NCBI RefSeq assembly: GCF_003633615.1
Contig: NZ_RBKU01000001.1
Span: 6,448,001-6,512,000, forward strand
DNA: 64,000 nt
Direction: 5' to 3'
Origin: Mucilaginibacter gracilis
Lineage (GTDB): Bacteria > Bacteroidota > Bacteroidia > Sphingobacteriales > Sphingobacteriaceae
Shown piece after piece: positions 1-64,000 of the stretch. The notes beneath the pieces are model-generated. The model was not told the origin of the DNA, did not search any database, and worked only from the letters and a program-made list of their open reading frames with translations. Made by a program: the position numbers and the translations under genes. Position 1 is the first letter of the stretch. Each line of letters opens with the position of its first letter.

Positions 1-173
1 TATTTGTTTTAATTTATTATAGTTGTTATAATGATTATAACAGCCAAGCAACACTAATTATGCCATGATATGTATATGGCACATATTGACGGAAGGTTTG
101 TCAAAATTTCATTAAGTGTAAAATATAGTTAGCTCAGGGGTTAATACAGCCGTGTCATGATGTCATGCATAGC
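1..173. other. Left-edge non-coding stretch
   Basis: AT-rich DNA downstream of secG. No convincing reading frame is present. A small palindrome, TGCCAT to ATGGCA, lies at 61-81. Nothing else is recognisable; a neighbouring gene may lie beyond the left edge. Confidence 0.4.
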
Positions 174-211
174 AAAAAAAAGGGCTTTAAGAATAACTCT
201 TAAAGCCCTTT
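174..211 (-). terminator. Intrinsic terminator of the secG operon
   Basis: A perfect 14-bp stem (arms 179-192 and 198-211, built on AAAGGGCTTTAAGA) closes a 5-nt loop. Read on the minus strand it is followed by a run of T residues (A run at 174-181 on the plus strand). It lies about 20 bases past the secG stop, as expected for the end of the minus-strand operon. Confidence 0.85.
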
Positions 212-230
212 CAATTATAAAGCTAATTGC

Positions 231-566
231 TTACTTGGTTTTTTTGTTCAAATCTGGCAAAGAAGCAGGTGCGCTGTTTACAGGCACACTTGGTTTCGAA
301 GCCTTATCAATTTGCTCCTGGTTTACATTTTCAACCTTGCCTGCACCGGTTTTACCAACCACATTAATAGTTAACGATAATACAATTAATGCAACGGCCA
401 GTATCCAGGTACCTTTTTCAAGGATGTCGCCGGTTTTTTGCACACCTAACAGTTGCGACGAACTGGAAAAGTTTGATGATAAGCCACCACCTTTAGGGTT
501 TTGAATTAAAACAATAAGCCCCAAAAGCACACAAACAATAATGGCAACAATTACTAATAATAACAT
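231..566 (-). CDS. secG: Preprotein translocase subunit SecG
   Basis: Small inner-membrane subunit of the SecYEG protein-export channel. The 111 residues show the family layout: a first membrane helix at about 1-21, the conserved loop QNPKGGGLSSNFSS with LLGVQKTGD, a second helix at about 52-72, and a charged alanine/proline-rich tail. The length is normal for Bacteroidetes SecG. It is the last gene of a minus-strand operon (miaB, activator, lptE, TPR protein, secG), 10 bases after the TPR gene, and is followed by a strong terminator. The family call is firm; operon membership is inferred from spacing. Confidence 0.93.
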   Translation of the reverse strand: MLLLVIVAIIVCVLLGLIVLIQNPKGGGLSSNFSSSSQLLGVQKTGDILEKGTWILAVALIVLSLTINVVGKTGAGKVENVNQEQIDKASKPSVPVNSAPASLPDLNKKTK

Positions 567-576
567 TTTATTTTAT

Positions 577-2178
577 TTAATTTATCTTCTTTTCTAATAT
601 TTCAATCTGGGCAACAAAGTAAGTGCTTTTTTCCGGAAATCTCAACAATAATTTTTGGTAAGCTATAATTGCCTTACTATACAACATCTGATCGGCGTAT
701 ATACCCGCGAGCGTTTCCGAAACGAGGATACTTTTATCTTCCGAACTTTGTTTTGCCTTGTTTTCGTTATCCAGTTTTTCGGTATTAGGCGGTTTTAACT
801 GCGGATCTTTTTCTATAAACCTGTCTATTATTTCGCCACCCTTACGCTTGTTGCGCGTGTTAATATCCAGTTGCTCAACAGATGTAAGGCTAAAAATATT
901 CTCGAAATACTGCTGTTGTAATTCGTCGGGTGCGGGTGCCCGTGGTTCCTGTTGCGGGGCTGGTTTAGGCGCATAAGGCTGGTGCGTATCGGCATGTTCT
1001 TTACGGGTTTTATTGAGCCACCACATAAAACTGTACGGTAACGAGTCGTCGTCGTACTTAGCCATCCGCGAATCATCTTCAGCAAACTGAGGTGTAAAAT
1101 GGTTTGCATTACTTTCAACCATTGGCGCCGGCTCGGGTACAGGCACGGGTTCTGCTTGCATTGGTGCTTGCTGTTGTGGTGCTGTTGTACTCACCATTTC
1201 AAATTCAACCTCATCGTTAGCTAACGCCATTTTATCGCGAAAGCGACTGGCCGAAAACGTATATGTTTCTTCGGGTGCGGGTGGCTCGGCAACAGGGGTA
1301 GCGGGTTGCGGCTCGCTGGCAATAATTGGGCTATCACTTAATACGGCACCGTATTGGGCAAGCAATATGTCCTCCAAATTATTACTGGCATCTTCTCCTG
1401 CTTGGGCCTGCTCCTGCGGGGGGGCTGCATCGGGCATTGTAGTTTTTGGCTCGCGTATTATTTCGCCGTAAATATCTTCAATACCGGTTATCTCATCATA
1501 AACCTCATCATCAATTTCTGATGGCAAGGCGGTACCTACAACTGGTTGGTTGCCTATATTAGCGTAAACATAGGGCTCGGGTTGCGCAATAACTTCTTCT
1601 TGCTGTGGGGCATACGTTTGGTAAGCTGCCTCATCGGCCAATAATTCGGGTTGTAACGGCTGGTTTGGTACGGTGTTAAAGTATGCTTCTCTATCTTCGG
1701 TTTGCCCGTTGGTTGCGGCTGTATCGTTACCTTGGTGATACTGGCCGGGTTCCTCTAAAACTTCTTCCGATTCATGGAAATAGTTTACCGGCTCTGTTTC
1801 TTCCTCAAATTGTTTAGCAAAATCGTCAACATCACTTTGCGGTTCAGCTTTATAATCAAGTTCAGTAACCGGCGGGTTTTCTACTTCCTCAATAACGCCT
1901 GCCTGCGCATATTTTTTAACCAGCTTTTCGGGGTAGTTAATTAAATTATAAAGTATGGCCCTATCGGATGCATAAGCTGCAGCCGATTTAAGTTTTTGTT
2001 GAAAGCCTGCCTGATCTGTAACCTGAATGGCACGGGCAAGCATGGCGCGTAAAATGGCACTTTGCGGATACAGCTCAACCAGCGCCTTTAAGTGTGGGGC
2101 ATGGATACTGCCAACTTCGGCCGGATTAGCTACAATATCCGAAAAAAACTCTTTATAATTTGTATTTAAAACTTCCAC
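577..2178 (-). CDS. TPR-like protein with a long acidic low-complexity centre
   Basis: 533 residues with no catalytic motif I recognise. The N-terminal 90 residues are helical and resemble the packed helix pairs of tetratricopeptide proteins. Residues about 95-400 are rich in Glu, Pro, Gln and Ala and are probably disordered. The last 45 residues (about 490-533) read like a TPR unit (YSKAIIAYQKLLLRFPEKS). The start codon is GTG at 2178. There is no signal peptide, so it is likely cytoplasmic. It sits between the lptE-like gene and secG, in what looks like an envelope-biogenesis operon. A scaffolding role is a guess; the function is unknown. Confidence 0.75.
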   Translation of the reverse strand: MEVLNTNYKEFFSDIVANPAEVGSIHAPHLKALVELYPQSAILRAMLARAIQVTDQAGFQQKLKSAAAYASDRAILYNLINYPEKLVKKYAQAGVIEEVENPPVTELDYKAEPQSDVDDFAKQFEEETEPVNYFHESEEVLEEPGQYHQGNDTAATNGQTEDREAYFNTVPNQPLQPELLADEAAYQTYAPQQEEVIAQPEPYVYANIGNQPVVGTALPSEIDDEVYDEITGIEDIYGEIIREPKTTMPDAAPPQEQAQAGEDASNNLEDILLAQYGAVLSDSPIIASEPQPATPVAEPPAPEETYTFSASRFRDKMALANDEVEFEMVSTTAPQQQAPMQAEPVPVPEPAPMVESNANHFTPQFAEDDSRMAKYDDDSLPYSFMWWLNKTRKEHADTHQPYAPKPAPQQEPRAPAPDELQQQYFENIFSLTSVEQLDINTRNKRKGGEIIDRFIEKDPQLKPPNTEKLDNENKAKQSSEDKSILVSETLAGIYADQMLYSKAIIAYQKLLLRFPEKSTYFVAQIEILEKKIN

Positions 2179-2196
2179 GTTGCTTAAACTACGAAT

Positions 2197-2715
2197 TTAC
2201 GCCCAATTTGCAAAGGCTCGGTTAAAAATATCTTCCGTCAACTGTTTATTAAGGGCTTGTATCAAAGTTTGCTCCTGTGATGATATATCCCCCGCAAAAT
2301 CTTTAAATCGGGTGAATGATTCTTCAAAATTATATTTTTTATTGGCAATATTGGTGTATTTGGCCTTTATGGTAATAGTAAGGCGTGTAAGCCCGGCAAC
2401 GGGTGCCCTGTTATCACTGGTAGCCTGTACCGATGCCGGTGCTATGGTATAACCAGTTATCTGGCCTTCCAAAGTGGCATCAGCCTCGCCCCTAACCAAG
2501 CTAAGGCTCGTTTGCGAACGGATACGGTCTTTTAATGCTTCGGTAAATGTTTGGCTCAGATTATTAACCACATAAGGGGCCGTATTCTCAAAAAACGATA
2601 CATTAATGGTTTTTAACTCCGGGGGTATTGATGCCCCATTCAAGCTTAACTTGTAGGTACAGGCTTGACTTAAGAGCAGTAACGGAAAAATTAACAGCAA
2701 TATCTTTTTCTTCAT
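2197..2715 (-). CDS. LptE-like outer-membrane assembly lipoprotein
   Basis: 172 residues. The N-terminus is a lipoprotein signal with lipobox LSQAC, which would put the lipidated cysteine at residue 19. The body (LSLNGASIPPELKTINVSFFENTAPYV) matches the Bacteroidetes family annotated as LptE-like, the lipoprotein that helps LptD insert lipopolysaccharide into the outer membrane. The start is ATG, 3 bases after the stop of the upstream sigma-54 activator, which suggests translational coupling. The family name rests on the Bacteroidetes-specific pattern and gene order; sequence similarity to proteobacterial LptE is weak, so the LPS role is inferred. Confidence 0.8.
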   Translation of the reverse strand: MKKKILLLIFPLLLLSQACTYKLSLNGASIPPELKTINVSFFENTAPYVVNNLSQTFTEALKDRIRSQTSLSLVRGEADATLEGQITGYTIAPASVQATSDNRAPVAGLTRLTITIKAKYTNIANKKYNFEESFTRFKDFAGDISSQEQTLIQALNKQLTEDIFNRAFANWA

Positions 2716-2718
2716 CTG

Positions 2719-3978
2719 TTACAAATTTAATTCTTTGATCTTACGGTACAATGTTCTTTCGGATATTCCCAATTCCTGCGCCGCAAGTTTACGTTTACCA
2801 CGATGCTTTTTTAATGCCTTACGAATCAAATCAGATTCCTTTTCTATCAGCGACAACGATTCTTCAACTTCTTCGGCATCGTGCGTAATGTTATAATTAT
2901 CGTTGCCGTTATTATTGCTACTGCCAGTGTTATTATTGTTATGAACGGGTTGTTGCAAAGTAAATTGCGACTCGGCCTTATTTGGTAAATCAATATCGCG
3001 GTAAAGTTGATTAATTACCTGCGCATTGCCTGCATAATTGGCCGCTACACCGCCTTGTTCTATAATATCGGCAACCAGTTTTTTTAGCTCAACCATGTCG
3101 CGTTTCATATCAAAAAGCACTTTATAGAGGATGTCCCTTTCGGAGAAATCTTCTTTCGGCTGGTTTTCAATACGCATGGGCAGGTTGCGGTTGCCCATTT
3201 CGTGCGGTATATAGGTAAGCAGGGTTTGCGCGGTAATGGTGCGGTCGCGCTCAAGCACGGCCAGTTGCTCGGCTATATTTTTTAACTGCCTTACGTTGCC
3301 CGGCCACGAGTAGTTAATTAATACCTGCTGCGCAGCATCATCCAGTTGTATAGGCGGCGAGCGGTATTTGGCAGTAAAATCCGAAGTGAATTTACGGAAG
3401 ATGAGGTAAATATCTTCTTTCCTGTCTCGTAAAGGCGGTATGCGTAGTGGTACGGTATTTAAGCGGTAATATAAATCTTCTCTAAATTTGCCTGCTTTTA
3501 CGGCTTCGTAAACATCAACATTGGTTGCTGCTATTACCCGCACATTGGTTTTTTCTACTTTAGACGAACCTACCTTAATGTACTGGCCCGACTCCAGCAC
3601 GCGTAGCAAACGTGCCTGTGTACCCAGCGGCATTTCGCCAATTTCATCTAAAAATATGGTGCCGCCGTTTACGGTTTCAAAGTATCCTTTACGCTCACCA
3701 ACGGCACCGGTATAGGCTCCCTTTTCATGACCAAAAAGTTCGGAATCAATGGTGCCTTCGGGTATGGCCCCGCAGTTAACGGCTATAAAAGGCCCATGCT
3801 TACGCGGACTCATTTGGTGAATGATGTGCGAAAAAACTTCTTTACCACTACCGCTTTCACCGGTTATCAGTACCGAAATATCGGTAGGCGCAACCTGGTT
3901 AGCTATATTAATGGCCCGGTTTAACAACGGCGAACTACCGATGATACCAAAGCGTTGTTTAATTTCTTGTACTTCCAT
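2719..3978 (-). CDS. Sigma-54-dependent transcriptional activator without a receiver domain
   Basis: AAA+ activator of sigma-54 RNA polymerase. From the ATG at 3978 it has 419 residues. The AAA+ domain starts almost at once (about 10-240), with Walker A GESGSGKE, Walker B GGTIFLDEIGE, the sigma-54 contact loop as GAYTGA (Tyr for the usual Phe), and the R-finger region. An Asn-rich linker (about 340-360) leads to a Fis-type helix-turn-helix at the C-terminus (KLAAQELGISERTLYRKI). There is no N-terminal receiver, GAF or PAS domain, so the input signal is not visible. A longer reading from a TTG at 3996 would overlap the inverted repeat of the adjacent cassette and is less likely. Confidence 0.9.
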   Translation of the reverse strand: MEVQEIKQRFGIIGSSPLLNRAINIANQVAPTDISVLITGESGSGKEVFSHIIHQMSPRKHGPFIAVNCGAIPEGTIDSELFGHEKGAYTGAVGERKGYFETVNGGTIFLDEIGEMPLGTQARLLRVLESGQYIKVGSSKVEKTNVRVIAATNVDVYEAVKAGKFREDLYYRLNTVPLRIPPLRDRKEDIYLIFRKFTSDFTAKYRSPPIQLDDAAQQVLINYSWPGNVRQLKNIAEQLAVLERDRTITAQTLLTYIPHEMGNRNLPMRIENQPKEDFSERDILYKVLFDMKRDMVELKKLVADIIEQGGVAANYAGNAQVINQLYRDIDLPNKAESQFTLQQPVHNNNNTGSSNNNGNDNYNITHDAEEVEESLSLIEKESDLIRKALKKHRGKRKLAAQELGISERTLYRKIKELNL

Positions 3979-3988
3979 TGTTTTAAAT

Positions 3989-4419
3989 AGACTCAAGAAT
4001 CAAGATGCAAGAATTAAGACTTACCGTCATTACCAAGAATATATTCCCTGAAAGCAAATATCATTCTTTGGACTTCTGCAACCAATTCTAAACACTGGTT
4101 CAATTTTTTCTTTATCGCCATACGTGCGCCTTTCACAAATCAACAACTGGGTTTCAGCTTCATATGAAGATGATAATGCCGTTGATAAAAATTCCGCAAA
4201 ATGTACGTTTGTTCTTTTTCCGGAACCTTCAGCAATATTTGAAGGTACCGAGCACGAACACCTATTTATTTGATCTATAAGATTATATCTTTCTTCAGTA
4301 GGCAAGCCTTTACAATAATCATAAGTTAAATCAGTGAAGTCCATAGCCTTCTCCCATATTTTTAGGTTCTTGAAGTTATGCCTCTTCATCTTAATTCTTG
4401 GTTCTTGATTCTTGAGTCT
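3989..4419. mobile_element. Inverted-repeat-bounded four-helix-bundle cassette
   Basis: Two 31-bp arms, 3989-4019 and 4389-4419, are inverted copies of each other with only two mismatches. Each is built from the unit CAAGAATCAAGA followed by CAAGAATTAAGA. One arm begins at the first base of the four-helix gene's start codon and the other covers its frameshift-corrected stop, so the pair encloses exactly one small gene. The cassette lies between the miaB stop and the sigma-54 activator start, inside an otherwise tight operon. The exact bounding implies that gene and repeats move as a unit. No transposase is present and no target duplication is obvious. Confidence 0.65.
4014..4389 (-). pseudogene. 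Four-helix-bundle protein (23S rRNA IVS / S23 type), frameshifted
   Basis: The N-terminal 90 residues match the four-helix-bundle family first seen in 23S rRNA intervening sequences: KNLKIWEKAMDF, then SVPSNIAEGSGKR, then FLSTALSSSYEAETQLL. After the run GAAAAAA near 4105-4111 the frame gives a nonsense tail that stops at 4030. Removing one A restores the family C-terminus (NQCLELVAEVQRMIFAFRE and a short tail), ending with a stop at 4014. The gene therefore carries a one-base insertion in a homopolymer, or a sequencing error there, or a slippery site. The biochemical role of the family is unknown. Confidence 0.8.
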
Positions 4420-4425
4420 TCTTAC

Positions 4426-5916
4426 CTAATCAACTATATGTCCCATTAATGTTGCCGTAGTGCATCTTTCCGCAATTACGTTAACATATTGGCCCGGTTT
4501 AAACCTTTCGTCAACCGGGAAAATAACCATAGCGTTTTGATCGCTGCGGCCACAATAATCCTGGTTTGATTTTTTGGAGAAACCTTCAATAAGCACCTTT
4601 TGCACCTTGCCAAGCTGCGCTTGTAATCGAACAAGCGAATACTGTTGTTGTTTGGCCACAATTTCTTGCAGGCGCGTTTTTTTAACATCCTCGGGTATGT
4701 CGTCGGCAAAACGTTTGGCGGCTAATGTACCGGGGCGCTCGGAGTACATAAACATGTAGGCAAAATCGTACTTTACGTAATCCATCATACTTACCGTGTC
4801 CTGGTGCTCTTCCTCGGTTTCGGTGCAGAAACCTGTAATTACATCGGTTGATATTGCGCATTCCGGAATAATGCGGCGGATAGCGTCTATCCGGTCAATA
4901 TACCACTCACGGGTGTACGTGCGGTTCATAATGTCCAACACGCGGCTATTGCCCGATTGTACCGGCAAATGGATATAGTTACAAATATTATCGTATTTGG
5001 CTATGGTGTAAAGCACCTCGTCGGTAATATCCTTAGGGTGCGACGTTGAAAAGCGAACACGCAAATCGGGATTAATGAGAGCAACCATTTCAAGCAATCC
5101 GGCAAAGTTAACCGTAGCCTCACCTAAATCCTCTCCAAAGGAGAGGACTTTTTGATTATCCTCTTCGGCTCCCTCTCCTTTAGAGAGGGCGGGGTGAGGC
5201 TTTGTCCATTTGTACGAATCCACATTTTGCCCAAGCAACGTTACCTCGCGGTAGCCCTGGTTAAATAAATCGGTACACTCGGCAACTATTGATACGGCAT
5301 CGCGGCTGCGTTCGCGGCCACGGGTAAAAGGCACCACGCAAAACGAGCACATGTTATCGCAACCACGCATAATAGATACAAATGCGTTTATGCCATTGCT
5401 GTTTAAACGCACCGGGCTTATATCGGCATAAGTTTCCTCGCGCGATAGCAATACGTTTACGGCACGCTGCCCGCTATCAACCTGGTCTATCAAATTAGGC
5501 AAATCGCGATAGGCATCGGGGCCAACCACAACATCAACCAGTTTTTCTTCTTCTAAAAATTTGGCTTTTAAGCGCTCGGCCATGCAGCCCAGCACACCAA
5601 CCACCATTCCGGGGTTTTTCCTTTTTGCGCCTTTAAACTCTTTTAGGCGGTTACGCACGCGCTGCTCGGCATTTTCGCGAATGGAGCAGGTATTGATAAA
5701 AACTACATCGGCATTATTAAAATCGGTAGTGGTTTCAAAACCTTTCTCAAGCAATATCGAAGCAACTATCTCACTATCCGAAAAATTCATAGCGCAGCCA
5801 TAGCTTTCAATGTAAAGCTTGCGTCCGTTATTTTTTTGCGGCAGCGTTTCCAGCATTAAAGCCTCTCCCTGTCTTTCCTCGTCGTGTGTTTTGGCCTGTA
5901 ATTCCAGATCTATCAT
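4426..5916 (-). CDS. miaB: tRNA-2-methylthio-N6-dimethylallyladenosine synthase MiaB
   Basis: Radical-SAM enzyme that adds the methylthio group to i6A37 in tRNA. 496 residues: the N-terminal UPF0004 domain has the three auxiliary cluster cysteines (Cys41 in SYGCAMN, Cys77 in [11 protein letters not shown], Cys111 in VLGCMAERL). The radical-SAM triad CxxxCxxC is Cys186/190/193 ([14 protein letters not shown]), and a TRAM domain ends the protein (about 430-496). Unusually, residues 239-267 are encoded by an 84-bp palindromic repeat element inserted in frame between [11 protein letters not shown] and the next conserved block ([11 protein letters not shown]). All catalytic residues are intact. 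It is the first gene of the minus-strand operon. Confidence 0.95.
5116..5201. repeat. 84-86 bp palindromic repeat element inside miaB
   Basis: The outer ends are perfect inverted 9-mers, AGCCTCACC and GGTGAGGCT. Inside are two hairpins: CCTCTCC-AAA-GGAGAGG near 5130-5145 and CCCTCTC-CTTTA-GAGAGGG near 5171-5188. Between the outer 8-mers the element is 84 bp, exactly 28 codons, and it adds no stop codon to miaB. The design resembles dispersed palindromic elements that tolerate insertion in coding DNA, such as the Rickettsia palindromic element. I see no second copy in this window. Confidence 0.8.
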
Positions 5917-6086
5917 TTAAAAAAATCTTTGAGGTGCAAAAATACACAAATAATTATATTATGGGTGACATTATGGCAGCATTTTTAACTTAGCTGTATA
6001 ATCAACTTAAACACATCAAAAACTAATTGTAGCTTAGCATAAGTGCAAACAAATTGAAATAGATATATTGCGGATTAAAGGTAAAA

Positions 6087-7928
6087 ATGGCTTTAAATTT
6101 TTTAAAAAAACGGTGGCAAAAGGTAGCGGCTGGCATAACGCTGTCGGTAATTGTTATTATCTCGGTTTTAGCATTTTTAATTAACATCTATTGGTCGCCG
6201 GTGATGGCTGATAAACTAAGTGCCACCATTTTAGAGAGTACCGATAGCCTGTATTCGGTAAGCTTTTCAAATACCAGCCTGCATGTAATACGTGGCCGCA
6301 TTGTAATTGATGAGATAAACCTAAGGCCTAACCTCGAGGTATACAACCGGCGCAAAAAAAAGCAACTGGCTCCAAACAGCCTGTATACGCTACAAATAAA
6401 ACGTTTGGTTATTAACCATGTACACCCTTTAATGCTCTATTTTGACGATAAGCTTGATATTGCCCAAATAGTGATAAGCAACCCCAACCTGCATGTTGAT
6501 TACGAACAAAACCGGGATGAGGATACTGTTATCCACGATAAAAAAACACCTTACCAGCTTATTTCAAAAATTCTCAAATCAGCCCATGTACAAAGCATTG
6601 TGCTTAACGATGTGCAGTTTAAATATGTGGACCATAGCGGCAGCAAACCCGATGTTTTAGAACTGAAAAACCTCAATTTTATAGCCACCGATTTTTTGCT
6701 CGACGCGGTATCGCAAAATGACAAATCGCGTTTTTTATTTTGCAAAGATGTGAGTACCGAATTAAACAACCTTGAAGGCACCACAAAGGATAAACGCAAC
6801 CATTATAATGTTGATAATGCAACTTTTTCTACCCAAAGTTCGCAGCTTAACATAACGGGCATCAGTTTTACGCCTGTTAAAACGCCCGCTGAGTTTTTTA
6901 AAACTACCCAGGCAGATTGCTACGCTCTTAAACTGGACTCATTAACCTTAAATAATTTTGATTTTAAAGCTTACAGCAAATATCATAAAATACATGCCTC
7001 GGCATTAACGCTTACTAATGGCAGCTTGCAAATTTTTAACAACCCCGCCCCTAACGATACCACTGTTGATAACGGTTACAACTTTCCGCAGTTGTTACTA
7101 GCCAGGCTAAAAATGGATGTAAAGGTTGACACCATACAGGTTAGCAAAACAGGCATATCATACACCGAGTATGGCAAAAAAAGTGGGCAGCCGGGTACCA
7201 TCAATTTCACAAACACTACCGGTAAATTTTTAAACGTAACCAACAACAAAGCCGCGTTGCAAAAAAACCATACGGCTACAGCGCAAATTGAAACCTACTT
7301 AATGGGCAATGGCAGGCTTAACACTCAGTTTGAATTTGACCTGAATAACCCGCGCGCTCAATTTACCTATAAAGGGCACATGGACGATATGGAACTAAAA
7401 AAAATAAACCCGGTAGCTGCGCCGCTTGGCATGGTAAAAATAGCATCGGGTAAGTTACGCAGCCTTGATTTTAATATTAACGCCGATAAAGCGCAGGCAA
7501 GGGGCAATGTGATTGCTTTATATAACGACTTGAAAATATCGGTACTTAAAAAAGATAACGAAAACAAGCTTAAAAAAATGGGCATAGTTTCGTTACTGGC
7601 CAATGTAATGGTAATAAAGCGCAACAACCCCTCATACGGTGAGCCGGCGCGTTTGTTTAAGGTAAATTACGTCCGCAAAAAAAACCAATCTATTTTTACC
7701 TATATGTGGAAATCGTTATTCCTGGGTTTAAAAAGCAACGTTGGATATGATGCCGAAACGGAAAAAACCGTAAAGAGAAAAATAAGCGATTTTGAGCAAG
7801 GTAAAGCCGAGCGTAAAATTAAAAAGGCCCTTAGGCAACAACACCGCGCCGAACGCCGCGAGCGCCGCGAACTGCGAAAACAGCAAAAAGAACTAAGAAA
7901 ACAACAGGAAGCACAAACACCTTTATAA
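6087..7928 (+). CDS. AsmA/DUF748-like membrane-anchored protein
   Basis: 613 residues. One membrane helix at about 13-33 follows a basic N-terminus, and most of the protein is then predicted to be exported. The long region of alternating short hydrophobic beta strands (for example RLVINHVHPLMLYFDDKLDIAQIVISNPNLHV) resembles AsmA/TamB-type bridging proteins that link inner and outer membranes. The last 45 residues are highly charged, with repeated KQQ, RRER and LRKQQKE units, probably helical. The gene stands alone and is divergent from miaB. The family call is by overall character only; the function is unproven. Confidence 0.6.
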   Translation: MALNFLKKRWQKVAAGITLSVIVIISVLAFLINIYWSPVMADKLSATILESTDSLYSVSFSNTSLHVIRGRIVIDEINLRPNLEVYNRRKKKQLAPNSLYTLQIKRLVINHVHPLMLYFDDKLDIAQIVISNPNLHVDYEQNRDEDTVIHDKKTPYQLISKILKSAHVQSIVLNDVQFKYVDHSGSKPDVLELKNLNFIATDFLLDAVSQNDKSRFLFCKDVSTELNNLEGTTKDKRNHYNVDNATFSTQSSQLNITGISFTPVKTPAEFFKTTQADCYALKLDSLTLNNFDFKAYSKYHKIHASALTLTNGSLQIFNNPAPNDTTVDNGYNFPQLLLARLKMDVKVDTIQVSKTGISYTEYGKKSGQPGTINFTNTTGKFLNVTNNKAALQKNHTATAQIETYLMGNGRLNTQFEFDLNNPRAQFTYKGHMDDMELKKINPVAAPLGMVKIASGKLRSLDFNINADKAQARGNVIALYNDLKISVLKKDNENKLKKMGIVSLLANVMVIKRNNPSYGEPARLFKVNYVRKKNQSIFTYMWKSLFLGLKSNVGYDAETEKTVKRKISDFEQGKAERKIKKALRQQHRAERRERRELRKQQKELRKQQEAQTPL

Positions 7929-8016
7929 AATTTGTAGTTGATAGTTGGCGATGTTTTGAGCATAAGCCCTCAATAAACAGGAAGGTTATTAAATTATTAA
8001 TTTGTAATTTTATAAT

Positions 8017-8268
8017 ATGGTGACGCTGGAAGACATTTACAACGAAGACCCCACGCAAAGAATAATTGACGAGGGAGCGGGCTATGGCGCACAGGAAATG
8101 CTTAAAGCAGGTGTACCTATATTTTATAGAGATGAAAAATTCCCGGAGACAATGGAGGGTAACTTGTTTGTGAAGGAATATCCTAATGGTGTTAAAATTT
8201 TGGTTAGAAAAATATTAACTGAGGACTATAGATTGCTGGAAGAACATGTTAAAGTTTTGGAGGACTAA
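8017..8268 (+). CDS. Small acidic protein paired with a zeta-toxin-like kinase
   Basis: 83 residues, ATG start, no family recognised. It is acidic, with a central segment (GVPIFYRDEKFPETMEGNLFVKE) and a helical C-terminus. The stop lies 2 bases before the start of the zeta-like kinase gene, and that gene's Shine-Dalgarno sequence lies inside this one, so the two are very probably translated as a pair. A small upstream partner fits an antitoxin or chaperone role, but it does not resemble classical epsilon antitoxin and nothing beyond layout supports that. Confidence 0.65.
   Translation: MVTLEDIYNEDPTQRIIDEGAGYGAQEMLKAGVPIFYRDEKFPETMEGNLFVKEYPNGVKILVRKILTEDYRLLEEHVKVLED
8259..8263 (+). promoter_or_regulatory. 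Strong Shine-Dalgarno (GGAGG) for the zeta-like gene
   Basis: GGAGG sits 7 bases before a TTG start, inside the last codons of the upstream ORF. Strong Shine-Dalgarno sequences are uncommon in Bacteroidetes. Its position fixes the TTG at 8271 as the start. Confidence 0.7.
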
Positions 8269-8270
8269 CA

Positions 8271-8834
8271 TTGCCTTTACTTATCATTGTTGGTGGCCCA
8301 AATGGTTCGGGAAAAACAACCCTGAGCAAATATCTTATCCAAAAAGGGCGCATAAAATCTTCAGTTATCAATCCTGATGATATTGCATTAACTGAATTAG
8401 GCGGTTACGAGTACCATATCGGTGCTGCTCGTATAGCTTTAGAAAGAAGAAAAGACGCTATTAATCAAAATCAAGATATAGCTTTTGAAACCACGTTTTC
8501 GGGACAATCAGAAATAAGCGAAGCAAGGCTTGCTAAAACAAACAGGTACGAAACCATTTTGTACTATATTGCACTGCAATCACCATTGGATAACATTATC
8601 CGAGTTCAGGAACGTCAATCAAATAGAGGGCACAATGTTGATAACCAAGACATTGTTAGAAGATTTGAAAAGAGCAAGCAAAATTTATTAGCGCATATAA
8701 ACCTTTTTGATAAAGTTTACTTGTTTGACAATGCCGGAAATACTCGTTCGAGAGTTGCAATTTTTGAAAGCGGGAAATTAAAATGGATAAATGCCAAGCA
8801 TCGGAATCATCCTTTTTTTAAAGAGCTATTTTAA
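8271..8834 (+). CDS. Zeta-toxin-like P-loop kinase
   Basis: 187 residues. The Walker A motif GGPNGSGKTT is at residues 8-17. It is followed by the zeta-family features NPDDIA (about 35-40), an Arg-rich helix (ALERRKDAI) and FETTFSG (about 72-78). The family phosphorylates small molecules; characterised zeta toxins act on UDP-N-acetylglucosamine, while many standalone homologues have unknown substrates. The TTG start is supported by a GGAGG element. It forms a tight pair with the 83-residue ORF upstream and overlaps the convergent SprT-like gene by 4 bases. Toxin activity is inference. Confidence 0.85.
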   Translation: MPLLIIVGGPNGSGKTTLSKYLIQKGRIKSSVINPDDIALTELGGYEYHIGAARIALERRKDAINQNQDIAFETTFSGQSEISEARLAKTNRYETILYYIALQSPLDNIIRVQERQSNRGHNVDNQDIVRRFEKSKQNLLAHINLFDKVYLFDNAGNTRSRVAIFESGKLKWINAKHRNHPFFKELF

Positions 8835-9442
8835 CCCTCAACCAATTCCACCTCAGCAACCGGGCTAAACAAATACAATCGCTTGGTACTTATCTCCACA
8901 CAACGGTAACGCTTGCGCAGGCGTTCTTCTAACCTAAAAACGCGGCCGTCTTTTAGTTTAAACACAGCTTTAGCGGGTAGTTTTTCTACGGTTACTACGG
9001 CGGCTTTGTGGGCATCGTACTGGCGCAGTGCGCGGTACAGGTTTAAATCGGAACAACTGGATGCAGCGGGGTTGTTAAGGTAGCTGGTAATGGCTTGCTT
9101 AACATCCGCCGGGAAAATATCCTTTTCAAAAAAAGGCTGCATCATCCGCTTAAAGTTTGCTTTCCACTCGGTGCCGTGCGGTTTTGCTTTGTGCTTATGC
9201 TCGTTCCAGGTATGCAGGTGGGCAAACTCGTGCACGGTGGTTACCAAAAACGCATAAGGGTTTAAATCGTAATTTACCGAGATACGATGGCCCTTGCCAC
9301 CGTAAGGGTGGCGGTAATCGCCAAATTTAGAACCGCGGTTTCGCGATACCTTAAACTCACAAACAAAATAATCTATCCACCTGCTAATCAGTGGTGCCGC
9401 ATCGGGCGGAAGATACTGTGCTAAAACTTCTACTTTATCCAA
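8831..9442 (-). CDS. SprT-like zinc metalloprotease domain protein
   Basis: The core holds the zinc-binding motif HEFAHLHTWNEH (an HExxH helix) with a nearby HGTEWK, typical of the SprT-like family, which in eukaryotes includes the DNA-protein crosslink protease Spartan. A C-terminal segment (about 160-200) resembles the small beta domain of these proteins. No internal ATG precedes the conserved region. The frame stays open to a TTG at 9538, giving 235 residues with a Ser/Thr-rich front. I prefer the TTG at 9442 (203 residues, starting LDKVEVLAQYLP) because the upstream part looks non-conserved, but the start is uncertain. The bacterial function is unknown. Confidence 0.8.
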   Translation of the reverse strand: MDKVEVLAQYLPPDAAPLISRWIDYFVCEFKVSRNRGSKFGDYRHPYGGKGHRISVNYDLNPYAFLVTTVHEFAHLHTWNEHKHKAKPHGTEWKANFKRMMQPFFEKDIFPADVKQAITSYLNNPAASSCSDLNLYRALRQYDAHKAAVVTVEKLPAKAVFKLKDGRVFRLEERLRKRYRCVEISTKRLYLFSPVAEVELVEG

Positions 9443-9624
9443 TTTTACCTCTACCTCAAATATCGGAGTTTTTGAGGAGGTGGCAAATAACGGGGATGTA
9501 AATTTGTTGGAGCTGGTTGCCGTAGTGTGTGAGGACAAAGGCGACGGAAGGAGGAGAAAAAATATTTAACAATATACGATATGGAATATTACTGTTTATT
9601 GAATCCTGTTTGTAAATTTAGTTT

Positions 9625-10647
9625 ATGAAAAACCTTCGCAAAACCTATCTCATTACTGCACTTTTATTTATTGTAACCTTAGCTACCGCTCAAACAAATG
9701 ATAATGCCAAGAGCCTGGTAAAAGAAGGCATTGCATTAAACGACGCCGGAAAATATGTTGAAGCTATTGACAAATACAAACTAGCCATAAAGCTTGATCC
9801 AGCTTACCCCAACTCCTATTACGAAACAGGATACAGTTTATTTAGCAGCGGTAAAGGCAAAGAGGCTATTTCTTACATAGAAAAATACCTGCAATTGGAA
9901 CCCAAGGCTGGTGGAGGTTATGATTTACTGGGCAGTATTTACGACGATGATAAGCAGCCCGACAAGGCAATAGAATATTATAAAAAGGGAATAGAAGCAG
10001 ATGCTGAATACCAAAGGTTACATTATAATTTGGCGATTGCCTATTACCGGCAGGGAAAGTTTACAGAAGCCGAAGATTGCGCCATTAGGGCCGTTAAGCT
10101 TGACCCAAAACATGCAAGCAGCATGCGCATTTATGCAATGACAACTTATAAGGAACAAAAAAGGGATTGTTCATTATTAGGCTGGTGCAGTTTTGTAATA
10201 CTGGAACCGCAAACAGCACGATCGGCAGAAGCATATAGATATATTAAGAATATTTTAGGGCATGGTATTACAAAAACCGGAGAGAAATCGGTGACCATAT
10301 CGGTATCAGAAAAAGAACTGGGCTCGGGAGACATGATGATGCAGATAGCCGTTTTAGCAGCAACAACAGATAAAAAGGGTTTATCACCAACCGATTCATT
10401 ATCGCTACAGCTAAAATCGGTTTTTGAGGTATTGGCCGAAACAGCCGCAAACAAACCCGTTCCGTTTTACACCTCCTATTTAGCTAAGTACTTTGGCAAC
10501 CTGGCCCATAGCAACAACATGCCCGCCTTTGCAAGGCTGATTAGTTTAGCAGCTAATGCCGACGATAGCAAAGCATGGTTTAAAGAACATCAAATAGAGT
10601 TAACCAATTTGGATAAATGGGTACAAACAACGGAACGAAGTTTTTAA
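9625..10647 (+). CDS. Exported tetratricopeptide-repeat protein
   Basis: 340 residues. A signal peptide spans about 1-22 (LLFIVTLATAQ, cleavage near Ala-Gln). About four TPR units follow between residues 25 and 180, with the usual spacing of Ala, Gly, Tyr and Pro (YVEAIDKYKLAIKLDPAYP). The C-terminal half has no recognised domain. TPR arrays bind other proteins; the partner is unknown. The stop lies 7 bases from the convergent feoB stop. Confidence 0.85.
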   Translation: MKNLRKTYLITALLFIVTLATAQTNDNAKSLVKEGIALNDAGKYVEAIDKYKLAIKLDPAYPNSYYETGYSLFSSGKGKEAISYIEKYLQLEPKAGGGYDLLGSIYDDDKQPDKAIEYYKKGIEADAEYQRLHYNLAIAYYRQGKFTEAEDCAIRAVKLDPKHASSMRIYAMTTYKEQKRDCSLLGWCSFVILEPQTARSAEAYRYIKNILGHGITKTGEKSVTISVSEKELGSGDMMMQIAVLAATTDKKGLSPTDSLSLQLKSVFEVLAETAANKPVPFYTSYLAKYFGNLAHSNNMPAFARLISLAANADDSKAWFKEHQIELTNLDKWVQTTERSF

Positions 10648-10654
10648 GTTTAGG

Positions 10655-12769
10655 CTATTTCAGCAAATGATAAGTAACAAAGCTGGCTACATACGCCAAA
10701 ACCGTCATATAAGCAAACTGTATAGCCGGCCAGCGCCAGTTTTTTGTTTCGCGGTATACTACGGCTACGGTACTGGCGCACTGCATCGCGAAAGCATAGA
10801 ACATCATGAGCGACATGGCAACCGCTAATGTAAATACAGGCTGGCCCGTTTGGGTGTTTTTTGCGGAATGCATTTTTTGCTGCACCGATTGCATGTTTTC
10901 GCCATCGCCGTTTACACTGTAAATGGTGGCCATTGTGCCTACAAAAACCTCGCGGGCTGCAAATGATGTTACCAGGGCGATGCCAATTTTCCAATCGAAC
11001 CCTAACGGCCTTATTGCGGGTTCAATAAAGTGGCCAAGCGTACCTGCGTATGAGTTTTCGAGTTTTTCGGATGCCATCATCCGGTTCAAACTATCGGGTG
11101 CTATTTTTTGGGTAGCCTGTATTTGTTTATATTTTTGGTCGATTTTATCAAACCGATTGCCGGGTCCGTATGAGGCCAGTACCCATAAAATGATGGATAC
11201 GGCTATAATAACCTTACCAGCTTGCAGCACAAAAGTTTTAGCCCTATCGTACATAGTGAGTAGCACATTGTTCCACCTTGGGGCGCGGTAAACGGGCAGC
11301 TCCATAATAAAATAGCCACGCTCGCGCGATTTGAGGATGTATTTAAAAACCCACGCTACTACAACCGCCGATATGAGGCTTAAAAAATACATAGCAGTAA
11401 GGGCCAGCCCCTGCATGTTAAATATCCACCATACGTTTTTATTGGGCACCACCAGCGAGATAAGCAAGGTATAAACCGGCAAACGCGCCGAGCAGGTTAT
11501 TAGCGGGGTTACCATAATGGTAATCATGCGGTCTTTCCAGTTTTCGATGGTGCGGGTACTCATAATTGACGGCACGGCGCAGGCAAAGCCACCAATAAGC
11601 GGCACTACCGATTTACCGTTAAGGCCAACCTTGCGCATAATTTTATCCATCATAAAGGTTACGCGCGCCATGTAACCTGTATCTTCCAATATAGAGATAA
11701 AGGCAAACAGGATAGCTATTTGAGGGATAAAAACCATTACGCCGCTTAAACCGGCTATTACGCCATCAACCAATAAATTGGTTAAAGGGCCATCGGGCAA
11801 ATGTTGGTGCAGTTGCGCCTGTACCCAAACAAAGCCATCGGATATTAAACTCATTGGGTATGCCGACCACGCAAATATAGACTGGAAAATAAATACCAGT
11901 ATGGCTAAAAATATAACAAAGCCAAATATTTTATGGGTAAGTACCTTATCAATACGGTTACTTAACGTTTCGTCTTCGGCGGTGGTGGTTGCCTTAACGG
12001 TATCGTAAAGTAAATCGTTAATAAAATTGTAGCGGGCAATGGTTTCGGTGGCCTGTGCTTTTTGCGAGTGGAAACTATGTTCCTTTTCTAAAACTTCAAT
12101 TCGGTCGCTTTCGGCAGGCGATAAAAACTTGAGCGTTTCGTGCTGATGGGCCAATTGCAGCGCAAAGTAAGGGTTATCTATTTTAAGTTCCTGCTTTATC
12201 TGGTTTATTAAAGCGGGGGCTATAGGTTCAATATCAATACTGTTTTGCTGTAAAGCAACTTTGTTGGCAAAGCCAAGGGCTTGCTTTAACTGTTCTATCC
12301 CTTCGAGTTTACGGGCCGAGATAGGGATTACCGGTACGCCAAGCTTTTGTGCAAAAGCGTCAATATCAATAACAATATTGGCTTTTTGGGCCATATCTAT
12401 CATATTGAGGGCAATAACTACGGGTATTTTTAAATCGGCAACCTGGGTATAAAGCAACAGGTTACGTTTAAGGTTGGTAGCATCTATAACTACAACAACA
12501 AGGTCCGGATTAAGATCGCTGTTTCTATCGGCTAAAACCGAAAACACGATAGATTCGTCTTGGCTTTTGGGGTAAAGGCTGTAAGTGCCGGGCAAATCAA
12601 TAACCTGGGCGGTGCGGCCATCGGGCAACTCGCTGTAGCCTATTTTTTTATCAACAGTAACACCAGGAAAATTTCCTATTTTTTGATTGAGACCCGTTAA
12701 AACGTTAAAAAGTGTTGATTTACCGGTATTAGGGTTCCCTACAAGCGCAATTCGTATATCAGCTTTCAA
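10655..12769 (-). CDS. feoB: Ferrous iron transporter FeoB
   Basis: Inner-membrane Fe(II) uptake protein with an N-terminal GTPase domain. 704 residues: G1 motif GNPNTGKST at 11-19, the switch region NFPGVTVDKK, G3 DLPGTYSL, and the G4-like NMID. A helical guanine-nucleotide dissociation inhibitor-like region follows at about 170-270, then two Gate-type membrane blocks with the conserved GFACAVPSIMSTRT. The length is normal. The start is a TTG at 12769, 6 bases after the feoA stop. It is co-transcribed with feoA. Confidence 0.96.
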   Translation of the reverse strand: MKADIRIALVGNPNTGKSTLFNVLTGLNQKIGNFPGVTVDKKIGYSELPDGRTAQVIDLPGTYSLYPKSQDESIVFSVLADRNSDLNPDLVVVVIDATNLKRNLLLYTQVADLKIPVVIALNMIDMAQKANIVIDIDAFAQKLGVPVIPISARKLEGIEQLKQALGFANKVALQQNSIDIEPIAPALINQIKQELKIDNPYFALQLAHQHETLKFLSPAESDRIEVLEKEHSFHSQKAQATETIARYNFINDLLYDTVKATTTAEDETLSNRIDKVLTHKIFGFVIFLAILVFIFQSIFAWSAYPMSLISDGFVWVQAQLHQHLPDGPLTNLLVDGVIAGLSGVMVFIPQIAILFAFISILEDTGYMARVTFMMDKIMRKVGLNGKSVVPLIGGFACAVPSIMSTRTIENWKDRMITIMVTPLITCSARLPVYTLLISLVVPNKNVWWIFNMQGLALTAMYFLSLISAVVVAWVFKYILKSRERGYFIMELPVYRAPRWNNVLLTMYDRAKTFVLQAGKVIIAVSIILWVLASYGPGNRFDKIDQKYKQIQATQKIAPDSLNRMMASEKLENSYAGTLGHFIEPAIRPLGFDWKIGIALVTSFAAREVFVGTMATIYSVNGDGENMQSVQQKMHSAKNTQTGQPVFTLAVAMSLMMFYAFAMQCASTVAVVYRETKNWRWPAIQFAYMTVLAYVASFVTYHLLK

Positions 12770-12775
12770 TTTATT

Positions 12776-12997
12776 TTAAAACCTATGCATAATGATGGTT
12801 GCAGCTTCACGCTTGCGCAGGCTCAATTGGTAACCGGCCACGTTTATAGCTATTGGGTCGCCAAGGGGGGCAATGCGCTGTACTTTGATCTCTTCACCGG
12901 GCAAGCAGCCCATTTCCATTAATTTAACCGACATTTCCAGGTCGGTAAACTCTTTTACCGTGCCTTTTTCGCCTACCTTAAGTTGTGAAAGTCTCAT
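12776..12997 (-). CDS. feoA: Ferrous iron transport protein FeoA
   Basis: 73 residues forming one SH3-like FeoA domain (LKVGEKGTVKEF, MGCLPGEEIKVQRIAPLGDP, then LSLRKREAATIIM). FeoA is a small cytoplasmic partner that supports FeoB function. It begins with an ATG and lies directly upstream of feoB. A promoter-like sequence and a palindrome lie just before it. Confidence 0.95.
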   Translation of the reverse strand: MRLSQLKVGEKGTVKEFTDLEMSVKLMEMGCLPGEEIKVQRIAPLGDPIAINVAGYQLSLRKREAATIIMHRF

Positions 12998-13017
12998 GTT
13001 ATGTTTGTATACTGAAA

Positions 13018-13048
13018 CAAATGTATAGCTTATTTAAATTAAATCCAA
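13018..13048 (-). promoter_or_regulatory. Promoter candidate for feoAB
   Basis: Minus strand: TACATTTG (13018-13025) matches the Bacteroidetes TAnnTTTG element, with a TTG 20 bases upstream (13046-13048). The spacing is slightly long. Confidence 0.5.
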
Positions 13049-13053
13049 ATAAG
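13029..13053. promoter_or_regulatory. Palindrome in the feoAB promoter, possible operator
   Basis: CTTATTT and AAATAAG form 7-bp inverted arms around an 11-bp AT-rich centre, overlapping the spacer and upstream element of the feoAB promoter. This is where a repressor such as Fur or a DtxR-type protein could bind. The call is based on symmetry and position only. Confidence 0.35.
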
Positions 13054-13103
13054 AATACTATTTATACCACCCCGTTTTTAAAACGCTGAACAACAAGTTA
13101 TTT

Positions 13104-13241
13104 TTACTTTGTAACTTTAATTTGAGCGGGAACCGACTTACTAAAGTGCGGGCAATTGCAGCTTTTATGGAATAAGCCGCATGAGGTAATGCTTATGCTC
13201 AATAGCGCAAAAACAATATACTTTAAATTACTTTTCATCAT
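13104..13241 (-). CDS. Small lipoprotein (45 residues)
   Basis: An ORF of 45 residues between feoA and gcvH. It starts ATG ATG at 13241 and ends in TAA at 13104. The N-terminus is a basic, hydrophobic signal ending in a lipobox-like SITSCG, giving a lipidated cysteine at about residue 21. A short mature part has three more cysteines or histidines in a cluster (HKSCNCPHF). The C-terminus is SVPAQIKVTK. The clean signal structure argues that it is real. It lies 65 bases downstream of gcvH, beyond the gcvH terminator, so it may have its own promoter. Function unknown. Confidence 0.65.
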   Translation of the reverse strand: MMKSNLKYIVFALLSISITSCGLFHKSCNCPHFSKSVPAQIKVTK

Positions 13242-13267
13242 CGTACCCTAATGTATAAATTATAAAC

Positions 13268-13299
13268 GGGCCGGTTTAAAAAAATTGTTAAACCGGCCC
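13268..13299 (-). terminator. Terminator downstream of gcvH
   Basis: A perfect 12-bp stem, GGGCCGGTTTAA (13268-13279) with TTAAACCGGCCC (13288-13299), and an 8-nt loop. On the minus strand it is followed by GTTTATAATTT, a U-rich tail. It is placed directly after the gcvH stop. Confidence 0.75.
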
Positions 13300-13306
13300 A
13301 ATATTG

Positions 13307-13687
13307 TTATACGCCTATTAAGGTTTTATAAGCTTCGGCGGTTAATAAACTGTCAAGCTGGGCAGCATCGGCAATGCTTACTTTAACCATCCAGCCTTCG
13401 CCATAAGGGTCGGAGTTTACCAACTCGGGCTGGCTATCCAGCTTAGGGTTAATTTCTATCACGTTGCCCGTTACCGGCATAAACAAATCCGAAACCGTTT
13501 TAACAGCTTCAACCGTACCAAATACATCTTCAATATTAACACTTTGGCCCAGGGTGTTAATATCAACATAAACAATATCGCCAAGTTCGCTTTGAGCAAA
13601 CTCAGTAATGCCTATTGTAGCTGTTCCACCGTCAACGCTCACCCATTCGTGGTCTTTAGTGTATTTTAGTTCTGCCGGAAAATTCAT
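13307..13687 (-). CDS. gcvH: Glycine cleavage system H protein
   Basis: Lipoyl carrier protein that shuttles the aminomethyl group between the P, T and L proteins in glycine breakdown. 126 residues, the usual length. The lipoyl attachment site is Lys63 in [13 protein letters not shown]. The N-terminal KYTKDHEWV and C-terminal [10 protein letters not shown] blocks are also typical. The gene stands alone here, with its own promoter and terminator; gcvP and gcvT are not in the window. Confidence 0.96.
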
Positions 13688-13706
13688 AATGTTTGTTTTA
13701 TGCTGC

Positions 13707-13736
13707 CAAAAATAATAAAACTTTACCTATCGGCAA
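13707..13736 (-). promoter_or_regulatory. Promoter of gcvH
   Basis: Minus strand: TTG (13734-13736), a 19-base spacer, then TATTTTTG (13707-13714), a full match to TTG-N17-20-TAnnTTTG. It sits about 20 bases before the gcvH start. Confidence 0.7.
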
Positions 13737-13837
13737 TACAGCCCAAGTAATAAACCAAGTGGCAATAATTTTTCGGGAAACTTTAAATAAATATTATTTT
13801 TTAAAAGTAAAATAATTTAGATAAAAATATATTCGCC

Positions 13838-14428
13838 ATGAAAAAATTAAACATTGTGCTTATAGTTGCCGCCACCGCATTTGGCTTACAGGCCTGCCAA
13901 AGCAATAAAGATAGTAAGGCTACTGCCGATAGCCTCAACAAAGCAAACGATATAACCAAAACCGATACCGCAAAAACAGGTATGCCAATTACCGTTGACC
14001 AAAGCGACGCCAAGTTTGCAGTTGTTGCCGCAAACGGCGGCATGGCCGAAGTGATGCTGGGTAAGCTTGCGCAGGATAAAGGCAGCACCAGCGTTAAAGA
14101 TTTTGGGGCTATGATGGTTAAACACCACAGCCAAGCCAACGACGAGTTAATGACGCTGGCCAAAAGCAAAAACATTACTTTACCCGCTGTTGTAGGTACC
14201 GACGAACAAAAACTATTTGACGGCTTAAACAAAAAAAACGGTGCCGATTTTGATAAAGCCTATACCAAACTGATGATTGACGACCATAAAACAGACATAA
14301 AGGAGTTTGAAGACGCAGCAAAAAATTTAAAAGACCCTGATTTAAAATCCTTCGCGAGCAAAACCTTGCCAACACTTAAAATGCACCTTGATGCTATTAC
14401 AAAAGTTGATAGCACCATTAAGAAATAA
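13838..14428 (+). CDS. DUF4142 lipoprotein
   Basis: 196 residues. The lipoprotein signal has its Cys at about residue 20 (FGLQACQSN). A short polar linker follows, then a DUF4142 domain at about 55-190: a ferritin-like helical bundle with the recurring pattern KLAQDKGSTSVKDFGAMMVKHHSQAN and the later DDHKTDIKEFEDAA. The family is common in soil bacteria and is often stress-linked, but has no established reaction. Probably attached to the outer membrane. Monocistronic by position, convergent with the receptor gene. Confidence 0.88.
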   Translation: MKKLNIVLIVAATAFGLQACQSNKDSKATADSLNKANDITKTDTAKTGMPITVDQSDAKFAVVAANGGMAEVMLGKLAQDKGSTSVKDFGAMMVKHHSQANDELMTLAKSKNITLPAVVGTDEQKLFDGLNKKNGADFDKAYTKLMIDDHKTDIKEFEDAAKNLKDPDLKSFASKTLPTLKMHLDAITKVDSTIKK

Positions 14429-14460
14429 AGCAAATACTGCAATATAATAATTTTATTAAC

Positions 14461-16965
14461 CTATTGCGGGCCGCCACCGCCGCCTATATCATCGGGTGCG
14501 CCGCCGCCTTCGGGCTTTTTATCTTTTCCGCGTGCGCTGTCTCCTGCTCTGCCAAAACGGTAGGCCAGGGTAAGCAAAAACGTGCGGCTTTGAAACCGGC
14601 GCTGTACATCGTTAATATACGTGCCGTCGTTGGTTTGGTAACCAAATTTACGGGTATTAAATATGTCGCGACCGTTTAGGCTTAAACTCGCCTTACGGTG
14701 ATAAAAATCGTATTTTAAAGCCGCATCAACGCCCGAATTAACTTTGGTACGGCCCTGGGCAACGGCTTGCGGCCCTTGGTAATCAACTCTTACCTGCCCG
14801 CTAAAGCTGTAAGGCAACTGAAAATTAGTGGTGATGTTACCATTGTAGGCAAAAGAGCTTTGATCTGCAACTGCCGTTGTGGTATCATGGCCTAAAACAT
14901 TTTTAGCCGTAACAATGCCGCCCTTTACAAAACCCTGGTATAAGTTAACATTTGAGGTAACGTTCCATTTTGGTGTGATATCTGTACGGGCAATAAACTC
15001 GAAACCCGCATTGGTACCATATTGAAAGTTGTAAAAGCTGGTGAGCGACGTGCCGATTTTATCCCACGGTGTACGTAAAAACTGGAAAACATCATTAGTA
15101 CGACGGTAGTAAACCGAGGAGGTAAGCGTGGTTGATTTCCAGTATTTGGCAAAACTTAACTCAAACGAATGTACGTCTTCGGGCCTTAGGTTTGGGTTAC
15201 CGGTACGTAAATTCAGGGGGTCGCTAGTATCAACAAAGGGGATAATCTGCCTGTCGCGCGGGCGGTTAATACGGCGCGAGTAACTCAATTGCAATGTTTG
15301 AGTTTCGCTCAGCTTATCTGTTAAAAACAAACTTGGGTAAACCCTAAAATAGTTTTGCACGTTAGACGTGTTGATATTGGCGAGGGAAGTATTAATAACA
15401 GTTTTCTCAACCCTTGCACCGCCTTGTATGCCAAACTTACCAAACTGTTGCTGGTAGTTTGAGTAAATGGCATGTGTTTTTTCATCGTAAACAAAATCGG
15501 TTGATAGTGCCATATCGTGTAAACGGGCGTTGCTAACAAAGTCCATCGTGTCGGCTATAAAAACATTTTCGGCGCGGCTCATGGTGGTACGGTAACCCAG
15601 TTCAAGCTTACCGGTTTTACCAATCGGGTCGGTAAAATCGGTTTGGATGTTCCAGTTTCGCGATTGCCCGTCGTTTATATTAAATTGTTCTTTACGCAAA
15701 GTACCGAACGTTGCATAGTTATAAGTAGAATTAAAAATATCATCGGTATTATGCTCATCACCTTTACCTAGGCTTATATTGGCGGTTAATTCCTCTTTAG
15801 GCTTTTTAAACCTGGTGCTGTAATCTAAATTAAAATCGTGGTTATTGCCGTTTCCGGGGCTGTTGGTATTGGCCAGTAACTGTTGCGTAAGTTTACTTGT
15901 GGCATCCAACACATTGGTGGTACTGTTTTGCGCCCGGTTGTTATCCCTAAAGTTAATGTTGGTCGAAAACGCTAAAGAGCTTTTATCGGTTAAGCTGTAC
16001 TCCAGCCCGGCCTTAATTTGGTTACCGTCCTGCGTGCCGCTCTGCACCGAATTTTGATTGTAATCAAAACCCGTTAAAATATTTTGCCTATAGCTGTAAC
16101 CGCCTCCGCTACGGTTATTTTGCCTGTGGCTATAGTTACCGTAAACGTTTACCTTTTTATGCTGATAAGCCAAACTCAGGTTGCTGTTAAAAGTATTGTT
16201 AGTACCGCCGCTTAACGATGCATTACCCGTAAAACCGAGTGATTTATTCTTTTTTAATACGATGTTAATGATACCCGATTGCCCTTCGGGATCGTATTTG
16301 GATGATGGGTTGGTAATGAGCTCGATAGTTTCGATTGAACTTGCGGGGATAGATTGCAAAATATCGGTAACGGTACCGCCCGCTATTAACGATGGTTTAC
16401 CGTCGATAAGGATACGTACATTGCTCGATCCGCGCAGGTTAACGTTACCATCCACATCAATCTGTACAGATGGTACATTGGCCAGCAAATCTGTTGCCGA
16501 ACCGCCATCGCTCACTAAACTTTGCTCAACACTAAATATTTTACGGTCGATACCTAACTGTATGCTATTTTTTTTGCCTTGTACGGCAACCTCTTTTAAC
16601 AACGAATTTTTGCCTGCATGCATTTTGAGTACGCCGAAAGCATAAATTTTATGGTTGGCACCAATAATCAAACTGTCTTTAGTAAAGTTGTTATAACCTA
16701 CAAACGTAATGCGCATTAAATATTTGCCGTAAGCTATATTATCGAGCTTAAAATTGCCCTGCATATCGGTTTGTATGGAGCGGGCCGGCTGGTTATCAGC
16801 TTTTTTAAATAATACTACGGTGGCAAATTCAACCGGTTGGCCGTTACCGGCATCAATTACACGGCCACTAACGCGCCCATCGGTACCGGGAGTTTGCGCA
16901 CCGGCCTTAATAATAAATATGATGTAAAATAGAAATAAAGTTGTAAAGTATTTAATAAAATTCAT
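14461..16965 (-). CDS. Outer-membrane beta-barrel TonB-dependent receptor-type protein
   Basis: 834 residues from the ATG at 16965. A signal peptide spans about 1-23 and ends AGAQ. A carboxypeptidase-regulatory-like beta sandwich follows at about 30-110 (VSGRVIDAGNGQPVEFATVVLFKK), then a plug-like domain with LRGSSNVRILIDGKPS and IETIELITNPSSKYDPEGQSG, and a large barrel with many alternating polar/hydrophobic strands. The C-terminus is Gly-rich. This is the outer-membrane beta-barrel family 3 layout of Bacteroidetes; the ligand is unknown. No SusD-like partner lies next to it, so it is not an obvious polysaccharide utilisation locus. An upstream TTG or GTG start would overlap the promoter region. 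Confidence 0.88.
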   Translation of the reverse strand: MNFIKYFTTLFLFYIIFIIKAGAQTPGTDGRVSGRVIDAGNGQPVEFATVVLFKKADNQPARSIQTDMQGNFKLDNIAYGKYLMRITFVGYNNFTKDSLIIGANHKIYAFGVLKMHAGKNSLLKEVAVQGKKNSIQLGIDRKIFSVEQSLVSDGGSATDLLANVPSVQIDVDGNVNLRGSSNVRILIDGKPSLIAGGTVTDILQSIPASSIETIELITNPSSKYDPEGQSGIINIVLKKNKSLGFTGNASLSGGTNNTFNSNLSLAYQHKKVNVYGNYSHRQNNRSGGGYSYRQNILTGFDYNQNSVQSGTQDGNQIKAGLEYSLTDKSSLAFSTNINFRDNNRAQNSTTNVLDATSKLTQQLLANTNSPGNGNNHDFNLDYSTRFKKPKEELTANISLGKGDEHNTDDIFNSTYNYATFGTLRKEQFNINDGQSRNWNIQTDFTDPIGKTGKLELGYRTTMSRAENVFIADTMDFVSNARLHDMALSTDFVYDEKTHAIYSNYQQQFGKFGIQGGARVEKTVINTSLANINTSNVQNYFRVYPSLFLTDKLSETQTLQLSYSRRINRPRDRQIIPFVDTSDPLNLRTGNPNLRPEDVHSFELSFAKYWKSTTLTSSVYYRRTNDVFQFLRTPWDKIGTSLTSFYNFQYGTNAGFEFIARTDITPKWNVTSNVNLYQGFVKGGIVTAKNVLGHDTTTAVADQSSFAYNGNITTNFQLPYSFSGQVRVDYQGPQAVAQGRTKVNSGVDAALKYDFYHRKASLSLNGRDIFNTRKFGYQTNDGTYINDVQRRFQSRTFLLTLAYRFGRAGDSARGKDKKPEGGGAPDDIGGGGGPQ

Positions 16966-17177
16966 GGCGCAAAAATGTGATTTTAAAAAAATAACCACAT
17001 CATGCTTATTGTAACTTTATTGATGAACGATTGAAAAAGAGGAAAGATTAAGAGGCAATACCCAAGAACTAAAACAATTTGGAAAATACACCAGGTAAGA
17101 TAGAAGATGTAAATGCACTACTGTTCAAAGCTTATTTTGTTATTCTGTAGCCGTACTTGAGGTTTTAGCTTGCCCTT

Positions 17178-17687
17178 TTACACTTTGTTTAAAACAGCCA
17201 TAATCTCTTCAAACTTGGGCACTTTAGCAAACGCCTTTACTAACTGCCCCGTTTTTGAGTAAATGGCTATATATGGAGTTGTGCTTACGTTATAAAAACG
17301 TAACAAGGTGTAGGTATTGCCCTCGGTGCCTACGGTAATGTTGGGATATTTTACTAAGCCAAAATCATTATAAAACACCTTTATCGCCCTTAGCTCGGCC
17401 CAGGTAGCCATCACTATTTGCACGTGGGCCAATGGTTTCAAATTCAATTTGGTTTCCTTTTTAAACTCTTCCTGCATTTCGTAGGTTAAACGCTGGCAGT
17501 GGCTGCAATCGGGCGCAAAGTAAATAATCATTACCGGCTTGCCCTTTTTTAAGTTGGCCTGTGTTACCCAGGTACTATCGCTACGTAACAACTTATACTT
17601 TGGCAGTGTATTTATTGCGGCAGGTTTTTGTGCGTATACATTTGCTATTCCGTAAAATAATAAAAACAAGCAAAGGAGTTTTTTCAT
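17178..17687 (-). CDS. Exported thioredoxin-like (TlpA/redoxin) protein
   Basis: 169 residues. A signal peptide spans about 1-20. The thioredoxin-fold active site is Cys61-Ser-His-Cys64 in YFAPDCSHCQRL, and a cis-proline-like TTPYIAIY lies near residue 140. Such proteins exchange disulfides in the periplasm. The partner is unknown. It lies 31 bases downstream of the oxidoreductase gene on the same strand. Confidence 0.85.
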   Translation of the reverse strand: MKKLLCLFLLFYGIANVYAQKPAAINTLPKYKLLRSDSTWVTQANLKKGKPVMIIYFAPDCSHCQRLTYEMQEEFKKETKLNLKPLAHVQIVMATWAELRAIKVFYNDFGLVKYPNITVGTEGNTYTLLRFYNVSTTPYIAIYSKTGQLVKAFAKVPKFEEIMAVLNKV

Positions 17688-17718
17688 GGGTGTTTAATAA
17701 TTATGCAATAATAACGGT

Positions 17719-18735
17719 TTAAGCTTCCAATAATTCCATTTGGGCCAAAATATTTGCTTCCGTTACCGGATATGGCACACCATTTACAATACTTTGATAC
17801 ACGGCTTCAAACAGTCCGGTATAATCACCTTTTACAGATGGCATTGCTTTTACGCTTTTTATACCGTTGGCATCAATGGTGGTTAATACACCTTCTGCAC
17901 CGGGCTCTTCCAGCCCATAGTTATCGTCTGTAGGTTTTATATTCTGGTCTAGCTGTAATTCCTGCACATCTACCCTATCTTTAATATAAGTGCCCTGGGT
18001 GCCGTGCAACACAAATGCCGGTAACGGCTGCGCGGTGAGCAGGCTTGATGCCGCCATTACGTTAAGGCCATCGGGATAGGTGAGCTGGAAGAAGAAATAA
18101 TCGTCTACCTCAGAGCCTTCGCGGTTAGCAGCCTTAAATTTATTAAAACTAACAGGCTTGCCAAACAAACTAATCAGTTGGTCTAATACATGCGGACCAA
18201 GATCGTAAACCAGGCCGTTGGCACCTGTACCTTTTGTTTCTTTAAAAGCTTTGGGGCTTAACGCTTGTTTATACCTGTCAAACCTAACGGTAACTTCTAT
18301 AAGTCTACCTAATTCACCGCTTTGGATAACTTGTTTTACAGACAGGAAATCGCTATCCCAGCGGCGGTTTTGGTAAATTAATACTTGTTTGTTTTGGGCG
18401 CGGCCCAAGTCAAACAATTCTTTAACCTCGGCATAGCTATCGGCTGCAGGTTTTTCTATTAGCACATGCTTGCCTGCTTTAAGGGCCTGGGTAGCTAAAC
18501 TATAATGGGTGTTATTGGGTGTGTTCACCACAATTAGTTCTATCTCTTCATCGGCCAACAACTCCTCAATGGTGTTATAACTAATAATATCCGGATAACG
18601 TTGTGCAGCGGTTTTACTACTGCGTTCGGTTACTGCTTTAAGTTTAAAACCAGGATGAGCATCCAAAAACGGAGCGTGAAATATACGGCCCGACATGCCG
18701 TAGCTCATAATACCTGTTACAATTGTAGATGACAT
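17719..18735 (-). CDS. Gfo/Idh/MocA family oxidoreductase
   Basis: NAD(P)-dependent oxidoreductase of the sugar-alcohol and inositol dehydrogenase superfamily. From the ATG at 18735 it has 338 residues. The Rossmann fold has the variant TGIMSYGMSGRIFHAPFL at 6-23, then VVNTPNNTHYSLA and the EKP motif (HVLIEKPAADSY). DLGPHVLDQLISLFG in the C-terminal domain carries the usual catalytic-face Asp and His. The substrate cannot be told from sequence. A TTG two codons upstream is possible but unneeded. Confidence 0.9.
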   Translation of the reverse strand: MSSTIVTGIMSYGMSGRIFHAPFLDAHPGFKLKAVTERSSKTAAQRYPDIISYNTIEELLADEEIELIVVNTPNNTHYSLATQALKAGKHVLIEKPAADSYAEVKELFDLGRAQNKQVLIYQNRRWDSDFLSVKQVIQSGELGRLIEVTVRFDRYKQALSPKAFKETKGTGANGLVYDLGPHVLDQLISLFGKPVSFNKFKAANREGSEVDDYFFFQLTYPDGLNVMAASSLLTAQPLPAFVLHGTQGTYIKDRVDVQELQLDQNIKPTDDNYGLEEPGAEGVLTTIDANGIKSVKAMPSVKGDYTGLFEAVYQSIVNGVPYPVTEANILAQMELLEA

Positions 18736-18953
18736 GCACAAGTATAGCGCAATACCTTTAAAAATGAAAATGCTAAATTATCATCGCTACAACGTGTGTT
18801 TACTGCCCACATAAACTATGGTTAGGTAATTGAAATGTAAATAGTAATGCCCTTAATCACCACAATGATGTGCTAAACTGCGTTATTTTTAATCATTATG
18901 ATAATTGTGGGTAACCTGTTATAAAACAAGGCTCAACAAAATTTGATAAAGCA

Positions 18954-18984
18954 TTTGACAGTAATAGATTTTCGTGTATCTTTG
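18954..18984 (+). promoter_or_regulatory. Promoter of rplM-rpsI-rpsB-tsf
   Basis: TTTG (18954-18957), a 19-base spacer, then TATCTTTG (18977-18984), a full match to the Bacteroidetes promoter pattern. A short hairpin, CCCG-AAAATA-CGGG (18989-19002), lies at the predicted 5' end of the transcript. Confidence 0.8.
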
Positions 18985-19038
18985 CAGTCCCGAAAATACG
19001 GGGTAATTAATAAGTATATACAATTTAAAATTAAGCAA

Positions 19039-19482
19039 GTGAATACGTTAAGTTACAAAACTGTCTCTGCCAACAAAAAGACCGTTAACAAAGAATGGGT
19101 TGTTGTTGACGCTCAAGGCGAGATTTTGGGGCGCTTGTCTTCTAAAATCGCTATGATTATTAGAGGAAAACACAAGCCAGGGTTCACCCCGAACGTAGAC
19201 TGCGGTGATAACGTTATCGTTATTAACGCAGACAAGGTAAAACTGACAGGCAACAAATTCGAAGAAAAAGAATATGTTCGCTATACTGGTTATCCAGGTG
19301 GTCAGCGTTTCATTTCTCCTAAGGAGTTAATGGCAAAGCATCCAGAACGCATTATTGAAAAAGCTGTTCGCGGTATGTTACCTAAAAATCGTTTGGGTAG
19401 AGCAATCTACGGAAACCTGCATGTTTATGCAAGCGCCACTCATCCACATGAGGCCCAATCACCAAAAACCATTAAACTTTAA
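19039..19482 (+). CDS. rplM: 50S ribosomal protein L13
   Basis: 147 residues from the GTG at 19039. The body is typical uL13: NKEWVVVDAQGEILGRLSSKIAMIIRGK, the GDNVIVINADKVKLTGNK block, YTGYPGG, and AVRGMLPKNRLGRA. I chose the GTG because the open frame further upstream (to 18943) runs through the promoter, and 147 residues is the normal Bacteroidetes length. First gene of a translation operon with S9, S2 and EF-Ts. Confidence 0.96.
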   Translation: MNTLSYKTVSANKKTVNKEWVVVDAQGEILGRLSSKIAMIIRGKHKPGFTPNVDCGDNVIVINADKVKLTGNKFEEKEYVRYTGYPGGQRFISPKELMAKHPERIIEKAVRGMLPKNRLGRAIYGNLHVYASATHPHEAQSPKTIKL

Positions 19483-19494
19483 TCCGAAAGAGAA

Positions 19495-19881
19495 ATGTCA
19501 ACTACAAACACTTCAGGAAGAAGAAAAACAGCAGTTGCCCGCATTTATTTAACTGAGGGTACCGGCCAGCTTATCGTTAACGGTAAGGATTACAAAGAGT
19601 ATTTCCCAACATTGCCATTGCAATACATCGCTACCCAATCGGTAGAAGTATCTGGTTCAACCGGAAAATTTGATGTTAAAGCTAACGTAGCAGGTGGTGG
19701 TGTTAAAGGACAGGCAGAAGCCGTTCGTTTAGCCATTGCTAAAGCTATTGTTGAACTTGATGCTGAAAAGAAACCAGCTTTAAGGGCTAAAGGTATTATG
19801 ACCCGCGATGACCGTATGGTTGAGCGTAAGAAACCAGGTCGTAAGAAAGCCCGTAAGAAATTCCAATTCAGTAAACGTTAA
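19495..19881 (+). CDS. rpsI: 30S ribosomal protein S9
   Basis: 128 residues, a normal length. It shows the uS9 N-terminus (SGRRKTAVARIYL), the central GGGVKGQAEAVRLAIAKA, and the basic C-terminal tail ending KKFQFSKR, which reaches the P-site tRNA in the ribosome. It lies 12 bases after rplM, the usual L13-S9 pairing. Confidence 0.97.
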   Translation: MSTTNTSGRRKTAVARIYLTEGTGQLIVNGKDYKEYFPTLPLQYIATQSVEVSGSTGKFDVKANVAGGGVKGQAEAVRLAIAKAIVELDAEKKPALRAKGIMTRDDRMVERKKPGRKKARKKFQFSKR

Positions 19882-19887
19882 TATTTT

Positions 19888-19894
19888 AAGGAGG
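19888..19894 (+). promoter_or_regulatory. Strong Shine-Dalgarno (AAGGAGG) before rpsB
   Basis: An almost full anti-16S complement 8 bases before the rpsB ATG, unusual for this phylum, where most starts lack such a site. Confidence 0.7.
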
Positions 19895-19902
19895 ACAACA
19901 CA

Positions 19903-20733
19903 ATGGCAAGAACAACATATCAGGATTTACTGGATGCAGGTGTACACTTTGGTCACCTTACCCGCAAATGGGATCCGAAAATGTCTCAGTACATTTTCAT
20001 GGAGCGTAATGGCATCCATATTATCGATTTAAATAAAACCTTAACTAAGGTTGAAGAAGCCGCCGCGGCTATAAAACAAATTGTAAAATCAGGCCGTAAG
20101 GTATTATTTGTAGCTACTAAAAAGCAAGCAAAAGATATTGTTGCCGATTATGCAAGAGGTGTAAACATGCCTTACGTAACCGAACGTTGGTTAGGTGGTA
20201 TGTTAACTAACTTTGCTACCGTTCGCAAGTCAATCAAAAAGATGTCAAACATCGATAAATTGACTAAAGACGGTACATACAGCAACCTTTCTAAAAAAGA
20301 AAGATTGATGATACAACGCGAGCGTATTAAGCTTGAAACTTTATTAGGTGGTATTGCTGATTTAAACCGTTTACCGGCAGCATTATTCCTGATCGACGTT
20401 AAGAAAGAGCATATTGCAGTTGCCGAGGCTATGAAATTAAACATTCCTACCTTTGCAATGGTTGATACCAACTCCGATCCGTCGAACATTGATTTCCCTA
20501 TCCCTGCAAATGACGATGCTACCAAATCAATTTCATTGATAGCAAGCATCATCATCAAAGCAATTGAAGAAGGTTTAGACGAACGCAAACGCGAAAAAGA
20601 AGACGAAGCTGAAAAAGAAGCAGCAACTGCTAAAGCAAAAGCCGACAGCCCTGCTGCCGAAAGCGGAGCTAAAGATGATGCTGGTAAAAGAACCAGAAAA
20701 GTATCGGCAGAAGCTGAGAAAACTGAAGAATAA
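19903..20733 (+). CDS. rpsB: 30S ribosomal protein S2
   Basis: 276 residues. It shows the uS2 features DLLDAGVHFGHLTRKWDPKM, VTERWLGGMLTNFATV, and LFLIDVKKEHIAVAEA followed by DTNSDP. The last 45 residues form a charged Lys/Glu/Ala tail that is longer than in E. coli (241 residues), as is common in Bacteroidetes. Start ATG with a strong Shine-Dalgarno. It is followed by a hairpin before tsf. Confidence 0.97.
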   Translation: MARTTYQDLLDAGVHFGHLTRKWDPKMSQYIFMERNGIHIIDLNKTLTKVEEAAAAIKQIVKSGRKVLFVATKKQAKDIVADYARGVNMPYVTERWLGGMLTNFATVRKSIKKMSNIDKLTKDGTYSNLSKKERLMIQRERIKLETLLGGIADLNRLPAALFLIDVKKEHIAVAEAMKLNIPTFAMVDTNSDPSNIDFPIPANDDATKSISLIASIIIKAIEEGLDERKREKEDEAEKEAATAKAKADSPAAESGAKDDAGKRTRKVSAEAEKTEE

Positions 20734-20739
20734 TTAAAT

Positions 20740-20806
20740 AAAACCGGAGTTCGGATACATTAATCGCGGATTCATATCTGGGATTGTATGCCGGAATCCG
20801 GTTTTT
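20740..20806 (+). terminator. Long stem-loop between rpsB and tsf (attenuator or terminator)
   Basis: AAACCGGAnTTCGG (20741-20754) can pair with CCGGAATCCGGTTT (20791-20804), followed by a short T run. The loop is long. As tsf follows within 40 bases, the structure may only partly terminate, setting the S2 to EF-Ts ratio. Confidence 0.5.
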
Positions 20807-20841
20807 GATTAAGTACATAACCTATTAAAAAGGAAAATAAA

Positions 20842-21693
20842 ATGTCTACATTACAAATTTCTGCAGCCGACGTAAACAAACTGCGCCAACAAACAGGTGC
20901 AGGTATGATGGATTGTAAAAAAGCTTTAACCGAAACTAACGGTGATTTTGAAGCTGCTATTGATTACCTGAGAAAAAAAGGTGCTAAGGTAGCAGCCAGC
21001 CGTCAGGACAGAGAATCAAACGAGGGTGTAGTAATTGCGCGTTCATCAGAAGATGGCAAACGCGGTGTTATTATCGAATTGAACTGCGAAACAGATTTCG
21101 TAGCTAAAAATGCCGAATTTATTGCTTTTGGTAACGCTATTGCTAACGAAGCTATACAAGGTACTCCATCTTCTATCGACGAATTATACAACCTTGAATT
21201 AGATACCGAAACAGGACGCGTTAAAATTGGCGAACTTATCATTGATAAAACAGGCAAAATTGGCGAAAAAATTGGTGTATCTAAATTTGAAACCGTTAGC
21301 GGCGAAAAAGTTATTGCTTACATACACGGTAACTTCCGTTTAGGTGTATTGGTAGCATTAAGTGCTGATGCTGATGGTGCTGATGAAGCCGGTAAAGATG
21401 TATCAATGCAAATTGCAGCCATGAATCCTATCGCTATTGATAAGGATGGTGTTGATGCTACTACTGTTGAACGCGAAATGGCAATTGCTGCCGACGTGAT
21501 TCGTGCAGAAGGCAAACCAGAAGCAATGGTTGAAAAAATTGCTGCCGGTAAACTAAACAAATTTTACAAAGACTCTACTTTATTAAACCAGGAGTTTGTA
21601 AAAGATTCGTCGAAAACAGTGGCCCAGTTTTTAAACGGGGTTCAAAAAGACCTCACGGTAACCGCATTTAAGCGAGTAGCTTTAGGAGCTTAA
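20842..21693 (+). CDS. tsf: Elongation factor Ts
   Basis: Guanine nucleotide exchange factor for EF-Tu. 283 residues. The N-terminal UBA-like domain has VNKLRQQTGAGMMDCKKALTE, and the exchange-core motif is ELNCETDFVAKN (about 76-87). The coiled and C-terminal subdomains follow. The last residues FKRVALGA are typical. Last gene of the rplM operon, with a clear terminator after it. Confidence 0.97.
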   Translation: MSTLQISAADVNKLRQQTGAGMMDCKKALTETNGDFEAAIDYLRKKGAKVAASRQDRESNEGVVIARSSEDGKRGVIIELNCETDFVAKNAEFIAFGNAIANEAIQGTPSSIDELYNLELDTETGRVKIGELIIDKTGKIGEKIGVSKFETVSGEKVIAYIHGNFRLGVLVALSADADGADEAGKDVSMQIAAMNPIAIDKDGVDATTVEREMAIAADVIRAEGKPEAMVEKIAAGKLNKFYKDSTLLNQEFVKDSSKTVAQFLNGVQKDLTVTAFKRVALGA

Positions 21694-21702
21694 TATATTT
21701 TA

Positions 21703-21734
21703 AAATCCTCGCCTAACCGGCGGGGATTTTTTTT
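21703..21734 (+). terminator. Terminator after tsf
   Basis: AATCCTCGCC (21704-21713) pairs with GGCGGGGATT (21719-21728, one G-U or mismatch), followed by eight T residues. This is a standard intrinsic terminator closing the operon. Confidence 0.85.
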
Positions 21735-21759
21735 GCCTTTATTTTTTTGTAACTGACAT

Positions 21760-22893
21760 ATGATAACCGCGTTGCATCACTTAAAATTGATTACTGATGG
21801 GGTAATAGCCCATGGGAAAGCTATTTTAATTGAAGCCGGAAAAATTACTGCCGTTATTGACGAAGGTAATATTCCGCCATACGCCAAACCGATTGATTTG
21901 AATGGAGCTTACCTTGCTCCCGGTTTGATTGATCTGCAAATTTACGGCAGCGGCACACCGCTTTTTTTTGGCGGCCAGCCATCGGCAGCAGCGTTAGCGC
22001 AAATGGAAACCTCGTTGCTTAACCAGGGTTGCACAGGCTTTTTTGCCACCATTGCTACCAATACCAACCAAATAGTTGAACAGGGCATACAAGCCGTACT
22101 GGCACATAACCCCAATAAACTGGGTAACTTACTGGGCTTGCATTTGGAGGGGCCGTATTTAAACTCCAAGCGCTGCGGTGCGCATCCCGAAAGCCTCATT
22201 AAAAAAGCTACCCTTGCCGAAGTTAAACGCTGGGTTGAAATGGCCGAAGGCGAAATAAAAATGATAACCCTGGCCCCCGAGTTGCAGGATGCCGAGGTAT
22301 TAAACTATCTGGATGAGCAGGGCATCATACTATCGTCTGGCCACAGCGATGCTACATACCAGCAGGCTAAAGCATTTATCAATCATCCCGTAAAGGCTAT
22401 TACACATTTGTACAATGCCATGCCGCCCATGCACCACCGGCTTCCGGGTATTATCCCGGCGGTTTTTGAGGAAAAGCCTTATACCAGCATTGTTGCCGAT
22501 GGCATTCATGTTGATTTTACCATGATAGCTTTAGCCAAACGCGAATTAGGGGATAAGCTTTTTTTAATAACCGATGCCGTTACCGAAAGTAAAACCGGCA
22601 CCTATCAGCATGTTTTAAAAGGCAACCATTACACCATGCCCAACGGAACGCTCTCCGGTTCAAACCTTACCATGCTTAAAGCCGTACAAAGCTGTGTTAA
22701 CCATGTGGGTATACCATTGGCCGAGGCCGTAAATATGGCCAGCCTATACCCTGCCCAACTGATAGGGCAAGCCCATCAACTGGGCAAAATTGAACAAAAC
22801 TATCAGGCGGACATGATTGTATTTAATACTGATTTTGAGGTGGAAAGCGTAATATTTAAGGGCGTGGTTCACAATTACAACATAAAATTTTAA
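21760..22893 (+). CDS. nagA: N-acetylglucosamine-6-phosphate deacetylase
   Basis: Amidohydrolase that deacetylates GlcNAc-6-phosphate in amino-sugar recycling. 377 residues: GAYLAPGLIDLQIYGS at the barrel start, the metal ligand Glu in GLHLEGPYLN, the HSDATYQQ and HLYNAMPPMHHR motifs with substrate and metal histidines, and the catalytic Asp in LITDAVTES. Start ATG just after the tsf terminator. It is not next to nagB here, so it appears to be a lone gene. Confidence 0.93.
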   Translation: MITALHHLKLITDGVIAHGKAILIEAGKITAVIDEGNIPPYAKPIDLNGAYLAPGLIDLQIYGSGTPLFFGGQPSAAALAQMETSLLNQGCTGFFATIATNTNQIVEQGIQAVLAHNPNKLGNLLGLHLEGPYLNSKRCGAHPESLIKKATLAEVKRWVEMAEGEIKMITLAPELQDAEVLNYLDEQGIILSSGHSDATYQQAKAFINHPVKAITHLYNAMPPMHHRLPGIIPAVFEEKPYTSIVADGIHVDFTMIALAKRELGDKLFLITDAVTESKTGTYQHVLKGNHYTMPNGTLSGSNLTMLKAVQSCVNHVGIPLAEAVNMASLYPAQLIGQAHQLGKIEQNYQADMIVFNTDFEVESVIFKGVVHNYNIKF

Positions 22894-22918
22894 CACTAAG
22901 TATATTTCAATAATTTTG
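22890..22918 (+). promoter_or_regulatory. Promoter candidate for pyrH
   Basis: TTA (22890-22892), an 18-base spacer, then TAATTTTG (22911-22918), 17 bases before the pyrH start. The upstream element overlaps the nagA stop. Confidence 0.5.
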
Positions 22919-22935
22919 TCAAACTCCTCACATCA

Positions 22936-23640
22936 ATGAAATACAAAAGAATCCTCTTAAAACTTAGCGGCGAATCGCTGATGGGCGAAAAACAGTACGG
23001 TATTGATAATGCCCGCGTACTGCAATATGCACACGAGATTAAACCTGTTTTTGACGCCGGCATTGAAATTGCAATTGTTGTGGGTGGTGGAAACATCTTT
23101 AGGGGTTTAAGCGCCGAAAAATCGGGCATGGAGCGAGCTCAGGCCGATTATATGGGCATGTTGGCCACAGTTATTAACTGCATGGCCCTGCAAAACGCTT
23201 TAGAAACCATTGGTGCCCCAACCCGCCTGCAATCGGCTATAAAAATGGAGCAGATATGCGAGCCTTACATCCGCCGCCGCGCTATGCACCACCTTGAAGT
23301 TGGCCGCATTGTAATATTTGGTGCCGGTACCGGTAACCCTTACTTTACTACCGACACGGCTGCATCACTACGTGCCATTGAAATGAAAGCCGATGTGGTT
23401 TTAAAAGGTACACGCGTTGATGGCATTTATACCGCCGACCCTGAGAAAGACCCTACTGCAAAAAGATTTGAAGAGATAACTTTTGACGAGGTTTATGATA
23501 AGGGCCTTAACGTAATGGACATGACGGCCATTACCCTTTGCCGCGAAAACAAACTCCCCATTATTGTATTTGATATGAACCGCCCGGGCAACTTTATGAA
23601 AATTGCACAAGGCGAATCGATAGGTACTTTGGTTAAATAA
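22936..23640 (+). CDS. pyrH: Uridylate kinase
   Basis: Converts UMP to UDP in pyrimidine nucleotide synthesis. 234 residues of the amino-acid-kinase fold: [15 protein letters not shown] at the N-terminus, [10 protein letters not shown] (about 53-62), the [13 protein letters not shown] phosphate-binding segment, and [17 protein letters not shown]. The length is normal. As in many bacteria it lies just upstream of frr, though here frr has its own promoter. Confidence 0.96.
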
Positions 23641-23721
23641 CAAACACGTAAAACTTAAAACCAAAAGCAAAACCGGGTTTTAATAACAGGCACAAAATTT
23701 GCTTAATTGAGCTTGACCCTG

Positions 23722-23750
23722 TTAGTAAATGATAGATTTTGCTATTTTTG
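23722..23750 (+). promoter_or_regulatory. Promoter of frr
   Basis: TTA (23722-23724), an 18-base spacer, then TATTTTTG (23743-23750), 17 bases before the frr ATG. Confidence 0.6.
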
Positions 23751-23767
23751 GGCAAAAATAAAATTAG

Positions 23768-24331
23768 ATGAGCGAACTCATTAAAAAACAACTCACTGAT
23801 GCTAAAGCTTTGATGGAAAAAGCCATTGAGCATACCGATAGTGAATTTTTAAAAATCCGTGCCGGTAAGGCTTCACCCGCCATGTTGGATGGTGTTATGG
23901 TTGAATACTACGGTTCACCAACAATAATAACTTCTGTTGCCAGTATTAATAGTCCGGATGCACGTTCACTTGTTGTGCAGCCCTGGGAAAAAAACATGCT
24001 TGGCCCCATTGAAAGAGCCATAATGGAAGCCAACCTTGGCTTTAACCCGCAAAACGACGGTATTGTTATACGTATAAATGTACCGCCGTTAACCGAAGAG
24101 CGTCGCCGCGATTTGGTTAAACGTGTAAAGGCTGAAGCCGAAACCGGGAAGATAACGTTACGCAACATACGTAAAGATGCCAACGAAAAAATTAAAAAGC
24201 TGAAAGAAGAAAGTGTTTCGGAAGATGAGATTAAGGTTGGTGAGGGCGAAGTACAGAAACTGGTTGATGCCTATATCATCAAAATTGACCAGCTAACGGT
24301 GGTGAAAGAAAAAGATATCATGACAGTTTAA
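23768..24331 (+). CDS. frr: Ribosome recycling factor
   Basis: Splits post-termination ribosomes with EF-G. 187 residues, the normal length. It shows IRAGKASPAMLDGVMVEYYGSPT, LVVQPWEKNMLGPIERAI, and the helical hairpin RVKAEAETGKITLRNIRKDANEKIKKL. A terminator follows. Confidence 0.97.
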   Translation: MSELIKKQLTDAKALMEKAIEHTDSEFLKIRAGKASPAMLDGVMVEYYGSPTIITSVASINSPDARSLVVQPWEKNMLGPIERAIMEANLGFNPQNDGIVIRINVPPLTEERRRDLVKRVKAEAETGKITLRNIRKDANEKIKKLKEESVSEDEIKVGEGEVQKLVDAYIIKIDQLTVVKEKDIMTV

Positions 24332-24354
24332 AAGCAAACTGAATGTCAAATTAT

Positions 24355-24387
24355 AAGGGAATGAGCTTTTTAGCCATTCCCTTTTTT
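24355..24387 (+). terminator. Terminator after frr
   Basis: AAGGGAATG-A-GC pairs with GC-CATTCCCTT around a small T-rich loop, followed by a T run. Confidence 0.8.
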
Positions 24388-24403
24388 ATTTTTGCACCAT
24401 CGC

Positions 24404-26158
24404 ATGAAAGTATTACTTAGCTATTTAAAAAATTACAGGGGCATAGTGTTTTTGGCCCTAATTCTTGCCGCTGTAAACCAGGGGTTTTCGTTAATGGACC
24501 CGTATATATCGGGCCGCATTTTTGATACCGTTATTGGCAAACACGCCAATCTATCATATCATGATTATGTTATTAGTGCCTTAACGCTTGTTGGCCTTGC
24601 AGTTGGTGCGGCAATGGTATCGCGTATAGCAAAAAACCTTCAGGATTATTATACCAATATTATTGTTTTAAAGGTAGGTGCAAAAATGTATGCCGATGGT
24701 TTACAGCACTCGCTTAAATTACCGTACCAGGTTTTTGAAGATCAGCGCAGCGGCGAAACCCTGGGCATCTTACAAAAGGTAAGGTTAGATTGCGAAAAGT
24801 TTATTACCTCCTTTATCAGCGTGCTTTTTGTAAGCATCATTGGTATGGTTTTCGTAATTGTTTACTCGGCAAGTGTAAGTTACAAGGTAACACTGGTTTA
24901 CTTTGCTGCCATACCAATCATCACTTTTGTGAGCATAGTTTTGAGCCGTAAAATTAAAGTTATCCAACGTAAAATTGTTGGCGAAACAACGGCACTGGCA
25001 GGCTCAACTACCGAATCGTTACGTAACATTGAGCTGATAAAAAGCCTTGGCCTTGCCACGCAGGAGATTGACCGCCTAAATAAAACCACTTACAAAATTT
25101 TGGGCCTTGAGTTAGAGAAGGTAAAATTTGTACGCAGCATGAGCTTCGTACAGGGCACAACCGTAAATTTTGTGCGCAGCTCCATGATTGTTGTATTGCT
25201 GATACTGATATTCCATAACGATATTACCACCGGGCAATATTTAAGCTTTTTGTTTTATTCGTTCTTTTTATTTAACCCTTTGCAGGAGTTAGGTAACGTA
25301 ATACTGTCATGGCGCGAAGCCGAGGTATCATTAGGTAATTTTAAACACATCCTATCAACGCCTATTGATGTTAAACCCGAAAACCCTGTACTGGTTGATA
25401 GGATAAGAGCCTTAACTTTTGATACCGTAAGTTTTAAACACTTATCGGGCACGCAAAACGCGCTAACAGATATCAACTTCAAGGTAGCAAACGGCGAAAC
25501 TATTGCCTTTGTTGGCCCATCGGGCTCGGGTAAAACTACTTTGGTTAAATTACTTGTGGGCCTGTATCAACCCTATGAAGGCGAAATTTTATATAACGAT
25601 ATTACCAGTAACAGTATAGATTTAGATCAGCTTCGCGAAAAGATAGGTTTTGTTACGCAGGATACGCAGTTATTTTCGGGCACCATACGCGAAAACCTTT
25701 TGTTTGTTCGCCCCGGAGCTACTGATGAAGAGTGTTTGGATGTGTTGCGTAAAGCAGCTTGTAATACTTTAATGGCACGTGCCAACAACGGCCTGGATAC
25801 CGTGATTGGCGAAGGCGGTGTAAAAGTTTCGGGTGGCGAAAAACAACGTTTGTCTATTGCCCGCGCGTTGTTGCGCAAGCCGGATATTATGGTGTTTGAT
25901 GAAGCTACGTCGTCGCTTGACTCGATCACCGAGGAAGAAATTACCGAAACTATACGTTCCGTATCGGATTTAGGCGGACAGATAACAATATTGATAGCTC
26001 ACCGCTTATCAACTATTATGCACGCCGACAGGATTTACGTTTTGGAACGTGGTAACATAATAGAATCTGGCAAGCATTTTGATTTGATAGAGCAGAAAGG
26101 TTTATACTATGCCATGTGGCGCCAGCAAATTGGCGAAAAAAAACACAGTGTAATTTAA
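24404..26158 (+). CDS. ABC transporter, fused permease and ATPase (exporter type)
   Basis: 584 residues from the ATG at 24404. The N-terminal transmembrane domain (about 10-300) has six helices. The nucleotide-binding domain has Walker A GPSGSGKTT, the Q-loop FVTQDTQ, the signature VSGGEKQR, Walker B IMVFDEATSSLD and the H-loop AHRLST. This is a homodimer-forming half-exporter; the substrate is unknown. A TTG at 24392 gives four extra residues but lies in the terminator tail of frr. Confidence 0.93.
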   Translation: MKVLLSYLKNYRGIVFLALILAAVNQGFSLMDPYISGRIFDTVIGKHANLSYHDYVISALTLVGLAVGAAMVSRIAKNLQDYYTNIIVLKVGAKMYADGLQHSLKLPYQVFEDQRSGETLGILQKVRLDCEKFITSFISVLFVSIIGMVFVIVYSASVSYKVTLVYFAAIPIITFVSIVLSRKIKVIQRKIVGETTALAGSTTESLRNIELIKSLGLATQEIDRLNKTTYKILGLELEKVKFVRSMSFVQGTTVNFVRSSMIVVLLILIFHNDITTGQYLSFLFYSFFLFNPLQELGNVILSWREAEVSLGNFKHILSTPIDVKPENPVLVDRIRALTFDTVSFKHLSGTQNALTDINFKVANGETIAFVGPSGSGKTTLVKLLVGLYQPYEGEILYNDITSNSIDLDQLREKIGFVTQDTQLFSGTIRENLLFVRPGATDEECLDVLRKAACNTLMARANNGLDTVIGEGGVKVSGGEKQRLSIARALLRKPDIMVFDEATSSLDSITEEEITETIRSVSDLGGQITILIAHRLSTIMHADRIYVLERGNIIESGKHFDLIEQKGLYYAMWRQQIGEKKHSVI

Positions 26159-26233
26159 TATTGCAACACTAAACTAATTGCTGTTTACGTTGTTTAACAA
26201 ACACAACAATTTTCAACTCGTAAACCAATCCAT

Positions 26234-26443
26234 ATGCATTTCATCAGTGAAGTAATAAGCGGCGCCTTCGGGCTGGTATTCTTTATCGCCTGGGTTTTAC
26301 TGGTGCTTTACGCGCTGATGTCTATTTTGCGTAGTTCCATGAACCAAAATACCAAACTATTGTGGATCATTATCATCCTCATTGTACCGGTTTTGGGCTC
26401 GTTACTCTACATTTTTTGGGGCCGAAACCAAAGCTTCCTGTAA
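26234..26443 (+). CDS. PLD nuclease N-terminal-like membrane protein (PLDc_N)
   Basis: 69 residues with two membrane helices (about 7-30 and 41-62) and the family pattern NQNTKLLWIIIILIVPVLGSLLYIFWGR. This matches the short PLDc_N domain found alone or in front of cardiolipin synthases. The 3' end overlaps the convergent MFS gene by 42 bases. Function unknown; a membrane role is likely. Confidence 0.8.
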   Translation: MHFISEVISGAFGLVFFIAWVLLVLYALMSILRSSMNQNTKLLWIIIILIVPVLGSLLYIFWGRNQSFL

Positions 26444-27757
26444 AGGTTCGGTTTTAACCTCAACCGGTTCGGGGGTATGAATTTGGTTGAGCGTCATGGG
26501 TACCAGTTTTTTGGTTTTAAGCCAGGTGGCAAAAACAACCAGCAAAGTAATAGAACCGCCCACAAGCACCGATGGCACTGCGCCAAGTAACTTAGCCGCC
26601 GCGCCAGACTCGGCGGCTCCAAGCTCGTTAGATGAGCCGATAAACATAGAATTTACCGCAGATACTCTTCCGCGCATTTTATCGGGCGTTAACACCTGCA
26701 TAATGGTTGACCGTATTAAAACGCTAATGCTATCAAAGGCTCCTAACGTAAACAGGAAGAACAACGACAGGTAGAAGTTTGTAGACAAACCGAAGCATAT
26801 AATAGAAGCGCCAAAGCCCACAACGGCTATAAGCAAATTGCGCCAGGGCTTGCCCATTGGCGAATAGCGTGTCATCACCAACATGGTTAACACGGCCCCT
26901 ATCGAATCTATCGATCGCATAAAGCCAAAGCCACGCGCACCAACATGTAAAATATCCTTGGCAAAAATAGGCAATACAGCTACTACGCCGCCAAACAATA
27001 CCGAAAACAGATCAAGGCTCAAGGCTCCTAGCATCATCCGGCTGTTCCAAACAAAGCTAATGCCTTCTTTTAAACTATCCATTATACTCTCTTTCGGGAT
27101 GTACTCTGCTGCCTGGCGGCTTAACCTTGTAATGGCAATAAGTGCTATGCTGATAAATAATATCACTACAAAAAATGTTGTTGTGATATGAAACTTCCAA
27201 TAGAGCAAGCCACCTATCATTGGGCCAATAACTGCGGCAGTTTGATAAGTTGAACTATTCCAGGTTGATGAATTTGGATAAAGCTCGCGAGGGATGATAT
27301 GCGTCATTACAGAAAAGCCGGTTGGAGCATAAAAACCACGTGCCAGGCCGATACAAAATATCATCACGTACATAATAACCAGCGAAAGGTGGTAGCTAAT
27401 GTAGTTATGCATACCAGGTAAGGTTACAATAAGCATTACAACCGAGCATATCCACATTACGCCAAATATTTTGAGCAGGAGCCCTTTTTTTTCGGATTTA
27501 TCGGCAACATAGCCGCCGTATAAAGCGATACCCACTGATGGTATGGCCTCAACCAAACCTATCATGGCTAATGCTAACGGATTGTTGGTTAACTCATAAA
27601 TATGATAGCCGATAATAACGGCCTGCATGGTATAACCCAACGTTAAAAAAAAACGCATGGTGAGATACCACCTAAATTCGGTAAAGCGTAATGCCGCGTA
27701 TGGATCTTTTTTTACTGCCTGTTCTCCGTCTTCCAAAATTGATGTAATGAAGTTCAA
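26402..27757 (-). CDS. MFS transporter, EntS-like (MFS_3 type)
   Basis: 451 residues, about 12 membrane helices. The N-terminal segment KDPYAALRFTEFRWYLTMRF and the loop GGYVADKSEKKGLLLK (the signature loop between helices 2 and 3) fit the MFS_3 group of drug and siderophore exporters. The PTGFSVMTHIIPRELYPNSSTWNS block in helix 4-5 is also typical. The start is TTG at 27757, as no nearby ATG fits. Substrate unknown. Confidence 0.88.
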   Translation of the reverse strand: MNFITSILEDGEQAVKKDPYAALRFTEFRWYLTMRFFLTLGYTMQAVIIGYHIYELTNNPLALAMIGLVEAIPSVGIALYGGYVADKSEKKGLLLKIFGVMWICSVVMLIVTLPGMHNYISYHLSLVIMYVMIFCIGLARGFYAPTGFSVMTHIIPRELYPNSSTWNSSTYQTAAVIGPMIGGLLYWKFHITTTFFVVILFISIALIAITRLSRQAAEYIPKESIMDSLKEGISFVWNSRMMLGALSLDLFSVLFGGVVAVLPIFAKDILHVGARGFGFMRSIDSIGAVLTMLVMTRYSPMGKPWRNLLIAVVGFGASIICFGLSTNFYLSLFFLFTLGAFDSISVLIRSTIMQVLTPDKMRGRVSAVNSMFIGSSNELGAAESGAAAKLLGAVPSVLVGGSITLLVVFATWLKTKKLVPMTLNQIHTPEPVEVKTEPLQEALVSAPKNVE

Positions 27758-27792
27758 AAATACTTAAACCTGCTTACAGATTTAAAAATGAT

Positions 27793-29187
27793 TTAAAAAT
27801 TTAACCCGTGCTGATCTATCAGGTAAATAAGCGAGGCCATTGAGGCAGCACCAAGCTCCAGTTCGCGCTTGTTCACGTTTTCAAAAACATCGTTTGGTGT
27901 ATGGTGAATATCAAAATACCGTTGCGAATCGGGCCGGAAACCGATGAGCACTATGCCAGGGCGGGTAGCCTTTAAATGTTCAATATCGCTGCCGCCGCCG
28001 CCAGCAACCAGTCTGTCGCTTTCGTAAGGTGCCAATAGCGTACTCCAATTTTTATTAATGCCCTTTAAAAATGCCGGCGAGGCATCAACAAAACTAAAGC
28101 CGCGGGGTGTAAAACCACCTTCATCGGTTTCTATTGCGGCAATATGTTCTTCGTTATTTGCTTTAGCTAACTCGGCATATTTAGCACCGCCTTTGCCGCC
28201 ACTTTCTTCGTCCATAAAAAAAACGGCACGTATGGTATTCTTAGGCTTATAGCCCGTAGCGTTCAATATACGCAATACTTCAACAGATTGCATTACGCCG
28301 GTGCCATCGTCATGAGCCCCTTCGGCCAAATCCCACGAATCCAGATGCCCGCCAACGATGATGTATTTATTTGGATTTTCGCTGCCCTTAATTTCGCCAA
28401 CAACATTGTATGATAGCACATCGGGCAACAATTGGCAACTTTGTTTAAAATAAAACTTTATAACAGGCAGTTTTTTTAACCTCAGCATATTGCTCAACTG
28501 ATTGGCCGCCATGGTTGATATTGCGGCAGCGGGTATTTTAACGCCATCTGCGTCGTAACGCGTTGTGCCTGTATGCGGGTAATTATCAATACTTTCGGTA
28601 AGCGAACGCACAATTACACCAACCGCGCCAAATTTTGCAGCGGCGGCGGCACCCGCAAAACGCTGATCGCCAGCGGTACCGTAGGCGCTACCGGTTTCTA
28701 TAAAGCGGGGATCGAACGGGCGGTTAAAAAAAACAATTTTACCTTTAATTGCAGCTTCGCCCAAATCCTTCAGTTCGCCTAAACTGTGTACCTCAATAAC
28801 CGAGGCCGACAGGCCACCCGCTGGTGTAGCTACCGAACCACCCAAAGCAGCAATAGCTACCGGGATTTGCTTTTCGCCATCTATAATTTTGCCAACTTCT
28901 TTTTCTCCCCTAACCCAATGGGTTACCATTGCCTCTTGTAAAAAAACACGGTCAAAGCCGTAGCTTTCCATTAGCTTTTTACTCCAGTCCACCGCCTTTT
29001 GCGCATTTGCCGATCCGCTTAAACGCTGGCCAATGTTTTTACACAAATAATGCAGGTTTTGATAGCATTGGCCGTTTACCAATTCTTCGTCGTATATTTT
29101 ACGGAGCATTAACGAATCTGTTGATTGTGCCGATGCCGTGGCTATAGAAATAGATAAGAGTGAAAAAAGAGTAAGTTTAAACTTCAT
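27793..29187 (-). CDS. Exported M28-family zinc peptidase
   Basis: 464 residues. A signal peptide spans about 1-20 (ATASAQ). A PA-type insert lies at about 140-230, and the M28 catalytic core holds the zinc ligands: His and Asp in GGHLDSWDLAEGAHDDGTG, the Glu pair in FFMDEESGGKGG, Asp in IETDEGGF and His near the end (HHTPNDVFE). The family removes N-terminal amino acids or acts as a carboxypeptidase. Probably periplasmic. It lies close to the MFS gene but with a separate start. Confidence 0.92.
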   Translation of the reverse strand: MKFKLTLFSLLSISIATASAQSTDSLMLRKIYDEELVNGQCYQNLHYLCKNIGQRLSGSANAQKAVDWSKKLMESYGFDRVFLQEAMVTHWVRGEKEVGKIIDGEKQIPVAIAALGGSVATPAGGLSASVIEVHSLGELKDLGEAAIKGKIVFFNRPFDPRFIETGSAYGTAGDQRFAGAAAAAKFGAVGVIVRSLTESIDNYPHTGTTRYDADGVKIPAAAISTMAANQLSNMLRLKKLPVIKFYFKQSCQLLPDVLSYNVVGEIKGSENPNKYIIVGGHLDSWDLAEGAHDDGTGVMQSVEVLRILNATGYKPKNTIRAVFFMDEESGGKGGAKYAELAKANNEEHIAAIETDEGGFTPRGFSFVDASPAFLKGINKNWSTLLAPYESDRLVAGGGGSDIEHLKATRPGIVLIGFRPDSQRYFDIHHTPNDVFENVNKRELELGAASMASLIYLIDQHGLNF

Positions 29188-29260
29188 ATTGCATTGGGTT
29201 TAAGCAAATATAAAGTTTAAGGGTAATAATGAAGACAATAAAATGCGTACAGATAGCTAT

Positions 29261-31369
29261 TTAAGATATTTTATCCCAACTTAAACCGCCATTATGAGTG
29301 TGAGATGCCTGATTGAGTATTTGATTTTCGGGTAGTTGCAGTTGCGGGTCGTGCTCAAAAATTTCTTCAACGCATTTTCGGGCCAATAGCAGTAATTGCT
29401 GGTCGGTGGCAAGGTTAGCCAGTTTAAGATCGAGAACGCCACTTTGTTGCGTGCCTTCAATATTGCCGGGGCCGCGCAGTTGCAGGTCTATCTCCGATAT
29501 TTCGAAACCATTGTTGGTTTTAACCATTGTTTCCAGGCGTATTTTGCCATCGTTACTTAGCTTGTGGCCGCTCATTAATATACAATACGATTGCTCGGCA
29601 CCCCGGCCAACACGGCCACGTAACTGGTGCAGTTGCGATAGGCCGAAACGCTCGGCATTCTCAATAATCATCACCGAAGCATTGGGCACATTAACACCAA
29701 CCTCAATTACGGTGGTGGCAACCATAATTTGAGTTTCGCCTTTTACAAAACGTTGCATTTCGGCATCTTTATCTGCGGCACTCAGCTTACCATGTACTAT
29801 GCTGATGCGGAACTGAGGTAACGGAAACTCGCGGCTCATGGTTTCTATACCGTCTGTAAGGTTTTTGAGGTCGAGTTTTTCGCTCTCTTTTATCAACGGA
29901 TATACCACATAAATTTGCCTGCCCTTGGCTATTTCCTGCTTCATAAAACCAAACATGCGCAACCGGCTGCCCTCGTGAAAGTGCATGGTTTCGATAGGTT
30001 TCCGCCCGGCGGGGAGTTCGTCAATCACAGAAACATCTAAATCGCCATACAAAGTCATGGCAAGGGTGCGCGGTATAGGTGTGGCCGTCATTACCAGCAC
30101 ATGCGGCGGAATGATGTTTTTCCGCCAAAGTTTGGCGCGTTGTTCAACACCAAAACGGTGCTGCTCATCAATTACCACAAAGCCCAGGTTTTTAAACTTT
30201 ACCTTATCTTCAATTAAAGCATGGGTGCCAATAAGTATCTTCAAATCGCCGTTCTCCAGCTTCTCGTGCAATATGCGGCGTTTTTTTGCTGTGGTGGAGC
30301 CTGTTAGCAATGCAACCTCTAAAAACTCATTATCAATTAACTGCTCAATAGATTGATAGTGCTGGTTGGCTAATATTTCGGTAGGGGCCATAATGCAGGT
30401 TTGAAAACCATTATCAATAGCCAGTAGCATACTCATTAAAGCCACTACAGTTTTACCGCTGCCCACATCGCCCTGTAGCAAGCGGTTCATTTGTACGCCG
30501 CGCTGGGTATCTAGCCTTATTTCTTTCAGCACCCGCTTTTGCGCATTGGTTAGCGCAAAGGGTAATTTGGTTTTATAAAATTGGTTAAAGTAATTGCCTA
30601 CGGTTCCAAAAATATTGCCTTTAAATTTTTGCGTACGCTGCAACTTGCTTTTGAGCATTTTAAACTGTATAAAAAACAGTTCCTCAAATTTTAACCTGTT
30701 AACAGCAGCGGTTAATACATCGGCATCGGCCGGGAAATGAATGTTGGCATAGGCTTCCCTCCTATCAACCAGCTTAAACTTTTGTAAAATTTGGTTGGGT
30801 ATAGTTTCGGTAATATCGTTAAGGCTCTGCTCTAATAATATGGCAATTAGCTTTTGCAGTCCCTTGCTATCCAGCGAATAAGCCTTTAGCTTTTCGGTTG
30901 AGTTATATACCGGTTGTAGTTTTAAATTACCCTTTTGCTTTAAAGCGTCGGCAGAGTATGGCTCAATTTCGGGATGCGCCATTTGCGTTTTGCCGTTAAA
31001 CGAGCCGGGCTTACCAAAAATAATGTATGCCTTGCCGGGGATGAGCAATTTTTCTACCCAGCGCATTCCCTGGAACCAGGCAAGCTCCATTGTGCCCGTA
31101 TCATCATAAATCTGTGCTACAAGGCGTTTGGTATGTTTTTCGCCCAAAACCTCTTTGCTTTTTAGCCGCACTATAAGCTGCACATGCGGCAAATCGGGGT
31201 TAAGCTCTTTAATTTTATAAAACCGGGTGCGGTCGATATATTTATAAGGAAAATGACGCAGTAAATCGGCAAAGTTTGATATGCCAAGCTCTTTCCGTAA
31301 AACATCCGCACGCGAAGCACCCACGCCGCGCAGATATTCTATAGGGGTTTGGAATATTTGCTGATTCAT
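29261..31369 (-). CDS. recG: ATP-dependent DNA helicase RecG
   Basis: Branch-migrating helicase that reverses stalled forks. 702 residues: an N-terminal wedge/OB domain (about 1-220), Walker A GDVGSGKTVVAL (about 299-310), the DEQH box VIDEQHRFGVEQR, motif III TATPIPRT, and the helicase C-terminal domain with QLRGRVGRG. The normal size for the family. Start ATG. Confidence 0.97.
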   Translation of the reverse strand: MNQQIFQTPIEYLRGVGASRADVLRKELGISNFADLLRHFPYKYIDRTRFYKIKELNPDLPHVQLIVRLKSKEVLGEKHTKRLVAQIYDDTGTMELAWFQGMRWVEKLLIPGKAYIIFGKPGSFNGKTQMAHPEIEPYSADALKQKGNLKLQPVYNSTEKLKAYSLDSKGLQKLIAILLEQSLNDITETIPNQILQKFKLVDRREAYANIHFPADADVLTAAVNRLKFEELFFIQFKMLKSKLQRTQKFKGNIFGTVGNYFNQFYKTKLPFALTNAQKRVLKEIRLDTQRGVQMNRLLQGDVGSGKTVVALMSMLLAIDNGFQTCIMAPTEILANQHYQSIEQLIDNEFLEVALLTGSTTAKKRRILHEKLENGDLKILIGTHALIEDKVKFKNLGFVVIDEQHRFGVEQRAKLWRKNIIPPHVLVMTATPIPRTLAMTLYGDLDVSVIDELPAGRKPIETMHFHEGSRLRMFGFMKQEIAKGRQIYVVYPLIKESEKLDLKNLTDGIETMSREFPLPQFRISIVHGKLSAADKDAEMQRFVKGETQIMVATTVIEVGVNVPNASVMIIENAERFGLSQLHQLRGRVGRGAEQSYCILMSGHKLSNDGKIRLETMVKTNNGFEISEIDLQLRGPGNIEGTQQSGVLDLKLANLATDQQLLLLARKCVEEIFEHDPQLQLPENQILNQASHTHNGGLSWDKIS

Positions 31370-31444
31370 AGAGCCGCCTCTAAAACTCCCCGGGTACGGG
31401 AAGCTTTTAATTTATGCGTGAAAAATAGGTTTGGATAATGCTAA

Positions 31445-31825
31445 CTACGCTTTGTATGCAATAACCGAAATCTCGACATTTACATTTTTAGGTAATACCG
31501 ATACCTGCACAGTTTCGCGCGCGGGATAATTGCCTGTAAAATAAGAGCCATAAACTTGGTTAACCTGTGCAAAGGTGCCCATGTCCGACAAAAAGATACT
31601 TGTTTTAACTACATCCTCAAAACCAAACGCAGCCTCTTCTAAAATAGCTTTAATGTTGTTCATCACCAGGTGAGTTTCGGCTTCTATACCGTTAAGTTCA
31701 ACCTCGTTAGTTACCGGGTTTATGGCTACCTGCCCCGAAACATAAAGTGTATTGCCTGCTAATATCGCCTGGTTGTACGGCCCTATTGGCGCAGGTGCCT
31801 TATCTGTTTTGATTATCGTTTTCAT
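31445..31825 (-). CDS. ridA: RidA family reactive-intermediate deaminase
   Basis: 126 residues. Hydrolyses reactive enamine/imine intermediates such as 2-aminoacrylate. It shows PAPIGPYNQAIL, LYVSGQVAINP, and the active-site arginine in NYPARETVQVSVLPK with the final VEISVIAYKA. The ATG overlaps the TGA of the upstream small membrane protein (ATGA), so the two are translationally coupled. Confidence 0.95.
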   Translation of the reverse strand: MKTIIKTDKAPAPIGPYNQAILAGNTLYVSGQVAINPVTNEVELNGIEAETHLVMNNIKAILEEAAFGFEDVVKTSIFLSDMGTFAQVNQVYGSYFTGNYPARETVQVSVLPKNVNVEISVIAYKA

Positions 31826-31965
31826 TTTTTTATAAAGTATAAGTCTATTATCTTCCAGATGATGCCCAGCAAAAACATAATGATAGCCAACGCATTTATA
31901 AAATGCATAATGCGCAGATTAATGTTTTGCGGGCGGTTAGGATCTTTTTTTCTGAAAAAATACAT
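31822..31965 (-). CDS. Small membrane protein coupled to ridA (DUF6728-like)
   Basis: 47 residues on the minus strand from the ATG at 31965. The basic start FFRKKDPNRPQN is followed by one membrane helix (about 24-42, FINALAIIMFLLGIIWKII). The stop overlaps the ridA start as ATGA. The composition and the KKDPNRP motif resemble the DUF6728 family of tiny Bacteroidetes proteins, but that name is from memory and should be checked. Function unknown. Confidence 0.6.
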   Translation of the reverse strand: MYFFRKKDPNRPQNINLRIMHFINALAIIMFLLGIIWKIIDLYFIKK

Positions 31966-31977
31966 TGGCCAAATATA

Positions 31978-32016
31978 TTAAAAAAAAGAGGGTTCCGGTT
32001 TCCCGGAACCCTCTTT
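31978..32016 (-). terminator. Terminator downstream of the OmpA-family gene
   Basis: A 14-bp perfect stem, AAAGAGGGTTCCGG (31985-31998) with CCGGAACCCTCTTT (32003-32016), a 4-nt loop, and a run of A on the plus strand that reads as T on the minus strand. Confidence 0.9.
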
Positions 32017-32045
32017 CGAAAATTCTATTAATTCAACAGATTCAA

Positions 32046-33401
32046 TTATTTTTTGAATTCAACACGGCGGTTTAATACGCGTCCGTCTTCAGTTGAGTTA
32101 TCAGCAATAGGGTGAGTTTCGCCTAAGCCTTTAGTTTTGATGTGTTTTGCATCAACACCAGAGTTAACTAAGTAAGTTTTAACTGAGTTAGCACGATCTT
32201 TAGATAATTGCATGTTATGAGCAGCGGTACCTTCAGATGAAGCATAACCGTTAATCAAAACAGTTTTACCAGATGAACGCAGATCAGCAGAAGTAGCATC
32301 TAAAATTGGGTAAGATGAAGTTCTTAATACTGAGCTATCAAATTCAAATTGGATGTTTGAGTAAGCAGTTCCAACTGGTTTATCAGATTTCATAACAAAT
32401 TTCGAAGTGTCGATAACCGGGAATTTGATAGGGCAACCAGAACCGTCAACTACTGTACCAGCAGGAGTATTAGGGCACTTGTCAAATTGATCGGCAACAC
32501 CGTCACCATCAGAATCTTTCTTCAAATCGTTAACTGCATTTTCAACATTAGTTACACGACCTTTTAAAGCTTCAACTTCCTGACGTAAAGTTGGATCTTT
32601 CAATTCGTCATACATAATAGCAACCGGGTTAACCCAATCAAGGTTTGGTTTAGAACCTGAACCTAAAGAGAACTCAAGACCACCGTATGCGTAAGAATAT
32701 TTGTCTTTGTGAGTTCCAACTGGTGCTTTAGTAGCATCAAAATAATCACCGTCGGTAAATGTACCTGTGTAACCTAAGTTTAATGCAACCCTGTCGCTCA
32801 TTCTAAATTTCAAGCCAACACCAATTGGTATAATTGTTTGGTTGTAGCTTTGACCACCATTGTTTACTACTACTGTACCAGATTGGTCGTTAGTGGTGTA
32901 AACTTTTGGTGTGTAGTTAACCATACCAGCACCAGCCGATACGTAGAAGTTAATAGCATTTTTACGTGCTAAATAATCAACAGTAGCAACATTAACTACA
33001 CCGCTGATGGTAGCAGTAAAATTAATTTTTGTTGAAAACGAACCAATGCCTGTAGCAGGAGTTGGGTTTTCGTTAGTGTTACCTTTCACGTTTGAGCCGT
33101 AACCCATAACATCCAGTTGTAAACCGAAAGAGTGAGCTAATTGATCTCTCAATGAAACGCCGTAGCCAAAACCAAGGTCGAAATTTTTGTAACTGTTTGC
33201 TCCGCCAATAGCAACAAAAGGCGAAGTAACACCAGCATTAACACCAACACTCCAGGTTCTGTACTGATGGCTACCGCCAAATATCTTTGGAGTAGCACCA
33301 GCTACCTTTGCACTGTCTGTTGTTTGGGCGCTTGCAGCACCTACAGCTAACAAAGAGACAAATGACAAGGCAACTGTTTTCTTTAATGTAGAATAATTCA
33401 T
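32046..33401 (-). CDS. OmpA-family outer-membrane protein with TSP3 repeat
   Basis: 451 residues from the ATG at 33401. A signal peptide spans about 1-25 (GAASAQ). An eight-strand-like beta-barrel covers about 45-255, then a short coiled segment, a thrombospondin type 3 calcium-binding repeat (DSDGDGVADQFDKCP), and an OmpA C-terminal peptidoglycan-binding domain (about 345-451) with NMQLSKDRANSVKTYLV and NRRVEFKK. It tethers the outer membrane to the cell wall and may be abundant. It has its own strong promoter and terminator. Confidence 0.94.
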   Translation of the reverse strand: MNYSTLKKTVALSFVSLLAVGAASAQTTDSAKVAGATPKIFGGSHQYRTWSVGVNAGVTSPFVAIGGANSYKNFDLGFGYGVSLRDQLAHSFGLQLDVMGYGSNVKGNTNENPTPATGIGSFSTKINFTATISGVVNVATVDYLARKNAINFYVSAGAGMVNYTPKVYTTNDQSGTVVVNNGGQSYNQTIIPIGVGLKFRMSDRVALNLGYTGTFTDGDYFDATKAPVGTHKDKYSYAYGGLEFSLGSGSKPNLDWVNPVAIMYDELKDPTLRQEVEALKGRVTNVENAVNDLKKDSDGDGVADQFDKCPNTPAGTVVDGSGCPIKFPVIDTSKFVMKSDKPVGTAYSNIQFEFDSSVLRTSSYPILDATSADLRSSGKTVLINGYASSEGTAAHNMQLSKDRANSVKTYLVNSGVDAKHIKTKGLGETHPIADNSTEDGRVLNRRVEFKK

Positions 33402-33438
33402 AGTTTTAAGATTAAACAATTTAATTGTGATTTTTTTT

Positions 33439-33466
33439 CAAATTTAGTTATTATGTTTGAAACCAA
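33439..33466 (-). promoter_or_regulatory. Promoter of the OmpA-family gene
   Basis: Minus strand: TTG (33464-33466), a 17-base spacer, then TAAATTTG (33439-33446), a full match to the Bacteroidetes consensus, about 38 bases before the start codon. Confidence 0.8.
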
Positions 33467-33549
33467 TACCAAACTCTGTTCCAATTTTTTTGTTTTTTGA
33501 CAAATAAATATTGACGAAGTTTAAAACAAAATCGATTATCTTATCAATA

Positions 33550-34836
33550 ATGAAATATTTACCTATTTGTTTTGATTTATTTACAAATAATAGAAAAAAT
33601 TTCGTTTCGCGACTAAAAACGAACTCTATTGCCATTTTTAGTTCGAGTGACGAATTTCCGAGAAGTGGCGATCAAGCCTTCACTTTTAAGCAAAATGCCG
33701 ATTTTTTCTACTTAACAGGCATCGATCAGGAGCAATGTATGCTTTTATTGTATCCTGATTGTCCTAATCCGCTATACAAAGAAGTACTTTTTTTAAGACA
33801 GACGAGCGAACAAATTGCCGTTTGGGAAGGACATAAGTACACTATAGAGGAAGCGCAAAAGGCATCGGGCATAACCCGTATTTACTGGATAAGCGAGTTT
33901 ACTAACATACTGCATAGTATAGTAAACTACGCCGAGAACATTTATTTAAATACAAACGAGAACGACCGATACCAGCACGAAGTACCTTATAAAGACATCA
34001 GGCTTATTGAGCAAATTCGGGCAAAGTATCCCTTGCACAACTACTTACGCTCGGCACCAATTTTACGCAGCCTTAGACCAGTAAAGGCCGACATCGAAGT
34101 TGAGCTTACCCAAAAGGCCTGCGATATTACCAATGATGCCTTTGTGCGTGTGCTAAAATTTATTAAACCGGGTGTTACCGAATACGAAATTGAAGCCGAA
34201 ATCATCCACGAATTTATACGGCAGCGCGCTACCGGGCATGCTTACAATCCTATTATAGCATCCGGGCCAAATGCCATTGTGCTGCATTACAACGATAACA
34301 ACCAGGTTTGTAAAGACGGCGACATGATATTATTTGACTTTGGAGCCGAATACGCCAACTACAATGCTGATATGAGCCGGTCTGTACCGGTTAACGGCCG
34401 CTTTACCAAACGCCAGCGCGATGTTTATAATGCTGTGCTGCATGTAATGAGGGAGGCAACCAAAATGATAGTAGCCGGAGCGGTATGGAACGAATACCAT
34501 GATGAGGTGGGCAAAGTAATGACCGGCGAACTACTTAAACTTGGTTTGCTTGATAGACACGACGTTGAAAAACAAAACCCGGCAATGCCTGCTTATAAAA
34601 AGTATTTTATGCATGGCACATCTCACCACCTGGGTTTGGATGTTCACGACTTTGCCGGAAGATACGACCGCTTTAGCGTAGGCAATATCTTAACATGCGA
34701 GCCTGGCATTTATATCCCGGCGGAAGGATTGGGCATACGCCTTGAGAATAACATTTTAATTACGCCTAACGGCAACCGCGACCTGATGGCCGCTATACCT
34801 ATTGAGGCAGATCATATTGAAGAGATTATGAATTAG
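33550..34836 (+). CDS. pepP: Xaa-Pro aminopeptidase (aminopeptidase P type)
   Basis: Removes an N-terminal residue that precedes proline. 428 residues from the ATG at 33550: an aminopeptidase P N-terminal domain (about 1-135, SSSDEFPRSGDQAFTFKQ) and the pita-bread metallopeptidase domain with metal ligands Asp in LFDFGAEY, Asp in YNADMSRS, His in HGTSHHLGLDVHD, Glu in CEPGIYIP and Glu in IRLENNI. A TTG at 33511 would add 13 residues and is less likely. The 3' end overlaps the convergent meaB by 11 bases. Confidence 0.93.
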   Translation: MKYLPICFDLFTNNRKNFVSRLKTNSIAIFSSSDEFPRSGDQAFTFKQNADFFYLTGIDQEQCMLLLYPDCPNPLYKEVLFLRQTSEQIAVWEGHKYTIEEAQKASGITRIYWISEFTNILHSIVNYAENIYLNTNENDRYQHEVPYKDIRLIEQIRAKYPLHNYLRSAPILRSLRPVKADIEVELTQKACDITNDAFVRVLKFIKPGVTEYEIEAEIIHEFIRQRATGHAYNPIIASGPNAIVLHYNDNNQVCKDGDMILFDFGAEYANYNADMSRSVPVNGRFTKRQRDVYNAVLHVMREATKMIVAGAVWNEYHDEVGKVMTGELLKLGLLDRHDVEKQNPAMPAYKKYFMHGTSHHLGLDVHDFAGRYDRFSVGNILTCEPGIYIPAEGLGIRLENNILITPNGNRDLMAAIPIEADHIEEIMN

Positions 34837-35710
34837 TAAAACTATCGGCAAAGCGATAGATATTAAAATCTGATTTTAAGTAAACTCCGGCGATAATATC
34901 CCGGAGTTTATTTTTTTCCAGTCCCTGCATTCTGGTATACTGGATTAATCTGTATACTTTTTCGGTCAAAAGGTATAGTTTTCTGGAATTTTGAACGCTT
35001 TGTTGTATTTTTATGTGAGCAAGCAACTCCGTAATGCCGGTGTTTGTAATAGCCGTTGTTTTAAAAACCGGAACCTGTACCTGGTTATAATGTATCAGTT
35101 TTTGTAAATTGTTGGCAAATGCGTCGCCGTTATCTCTATCGGCTTTGTTAACAATAAACACATCAGCAATTTCCATCAATCCCGATTTAATGTGCTGTAT
35201 CTCGTCTCCCGACTCCGGAACCAGTACCACCATGGTAATATCGGCCAAACCGGCTATATCAATTTCCGACTGGCCGACTCCTACCGTTTCTATGATGATG
35301 TAATTAAAGCCTGCTGCTTTTAAAACATCCGTCATCTCCATAGTTTTAACACTTAGGCCGCCAACCCAACCGCGCGTAGCAACCGACCGGATAAAAACAT
35401 CGGGATGGTTAAAATGGCTTGTCATACGGATGCGGTCGCCAAGTAAGGAGCCCATGTTAAATGGCGAAGTTGGGTCAACAGCCAGTACTGCTATCTTTTT
35501 CCCTTCTTTTAACAACTCGCTTAACAAGGCATTTACTAAGGTGCTTTTGCCCGCACCGGGCGGCCCGGTTAAACCAATAACCGGAACGTTGGCATTGTAG
35601 CTTAAATTTTTCAGCAAATCGTTGGCACCGGGCAATTCGTTTTCTACCATGGTGAGTTGCCTCGCAAGTAATTTAAAATCTATTTCGGGCACAGCGTTGG
35701 CAGATGGCAT
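34826..35710 (-). CDS. meaB: MeaB/ArgK-type G3E GTPase for methylmalonyl-CoA mutase
   Basis: Chaperone that protects and reloads the B12-dependent methylmalonyl-CoA mutase. 294 residues: Walker A GPPGAGKST (about 49-57), DPTSPF, the MeaB-specific SVATRGWVGGLS, switch motif ETVGVGQSE, and the base-recognition NKADRDN. The mutase genes are not in this window. Confidence 0.93.
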   Translation of the reverse strand: MPSANAVPEIDFKLLARQLTMVENELPGANDLLKNLSYNANVPVIGLTGPPGAGKSTLVNALLSELLKEGKKIAVLAVDPTSPFNMGSLLGDRIRMTSHFNHPDVFIRSVATRGWVGGLSVKTMEMTDVLKAAGFNYIIIETVGVGQSEIDIAGLADITMVVLVPESGDEIQHIKSGLMEIADVFIVNKADRDNGDAFANNLQKLIHYNQVQVPVFKTTAITNTGITELLAHIKIQQSVQNSRKLYLLTEKVYRLIQYTRMQGLEKNKLRDIIAGVYLKSDFNIYRFADSFTNS

Positions 35711-35859
35711 TTTGCAATGTAATTAATAACAACAAGCTAATTTAGGCCTTTTATTGTTAATCAAAACATTTTGTTAGGCTTTAGGGGGATAGGTGGCTTA
35801 TACTTACCTTTACACCTTATATATAGGTATCAGTTTTATCAACAAAAAGTTAAGGGTAA

Positions 35860-36741
35860 ATGAAGGTTGCAGGTTTTACGTTCATCAGAAACGCGGTAAA
35901 AAATGATTATCCCGTTGTGGAGGCCATTACATCAATATTACCGGTTTGCGATGAGTTTATTGTAGCACTGGGTAATTGCGACGACGGCACACGGCAATTG
36001 ATAGAAGGCATTAACTCGCCTAAGATAAAAATACTGCATACCGTTTGGGACGAAAGCAAACGCAGCGGCGGTACCGTTTTTGCCGAAGAAACCGATAAAG
36101 CTTTTAATGCCATATCGCCGGATATGGATTGGGCCTTTTATATTCAGGGCGATGAATGTGTGCATGAAAAATATCATGCCCTCATCCGCAAGGAAATGGA
36201 AGATAACCTGAATGACACCAAAATAGAGGGCCTGCTTTTTAAATACCTGCACTTTTATGGTTCGTACGATTTTTACAGCCATTCGCGCAGGTGGTACAGG
36301 CGCGAGATCAGGATAATCCGTAATAATAAAGCTATTCACTCCTACCGCGATGCTCAGGGATTTAGGTTAGATAACCGTAAAATACAGGTTAAACTCATTG
36401 ATGCTTACATTTACCACTATGGCTGGGTAAAACCGCCTAATGGCATTGTTAAAAAAATACACAACTTTAACCAGTTTTACCACGGCGAACAAGCTGCACC
36501 CCAAACCGAAGCACCTACTTACGATTTTGACTATAGCAACGCCGATAAGCTTATCCCGTTTAGCGGCACACACCCGGCACCTATGTTAAAGCGAATAGCC
36601 GCCGCCAACTGGAAATTAAATATTGACTGGAAAGCCATCAAAAAGAAAATGCCTTTCCGCCGCAAATTATTGCAAAAAATAGAAGAAATAACCGGCTGGC
36701 GCGTTAGCGAATACCGCAATTATAAAATAGTAAAGAAGTGA
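35860..36741 (+). CDS. Glycosyltransferase (GT2-like, GT-A fold)
   Basis: 293 residues. The N-terminus starts as a GT-A enzyme (VAGFTFIRNAVKNDYPVVEAI). A DxD-like metal site lies in YIQGDECVHE (about residue 103), and a basic region (HSRRWYRREIRIIR) follows. The acceptor and donor are unknown. The stop overlaps the start of the GT9 gene (GTGA), so the two are coupled and open the surface-glycan region. Confidence 0.82.
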   Translation: MKVAGFTFIRNAVKNDYPVVEAITSILPVCDEFIVALGNCDDGTRQLIEGINSPKIKILHTVWDESKRSGGTVFAEETDKAFNAISPDMDWAFYIQGDECVHEKYHALIRKEMEDNLNDTKIEGLLFKYLHFYGSYDFYSHSRRWYRREIRIIRNNKAIHSYRDAQGFRLDNRKIQVKLIDAYIYHYGWVKPPNGIVKKIHNFNQFYHGEQAAPQTEAPTYDFDYSNADKLIPFSGTHPAPMLKRIAAANWKLNIDWKAIKKKMPFRRKLLQKIEEITGWRVSEYRNYKIVKK

Positions 36742-37721
36742 CTAACCTTAATAACCAGCATATATTAATAAGCAGGGTTGATGCTATTGGCGATGTTGTA
36801 CTCACCTTGCCTTTATGCGGCTACTTAAAAAGTATTTACCCCGACGTAAAAATTTCGTTTCTTGGCCGCACTTACACTGGGCCAATTATTAAATGTTGCG
36901 GCGCCGTTGACCATTTTATTAATTACGACGATTTAAAAGCATTCCCAGAGCAAGAGCAAATATTAGCCCTGAAGGCCGAAAGCATTGATACCATAATTCA
37001 TGTTTATCCGCAGAAAAAGATAGCTATATTGGCTAAAAAGGCAGGCATTAAAAACCGGATTGGTACTACTAACCGCACGTTTCATTGGCTTACGTGCAAT
37101 AAATTGGTTAGGTTGAGCCGCAAAAATTCCGATCTGCACGAAGCTCAGTTGAATATTGGGTTATTGAAACCGTTGGGGATAAAATCGGTTCCGCAGGTTT
37201 CGCAATTGGTAGGCTTTTATCATTTCAGGCAGCAAGTTGTATTGCCGCAGCAATTTGCAAGGTTACTGGCAAGCGATAAGTTTAATATTATACTACATCC
37301 AAAATCAAACGGGAGCGGCAGGGAATGGGGATTAAACCGCTTTGCCGAACTGATAGCACTATTACCAGCAGATCAATTTAACATTTTTATTTCGGGCTCG
37401 GATAAAGAGAAAGAATTATTGAAAGATTGGCTCCCTACCCTACCTGCACACATTAACGATATAACAGGTAAATTAACGCTCCACCAATTTATTGCATTTA
37501 TTGCCGAAGCCGACGGTTTAATTGCCGCAAGTACCGGCCCACTCCACATAGCAGCCATGAGCGGCACACACGCCTTGGGTTTATACCCAACCACACGCCC
37601 CATGCACGCAGGACGCTGGGGGCCAATTGGCAAACAAGCCGAATTTGTTAATAGTGGTACTGATGAATTGCACAGTATTAGCGCAGGTATTGTTTATGAT
37701 AGGGTGAAGGCCTGGTTGTAA
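36738..37721 (+). CDS. GT9 heptosyltransferase-like glycosyltransferase, copy 1
   Basis: 327 residues from a GTG that overlaps the previous stop. GT-B fold of family 9: the N-terminal ISRVDAIGDVVLTLPLCGYLKS nucleotide-sugar region, and the C-terminal GLIAASTGPLHIAAMSGTHALGLYPTTRPMH. Family 9 enzymes add heptose (or similar) to LPS core. It is paralogous to the convergent gene immediately downstream, sharing long stretches such as HEAQ and GREW. Confidence 0.88.
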   Translation: MTNLNNQHILISRVDAIGDVVLTLPLCGYLKSIYPDVKISFLGRTYTGPIIKCCGAVDHFINYDDLKAFPEQEQILALKAESIDTIIHVYPQKKIAILAKKAGIKNRIGTTNRTFHWLTCNKLVRLSRKNSDLHEAQLNIGLLKPLGIKSVPQVSQLVGFYHFRQQVVLPQQFARLLASDKFNIILHPKSNGSGREWGLNRFAELIALLPADQFNIFISGSDKEKELLKDWLPTLPAHINDITGKLTLHQFIAFIAEADGLIAASTGPLHIAAMSGTHALGLYPTTRPMHAGRWGPIGKQAEFVNSGTDELHSISAGIVYDRVKAWL

Positions 37722-37722
37722 A

Positions 37723-38724
37723 TTACTTTAACCAACCCGTAATTACATCAAAAACCATTTTTACCGAAATGCTCGACAAATCGTCCGAGTCACTCTCAAT
37801 ATGCTCGGCTTTTTTGCCGAGAGGAGCCCATCTCAAGGCGTTGATAGATTTGCTTACCGGGAACAAGCCCAATGTATGAATGCCCGATGCCGCCGCCATA
37901 TGCAACGGCCCCGTTCCGGATGCCAGCAGGCCGTCGGCATTGCAAATCAAGCTCATAAATTGTGGCAGCGTTAGTTTACCGCTTAGGTTTATAACCGATG
38001 GTGGTAGTTTTTTCACCCATTGGTTAAGCGCAACCGCTTCTTTTTCGGAGCCGCTTATCAAAACGTTAAATTTATCAAGCGGAAGCTGGTTAATCAGTTG
38101 GGCATATTTATCCATTTCCCATTCCCGGCCGTGGCCGTTGCTCATGGTATGTACAATCAGGTTAAATTTACCGGGTTTTAAATTAGCAGCCAGGTTGGGT
38201 GTGAGTATATCCTTGGGTTTGTACCAGTCTTTATAATAGTTGGCTATAGTGCCAATGGTTGGTATGTGCGTTAACCCAAGTGGGTGCAAAAATAAAAACA
38301 TTTGTTGCGCCTCGTGCAGGTGCGAATTGCCCCTGCTCAACCTGATTAATTTATTGCAATAAATAAAGTGGCTGTTTTTACTGGTATTACCTATGCGTAT
38401 GGGTATGCCCGCTTGCTTGGCCAGTTTGGCAATGGTGGTTTTATTAAAGGTATGCAGTATCACATCAATATTGCGCGCTTTAATGTTGGCTATCTGTTCG
38501 TTTTGGGGTAGGCGTTCCAGTTCTTCAAAATCAATAAAATTATCAATGGCTGGGCAGGCATCAATAACGGGTTTGGTATAACTGCGTGCTAAAATAGTAA
38601 CTTTAATATCGGGGTACAGCAGTTTAAGGTAAATACAAACGGGTAGGGTGAGTATTACATCGCCAATGTTATCAATACGGTTAATTAAAAAGTGATCTAT
38701 CTTTCTGTTATGGATGATGGCCAT
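37723..38724 (-). CDS. GT9 heptosyltransferase-like glycosyltransferase, copy 2
   Basis: 333 residues. Same layout as copy 1: LINRIDNIGDVILTLPVCIYLK, NKLIRLSRGNSHLHEAQ, HTMSNGHGREWEMDKYAQL and LLASGTGPLHMAAASGIHTLGL. The stop is 1 base from that of copy 1, tail to tail. The pair probably arose by inverted duplication and has since diverged; the two may add successive sugars. Confidence 0.88.
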   Translation of the reverse strand: MAIIHNRKIDHFLINRIDNIGDVILTLPVCIYLKLLYPDIKVTILARSYTKPVIDACPAIDNFIDFEELERLPQNEQIANIKARNIDVILHTFNKTTIAKLAKQAGIPIRIGNTSKNSHFIYCNKLIRLSRGNSHLHEAQQMFLFLHPLGLTHIPTIGTIANYYKDWYKPKDILTPNLAANLKPGKFNLIVHTMSNGHGREWEMDKYAQLINQLPLDKFNVLISGSEKEAVALNQWVKKLPPSVINLSGKLTLPQFMSLICNADGLLASGTGPLHMAAASGIHTLGLFPVSKSINALRWAPLGKKAEHIESDSDDLSSISVKMVFDVITGWLK

Positions 38725-38745
38725 TAATTTCTTTTAAATAAGTTT

Positions 38746-39504
38746 CTATTTTTCGCCCCGTAACTTCTCTTTCATCCTGCGGAACATGTAACGCATCCAA
38801 ATGCGGTTACCAAAGTTTTTGCGGATCAGCGACGATTTGTCCGCAAAAAAAACATCGTCCGGGCCTGATGAAGAAACACCTGTATGGTTAAAATCGGCAA
38901 TAATGTAGTCTTTAAAAACAAAGGGAATGGTTTTGTCTTTCCAGCATTGCATGTTAAGTGCATAGTCTGCCGATACGCGATACCTGGTATCAAACTTATA
39001 TTTTTTGAAAATCTCTGCCGAATAAATAATTGCCTGGTGATAAATGCCAATTTTTGCCTGGTAATATTCGCTCACCAAACCCGAGCATTTCATTCCGCGC
39101 GATAGTACGCTGCCGTAATAAAAAGCACCGGGCACCTTCAGCTCGTAGCACAGGGCCGAAAAATCGTCTAGCAGGGTATCGTCTGCACCTAAAAAATAAA
39201 CCCATTTGCCCGTAATGTGGTTAAGCGCCTTGTTCATGGCATCGTAAATACCACTATCGGGTTCGCTTATCCAAAAACCAATTTTATTGCTATTGGCTTC
39301 AATTATTTTTACGGTATCATCGGTGCTTTTACCATCAATAATAACAATTTCAATATTGGAGTAGTTTTGTTTGTAAATACTGTTTAAACAGGCTTGCAGT
39401 GTTTTTGCCGCATTAAAGGTTACAATTACTACCGACACTTTATCGGGCAGGTTTAAATGAGTTGTTGGGTTATCGTTTACTTCCGCACTTTGTTTATCAC
39501 TCAT
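38746..39504 (-). CDS. Family 2 glycosyltransferase
   Basis: 252 residues, GT-A fold. It shows KVSVVIVTFNAAKTLQACLNSI, the donor-binding IVIIDGKSTDDT, and the metal-binding YFLGADDTLL. No membrane helix. It probably adds one sugar to a surface glycan. Same strand as GT9 copy 2, 21 bases upstream of it. Confidence 0.9.
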   Translation of the reverse strand: MSDKQSAEVNDNPTTHLNLPDKVSVVIVTFNAAKTLQACLNSIYKQNYSNIEIVIIDGKSTDDTVKIIEANSNKIGFWISEPDSGIYDAMNKALNHITGKWVYFLGADDTLLDDFSALCYELKVPGAFYYGSVLSRGMKCSGLVSEYYQAKIGIYHQAIIYSAEIFKKYKFDTRYRVSADYALNMQCWKDKTIPFVFKDYIIADFNHTGVSSSGPDDVFFADKSSLIRKNFGNRIWMRYMFRRMKEKLRGEK

Positions 39505-39646
39505 TATCTTTGGTTATTTACCCACTATTTTGAGATTGCAAAAATCACAATTAAAGTAGACATTTGCAATTTACTGTTTACAGTATCGTTTTAAAATCCA
39601 AAGCAGTGCCTTTTACCATAATTTACACCTCTAGGGCATCAAAATC

Positions 39647-40747
39647 ATGATTAAAGTACAATTTGACCATCAAACGTTTTCGATGCATAAATTTGGTGGC
39701 ATATCCAGATATTTTGCAAGCATACAAGAATCACTCAGCAAAGAGCCCGATTTTACTTTCGACAGGGGTATATTATATACAACAAACCATTATCTAAAAG
39801 ATCAATCCTTCCCACTGCCAAAATTGATAGGCGATTTGTTTTTACAAAAGGAACGCAGGCGCAGTAAGTGGAATAAAAGATACGCTAAGCTTAAAATTAA
39901 AAAAAACGATTTTGACGTTTTTCACCCAACCTATTACAACCCTTATTTTTTAAGGAAACTTAACGGGCCACCTATTGTACTAACGGTTCATGATATGATA
40001 CATGAGCTGTTTCCCGAATACTTTCCACATTTTGACGACACCATTTATCTTAAAAGATTATTGATAGAAAAAGCGGATCATTTTATTGCTGTATCTCAAA
40101 ACACAGCTGATGATCTTCAGCGTTTGTTTAATATCCCCGATGAGAAGATCACTGTAATTCACCACGGCTTTTTTCCTGCCGAAACGGATAGTAATTACAT
40201 TCCGCCTTATCAAAATTATATATTGTATGTTGGCGAGCGCGGCGGGTACAAAAATTTTTATAGGTTTTTAGAGGCTGTTGCCGATGTGTTGATAAGCAAT
40301 AATTTAAACCTGGTTTGCGCAGGAAGTAAAAGCTTTTGCAAGGCAGAAGAAGAAACCATGCGCAGGCTTAATATAGCACATTTGGTTACCCATGTAGCAC
40401 CTACAGATGGCGAACTAAACCAGCTATACAGCAAAGCGAAGCTTTTTGTGTACCCATCGTTATACGAGGGTTTTGGCTTACCCATACTGGAAGCCTTTAA
40501 CAACACTTGCCCAGTTGCAATTAGCAACACCAGTTGTTTTGAAGAAGTTGGCGGCAATGCCGCAGCTTACTTTGATCCGTACGACGTACGATCAATAAAA
40601 GAAACCATGAACATGGTGCTTTTAACACCCGGCAAAGCCGACGAATTACGCGCGGCGGGTGCGCAGCAACTGCAAAAATTCTCCTTAAAACTGTGCATGG
40701 AAAAAACAATAGGTGTTTACCGTAAGCTTGCCGCAAAAGCAGGCTGA
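39647..40747 (+). CDS. Family 4 glycosyltransferase
   Basis: 366 residues, GT-B fold. It shows IVLTVHDMIHELFPEYFP, the middle hinge HHGFFPAE, and the family 4 donor-site motif YPSLYEGFGLPILEAF (ExxxxxxxE spacing). Retaining mechanism by family. The sugar is unknown. Confidence 0.92.
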   Translation: MIKVQFDHQTFSMHKFGGISRYFASIQESLSKEPDFTFDRGILYTTNHYLKDQSFPLPKLIGDLFLQKERRRSKWNKRYAKLKIKKNDFDVFHPTYYNPYFLRKLNGPPIVLTVHDMIHELFPEYFPHFDDTIYLKRLLIEKADHFIAVSQNTADDLQRLFNIPDEKITVIHHGFFPAETDSNYIPPYQNYILYVGERGGYKNFYRFLEAVADVLISNNLNLVCAGSKSFCKAEEETMRRLNIAHLVTHVAPTDGELNQLYSKAKLFVYPSLYEGFGLPILEAFNNTCPVAISNTSCFEEVGGNAAAYFDPYDVRSIKETMNMVLLTPGKADELRAAGAQQLQKFSLKLCMEKTIGVYRKLAAKAG

Positions 40748-40868
40748 GCCGTTGTTATGCAATAGGTTTGTAAATTTACATGCGGCTTATACCTAAGCCG
40801 ATGGGTTTGGGTTTGCATGATAAAATATCAATTACTAATCCGTAATTTTGCCCGCTTTATAATTTTAA

Positions 40869-42686
40869 ATGAAAACATACTTCCGGCTACTCTCGTTTGC
40901 AAAACCTATCGAAAAATTTGCAATACCATACATTTTAACTACCATACTTTACGTGGTTTTTAATACACTAACGCTCGCACTGATTGCCCCCCTTTTAACC
41001 ACATTATTTAGTAAAGATGTTGATAAAAAAATAGTATTGGCGGCAAAACACTGGTACAATTTTTCAGATCAGTACAACTACTATCTACACATCGCTAAGC
41101 AAGATTATGGTGTAGTAGGCACCTTGCAATTTGTGTGCGCAATTATCATTATATCGGTTTTGCTTTCCAATCTTTTCAGGTACGTTTCGCAGCGCATTAT
41201 GGAAAACCTACGCATACATACCTTGTTAAACTTAAGGCGCGCGGTATTTAACAATGTAATGAACCTACACCTTGGCTTCTTCAGTAATGAGCGCAAAGGC
41301 GATATCATATCCAAAGTGGCATCGGATGTTCAAGTAGTCCAGTTTTCGGTTACAGGCACATTGCAGGTAGTATTTAAGGAGCCTTTAACTTTAATAGGTT
41401 ACCTGGTTTGGCTATTTATCATTTCGTACAAGCTAACGTTATTCTCAGTTTTAGTTATCCCGGTATCGGCGTTTATCATTTCTAAAATTGTGAGGCGCTT
41501 AAAACAGCAAGCGGTCGAGTCTCAAAAGTCGTACGGAAACATGATTAGTTACCTTGATGAGGCATTAACAGGTATCAAAATAATTAAAGCTTTTAACGCC
41601 GTCGATTTCATTAAAAATAAATTCGACAGTGAAAATGTAAGATATTCCAGGATTATAAAGTCTATGGCAAAGCGTCAGCAATTAGCCTCGCCAGTGTCCG
41701 AATTTTTAGGCGTTTCTATGATAGCAGTCATCATGTTGTATGGTGGTACTCTAATTGCTTCAAATAAATTAGACCCTGCGTTGTTTATTACCTTTATAGG
41801 TATCTTTTCGCAGATAATGCGACCAGCTAAAGCAATTTCCGATTCCTTTGGTAACATCCATTCCGGCGTTGCCGCAGGCGAACGTGTATTAGCCCTGATA
41901 GACGAAAAACCAATGATAGTTGATGCACCAAACGCTGTGCCAATCAAGGAGTTTAACAACGAGATCAAATTTGAGAACATATCTTTTGCATACAACGAAA
42001 AGCTGGTTTTAAATAATATCAATATCACAGTGCCGAAAGGTAAAAAGGTGGCTTTAGTTGGCCCGTCGGGCGGTGGTAAATCAACCACGATGGATTTAAT
42101 ACCACGCTTTATTGAGCCACAGAGCGGCAGTATATTAATTGACGGTAAGGATATTCAAAGTTTAACTACCGAATCGGTACGCGACCTGATGGGTATTGTT
42201 AACCAGGAATCTATTTTGTTTAACGATACCATTTATAACAACATTGCCTTTGGTAAACCCGATACTACTTTGGCCGAGGTTGAGGCTGCCGCCAAGATAG
42301 CCAACGCACACGAGTTTATATTGGCCACCGAAAACGGTTATCAAACCAATATTGGCGACAGAGGCTCTAAACTATCCGGCGGACAAAAACAACGCATTTG
42401 TATTGCCCGCGCCGTATTGAAAAACCCACCTATTATGCTGCTTGATGAAGCCACATCGGCTTTGGATACCGAATCGGAAAAATTGGTGCAGGAAGCGTTG
42501 AACAATTTAATGCAAAACCGCACATCGCTCATTATAGCACACAGGTTAAGCACCATACAAAATGCCGATATAATTATTGTGCTTGAAGATGGACGCGTTG
42601 TAGAACAAGGTAACCACGCGCAGCTAACCGGCAATAACGGCGTTTACAAAAGGTTGATTGATATGCAATCGTTCAGTAACGATTAA
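40869..42686 (+). CDS. MsbA-like ABC exporter (lipid/glycolipid flippase)
   Basis: 605 residues. The membrane domain has six helices (about 20-330). The ATPase domain has Walker A GPSGGGKST, the Q-loop IVNQES, the signature LSGGQKQR, Walker B IMLLDEATSALD and the H-loop AHRLST. Placement inside the glycosyltransferase cluster supports flipping of lipid A, an oligosaccharide-lipid or a related substrate. It ends 2 bases before the convergent stop of the next gene. Confidence 0.88.
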   Translation: MKTYFRLLSFAKPIEKFAIPYILTTILYVVFNTLTLALIAPLLTTLFSKDVDKKIVLAAKHWYNFSDQYNYYLHIAKQDYGVVGTLQFVCAIIIISVLLSNLFRYVSQRIMENLRIHTLLNLRRAVFNNVMNLHLGFFSNERKGDIISKVASDVQVVQFSVTGTLQVVFKEPLTLIGYLVWLFIISYKLTLFSVLVIPVSAFIISKIVRRLKQQAVESQKSYGNMISYLDEALTGIKIIKAFNAVDFIKNKFDSENVRYSRIIKSMAKRQQLASPVSEFLGVSMIAVIMLYGGTLIASNKLDPALFITFIGIFSQIMRPAKAISDSFGNIHSGVAAGERVLALIDEKPMIVDAPNAVPIKEFNNEIKFENISFAYNEKLVLNNINITVPKGKKVALVGPSGGGKSTTMDLIPRFIEPQSGSILIDGKDIQSLTTESVRDLMGIVNQESILFNDTIYNNIAFGKPDTTLAEVEAAAKIANAHEFILATENGYQTNIGDRGSKLSGGQKQRICIARAVLKNPPIMLLDEATSALDTESEKLVQEALNNLMQNRTSLIIAHRLSTIQNADIIIVLEDGRVVEQGNHAQLTGNNGVYKRLIDMQSFSND

Positions 42687-42688
42687 GG

Positions 42689-43654
42689 CTATTTAAACAA
42701 GCCCCTGGCCCAGCGTTTAAAGCGCCTTTTTGGAGCGTTATATTTTTTAAGCTGGCTACGCTTCCCTGCTAAATTAAATTCGATAGTAAGGGTATGCATA
42801 TCGGCTTCCTTCTCCGGAAGGATATATTTAGGGTGCGTAACTTCGGTTATCTCGGTTAAGGTTACACTTGCGAAAGAATGGCTGGCATTGGTTGTATTTT
42901 CGGCACCTTCGCCAAAACCTATGTTGCTTACCAGGTTTGTGTTGGCTATAATATTAATGGCGTGGCTAAACAAATGGGTAAATGTTGCCTGGTAATCCCA
43001 GGTATCAATTTTACCGGCCTTGCAATCGTTAAATATTTGTTGCCAGGTATCGATAACCAATTCATCGTCAAAAATTTTTGCTAATTGCGGCCTTACTTCT
43101 TCGGCGTTATAGCGGGTAAGGTTTTTATCGTAATCCTTCCACGATCGTTTCCAGGTGGCCCAGCCCCAGCCGTTAGTGAGGTTTGAAAAATAATAGCTAG
43201 CATTTCCCCATTTTTTCCCTTCCTGCAGGTTACAACCCGAAATTAGCCAGATACGGGTATCCAAACGATATTTTTCTAAAAGGGTATCGCAAAACATAAA
43301 AAAGCTATTGGCTGGCAGGCAATCGTGCTCCAGTATAATCCCTTCCTCTTCGTGCTCAAAAAACCAATCTATAGCCGTGGCAATGGCTTCTTTAGGGCCT
43401 ATATTTTCATTCCTGAAAAGGGTTTTAACCTGGCAATCCCAATCAATTGCTGCAAGCACGGCTTCCCTTGCTTCGGCACAACGAATATCTTCGCCGCTGC
43501 GGTTGGTGCGGGGGCCATCCGCAGTTATGTATACACGTGCAGGCTGGGCCAGCTTTATTTGTTGCAGCACCTGCAACGACGTATCGTGACGGTTAAATAT
43601 GATAAATAATATTGCCGATTTTGTTTTATAAACCTGCTGCGCCTGTAAACTCAT
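42689..43654 (-). CDS. Nucleotide-diphospho-sugar transferase-like glycosyltransferase
   Basis: 321 residues. The N-terminus AILFIIFNRHDTSLQVLQQI and the acidic site ILEHDCLPANSFF (DxD-like), then NGWGWATWKRSWKDYD, match the Bacteroidetes glycosyltransferase family seen in surface-glycan loci. The final 25 residues are strongly basic. Soluble or membrane-associated. The sugar donor is unknown. Confidence 0.82.
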   Translation of the reverse strand: MSLQAQQVYKTKSAILFIIFNRHDTSLQVLQQIKLAQPARVYITADGPRTNRSGEDIRCAEAREAVLAAIDWDCQVKTLFRNENIGPKEAIATAIDWFFEHEEEGIILEHDCLPANSFFMFCDTLLEKYRLDTRIWLISGCNLQEGKKWGNASYYFSNLTNGWGWATWKRSWKDYDKNLTRYNAEEVRPQLAKIFDDELVIDTWQQIFNDCKAGKIDTWDYQATFTHLFSHAINIIANTNLVSNIGFGEGAENTTNASHSFASVTLTEITEVTHPKYILPEKEADMHTLTIEFNLAGKRSQLKKYNAPKRRFKRWARGLFK

Positions 43655-43700
43655 GCCGCAAAGTTGCTTAAATAAAATTATTTATCGCACAAAAAACAGT

Positions 43701-44786
43701 CTACCGGCCAATTAGTCGTTTTAAATGTAACACGTTAATAAGCCATATGGTAATAAGCGTTAACCCATAAACCATAATAAATTTAGCCAACTGGAAAAGT
43801 AATATCACAGGTACAGATAGCTGGTAAATGTTAAGATTGAGAGGGTCTGTTATTTGGGTCATCACTACACTTACCATTACATAGTGAATTAAATAAATGC
43901 CATAGGTGGTTTCGCGGGGTTTTAAATAGTGTATAAATTTAAAATCGCGAATTTTGAGCAGCATAAAAAAGAAGGATAGTGAATAAAGCACATTACTAAA
44001 ACGAAGGGTATTATATGGGTCGTGCACACCAAGGGAGCGTAGCAAGTACATTTCCGCCATTGATAAACCCAAGGTAAAAACAGTGAGTATCACCCACATT
44101 GCCAGGGATGTTTTATCTATCCAATCGTTTACCTTTTGCCAGTTTTTGTGTATCTGTGCGCCCAGCCATAAAAAGAAAACGAAGCCAAAAATTGCTACCG
44201 TATGCGAAGGGCGTATCCACGAGAAGTAAATATTTATGGAGTAAAAAAGCGTAAATGCAAACAAAACAGCACCAAATTTATAGCTATACAAATGCCGTTT
44301 AAAAATTAGTAACAGGGTTATACAAAACAAAAAGTTAGGTATAAACCAGTAATTGGTATATAAATACGTTGTGGTAACACTATTAATTAAGGTTTGATAT
44401 ACATTAACGCCGGCAGGATCGGGGTGCCCAAGTATTTTAGCATGTATGAGATTGAAATTTATTAACACAATAAAAAACACCGACCAAAACAACCAGGGAA
44501 CTATAGTGCTATCCAAGCGTCGTTTTAAGTACTGGCCTGGGGTATAATCGGTAAATTTATCGCCTATTAAAAAGCCGGCCAATAAAAAAAAGCACACGGT
44601 ACCAAATTTGCTGAACTGAATCGACAGAAAAAAGAAAAATGCCCGTAGGCCAAGTGTAGGTAAATATTTATCGGGCTCAAAGTAAGTGGAGTGCTCCATT
44701 ACAATGAATATCATGGCAATGCAGCGGATGGTATCAACAAAATCGTAATTTCTTTTTACTGGCGGACTGGATGTTAAATTTTGCAT
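43701..44786 (-). CDS. Acyltransferase family 3 membrane protein
   Basis: 361 residues with about ten membrane helices. The N-terminal motif DFVDTIRCIAMIFIVMEHS carries the conserved Arg and His of the family, and FFLLAGFLIGDKF follows. Members O-acetylate or O-acylate sugars of surface glycans at the inner membrane. This fits the surrounding glycosyltransferases. Confidence 0.9.
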   Translation of the reverse strand: MQNLTSSPPVKRNYDFVDTIRCIAMIFIVMEHSTYFEPDKYLPTLGLRAFFFFLSIQFSKFGTVCFFLLAGFLIGDKFTDYTPGQYLKRRLDSTIVPWLFWSVFFIVLINFNLIHAKILGHPDPAGVNVYQTLINSVTTTYLYTNYWFIPNFLFCITLLLIFKRHLYSYKFGAVLFAFTLFYSINIYFSWIRPSHTVAIFGFVFFLWLGAQIHKNWQKVNDWIDKTSLAMWVILTVFTLGLSMAEMYLLRSLGVHDPYNTLRFSNVLYSLSFFFMLLKIRDFKFIHYLKPRETTYGIYLIHYVMVSVVMTQITDPLNLNIYQLSVPVILLFQLAKFIMVYGLTLITIWLINVLHLKRLIGR

Positions 44787-44950
44787 ATTATGAGTAAGAC
44801 CCGGAAATATTGAACGGGTTTAAATGAGGGATTATTTTTGGGTAATTAAACTTTTGGCTGTAATATTATTGCTATCCTTGCAAAAACATTGGTTAACCTT
44901 ATACCCCATTATTGTTATAATTGTTTGTTTAATCGTAAATTTAAGTTGCT

Positions 44951-45877
44951 GTGTTTATAAAAAGGAAGAAAATAGAAAATGAATTAAGTTTAATAAACCA
45001 AAAGCTTAACGCTTTGGCTATCGAGAATAATTCGCATAAAATTTTACCGGCTAATATATTAGCCCGGCTTAACAAAGCCAACGAGCAACAAATTATACAA
45101 AACATTCAGCTTGCCGAATTTAAGGTTTATTCGCAATGGGGTGATGATGGCATTATACAGTTTTTGGTTGACTACCTGGATATCAGCCAAAAAACTTTTA
45201 TCGAATTTGGTGTACAAAACTATACCGAAGCCAATACTCGCTTTTTATTAATCAACAATAACTGGACGGGCCTAATCATGGATGGCTCGGAAGAAAATAT
45301 CAACTATGTAAAAAAGGATGATATTTACTGGCAGTTTGAGCTAACCGCTATACCGGTTTTTATCACCACCGAAAACATTAATAGCCTAATAACTCAAAAC
45401 GGCTTTAGTGGCGAAGTAGGAATATTACACATTGATATTGATGGTAATGATTACTGGGTTTGGAAAGAGATAGATACCATAAACCCGGTAATTGTTATTG
45501 TAGAATACAACAGCATTTACGGACCAGACAATACATGGACAACGCCTTACCAGGCCGACTTTTACCGTACAGCAGCACACCACAGCAACCTGTACTTCGG
45601 TGCATCGTTAGCGGCACTGTGCGATCTTGCAGAAGAGAAAGGCTATCATTTTATAGGATCAAACAGCCATGGCAACAACGGTTATTTTGTACGGAAAGAT
45701 AAAATAAAAGACCTTAGAACCATGAATGCACAAGAAGGCTATGTATTATCCAAATTTCGTGAAAGCAGAGACGAAAATGGCGATCTAACCTATATTAGCG
45801 GCACGGACCGCCTTAAAGCTATTAGCGGTATGGACATTTATAACACCCGGACTAATGAGTTAGAGAAAATAAAATAA
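44951..45877 (+). CDS. FkbM-like or uncharacterised protein of the glycan cluster
   Basis: 308 residues from a GTG start. The first 45 residues look like a coiled coil (ENELSLINQKLNALAIENN). The body has SQWGDDGIIQFLVDYL, FIEFGVQNYTEANTRFLL and GILHIDIDGNDYWVWKEI. These resemble the strand-loop pattern of FkbM-type SAM methyltransferases, with acidic residues at the ends of strands 1 and 4. Such proteins recur in surface-glycan loci. I cannot confirm SAM binding, and call it a candidate methyltransferase. Confidence 0.6.
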   Translation: MFIKRKKIENELSLINQKLNALAIENNSHKILPANILARLNKANEQQIIQNIQLAEFKVYSQWGDDGIIQFLVDYLDISQKTFIEFGVQNYTEANTRFLLINNNWTGLIMDGSEENINYVKKDDIYWQFELTAIPVFITTENINSLITQNGFSGEVGILHIDIDGNDYWVWKEIDTINPVIVIVEYNSIYGPDNTWTTPYQADFYRTAAHHSNLYFGASLAALCDLAEEKGYHFIGSNSHGNNGYFVRKDKIKDLRTMNAQEGYVLSKFRESRDENGDLTYISGTDRLKAISGMDIYNTRTNELEKIK

Positions 45878-45911
45878 TTTGAGGCAAATAACTTCAAAAT
45901 TAAATTCTGGT

Positions 45912-46046
45912 ATGAACGGCAACACTGGCCGCAAAAAATACAAAGAAAAAAAATTCTCAAAATTACATCTAATCACCGTTGTAGCATCAGTTACAGTGTA
46001 TCTTATTTCCTCCTATATCTTAATGGGCAGTGGGGACTGTGTATAG
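45912..46046 (+). CDS. Possible 44-residue membrane peptide
   Basis: ATG at 45912, stop TAG at 46046. A basic N-terminal half (RKKYKEKKFSK) is followed by one hydrophobic helix (HLITVVASVTVYLISSYIL). It lies 34 bases after the FkbM-like gene and overlaps the last 34 bases of the convergent GT39-like gene. The topology is sensible but there is no homology evidence, so it may be chance. Confidence 0.3.
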   Translation: MNGNTGRKKYKEKKFSKLHLITVVASVTVYLISSYILMGSGDCV

Positions 46047-47950
46047 AGATAAATAATCTTGTTTTTGCTGCTCTGGTTATAAAATCGCTTCCCTTTAAAA
46101 TCAATAAAAGGGCTGTTAATATCTGTAGATACAATACAGTCGAGCAAATAGGAAGATTGAGGAAGGTTCCGTGACATATTGTTAACATTGATGTAAATAG
46201 GATTGATCGTTCTATTAAAACAATTATTAAACAAGGGGTACTCCCAATCGTCCTCACCTACAATGAGGCCGATATTAGTATTGTTACCTTTTTCAATTAT
46301 TTGATGAATTTCGCTATATTCTTTAAAAGCCGATGGCCTGCCAATAAAATATTTTTGATATCGGCACACAAAAAGCGAACTTTCGTACGGACGGTTACTG
46401 TTGTGTAACACCACTAAAAAGGCATAACTTATCAGGATAGGGAATACAATATATAATGCCTTTTTAAATCGGCTGCTTAAATTACAGGCATAGCATAGCA
46501 AGGGTATCGCCATTAAAAAAAAACAAGAATGCAACCTGGAATGCCAGGGCTGCCACTTCAAATACAAGCAAAATAACATCACCTGCAAAACAATCACTAT
46601 TAATAAGTGTAAACTTAACAGGTTTCGCCTTTTTATTACCTGCATTAATAAAATGCCAAAAGATACCAATATAAAAATAAAGTGAACCATGTTTGGTGCA
46701 CAGTCTTCATTAGTGGCGGGATTTTCAGTTGAAAACGTGGTGTTACGATAGTTAACAAGCGGATCGTTAATATTTAAACCAGCCATTGCGTGCAGTTTAT
46801 AAATTATCTTATTTGAGAAGAACGCAACATCATTAACATACATAAACCCCAGGTGTAAACCAGCATTTTTGATAACGTTAGAAAAAAATAAAACCGTATT
46901 CATTTTCTGATTTGAATAAGATTTTGATTCCTTTTTATCAATACCCAAAAGGTTTCCTGTTAGCTTATAGTTCCGCTGGTAATGCCCGCCATTTATTGCA
47001 ATAAAAATTAAAACGGTAACCAAAGGATACACCAGGTAACGGTAGTTCCTGCTCTTTAAAAAACGCACAACTGTAGCTATTCCAAACCAAATAATAACAG
47101 GAAAAAAATACAAATAAGCCGTGCCTTTGGTTAATGTACCAAGGCCCAGTGCCAGGCCCCAAAATACAAAATCGGCAAAGTTGCCGTTTTTAAGGGCCTT
47201 CACACTAAAATAAAAGCCTGTAATAATAAAAAAGGAAACTACAATATCATTTTGGGTACTTGAGGCCTGCAAAATAACCTCTGGAATTGTAACGATTGCA
47301 ACTATAGCTATAATTTTATATTGACGGCCTAATCCAAAATTATCCAATATAAGTATAACGCTCAAGATAGAAAACAACAAAAAGAAAAACTGTACGGAAT
47401 TTGAAAAAAAATCACTTCCATTTAAAATGCCAACATGCATAATTACATATTCGGCAAAGGGAGGTTGGTAAAGCTGGCGGAAAATATGAGTTGGATAATG
47501 CTCGACAGAACCGTGGCTGATCCAACTGGTTATCCGTGCCATGTGATAGGTCATGGAGTCCCAATTGTTTGGTGGATACAAAACACCTTGGGCAAAAATT
47601 AATAGTAAAAGGATGGATACTATGCTTAATAAAATTCTATCAACCGTATTTAGGTTTTTAATAACCTTATAAATAGTGCATTTCATATCTTCCCAGAAAA
47701 CAAGCAGCTTATGCTTAGCGAAATATAAGCAGGTGAGATTTATAACCGCAATGCCGCTCCAAATTGCCAATATAGCAGTAAAATTTAGCTGATGAAAAGC
47801 ACTAACTACTTCGGTAACGAAAACTAAAAGTGATGAAAAAATGAGAACACTATTTAATAAAACTTCTTTTTTACCTGTTGCCGGTATTTTGAAGGTACCA
47901 ATAATTAAAAATATAGAAATAAAACAGATAACAAGCACAGCTATACCCAT
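46013..47950 (-). CDS. GT39/ArnT-like polytopic glycosyltransferase
   Basis: 645 residues from the ATG at 47950. About 12 membrane helices. The first periplasmic loop holds the GT-C-type acidic site NNWDSMTYHMARITSW (about 125-140). Most of the rest is hydrophobic, ending in a soluble tail of about 120 residues. Such enzymes transfer sugars from polyprenyl phosphates on the outer face of the inner membrane. A TTG eight codons upstream is possible but weaker. The donor and acceptor are unknown. Confidence 0.8.
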   Translation of the reverse strand: MGIAVLVICFISIFLIIGTFKIPATGKKEVLLNSVLIFSSLLVFVTEVVSAFHQLNFTAILAIWSGIAVINLTCLYFAKHKLLVFWEDMKCTIYKVIKNLNTVDRILLSIVSILLLLIFAQGVLYPPNNWDSMTYHMARITSWISHGSVEHYPTHIFRQLYQPPFAEYVIMHVGILNGSDFFSNSVQFFFLLFSILSVILILDNFGLGRQYKIIAIVAIVTIPEVILQASSTQNDIVVSFFIITGFYFSVKALKNGNFADFVFWGLALGLGTLTKGTAYLYFFPVIIWFGIATVVRFLKSRNYRYLVYPLVTVLIFIAINGGHYQRNYKLTGNLLGIDKKESKSYSNQKMNTVLFFSNVIKNAGLHLGFMYVNDVAFFSNKIIYKLHAMAGLNINDPLVNYRNTTFSTENPATNEDCAPNMVHFIFILVSFGILLMQVIKRRNLLSLHLLIVIVLQVMLFCLYLKWQPWHSRLHSCFFLMAIPLLCYACNLSSRFKKALYIVFPILISYAFLVVLHNSNRPYESSLFVCRYQKYFIGRPSAFKEYSEIHQIIEKGNNTNIGLIVGEDDWEYPLFNNCFNRTINPIYINVNNMSRNLPQSSYLLDCIVSTDINSPFIDFKGKRFYNQSSKNKIIYLYTQSPLPIKI

Positions 47951-48030
47951 ACGTTCACATGATAGATTTGACAAAGATAACCAAGCACACTAAGATGGCA
48001 ACATTCTTGCTTTAAAAGAATTTTTAATAA

Positions 48031-48069
48031 AAAGAGGCCGTCTCACTTTGGTGTGAAACGGCCTCTTTT
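48031..48069 (-). terminator. Terminator after infB
   Basis: Stem AAAGAGGCCGT...TCAC paired with GTG...ACGGCCTCTTT around a short loop. On the minus strand it continues into TTTTTATT. It closes the rimP-nusA-infB operon. Confidence 0.88.
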
Positions 48070-48086
48070 CTTTAACTTATAAGCTA

Positions 48087-51000
48087 TTACAACTTGCGTT
48101 TAACCTCAACGTTTTCGTAAGCTTCAACTATATCGCCAACCTCAATGTTGTTAAAGTTGTGGATGTTTAAACCACACTCGTAGCCACGGGCAACTTCTTT
48201 AACATCGTCTTTATAACGTTTTAACGAAGCCAACTCGCCGGTGTAAATTACAACGCCTTCGCGGATGATGCGTATTTTACTGTTACGGGTTATGGTACCA
48301 TCTAACACCATACAGCCTGCAATTGTACCAACCTTGCTAATTTTAAAGGTTTCGCGTATTTCAACGTTGGCAACAATTTTCTCTTCAAAGGTTGGTGCAA
48401 GCATACCTTCCATCGCGGTTTTGATTTCGTTAATGGCATCGTAAATGATGGAATATAAACGGATATCAATTTGCTCTTGCTCGGCAAGCTTACGCGCACT
48501 GCCCGAAGGGCGCACCTGGAAGCCTATGATAATTGCATCTGAAGCAGAAGCCAGCAATACATCCGATTCGGAAATCTGCCCTACTGCTTTTGATATGATG
48601 TTTACCTGTATCTGATCTGTTGATAGTTTCAGTAACGAATCCGACAGGGCTTCGATAGAACCATCCACATCACCCTTAACAATAATGTTAAGTTCTTTAA
48701 AGTTACCGATAGCCAAACGACGACCAATTTCATCAAGCGTGATATGTTTTTGAGTACGTAAACCTTGCTCACGTTGCAATTGCAAACGCTTGTTGGCAAT
48801 TTCGCGTGCTTCAGGTTCGCTTTCAAGGGCGTTAAACTTATCACCCGCTGTAGGTGCTCCCTGCATACCCAATACCTGTACCGGTGTTGATGGCCCTGCC
48901 GATTCAACGCGCTGGCCACGTTCGTTAGTTAATGCCTTAACACGCCCGCTGTAGCAACCGGCTAATATAGCATCACCAACTTTTAAACGGCCAGCCTGTA
49001 CCAATACTGTGGTTACAATACCACGGCCCTTATCTAAAGCGGCCTCAATAACCGTACCTACGGCACGTTTGTTAGGGTTAGCTTTTAGTTCGAGCAATTC
49101 GGCTTCAAGCAATACTTTTTCTAACAGCAACTCAATATTTAAACCTGTTTTGGCCGATATTTCTTGTGTTTGATATTTACCGCCCCACTCTTCAACCAAA
49201 ATATTCATGGCCGATAGTTGCTCGCGTATTTTATCGGCGTTAGCTCCCGGCCTGTCAATTTTATTGAAGGCAAAAATGATTGGTGCGCCTGCAGCCTGTG
49301 CGTGGTTTATGGCCTCGCGGGTTTGCGGCATCACGCTATCATCAGCAGCTATCACGATGATTACAATATCTGTTACCTGGGCACCACGTGCACGCATAGC
49401 GGTAAACGCCTCGTGACCCGGAGTATCAAGGAAAGTGATTTTTTGGTTATCTTTTAACGAAACCTCATAAGCACCAATGTGCTGGGTTATACCACCCGCT
49501 TCGCCACCTATAACGTTGGTTTTGCGTATAAAATCTAATAGGGATGTTTTACCATGATCTACGTGACCCATAATGGTTACTATAGGTGCGCGAGGTATCA
49601 AATCTGCCGGATCATCCGGTTCGTCAAGGTTACCCTCTTCGTCCTGCGGTTTAACAAATTCTACTTCAAAGCCAAACTCTTCGGCAACAATGCTTAGGGT
49701 TTCGGCATCCAAACGCTGGTTTATTGACACAAACATACCCAAGCTCATACAAGTTGAGATAATTTGTGTTACACCAACATCCATCATGGATGCAAGCTCA
49801 TTAGCAGTTACAAACTCGGTTACCTTAATAACCTTCGATTGCATTTCCTGATCTAATGCGTCCTGCTCGGCAGATGCAGCAACATCATCACGTTTTTGGC
49901 GACGGAACTTGGCACGCTGGGCAAATTTACCCGATTTACCTGCTCCGCTTAACCTGGCAAGAGTTGCTTTGATTTGATCTTGTATTTCTTTTTCTGAAGG
50001 CTCTTCTTTATTGCCTCCTGCCGAAGCTGGTTGCTGACCTTTATTTCTAAAATCGGGACGTGAAGGACCCGGACCTGCCGGTTTACGGAACTCCGGACGG
50101 TTACCACCTTGCTGCGGGGCACCACCACCTTGTTGAGATGGCGACTGCTGACCTGGCGAACCACCTCCTTGCGGACGTTGCTGACCTTGACCTTGGTTTT
50201 GATTTGGCTGACCCGGACCGTTTTCTTTACGTTTACGTTTGCGGCGCTGTTCGGCAGCACTGTTAGCGTTTGACGAGGCAATGGGCGAATTATTGCGCTT
50301 AGGCTGACTAACGGGCAAAACTATTTTACCAATAACATTGGGGCCGGTTAAACGCTCGGCTTTGGCACGTATAACATCGTCTTCGGGTTCTACAGGTGCG
50401 GCTGGCTGTGGCTGTGGTGCTACCGGCGGTACCACTACTACCGGGGGTGCTTGCACAACGGGTGCCTGTACCGGAGGTGTTGTTACTACCGGAGGGGTTA
50501 CTACCACGGGTGGCACTTGCACAACAGGTGCCTGTACCGGCGGAAGGGTAACCACTGGTTTTTCGGCAACAGGCTCTGGTTTAACTTCGGGCTCTTTTAC
50601 AAATTGCACGGCAACTGGCTCTGGTGCCTTAACTTCAACCGGTTTAGGTTGCTCTTTGGCTACAACAGGCTCTTCAGCTTTCTTTTCGGGACGGGTTTTT
50701 GAGTTTAACTCGTCCAAATTTATTTTCCCAACAATTTTAACACCTTGCAGTATGCTCTCGTCGCGTTCTTCAACTACCGGCTTAGGTTTTTCAACCACAG
50801 GGGGCGGTGTTGGTACAACAGGTGCGGGTGCAGGGGCAGGCGCATTGTATGAGTGTAAATTTTTAACTAAAATTTCCTCATGCTCAAAATCTTTTGAACG
50901 TGCAGGGTGATCATGCTTTTCGGGCGCAGCTCCCTGCTCTTCGCGTCTGATCTTACCAATACTGATCTGTTTTGCTTCCTCTTTGATGTTTTTATCAAAT

Positions 51001-51164
51001 TGAAATTCCTTTAACAGGGCATCATACATATCGCCTTCGATTTTGGCGTTAGGTTGCTTTTCAATTTTGTAACCCTTTGACGCTAAAAAGTCGACTATAG
51101 TACCAGTACCAATGTTCAGCTCTTTTGCTGCTTTAAATAACTTTATGGATTTGTCGTCTGACAT
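48087..51164 (-). CDS. infB: Translation initiation factor IF-2
   Basis: GTPase that places initiator tRNA on the ribosome. 1025 residues, long even for the phylum. The N-terminal IF2_N domain (about 1-55) is followed by a large Pro/Val/Gln/Lys-rich linker (about 85-390) with repeated PPVV and QAPVV units. The core then has a second IF2_N-like region, G1 [10 protein letters not shown]3 DTPGHEAF, G4 NKID, the beta barrels and the IF-2 C2 domain. The linker's GC-rich repeats create a long open frame on the other strand that is not a gene. It has its own promoter candidate in addition to the operon promoter. Confidence 0.97.
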
Positions 51165-51192
51165 TTAATATTTATTTCTCCGCTTTATTTTG

Positions 51193-51223
51193 CAAAAATA
51201 CGTTTTTATTTCCATTGGTCTAA
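51193..51223 (-). promoter_or_regulatory. Internal promoter candidate for infB
   Basis: Minus strand: TTA (51221-51223), a 20-base spacer, TATTTTTG (51193-51200), about 29 bases before the infB start. The spacer is at the long end. Confidence 0.5.
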
Positions 51224-51295
51224 TTTGTTTTTTTCGTAACCTTTTGTGTTTTTAAGGCACTCCATAAGGCTACGTCATTTACAATGGTAATAAAG

Positions 51296-51345
51296 CTATC
51301 GTGAGCCGTTCACTAATCTTCGTTGTGAACCTTAGCTCGTGATAG
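51296..51345 (-). other. Large imperfect hairpin between nusA and infB
   Basis: CTATC-CGAGC-GGTTCAC in one arm pairs with GTGAAC-GCTC-GATAG in the other (51296-51345). It begins 15 bases past the nusA stop and lacks a U-tract. It may be an RNA processing or stability element, or help separate nusA and infB expression. Confidence 0.45.
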
Positions 51346-51360
51346 TTTCGTTATTTCTGC

Positions 51361-52596
51361 TTATTCAAATTCTGCCTGAAGAATAGAAAGTACATCTTTC
51401 ACGGTTTCTTCTTCAAGGTCAGTACGTTTAACCAATTCGCCAACGCTTAAGGCCAGTATAGATTTTGCAGTGTCTAAACCAATACGTTTAAACTCGTCTA
51501 ATATCCAGCCCTCAATTTCGTCGCTAAATTCTTCAATGTCCACATCCTCTTCATGCTCGTCGGCTTCACGGTAAACATCTATTTCATACCCTGTCAATTT
51601 ACCTGCCAATTTAATATTATGGCCTCCACGACCGATAGCTAACGATACCTGGTCGGGTTTTAAGTACACTGCGGCTGTTTTTTTATCATCATCCAACTTA
51701 ATAGATGTAATTTTTGCAGGCGATAATGCACGTTGTATATATAACTGGATATTATTTGTAAAATTAATTACATCGATATTTTCGTTCTTCAATTCGCGAA
51801 CGATACCGTGTATACGTGATCCCTTCATACCTACGCAGGCACCAACCGGGTCGATACGATCGTCGTATGATTCCACTGCTACCTTAGCACGTTCGCCGGG
51901 CTCGCGAACAATTTTTTTAATGGTAATTAAGCCATCAAAAATTTCGGGAACTTCTAATTCAAACAAACGCTGTAAAAATTCGGGTGCTGTACGCGAGATG
52001 ATAATTTTAGGGTTGCTATTCATCATATCAACTTTATTTACCACGGCACGCACGCTATCACCTTTTTTAAAGTAATCGGCAGGTATCTGTTCAGATTTTG
52101 GTAATAACAATTCGTTACCTTCATCATCCAATACCAAAGTTTCTTTTTTCCAAACCTGGTAAACTTCGCCCGTTATAATTTCGCCAACCCTGTCTTTATA
52201 TTTTTTGTAGATCTCGTCTTTCTCCAGTTCTAAAATTTTCGATACCAGTGTTTGGCGGGCAGCTAAAATAGCGCGGCGGCCAAAACTCTCTAACGTAATC
52301 TGCTCAATGTATTCGTCGCCAACTTCCAAATCAGGGTCAAGGGTTTTAGCCTCGGCCAGTTCAATTTCAAGGTCGTCGTCTTCACTAAAGCCATCTTCCA
52401 TAACAACGCGTGTGCGCCAAATTTCCAAGTCACCATTATCTGTATTCACAATAACGTCGCAATTTTCGTCGTTACCGTATTTTTTACGGATCATGCTCCT
52501 GAAAACGTCTTCCAGCACACTCATCATCGTTGGACGATCGATGTTTTTAAAATCCTTAAATTCCTGAAAGGAATCAATTAAATTAATATTGCTCAT
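51361..52596 (-). CDS. nusA: Transcription termination/antitermination factor NusA
   Basis: RNA-polymerase-binding factor. 411 residues: an N-terminal polymerase-binding domain (about 1-130), an S1 domain (about 135-205), and two KH domains with GACVGMKGSRIHGIVRELKNENID and LAIGRGGHNIKLAGKLTGY. The C-terminal acidic region (about 345-411) includes one helix-hairpin-like repeat. It follows rimP by 4 bases. Confidence 0.96.
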   Translation of the reverse strand: MSNINLIDSFQEFKDFKNIDRPTMMSVLEDVFRSMIRKKYGNDENCDVIVNTDNGDLEIWRTRVVMEDGFSEDDDLEIELAEAKTLDPDLEVGDEYIEQITLESFGRRAILAARQTLVSKILELEKDEIYKKYKDRVGEIITGEVYQVWKKETLVLDDEGNELLLPKSEQIPADYFKKGDSVRAVVNKVDMMNSNPKIIISRTAPEFLQRLFELEVPEIFDGLITIKKIVREPGERAKVAVESYDDRIDPVGACVGMKGSRIHGIVRELKNENIDVINFTNNIQLYIQRALSPAKITSIKLDDDKKTAAVYLKPDQVSLAIGRGGHNIKLAGKLTGYEIDVYREADEHEEDVDIEEFSDEIEGWILDEFKRIGLDTAKSILALSVGELVKRTDLEEETVKDVLSILQAEFE

Positions 52597-52600
52597 TGTA

Positions 52601-53080
52601 CTATTTGAATGATATTAAAACTTTTGCTTCTGCAATCTGGCTCAAGGGAATGGTTGCTTCGGCTACCTCTGCTTTTCTTCCTTTTACCCCTGCTTTTATT
52701 ATTTCGTCAATTACTATACTATCTTCGGTAACACTTAACAATTTGCCTTCTTTTTGAGCACCTTCGGTTGTTTTAACCGATAAGTCGCGGCCAATATTTT
52801 TTGCGTACTGCCTTACCAGCGTAAGCGGTGTATCAATACCAGGCGAAGATACTTCGAGGTTATAAGCCTCTTCTATCACGTTCTCCTCTTCAAGTTTAAA
52901 GCCAACATAGCGGCTTACTTTAGCGCAATCGCCAACCCCCAAACCCTCGTCGCCATCTATCAAAATTATCAGCTTATGGTTGGGCAGCATTTTAATATCT
53001 ACCACAAAAACACCTGGTAATTCGGTTAGTTTTTCTTCAACCAGTTGGGCAACCCGCTTTTCAATATTCATATCAGCCAT
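52601..53080 (-). CDS. rimP: Ribosome maturation factor RimP
   Basis: 30S assembly factor. 159 residues: an N-terminal alpha/beta domain (VFVVDIKMLPNHKLIILIDGDEGLGVGDCAKVSR) with the family motif LEVSSPGIDTPL, and a C-terminal SH3-like barrel. First gene of the rimP-nusA-infB operon. Its leader contains an intrinsic terminator, described separately. Confidence 0.95.
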   Translation of the reverse strand: MADMNIEKRVAQLVEEKLTELPGVFVVDIKMLPNHKLIILIDGDEGLGVGDCAKVSRYVGFKLEEENVIEEAYNLEVSSPGIDTPLTLVRQYAKNIGRDLSVKTTEGAQKEGKLLSVTEDSIVIDEIIKAGVKGRKAEVAEATIPLSQIAEAKVLISFK

Positions 53081-53089
53081 TTGATCGAC

Positions 53090-53121
53090 AAAAAATAAAA
53101 GAGGGGACTATTGTCCCCTCT
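53090..53121 (-). terminator. Terminator-like attenuator in the rimP leader
   Basis: Minus strand: a perfect 9-bp stem AGAGGGGAC with GTCCCCTCT (arms 53113-53121 and 53100-53108), a 4-nt loop, then a U-tract (53090-53099). It lies downstream of the rimP promoter (53144-53173) and only 9 bases before the start codon. That position means transcripts must read through a terminator to enter the operon. Confidence 0.8.
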
Positions 53122-53143
53122 CCTGTATTCATTATTAATAATG

Positions 53144-53173
53144 CAAATATAGTGTTTTTTATTTGAATGTCAA
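53144..53173 (-). promoter_or_regulatory. Promoter of rimP-nusA-infB
   Basis: Minus strand: TTG (53171-53173), a 19-base spacer, then TATATTTG (53144-53151), a full consensus match. The predicted transcript start is near 53137, giving a leader of about 57 bases that contains the terminator hairpin. Confidence 0.8.
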
Positions 53174-53302
53174 GAGGTGAGGTGATTTGGAATTTCGGAT
53201 GTTCGATTTAGGATTTGAGAACGGATGGCAGATTTTGATTTCGAATTTAAATGCTCTGATCTCTTTTGCATATTTAAAATGTTTATACTTATCTTTATTA
53301 GC

Positions 53303-53446
53303 ATGACTACAATAGCACTACAGGTTGCAGATGCACCTGGGCAAAAACATAACGAAACCGTTTACACAACGGGTAAATTATTATTTTACCCAGCCGTATT
53401 GGCCCACTTCTGCCGTAGATTACTTTTAATATACGGCAGAAGTTGA
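53303..53446 (+). pseudogene. Degenerate UPF0175-like remnant
   Basis: From the ATG at 53303 the frame reads MTTIALQVADAP then HNETV, closely matching the start of the UPF0175-like gene at 55832 (MTTMTLQVPDSL, HQETV). After that, about 27 bases appear deleted, the alignment resumes at GKL, then becomes unrelated and stops. It is a decayed paralogue of the gene 2.5 kb downstream. UPF0175 proteins are small and often antitoxin-like. Confidence 0.65.
53406..53443 (+). other. 12-bp perfect hairpin at the start of the GT-C gene
   Basis: ACTTCTGCCGTA (53406-53417) pairs perfectly with TACGGCAGAAGT (53432-53443), with a 14-nt AT-rich loop. The right arm touches the TTG start of the following gene. 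It could block ribosome entry, or be a relic of an inserted element. Confidence 0.55.
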
Positions 53447-54793
53447 AAAATCCCCTTATTTTAAAAAAGCTCATTCGTAATCCTTTCTTTATATTCTTAC
53501 CATTTCTTTTTTACTACAGTTATCTAATTGTTAAAAGCAAATGGCCCAGCTTATACGGCGACGAGGTGCGTTATTATAATTTTGCAATAAACCTGATACA
53601 CGGTTTCTACTCGCCGCCCGCTCCCCATATAAGTTTATGGAACGGCCCCGGCTTCCCCATTATACTAATGCCCTTTGTAGCGTTAACCATTTACCCGTTG
53701 TATATCACCTTAATGAACGCGCTATACTTTTATTTAGCCGTTGTGTTTTTATTTAAAGCGTTGAGGCTTATTGCCGATTATAAAACCGCCCTTATATTGA
53801 GTTTGCTGCTGGCTGTTTATCCCAATGCCTTATCAATGCTGCCAATTTTATATACCGAGGCTTTTACAAATTTGCTGGTATCGGCCCTGGTTTATACCGT
53901 TGCGCTTTATTACAATAAAGGCAATAAAAAGTATGGCATTATAGCGGGGTTAATTTTGGGCTACCTGGTGCTTACCAAAATTATTTTTGGCTATGTAGTA
54001 GTTATTTGCCTGGGTATATTTTTTATTAACCTACTGTTTAAAAAAAACAAAGCGTATTACTTTAAACCAATCAGGATATTGCTGATAGCCTTTGCCGTTA
54101 CTGTGCCTTATTTGGCTTACACCTGGCAATTAACGGGCAAGCTTTTCTATTGGGGAAATTCGGGCGGGATGAGTTTGTATTGGATGAGCACACCTTATCC
54201 CCACGAATACGGCGATTGGAAAGTACCTTATTTAACCAACAAACAATACCCCACGCTATTTAAATCGGCCGAGGTGGTAACTATTTTAAAGAAGAACCAC
54301 CAAAAAGATATTGCCGATGTTTTAAAACACAAAGACAATATTGAGCAAGACGAAGCTTACAAACAGCTTGCCATACAGAACATCAAAAATCACCCTCTTA
54401 AATTTATGGGCAACTGTATTGATAATTTTTCGCGGATGCTGTTTAACTTCCCTTACTCCTATTCCTTTCAGGATGATAGCATTTTGCGCGGTATTATAAT
54501 TGGCTATACTATGGGCGTCGGTATTGGGCATTGGGTTAACCTGGCTCAATTGGCGCAAAATAACCTTTGCTGTAAAGTTTTTATTATTACTTACAGGGGT
54601 TTATCTTTTATTGAGCGATGTATTAAGTGCCTACCCGCGGCAATTGGACATTATAGTGCCCGTGTTACTTTTCTGGTTCGGCTTTTTAATTGCAAATACC
54701 AAAAAGCCAAGCTTTAAATTTAATGATGATGAAGGCTTGGATGATATTACTTTAACTGATTTAGAAGATTTGGGGGTGCATACGGCGAGGTGA
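53443..54793 (+). pseudogene. GT-C type membrane glycosyltransferase, frameshifted
   Basis: The first about 360 residues, from a TTG at 53443, form a polytopic membrane protein with the GT-C acidic site LYGDEVRYYNF (about 36-46) and many helices. Near 54505-54560 the hydrophobic sequence continues in the next frame (LGIGLTWLNWRKITFAVKFLLLL, ending GVHTAR at 54793), while the original frame turns into a Cys-rich tail ending at 54717. A single inserted base at or near the repeated ATTGGGCATTGGG explains this. Intact length would be about 449 residues. It is an inactivated gene or carries a sequence error. Confidence 0.75.
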
Positions 54794-54839
54794 AGGAATT
54801 TGTTGGGTTTACTTGTTATAGATTTAAAAATGTTAATTA

Positions 54840-55815
54840 ACCCGTAGTGCATTATCAGACTAAATTTATTTTAATGTGATTCATGTTCCTTTTAAAGATA
54901 AATTTGTTGAGGTATTGAATGGTGGTCAGGGCAGTTATTTTACTTAACGTCCTTGTCTTAAACCCCTCAAAAGTTTTGGCATAATTTCTTCTGATCATAA
55001 ACTGATCGCACAGTTGCGAAAATAGCGTTTCAATCCTTTTCCTTGATTTTTTGAATAGGTATGGATACGGTTTGAATTTCTTTTGATTGTTTCTCATCGG
55101 GGTTTCCAATCTAATGTTTACAGATTCAAAAAGATTGACCTGTACCTCTGCGGACAAATAGCCTTTGTCTCCAAGTAGCACGCAATCAGTCATTTGTTGT
55201 TGTATATCTTTCAGGTAATGTATGTCATGTACGGAAGCAGGGCTTAGGTCAAAGTTCTCAAAAACACCATCTACTGAACAAACTGCATGCAGTTTGTATC
55301 CATAATACCTCGAACTTTGCGCAGCACAAAAACCATGGTTTGGAAAAGCGTATTCCTGTTCTTTGCAGATTTTACTTCTTGCTGCACGGGCATTTTTACA
55401 TACCTCTAAAGGCATTGAATCGACAATGAAACAGTCCTGGACAGCGTTCAGTTTCTGAACAAGCTTTTTTCTCACCTCATTTATGTGCGGGAACAATTTT
55501 CTTTTTCTCTTATTGTAAACACTTCGTTCGATCAAGATATCAAGCGGGGTACCTTTCAGGTTTCTAAATAACTGATATTCAGAATCTATTCCACAATATT
55601 CAGCGGTCAAATTTAACGTAATTAACTCTAAATCAGACAGTCTTGGCCTTACTGGTTTGTAATAAAAGTCCTCTTTTATTGACAGTTTCCTAAACTCTTC
55701 TAAAATAAAAGTGTAATTTTGAATCAAGTTGTTCATGTTTGTAATTGATTGTCAGTCAATACAATATACCATTTATTGGCGAAATGAACAACTTTCTTTA
55801 TAATGCACTACGGGT
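54840..55815. mobile_element. IS982-family insertion sequence, complete
   Basis: A 976-bp element with perfect 16-bp terminal inverted repeats ACCCGTAGTGCATTAT (54840-54855 and, inverted, 55800-55815). It is flanked by a 6-bp direct repeat TAATTA (54834-54839 and 55816-55821), the expected target duplication. It carries a single intact transposase gene. The intact repeats and ORF suggest a recent insertion. It sits 16 bases before the UPF0175-like start codon, cutting that gene from its upstream region. Confidence 0.92.
54855..55736 (-). CDS. IS982-family transposase
   Basis: 293 residues. The DDE triad is visible as Asp in CFIVDSMPLEVCKN (about 105), Asp in VLLGDKGYLSAEVQ (about 195) and Glu in RKRIETLFSQL (about 238), with the conserved GFCAAQSSRYYGYKLHAV between. 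The stop codon lies inside the left terminal repeat, as often in this family. Intact and probably active. Confidence 0.93.
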   Translation of the reverse strand: MNNLIQNYTFILEEFRKLSIKEDFYYKPVRPRLSDLELITLNLTAEYCGIDSEYQLFRNLKGTPLDILIERSVYNKRKRKLFPHINEVRKKLVQKLNAVQDCFIVDSMPLEVCKNARAARSKICKEQEYAFPNHGFCAAQSSRYYGYKLHAVCSVDGVFENFDLSPASVHDIHYLKDIQQQMTDCVLLGDKGYLSAEVQVNLFESVNIRLETPMRNNQKKFKPYPYLFKKSRKRIETLFSQLCDQFMIRRNYAKTFEGFKTRTLSKITALTTIQYLNKFIFKRNMNHIKINLV

Positions 55816-55831
55816 TAATTATATTTATATC

Positions 55832-56066
55832 ATGACTACAATGACACTACAGGTTCCCGATTCCCTTGAAAAAGAGCATCAGGAAACCGTGCGTTTTATT
55901 GCCGCCAAATTATACGAGGCGGGCAAACTGTCTTTTGGGCAAGCTGCCGAAATGTGTGACATGAGTAAATGGGACTTTCCCGCTGTACCGGCTCAATTTG
56001 ATGTGAACTATATTTCAGTATAGTTATGACGATGTGATGGCTGATGTTGTAAGAATCGGCAGGTAG
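55832..56066 (+). pseudogene. UPF0175-like gene, frameshifted near its end
   Basis: From the ATG at 55832: MTTMTLQVPDSLEKEHQETV, the helix FIAAKLYEAGKLSFGQAAEMC with a helix-turn-helix-like AAEMCDMSKWDF, then QFDVN. The frame stops at 56023 (63 residues), shorter than the usual 80-90. One base fewer near 56009-56012 would restore a family-like end (IFQYSYDDVMADVVRIGR) stopping at 56066. Small DNA-binding-type proteins of this family often partner with toxins of the VapC or PIN type. No toxin is seen here. Confidence 0.7.
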
Positions 56067-56146
56067 CGTTCAGTTCGCAATTGCCACATAACTATCAATT
56101 CTAAAAAAATCATTGCTGCTTTTTTGAATTTTATGTATTTTTGAAT

Positions 56147-56308
56147 GTGGCTACTACAAAATCACATAAAACCAAGAACAAGCAGATTGAAGTTGCTGAA
56201 AATCCTTTCATCAAGCTGATTACTGATAAGGAGGAGATTTCGAAAGCTATTCAAGAGGGTAAACCGCTAAGTACCCTTAAAGGGATTCGCTTTGTTAAGC
56301 CTATATAA
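56147..56308 (+). CDS. Small basic protein of a two-gene pair
   Basis: 53 residues from a GTG at 56147. Lys-rich start (ATTKSHKTKNKQIEVAENPF), then KLITDKEEISKAIQEGKPLSTLKGIRFVKPI. No named family recognised. It overlaps the next gene by 17 bases in another frame, so the two are likely co-expressed. A small basic or helical partner before a larger conserved ORF has the shape of a toxin-antitoxin or effector-chaperone pair, but no function is shown. Confidence 0.6.
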   Translation: MATTKSHKTKNKQIEVAENPFIKLITDKEEISKAIQEGKPLSTLKGIRFVKPI

Positions 56309-56771
56309 AATATACCCAGAGAAAGAAGGTTATAGGTTTACAACCACAAATGGTGATGAATATTATGCATATTTCACACCGTTCACCCTTCAAACGCCAT
56401 ATCACACAACTACAGACATCGTAAGTTTCGGTTTTGAATGCAAACGACGTAATGCTCAAACTAAACCATTATATGATGAATGCACGGCAAGAACCATCGT
56501 TCACATCATAAATAATTACTTTAAACTTAATGGTGACAATGCTTTACTTTATATATGTTTAAATAACGATGATTTTGCCCGGCACCGAAACTTAATTTTT
56601 GGCAAATGGTTTAACGAATTTGGACGTGGATACGAACGTCACAAATCTGACGCGATAACCGGTGAAATGAATTTTTATAGTTCCATTCTCATAAAAGAAG
56701 ATAATCCGGAAAAAATCAAATTAATAGAGGCTTTTTATTTTACTATTAATTACTGGTTTCCCAATGAATAA
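56292..56771 (+). CDS. DUF6169-like protein
   Basis: 159 residues from the TTG at 56292. Recognisable features: LYKIYPEKEGYRFTTTNGDEYYAYF at the start, FGFECKRRNAQTKPLYDECTARTIVHII in the middle, and CLNNDDFARHRNLIFGKWFNEF. This pattern fits the DUF6169 family, widespread in Bacteroidetes accessory regions and of unknown function. It overlaps the 53-residue gene before it. The family name is from memory. Confidence 0.65.
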   Translation: MLSLYKIYPEKEGYRFTTTNGDEYYAYFTPFTLQTPYHTTTDIVSFGFECKRRNAQTKPLYDECTARTIVHIINNYFKLNGDNALLYICLNNDDFARHRNLIFGKWFNEFGRGYERHKSDAITGEMNFYSSILIKEDNPEKIKLIEAFYFTINYWFPNE

Positions 56772-56786
56772 ATAATATACAAATCT

Positions 56787-57719
56787 GTGAAACAAAAAAT
56801 ACTAATTGTTGACGACTTGCACGTTGTTTTTATTGAGCGTGCCGAGGCTTTGGGCTACGAATGTAATTACCAGCCTCAATATACTTTAGAAGATACTTTA
56901 AAGGTACTGCCCGAGTACGAAGGTTTGATGGTTCGCTCCAAATTCCAGGTGAATAAGGCGGTGTTTGATGCAGCCGCCAAGCTCAAATTCATTTGCAGGG
57001 CCGGCGCCGGGATGGATAATATTGATGAGGATTACGCCAAACAAAAAGGCATCCACTTAATAAACGCGCCCGAAGGCAATATGGATGCCGTGGGCGAACA
57101 TGCTATTGGGATGCTTTTGGCATTGATGAATAACCTTAACCACGCCGATGCCGAAGTGCGCAATGGTTTATGGAAACGGGAAGCTAACCGCGGCCACGAG
57201 TTAAAGGGCCGCATTGTTGGTATTATTGGCTATGGCTTTATGGGGCAAAGCTTCGCCAAAAGGCTACAGGGTTTTGGTGTTGAGGTTATAGCTTACGATA
57301 AATACAAAACTGGCTTTAGCGATAGGTACGCCCGCGAGGTAAGCATGGAAGAAATTGTGCGCCAAAGCGATGTACTAAGCTTCCATGTACCGCTGACCAG
57401 GGAAACGCAGTATATGTTTAATGACGAATTTCTGTTCCACTTCCGCAAGCCTATTTATCTCATCAATACCTCGCGTGGCAAGGTGGTGCAAACTAAAGCG
57501 GTTTTAAACGGCCTGCAGAGCGGAAAAATTTTAGGCGCTTGCTTGGACGTATTGGAAGTCGAAAAATTTCCGGCGCTGGGTGAGCAGGACTGGTATGCCG
57601 AATTGAAACAAAACGAGAAAGTGATTTTAACGCCGCATGTTGCGGGCTGGACCTTTGAATCGTACCGAAAGATAAGCGAGGTGATGGCTGATAAGTTAAA
57701 AGAATTAACCAATCAGTAA
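56787..57719 (+). CDS. D-2-hydroxyacid dehydrogenase
   Basis: 310 residues from a GTG. Family NAD-binding motif GIIGYGFMGQSFAKRL (about 145-160), catalytic Arg in LINTSRGKVVQ, Glu in the CLDVLEVE region, and His in LTPHVAGWT. These fit 3-phosphoglycerate, glycerate or hydroxypyruvate dehydrogenases; the N-terminal part (ILIVDDLHVVFIERAEALGY) does not decide between them. Stands alone. Confidence 0.88.
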   Translation: MKQKILIVDDLHVVFIERAEALGYECNYQPQYTLEDTLKVLPEYEGLMVRSKFQVNKAVFDAAAKLKFICRAGAGMDNIDEDYAKQKGIHLINAPEGNMDAVGEHAIGMLLALMNNLNHADAEVRNGLWKREANRGHELKGRIVGIIGYGFMGQSFAKRLQGFGVEVIAYDKYKTGFSDRYAREVSMEEIVRQSDVLSFHVPLTRETQYMFNDEFLFHFRKPIYLINTSRGKVVQTKAVLNGLQSGKILGACLDVLEVEKFPALGEQDWYAELKQNEKVILTPHVAGWTFESYRKISEVMADKLKELTNQ

Positions 57720-57820
57720 CTGGTAGGTTATGTACTTGTTAAAAAATCTTAAAAAATAGCTATCCAAATTAAAAGATTTGGAATTGTAAACTTAATTCCA
57801 TTATCTTCGTTTTATACTTA

Positions 57821-57858
57821 AACAAGACTATGTAGGCCGCGCCCATATAGTCTTGTTT
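57821..57858 (+). terminator. Stem-loop before greA
   Basis: AACAAGACTAT-GT-AGGC pairs with GCCC-AT-ATAGTCTTGTT around CGC, followed by TGTTTTT. It lies 97 bases before greA. It may end the dehydrogenase transcript, or attenuate greA. Confidence 0.6.
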
Positions 57859-57954
57859 GTTTTTAATAACCTTGGGATGTCCTTCTGATTATTAGGGAGG
57901 GCTATTTTTTTTAGGTATCGTTCAGTAATAAAATTATAATTTAATACGTGAGTT

Positions 57955-58428
57955 ATGGCAGATGTAGCATACTACACCAAAGAAGGTTTAGAAAAATTAA
58001 AAGAAGAATTACAGTATTTAAAAACAACAGGCAGGCAAATCATATCAAACGCGATAGCCGAAGCCCGCGATAAGGGCGACTTGAGTGAAAACGCCGAGTA
58101 CGATGCGGCTAAGGATGCACAAGGGCACCACGAAGCTAAAATTTCGAAACTGGAAGAGGCGATGAGCAACGCACGCCTTTTGGACGACTCTAAATTAGAC
58201 CTCACAAAAGTATTAGCACTTTCTAAGGTAAAGATCAAGAACCTTAAAAACGGTGCTACCATGACCTACCAATTGGTATCGGAAAGTGAGGCCGACCTCA
58301 AATCGGGTAAAATATCTACCGCGTCGCCTATTGCCAAAGGTTTATTGGGCAAAAAGGTTGGCCAAACCATTGAGATAACCGTACCTGCCGGTAAAATAGA
58401 ATTTGAAATACTTGAAATTAGCAGGTAG
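57955..58428 (+). CDS. greA: Transcription elongation factor GreA
   Basis: Cleaves backtracked RNA in stalled RNA polymerase. 157 residues: the N-terminal coiled coil with the acidic tip DKGDLSENAEYDAAKDAQG (about 40-60) that enters the polymerase channel, and a C-terminal FKBP-like domain with SPIAKGLLGKKVGQ and IEFEILEI. Normal length. Confidence 0.97.
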   Translation: MADVAYYTKEGLEKLKEELQYLKTTGRQIISNAIAEARDKGDLSENAEYDAAKDAQGHHEAKISKLEEAMSNARLLDDSKLDLTKVLALSKVKIKNLKNGATMTYQLVSESEADLKSGKISTASPIAKGLLGKKVGQTIEITVPAGKIEFEILEISR

Positions 58429-58434
58429 TATTAC

Positions 58435-58580
58435 AATGATTGAATGATTGAATGACTGAATGATTGAGTGTTTTAATTGCGGTTATTACAAGTTATTTTA
58501 ATTTATTCAATCACTGTTATTTTGAACCATTTATTCACTCACCTTATTCAATCACTCAGTCATTCAATCCTTCAATCATT
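58435..58580. repeat. Inverted repeat of GATTGAAT units between greA and the HIT gene
   Basis: The left arm at 58435-58470 is built of GATTGAAT, GATTGAAT, GACTGAAT, GATTGAGT. The right arm at 58547-58580 is its inverted copy with about three mismatches over 33 bases. The centre of about 75 bases is AT-rich and non-coding. The layout matches that of the four-helix-bundle cassette at 3989-4419 (octamer-like repeated units in inverted arms), but without a gene. Confidence 0.6.
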
Positions 58581-58590
58581 ATAAACTCCC

Positions 58591-58992
58591 ATGCCAAGCA
58601 TTTTCTCCAGAATAGTAGCCGGCGAGATACCCGCCCACGTTGTTGCCGAAACCGTTGAGTTTTTAGCTTTTTTAGATATTGCCCCTTTGGCTGTTGGCCA
58701 CGTACTGGTAATACCTAAAAAAGAGGTTGATTATATTTTTGATCTTGACGACGAAACTTATACCGGCTTGCACATTTTTGCCAAAATAGTTGCCGCCGGA
58801 ATTAGAAAAGCTATCCCCTGCCAGCGCATTGGTGTTACCGTTATTGGCCTGGAAGTACCACATGCCCACATACACCTCATACCCATTAACCATGTTGATG
58901 ATATGAATTTTTCGAAACCAAAACTAAAACTTAGCAGCGAAGAACTGGCCGATATTGCTGCTAATATAAAAGCAGCCCTGCGTACCGTTTAA
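58591..58992 (+). CDS. HIT family protein
   Basis: 133 residues. The histidine triad is HAHIHLIP in VPHAHIHLIPINHV (about 91-98). The N-terminus is SIFSRIVAGEIPAHVVAE with VIPKKEVDYIFDLDD. Members hydrolyse nucleotide phosphoramidates or dinucleoside polyphosphates. Substrate unknown. Confidence 0.93.
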   Translation: MPSIFSRIVAGEIPAHVVAETVEFLAFLDIAPLAVGHVLVIPKKEVDYIFDLDDETYTGLHIFAKIVAAGIRKAIPCQRIGVTVIGLEVPHAHIHLIPINHVDDMNFSKPKLKLSSEELADIAANIKAALRTV

Positions 58993-59151
58993 GGCTAATT
59001 CGCGCTGTGGCGCATTGTATCTGTCAGCAATATGGTTTTAATAAGCCCGCCTTTTTATTGCTTTTGCTATAGTGGGTGAGCCCAGTGTAATCCCCTGCGC
59101 TCTACAAAACTCATTTGCGGCACATTTCATCACAAAAATAAAATCAAAATA

Positions 59152-59179
59152 TTGCAATCTGTATAGATTAATACATTTG
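59152..59179 (+). promoter_or_regulatory. Promoter of fabF
   Basis: TTG (59152-59154), a 17-base spacer, TACATTTG (59172-59179), a full consensus match; fabF starts 20 bases downstream. Confidence 0.8.
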
Positions 59180-59199
59180 CATTATCAAAATACACCATA

Positions 59200-60444
59200 A
59201 TGTTAAAAAGAGTAGTTATTACAGGTATTGGCGCGTTAACCCCGCTGGGCAACAACGTTGCCGATTTTTGGGACGGTATACTGGCAGGCAAAAGCGGCGC
59301 AGGTACAATTACGCGGTTTGATGCTTCCTTATTTCGTACACAGGTAGCCTGCGAGCTTAAAAATTACAGTTCGGCAAACCATTTAGACAGGGCGGATATT
59401 AAACGTATCGACCTTTTTACACAATATGCCCTGGTAGCATCCGACGAGGCTATTAAAGATTCGGGCTTTGAATTTGATAAAATGAGCCCCTTTGATGTGG
59501 GTGTAATATGGGGAACCGGGCAGGGCGGCATGGAAACTTTTGAAGAACAGGTTACCGAATATGCACAAGGTAACGGTAGCCCAAGGTTTAGTCCGTTTTT
59601 TATACCGAAACTGTTACCTAACATGGCTTCGGGGATGATTTCTATTCGTCATGGCTATATGGGTATCAATTACACAGCTATATCGGCCTGCGCCACATCC
59701 AACACGGCTATTATGGATGCCTTTAACTACATCCGTTTAGGCAAGGCCAAAATAATAGTAAGTGGCGGTTCCGAGGCACCGGTAACACCTGCTTCGGTAG
59801 GTGGCTTTTCGGCCATGAAAGCCATGACGGGGCGTAATAACGACCCGCAAACAGCGTCGCGCCCGTTTGATGTGCATCGCGATGGTTTTGTAATGGGCGA
59901 AGGCGCGGCGGCTTTGGTACTTGAAGAATATGAACATGCCGTAAAACGCGGTGCCAAAATTTATGGCGAAATTGGCGGTGCCGCCATGACGGCCGATGCC
60001 TACCACATGACATCAACCCACCCCGAAGGCCTTGGCGCATTACAAGCCATGAAGTTTGCCCTGGAAGAAGCTGGTTTAACTATTAACGATGTTGACTATT
60101 TAAATGCTCACGCCACATCAACATCTGTTGGCGACCCATCTGAAATAAAAGCGATTACTGCATTAACAGGAACGGGCAAAAACGATTTATTCATCAGCGC
60201 AACCAAATCTATGACGGGGCATCTGCTGGGTGCAGCCGGAGCAATTGAGGCTGTAATTTGTTTGTTAAGTATGCGCGATAGTGTGATACCTGCAACCATT
60301 AACACTACCGAACTGGATGCCGCCATACCCGATAATATGAATATTGTGTTGGGCGAGGCCATTCAACACCCGGTTAAGGCAGCATTGAGCAATACTTTTG
60401 GTTTTGGCGGGCACAACGGCATTGTGGTTTTTAAAGCAATTTAA
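59200..60444 (+). CDS. fabF: 3-oxoacyl-ACP synthase II
   Basis: Condensing enzyme of fatty acid synthesis. 414 residues: catalytic Cys164 in YTAISACATSNTA, His in LNAHATSTSVGD (about 305) and His in NTFGFGGHNG (about 402), the full Cys-His-His triad. The N-terminal KRVVITGIGALTPLGN is standard. It stands apart from acpP and other fab genes here, suggesting a second copy or a special role. Confidence 0.93.
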   Translation: MLKRVVITGIGALTPLGNNVADFWDGILAGKSGAGTITRFDASLFRTQVACELKNYSSANHLDRADIKRIDLFTQYALVASDEAIKDSGFEFDKMSPFDVGVIWGTGQGGMETFEEQVTEYAQGNGSPRFSPFFIPKLLPNMASGMISIRHGYMGINYTAISACATSNTAIMDAFNYIRLGKAKIIVSGGSEAPVTPASVGGFSAMKAMTGRNNDPQTASRPFDVHRDGFVMGEGAAALVLEEYEHAVKRGAKIYGEIGGAAMTADAYHMTSTHPEGLGALQAMKFALEEAGLTINDVDYLNAHATSTSVGDPSEIKAITALTGTGKNDLFISATKSMTGHLLGAAGAIEAVICLLSMRDSVIPATINTTELDAAIPDNMNIVLGEAIQHPVKAALSNTFGFGGHNGIVVFKAI

Positions 60445-60575
60445 GTGTTTATAATGTAATTGGTTTTTTTATTGAAAATAATTAATTGTAAAATCGACGT
60501 TTATTTAAAATCTTTATACCTTTAGATTATTGAAGGCCACCAGTACTTCAATTATAAACCAATTATCATTAATCT

Positions 60576-62120
60576 ATGAAAAGAACTTTTTCACTCATTG
60601 TTTTAGGTACTTTGCTTGTAAGTAACAGCTACGGGCAGGCCAAAGCCGACCTTACCGTTACCGGAGGCGATTCTAAATTAACCATTAGCCGCAATATTTA
60701 CGGCCAATTTTCGGAACATTTGGGCCGTTGTATTTACGGCGGCTTTTGGGTTGACCCCAAATTGCCGGTTGCCAAACAAAACCGCATACGGCTTGATATT
60801 GTTGAGGCACTTAAAAAAATACATATCCCAAACCTGCGCTGGCCAGGCGGTTGCTTTGCCGACGAGTACCATTGGCGAGATGGTATTGGCCCATCTGCAC
60901 AAAGGCCTAAAATGGTTAACACCAACTGGGGCGGCGTAACCGAAGATAACAGCTTTGGCACGCACGAATTTTTAGAGCTTTGCAGTTTGCTTAAATGCGA
61001 GCCTTATATAACGGGTAATGTTGGCTCGGGCACGGTGGATGAAATGTCTAAATGGGTGGAATACCTTAATTTTGACGGTGAAAGCCCAACTACTGCCCTA
61101 CGTAAACAAAACGGACACCCTGCGCCATTTAAAGTTAGCTTTTGGGGCGTTGGCAACGAAAGCTGGGGCTGCGGCGGTAACATGACTGCCGAATATTACA
61201 GCGACCAATTTAAGCGCTATGCATCCTTCGCTAAAAATTATCCTGGTACGCCGCTTAAAAAAATTGCCACCGGCCCAAGCGATGGCGATTACCATTGGAT
61301 GGAAACCTGCATGAAAAACATAGGTACACGCATGTGGGGCATATCGTTGCATAATTACACCATTCCAACGGGTAGTTGGTCTAAAAAAGGTTCGGCAACC
61401 AGTTTTACTAATGCGGAGTATTTCAACACCATGAAAAACTGCTTGCGTATGGATGAGTATGTAACCAAGCACTCGGCCATTATGGACAAGTATGATCCTG
61501 AAAAAAAGGTAGCCCTCGTTGTTGACGAATGGGGTATATGGACGGATGTTGAACCCGGCACAAACCCTGGCTTTTTATATCAGCAAAACAGCTTGCGCGA
61601 TGCTTTAGTGGCGGCAACAACGCTCAATATTTTCAACAACCACTGCGATCGGGTAAAAATGGCTAACCTTGCGCAAACTGTTAATGTTTTGCAGGCGTTA
61701 ATATTAACCGACAACGAAAAAATGCTGCTTACGCCAACCTACCATGTGTTTGATTTGTACAAGGTTCATCAGGATGCTACCTATTTGCCCATCGAGCTCA
61801 AATCTCCCGATTTGGAGAATGGCAGCGATAAAATACCGGCCATTAACGTATCAGCGTCAATCGATTCAAACAAGGTTATCCATATTTCTCTCGTTAACCT
61901 CGATCCCGAAAAAAAGATCAGCATCCGCACTGGTTTAAAGGGGCTTAACTGGAGTGGCGTTACGGGGCAAATATTAACTTCGGAAAAATTAACCGATGTA
62001 AATACTTTTCAAAAACCCAACAAACTTAAAATTGAAACCTTTACAGGCGCATCAAAACAAGGCGACCAGTTAGTGGCCGATTTGCCCGCGCATTCGGTTG
62101 TGGTACTAACCTTAAAATAA
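60576..62120 (+). CDS. Exported GH51 alpha-L-arabinofuranosidase
   Basis: 514 residues. A signal peptide spans about 1-20 (SNSYGQ). The TIM barrel has the acid/base Glu in [12 protein letters not shown] (about 195) and the nucleophile Glu in [11 protein letters not shown] (about 320), with [19 protein letters not shown] upstream. A C-terminal beta domain follows (about 420-514). It releases arabinose from arabinan or arabinoxylan. Followed by a mutarotase, consistent with arabinose or galactose use. Confidence 0.94.
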
Positions 62121-62162
62121 ACGTATAAAAGCATCCAAACATAAATTAAAACCTATAACAGA

Positions 62163-63308
62163 ATGAAAAAAAGAATAATTTTGAGTCGCTTATTATTGGG
62201 TTCGCTCGTAATAGGCACAATTTTAACATCGTGTATGCAAAACAAAACTAAAGATGCCCCAAAGGCGGGTATCACTAAAGAAGCATGGGACAAGGTTGAT
62301 AGCCAAGCTGTTGATCTGTACACGCTTACCAACAAAAACGGAGTTGAGGTAAAAATATCCAACTACGGTGGCAAAGTAACATCGTGGGTAACACCCGATA
62401 AAAGCGGTAAAATGGGCAACATAGTTTTAGGTTTTAACCATGCCAACAGCTATACTAAAGATGTACCTTATTTTGGTGCCTTAATTGGCCGTTACGGCAA
62501 CCGTATTGCCTTAGGTAAATTTACTATTGATGGTAAAGAATATACTTTGGCTACCAACAACGGTAAAAACGCATTGCACGGCGGCAACAAAGGTTTTGAT
62601 AAAGTAATTTGGACAGCCGAACCGATTAGCGATACCGTACCGGCACTAACCCTAACCTATCTAAGTAAAGATGGCGAAGAAGGTTACCCAGGCAACCTTA
62701 AGGTAACTGTAAAATACACCTTAACCGATGCCGGCGAATTGAAGATAGATTATACCGCTACTACAGATAAGGCAACTCCTATTAACCTTACTAACCACAC
62801 TTACTTTAACCTTAGTGGCGACCACACCAATACCATTTTAGACGAAACCATCCAGATCAATGCCGATCGTTATACGCCTGTTAACTCGGAGCTTATCCCA
62901 ACCGGTAAGTTAGAGCCCGTTAAAGGCACTCCGTTTGATTTTACCAAGCCCGAAAAAATTGGCTCGCGCATTAACCAGGTACCCGGTACACCGGTTGGTT
63001 ACGACCATAACTTTGTTTTAAACAACAGCGATACCACATTGCACCAGGCGGCCATTTTATACGATGCTGCCAGTGGCCGCCAGTTAGAGGTTTTAACCAC
63101 GCAACCTGCTATCCAATTTTACACAGGTAACTTTTTAGATGGCAAACTAATTGCCGATGACGGTAAACCCATTAACCAACACACTGCCCTGTGTTTAGAA
63201 ACCCAACATTACCCCGATTCGCCTAACCAACCGGCGTTCCCTAACACGGTACTTAAACCGGGCGAAACTTTTCATAGCACAACAATATACAAGGTATCAG
63301 TAAAATAA
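62163..63308 (+). CDS. Lipoprotein aldose 1-epimerase (mutarotase)
   Basis: 381 residues. Lipobox LTSC gives Cys24 as lipid anchor. The GalM fold has substrate-binding GRYGNRIALGKF, catalytic His in LTNHTYFNLSGD and catalytic Glu in LCLETQHYPDSPNQP. It interconverts sugar anomers outside the inner membrane. It lies 42 bases after the arabinofuranosidase gene, probably the same transcript. Confidence 0.94.
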   Translation: MKKRIILSRLLLGSLVIGTILTSCMQNKTKDAPKAGITKEAWDKVDSQAVDLYTLTNKNGVEVKISNYGGKVTSWVTPDKSGKMGNIVLGFNHANSYTKDVPYFGALIGRYGNRIALGKFTIDGKEYTLATNNGKNALHGGNKGFDKVIWTAEPISDTVPALTLTYLSKDGEEGYPGNLKVTVKYTLTDAGELKIDYTATTDKATPINLTNHTYFNLSGDHTNTILDETIQINADRYTPVNSELIPTGKLEPVKGTPFDFTKPEKIGSRINQVPGTPVGYDHNFVLNNSDTTLHQAAILYDAASGRQLEVLTTQPAIQFYTGNFLDGKLIADDGKPINQHTALCLETQHYPDSPNQPAFPNTVLKPGETFHSTTIYKVSVK

Positions 63309-63327
63309 TACCCTCATAACATTTACA

Positions 63328-63365
63328 AAAAGGTGTATCTCTTAACCGGGGATGCACCTTTTTAG
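63328..63365 (+). terminator. Terminator after the mutarotase gene
   Basis: AAAAAGGTGTATC pairs with GATGCACCTTTT (one mismatch) across an 11-base loop, followed by a short T-rich tail. Confidence 0.75.
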
Positions 63366-63497
63366 TTTAAAAAAACTGATTGCTTAATTGTAATGGCTTA
63401 TACCCCTACAAATACCCTGTTAATGGTATTCAATGCTTTACTTTGTTAATAAAATGCTTTAATCTTATATCGCTAAAGCAGAATTTAATCAATTAAA

Positions 63498-64000
63498 ATG
63501 TCGGCAAAAAAATTAGGTATTTGGAGCAGCACATCGCTGGTAGTTGGCAACATGATAGGGGCCGGAGTATTTTTAATGCCGGCGGCTTTGGCTTCATTTG
63601 GCAGTGTAAGTTTATTAGGTTGGGTATTTTCGGCAATAGGCTCGTTTTTTTTGGCAAAAGTATTTGGCAATTTAAGCGCGCTATTACCCCAAAGCACAGG
63701 CGGCCCCTATGCCTATACACGCCACGGCCTGGGTAATTTTGCAGGCTTTTTAGTGGCCTGGGGTTATTGGATAGCCGTTGCATGTGCCAATGCGGCCATC
63801 ACCATATCGTTTGTGGGTGCTTTAAGCACTTTCTTCCCGGTGTTGGCATCAAGCGCGTTGGCTGCAGTTATTACCGGTTTATGCTCCATTTGGTTTTTAA
63901 CCTGGCTCAACACCCGCGGCATCACGGCATCGGGCAATATGCAGGTTATCACCACAGTTTTAAAGCTGCTACCCTTATTTGTTATAGCCATAGGTGGTTT
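63498..64000 (+). CDS. APC-family amino acid permease, 5' part
   Basis: Starts at the ATG at 63498 and runs off the window with no stop, leaving about 167 residues. The first helix carries VVGNMIGAGVFLMPAAL, the glycine-rich unwound helix where APC carriers bind the amino acid. Helices follow at about 40-60, 85-105 and 120-145. Substrate unknown. It lies downstream of the mutarotase terminator, so it is probably separate from the arabinose genes. Confidence 0.9.
   Translation, partial: MSAKKLGIWSSTSLVVGNMIGAGVFLMPAALASFGSVSLLGWVFSAIGSFFLAKVFGNLSALLPQSTGGPYAYTRHGLGNFAGFLVAWGYWIAVACANAAITISFVGALSTFFPVLASSALAAVITGLCSIWFLTWLNTRGITASGNMQVITTVLKLLPLFVIAIGG

Follow-up and report, generated by a model that had tools for sequence, protein, structure and literature searches.

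The window, a stretch of 64,000 nucleotides of the Mucilaginibacter gracilis genome (positions 6448001-6512000), has on its minus strand the gene order miaB, IVP and sigma-54 activator. The upstream operon neighbour miaB (4426..5916) has its stop codon immediately before a 5' arm (4389..4424, minus strand), which in gene sense is an array of the 7-nt units AAGACTC, AAGAATC, AAGAACC and AAGAATT with a closing AAGA. The ATG of the IVP (S23, four-helix-bundle) gene (4030..4389) directly adjoins this arm, and the 3' arm (3984..4019, minus strand), an inverted array of the same unit, stops 5 nt before the ATG (at 3978) of the ntrC-like gene for a sigma-54-dependent activator (2719..3978), the downstream operon neighbour. 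An extra A in the site AAAGAAAAAATTG (about 4101..4113, minus strand; six A in place of the five of the orthologs) causes a +1 frameshift close to the 3' end of the IVP gene and puts the C-terminus out of frame, and the frame-corrected stop codon TAA, read from the sequence, lies at 4014..4016 within the 3' arm. The extended arms are 36 nt long, 89% complementary and separated by 369 nt, and the IVP gene alone was found between them, without a transposase.

The first-pass annotation had described a 31-bp inverted repeat extending from the start codon to the frameshift-corrected stop of a small gene in an operon running from miaB to the activator, with no transposase present. This description is borne out, with arms at 3989-4019 and 4389-4419 that differ at 2 of 31 positions; it did not recognize the 7-nt unit of which the arms are built, nor how general the arrangement is. 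The arm score of the window IVP is 27 and the median of control genes about 10, so the arms are not a chance occurrence. The full 32-nt arm occurs only once in the genome with up to 3 mismatches allowed, and its 7-nt unit (CAAGAAT-like) is found at dozens of further places. An Rfam search of the window gave no match.

Other repeat features were observed in the window. Within miaB, an in-frame palindromic insertion (5130-5188, peptide about PALSKGEG...) is present in some relatives and not in others, a layout like that of the Rickettsia palindromic elements. An insertion sequence, complete and with AACCCGTAGTGCATTAT ends, occupies about 54840-55815; its transposase was seen at four additional sites of the 1.2 Mb sampled.

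The IVP protein

The window IVP matches the profiles PF05635 (E 4e-29) and TIGR02436 (E 5e-26) with scores well above the curated cut-offs (101 bits against 33.8 and 91 against 24, respectively). The AlphaFold model of an ortholog (pLDDT 94) adopts the four-helix fold, with TM-scores of 0.89 to 2gsc and 0.77 to 2rld, PDB entries of five chains each, followed by matches to Avd 4dwl (TM 0.77/0.85) and to the Avd chains in the reverse transcriptase (RT) complexes 8ube and 8ub7 of diversity-generating retroelements (DGRs). Profile and structure searches found no catalytic domain in the protein, and a search of a phage collection for IVP returned no match. IVP/S23 proteins are known chiefly as ORFs within rRNA intervening sequences (IVS), and to our knowledge no function is known for them.

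Occupants of the miaB-ntrC junction

In total, 61 Mucilaginibacter genomes were searched and the miaB end was found in 59, of which 26 bear an armed IVP ortholog at the miaB-ntrC junction and two more a pseudogene. All 28 occupants carry AAGAATC-type arrays whose details drift. The other 31 junctions mostly hold different inverted-repeat elements, with units that are C-rich CCCCCTAAAGGGGG, GTTGATTGAG, TGTGCAAA, AATTTGAA or GTATTGCG; two of them retain one arm alone, apparently as relics, and two have no such repeat. As armed orthologs are this widespread at the junction (28/59), the window copy is regarded as an old resident that has largely been inherited vertically. The proposal of a mobile cassette stands in part: gene and arms make up a unit with no transposase gene, the 7-nt arm unit is dispersed and the site is empty or differently filled elsewhere, but the window copy is an old, decaying resident and not a fresh insertion. 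Neither an arm sequence confined to this locus nor a sister IVP at the junction without arms, the two outcomes that the first-pass annotation had named as contradicting it, was encountered.

The miaB-ntrC IVP was also found in Pedobacter arcticus and in metagenome-assembled genomes (MAGs) labelled Bacteroidia, Chitinophaga and Flavobacteriales. Between the Bacteroidia MAG and Mucilaginibacter, the mean IVP identity of 73% equals the within-genus value, whereas the neighbours are far more distant (MiaB 65% against 82% within the genus, NtrC 63% against 89%), which suggests horizontal arrival of the IVP at this junction, with a difference in rates as the possible alternative.

In congeners, hairpins of C-rich sequence (CCCCCTAACCCCCTAAAGGGGG) occupy numerous operon junctions from stop to start, at sites that hold IVP elements elsewhere. 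No accompanying gene was seen for these hairpins at L071, L076-L082, L087-L091, L094, L096 and L100 or at the trp junctions L288-L311.

Generality of the gene-in-arms layout

PF05635 was found in 116 of 148 Bacteroidota genomes and in none of 14 control genomes. A survey of Mucilaginibacter and other Bacteroidota families gathered 139 distinct IVP genes, with an enclosing inverted repeat defined by a score of at least 14; ORFs were called simply and the gene mappings depend on those calls. Inverted arms enclose 118 of the 139 genes (85%), a count of related and hence not independent orthologs, compared with 33 of 955 genes of the M. gracilis genome (3.5%), and these 33 include two IVPs and five copies of one IS transposase. 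The arm autocorrelation peaks at lags 7 and 14 alone (0.63 and 0.62, against 0.30 in shuffled arms), and period 7 is present in 109 of the 118 enclosing arm pairs. Other IVP genes of the genus are enclosed by the units AGTATCA, TTTGAGA, GTATTGC, GTTCATA, AGTCCAT, AAAGTTG, AAAGGTA, AAAGCTG and more.

The inverted-arm architecture is shared by eight plasmid-borne IVPs from Cyanobacteria and Gemmatimonadota, seven with arms scoring far above shuffled controls and the eighth just over the top shuffle. Most of the eight are located at operon junctions, among them cas6-IVP-cas4 and cas10-IVP-cmr3. The package of gene and arrays is thus found in three phyla at tight gene junctions. The cyanobacterial plasmid elements inside CRISPR-Cas operons (L338, L340 and L342, at cas6-cas4 and cas10-cmr3) may account for reports tying the protein family to CRISPR loci.

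This layout was also observed for another family of small proteins, encoded by the GxxExxY genes (TIGR04256/PF13366, PD-(D/E)XK nuclease superfamily). Nearly every Mucilaginibacter locus tested (L274:14205-14831, at about 5786 kb of the M. gracilis genome, and L350-L379) has the gene between inverted arms of GAATT/GATT units with a period of about 9, in many cases with an outer end resembling TTGTCTGAACCGGAATT. A protein resembling a RAYT-type Y1 transposase, judged by eye alone, is flanked by strong inverted repeats at L254:7568-8259.

Hairpins without an IVP gene

In 1.26 Mb sampled from the M. gracilis genome, 23 period-7 inverted repeats were detected and three of them enclose an IVP; the proposal of the first-pass annotation is not supported in this respect, as most dispersed arm pairs have no IVP gene between them. 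A few of the IVP-less repeats may be ordinary terminators. Seven of the 23 lie between divergent or convergent genes and 14 between tandem genes, a distribution similar to that of all gene pairs.

The occurrence of arrays is associated with that of the matching IVP. More than two AGTATCA arrays were counted in 16 of 17 genomes with the matching IVP clade and in 12 of 44 without it (p=2e-6). For AAGAATC arrays the counts were 19 of 26 genomes with the matching IVP and 12 of 35 without (p=0.004). Both p-values are optimistic because the genomes are related. Matching hairpins were found also in genomes where no matching IVP was detected.

Units of period 8 (AATGATTG, also ATGTGCAA) constitute another hairpin family in the genome. 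At 58431-58584 of the window, an inverted repeat of 8-nt units (AATGATTG) with an 80-nt loop fills the gap between two tandem genes.

Linkage of gene and unit, and evidence for movement

The heptad profile of the arms tracks the identity of the enclosed IVP, different sites included (0 of 1000 permutations). The mean distance of unit profiles is 0.22 for IVP pairs of at least 60% identity and 0.44 for unrelated pairs, and the unit type changes 19 times on the IVP tree, compared with 60 times in shuffles. These relations support joint movement of the IVP gene and its arms.

The junctions of fadA-fadE and trpE-trpG exhibit different states in different genomes. At fadA-fadE, one relative is empty, one carries an IVP-less GTATTGCG hairpin, M. 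gracilis and another genome carry an IVP in GTATTGCG arms, and one carries an IVP of a different clade in other arms. At trpE-trpG, an AGTATCA element is present in M. gracilis and 29 relatives have no IVP. The short intergenic sequences of the empty sites are too divergent to delimit a target-site duplication, and no near-identical element copies at two sites were found among the surveyed IVP elements. Two Calothrix NIES-22 plasmids with the same IVP were considered as a case of transposition and set aside because the flanking genes are also common to both. The IVP clades counted occupy 5, 3, 1 and 2 distinct sites, and movement is judged rare since most clades occupy merely 1-5 of them; on this evidence, which is that of genome comparison, it appears rare but real.

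Position, orientation and the recognized feature

Of 135 IVP genes, 128 (95%; 88 of 95 without the miaB set) point in the direction of both neighbours, compared with 492 of 922 (53%) for any gene. The 5' arm begins a median of 1 nt past the upstream stop, the 3' arm ends a median of 5 nt ahead of the downstream start, and element length ranges from about 424 to 552 bp between the 10th and 90th percentiles. As the elements fit from stop to start and follow the direction of their neighbours, the IVP gene is probably expressed by readthrough transcription.

Two aspects of the arms bear on what is recognized. Across the miaB set, the AAGA core of the unit is almost invariant and the remaining unit positions are variable, and at these variable positions the agreement of an arm with its own partner is barely above that with swapped arms. 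Of 119 arms, 117 have a G-rich inward-reading strand, and by lineage the figure is 27 of 28. Together with the pairing data given below, the core and the G-rich strand make it more likely that the unit itself is recognized, and the simplest candidate for this role is the IVP protein whose gene lies between the arms; the co-variation of protein clade and unit points to this protein as the putative arm binder.

The strongest competitor, to which somewhat less than an even chance is given, is an RNA-level element resembling the IVS. The arms would pair in the polycistronic mRNA as a stem of ~30 bp, RNase III would cut it and release the IVP ORF, the base of the stem would keep stop and start adjacent, the IVP protein would bind RNA, and selection would keep the arms for pairing. 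The anatomy is indeed that of the Coxiella 23S IVS (PMC4990558), the elements stand in sense orientation within operons with arms flush with stop and start codons, the predicted RNA fold has z = -5.7 with the arms paired, and the protein is folded like Avd, which belongs to a ribonucleoprotein structure of DGRs. Whole-arm pairing scores were higher for own than for swapped arms in two of three sets, but this advantage is absent in the third. Selection on RNA pairing is likewise not clearly visible in the arm mismatches, as G-U (124) and A-C (137) are about equal beside 342 transversions, so that the wobble asymmetry sought as a signature of RNA pairing was rejected; simple pairing selection as the chief constraint finds little support at the variable unit positions. 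The occurrence of IVP-less hairpins between divergent or convergent genes as well (7 of 23 period-7 repeats) also speaks against this reading.

An unlikely alternative regards the arrays as a mutational by-product, in which 7-nt tandem repeats spread by slippage and by template switching at quasi-palindromes and the IVP is merely tolerant of them. The arms of one element do share irregular spacings (e.g. L011 and L012), as correction by template switching would give, and array length is variable. The enclosure of IVP genes far beyond that of genes in general, a period fixed at 7 across phyla and the link between unit and IVP clade would not be expected from such a process.

A static operon feature, with the IVP as an ordinary host gene and regulatory or terminator-like hairpins unrelated to movement, is less probable again and already largely contradicted. 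The long residence of the window copy and several clades at one site and the presence of some other repeat hairpin at most miaB-ntrC junctions without an IVP would suit it, whereas the pairing of gene and arms with clade-specific units recurs at unrelated sites, one and the same junction is seen empty, with a mini-element or with different types, and the IVP is missing from the junction in many relatives and decays by frameshift or deletion. The least probable is retromobility dependent on reverse transcriptase, in which the IVP, like the Avd that its AlphaFold model matches (4dwl and the Avd chains of 8ube and 8ub7), would bring the element RNA to a resident RT, a route by analogy with Avd that is weakened by the lack of an RVT_1 match in 27 of 61 Mucilaginibacter genomes, including the copy-rich G022 and G020 with 173 and 77 AGTATCA array copies.

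Proposed explanation

The reading preferred here, with a probability of about 0.66, is that the window feature is a copy of a widespread small mobile element, in which a promoterless IVP gene without a transposase is placed in 7-nt arrays and encodes a four-helix protein that recognizes them. The element would comprise about 420-550 bp, with the IVP/S23 gene between two inverted arrays of ~7-nt units and expressed through readthrough transcription of the host. The pentameric four-helix protein would recognize the arrays, through their conserved core (e.g. AAGA), as belonging to its own element and recruit host enzymes that excise or copy it. By analogy with the action that RAYTs are thought to have on REPINs, it might also act in trans on IVP-less copies. 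The window copy would be an old, frameshifted occupant of the miaB-ntrC junction.

A wider claim is put forward tentatively, at rather less than even odds for all its parts together: that the element inserts between stop and start codons of operons and spreads copies lacking an IVP by action in trans, that many heptameric intergenic repeats of Bacteroidota and Cyanobacteria derive from it, that the rRNA IVS is a special case of it, and that the GxxExxY genes in arms of GAATT units form a parallel class. The literature covered, which excluded preprints and most subscription papers, yielded the Coxiella IVS paper (PMC4990558) but no account of IVP genes enclosed by repeat arms at places other than rRNA.

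When the IVP/S23 family is viewed as the gene component of dispersed elements whose terminal arrays are self-matching, it acquires a testable job, array recognition, and the heptameric intergenic repeats acquire a candidate origin. Because protein clade and unit sequence change together, many natural protein-target pairs are available for study, and the question is raised of how the element moves without a known recombinase or reverse transcriptase.

Comparison with known systems

The window element shares terminal inverted repeats with MITEs and insertion sequences, and the IVP elements also have non-autonomous, internally deleted copies like theirs, but no transposase and no fixed terminal sequence. 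The modelled fold of the IVP is that of Avd of DGRs (4dwl, TM about 0.8); unlike Avd, it is not linked to a reverse transcriptase, a template or a variable repeat, with neither a reverse transcriptase nor TR/VR repeats between or beside the window arms, and many carrier genomes are RT-free.

The cyanobacterial STRRs and the TAACTGA repeats resemble the arrays as tandem 7-nt intergenic units of sporadic occurrence, present in Cyanobacteria and also in some Bacteroidetes (PMC4679880). They differ in being described as direct repeats, and S23, 23S and four helix do not occur in the paper on the TAACTGA repeats of Beggiatoaceae (PMC4679880). A derivation of STRRs from IVP elements is only suggested by this likeness.

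RAYT is a Y1 (HUH) transposase, and the only partner gene of the window arms is PF05635. REPIN-RAYT systems (REPINs, PMC3116915) and the IVP elements both combine few gene copies with many short intergenic palindromic elements of matching sequence in one genome. The proteins are unrelated, the IVP being a small four-helix bundle in which no catalytic residues are known, and its partners are 7-nt arrays instead of REP palindromes.

Among known systems, the 23S rRNA IVS with an S23p ORF comes closest. That of Coxiella burnetii has 444 nt, a 28-bp terminal stem and the S23p ORF in the loop, and is cut by RNase III in vitro (PMC4990558). The IVP elements have in common with the 23S IVS the protein family, a length of about 430-450 nt, complementary termini of ~30 bp, which at the window element also enclose an S23 ORF in the loop, the sense orientation in a transcribed unit and the suspicion of being a selfish element. 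In contrast to the 23S IVS, they lie between protein genes of operons, as the window IVP does between miaB and the ntrC-like gene and not in a 23S rRNA gene, their termini are clade-specific arrays of 7-nt units, and they are accompanied by many IVP-less derivatives; there is a real chance that the IVP elements in arms outside rRNA constitute a class separate from the 23S rRNA IVS.
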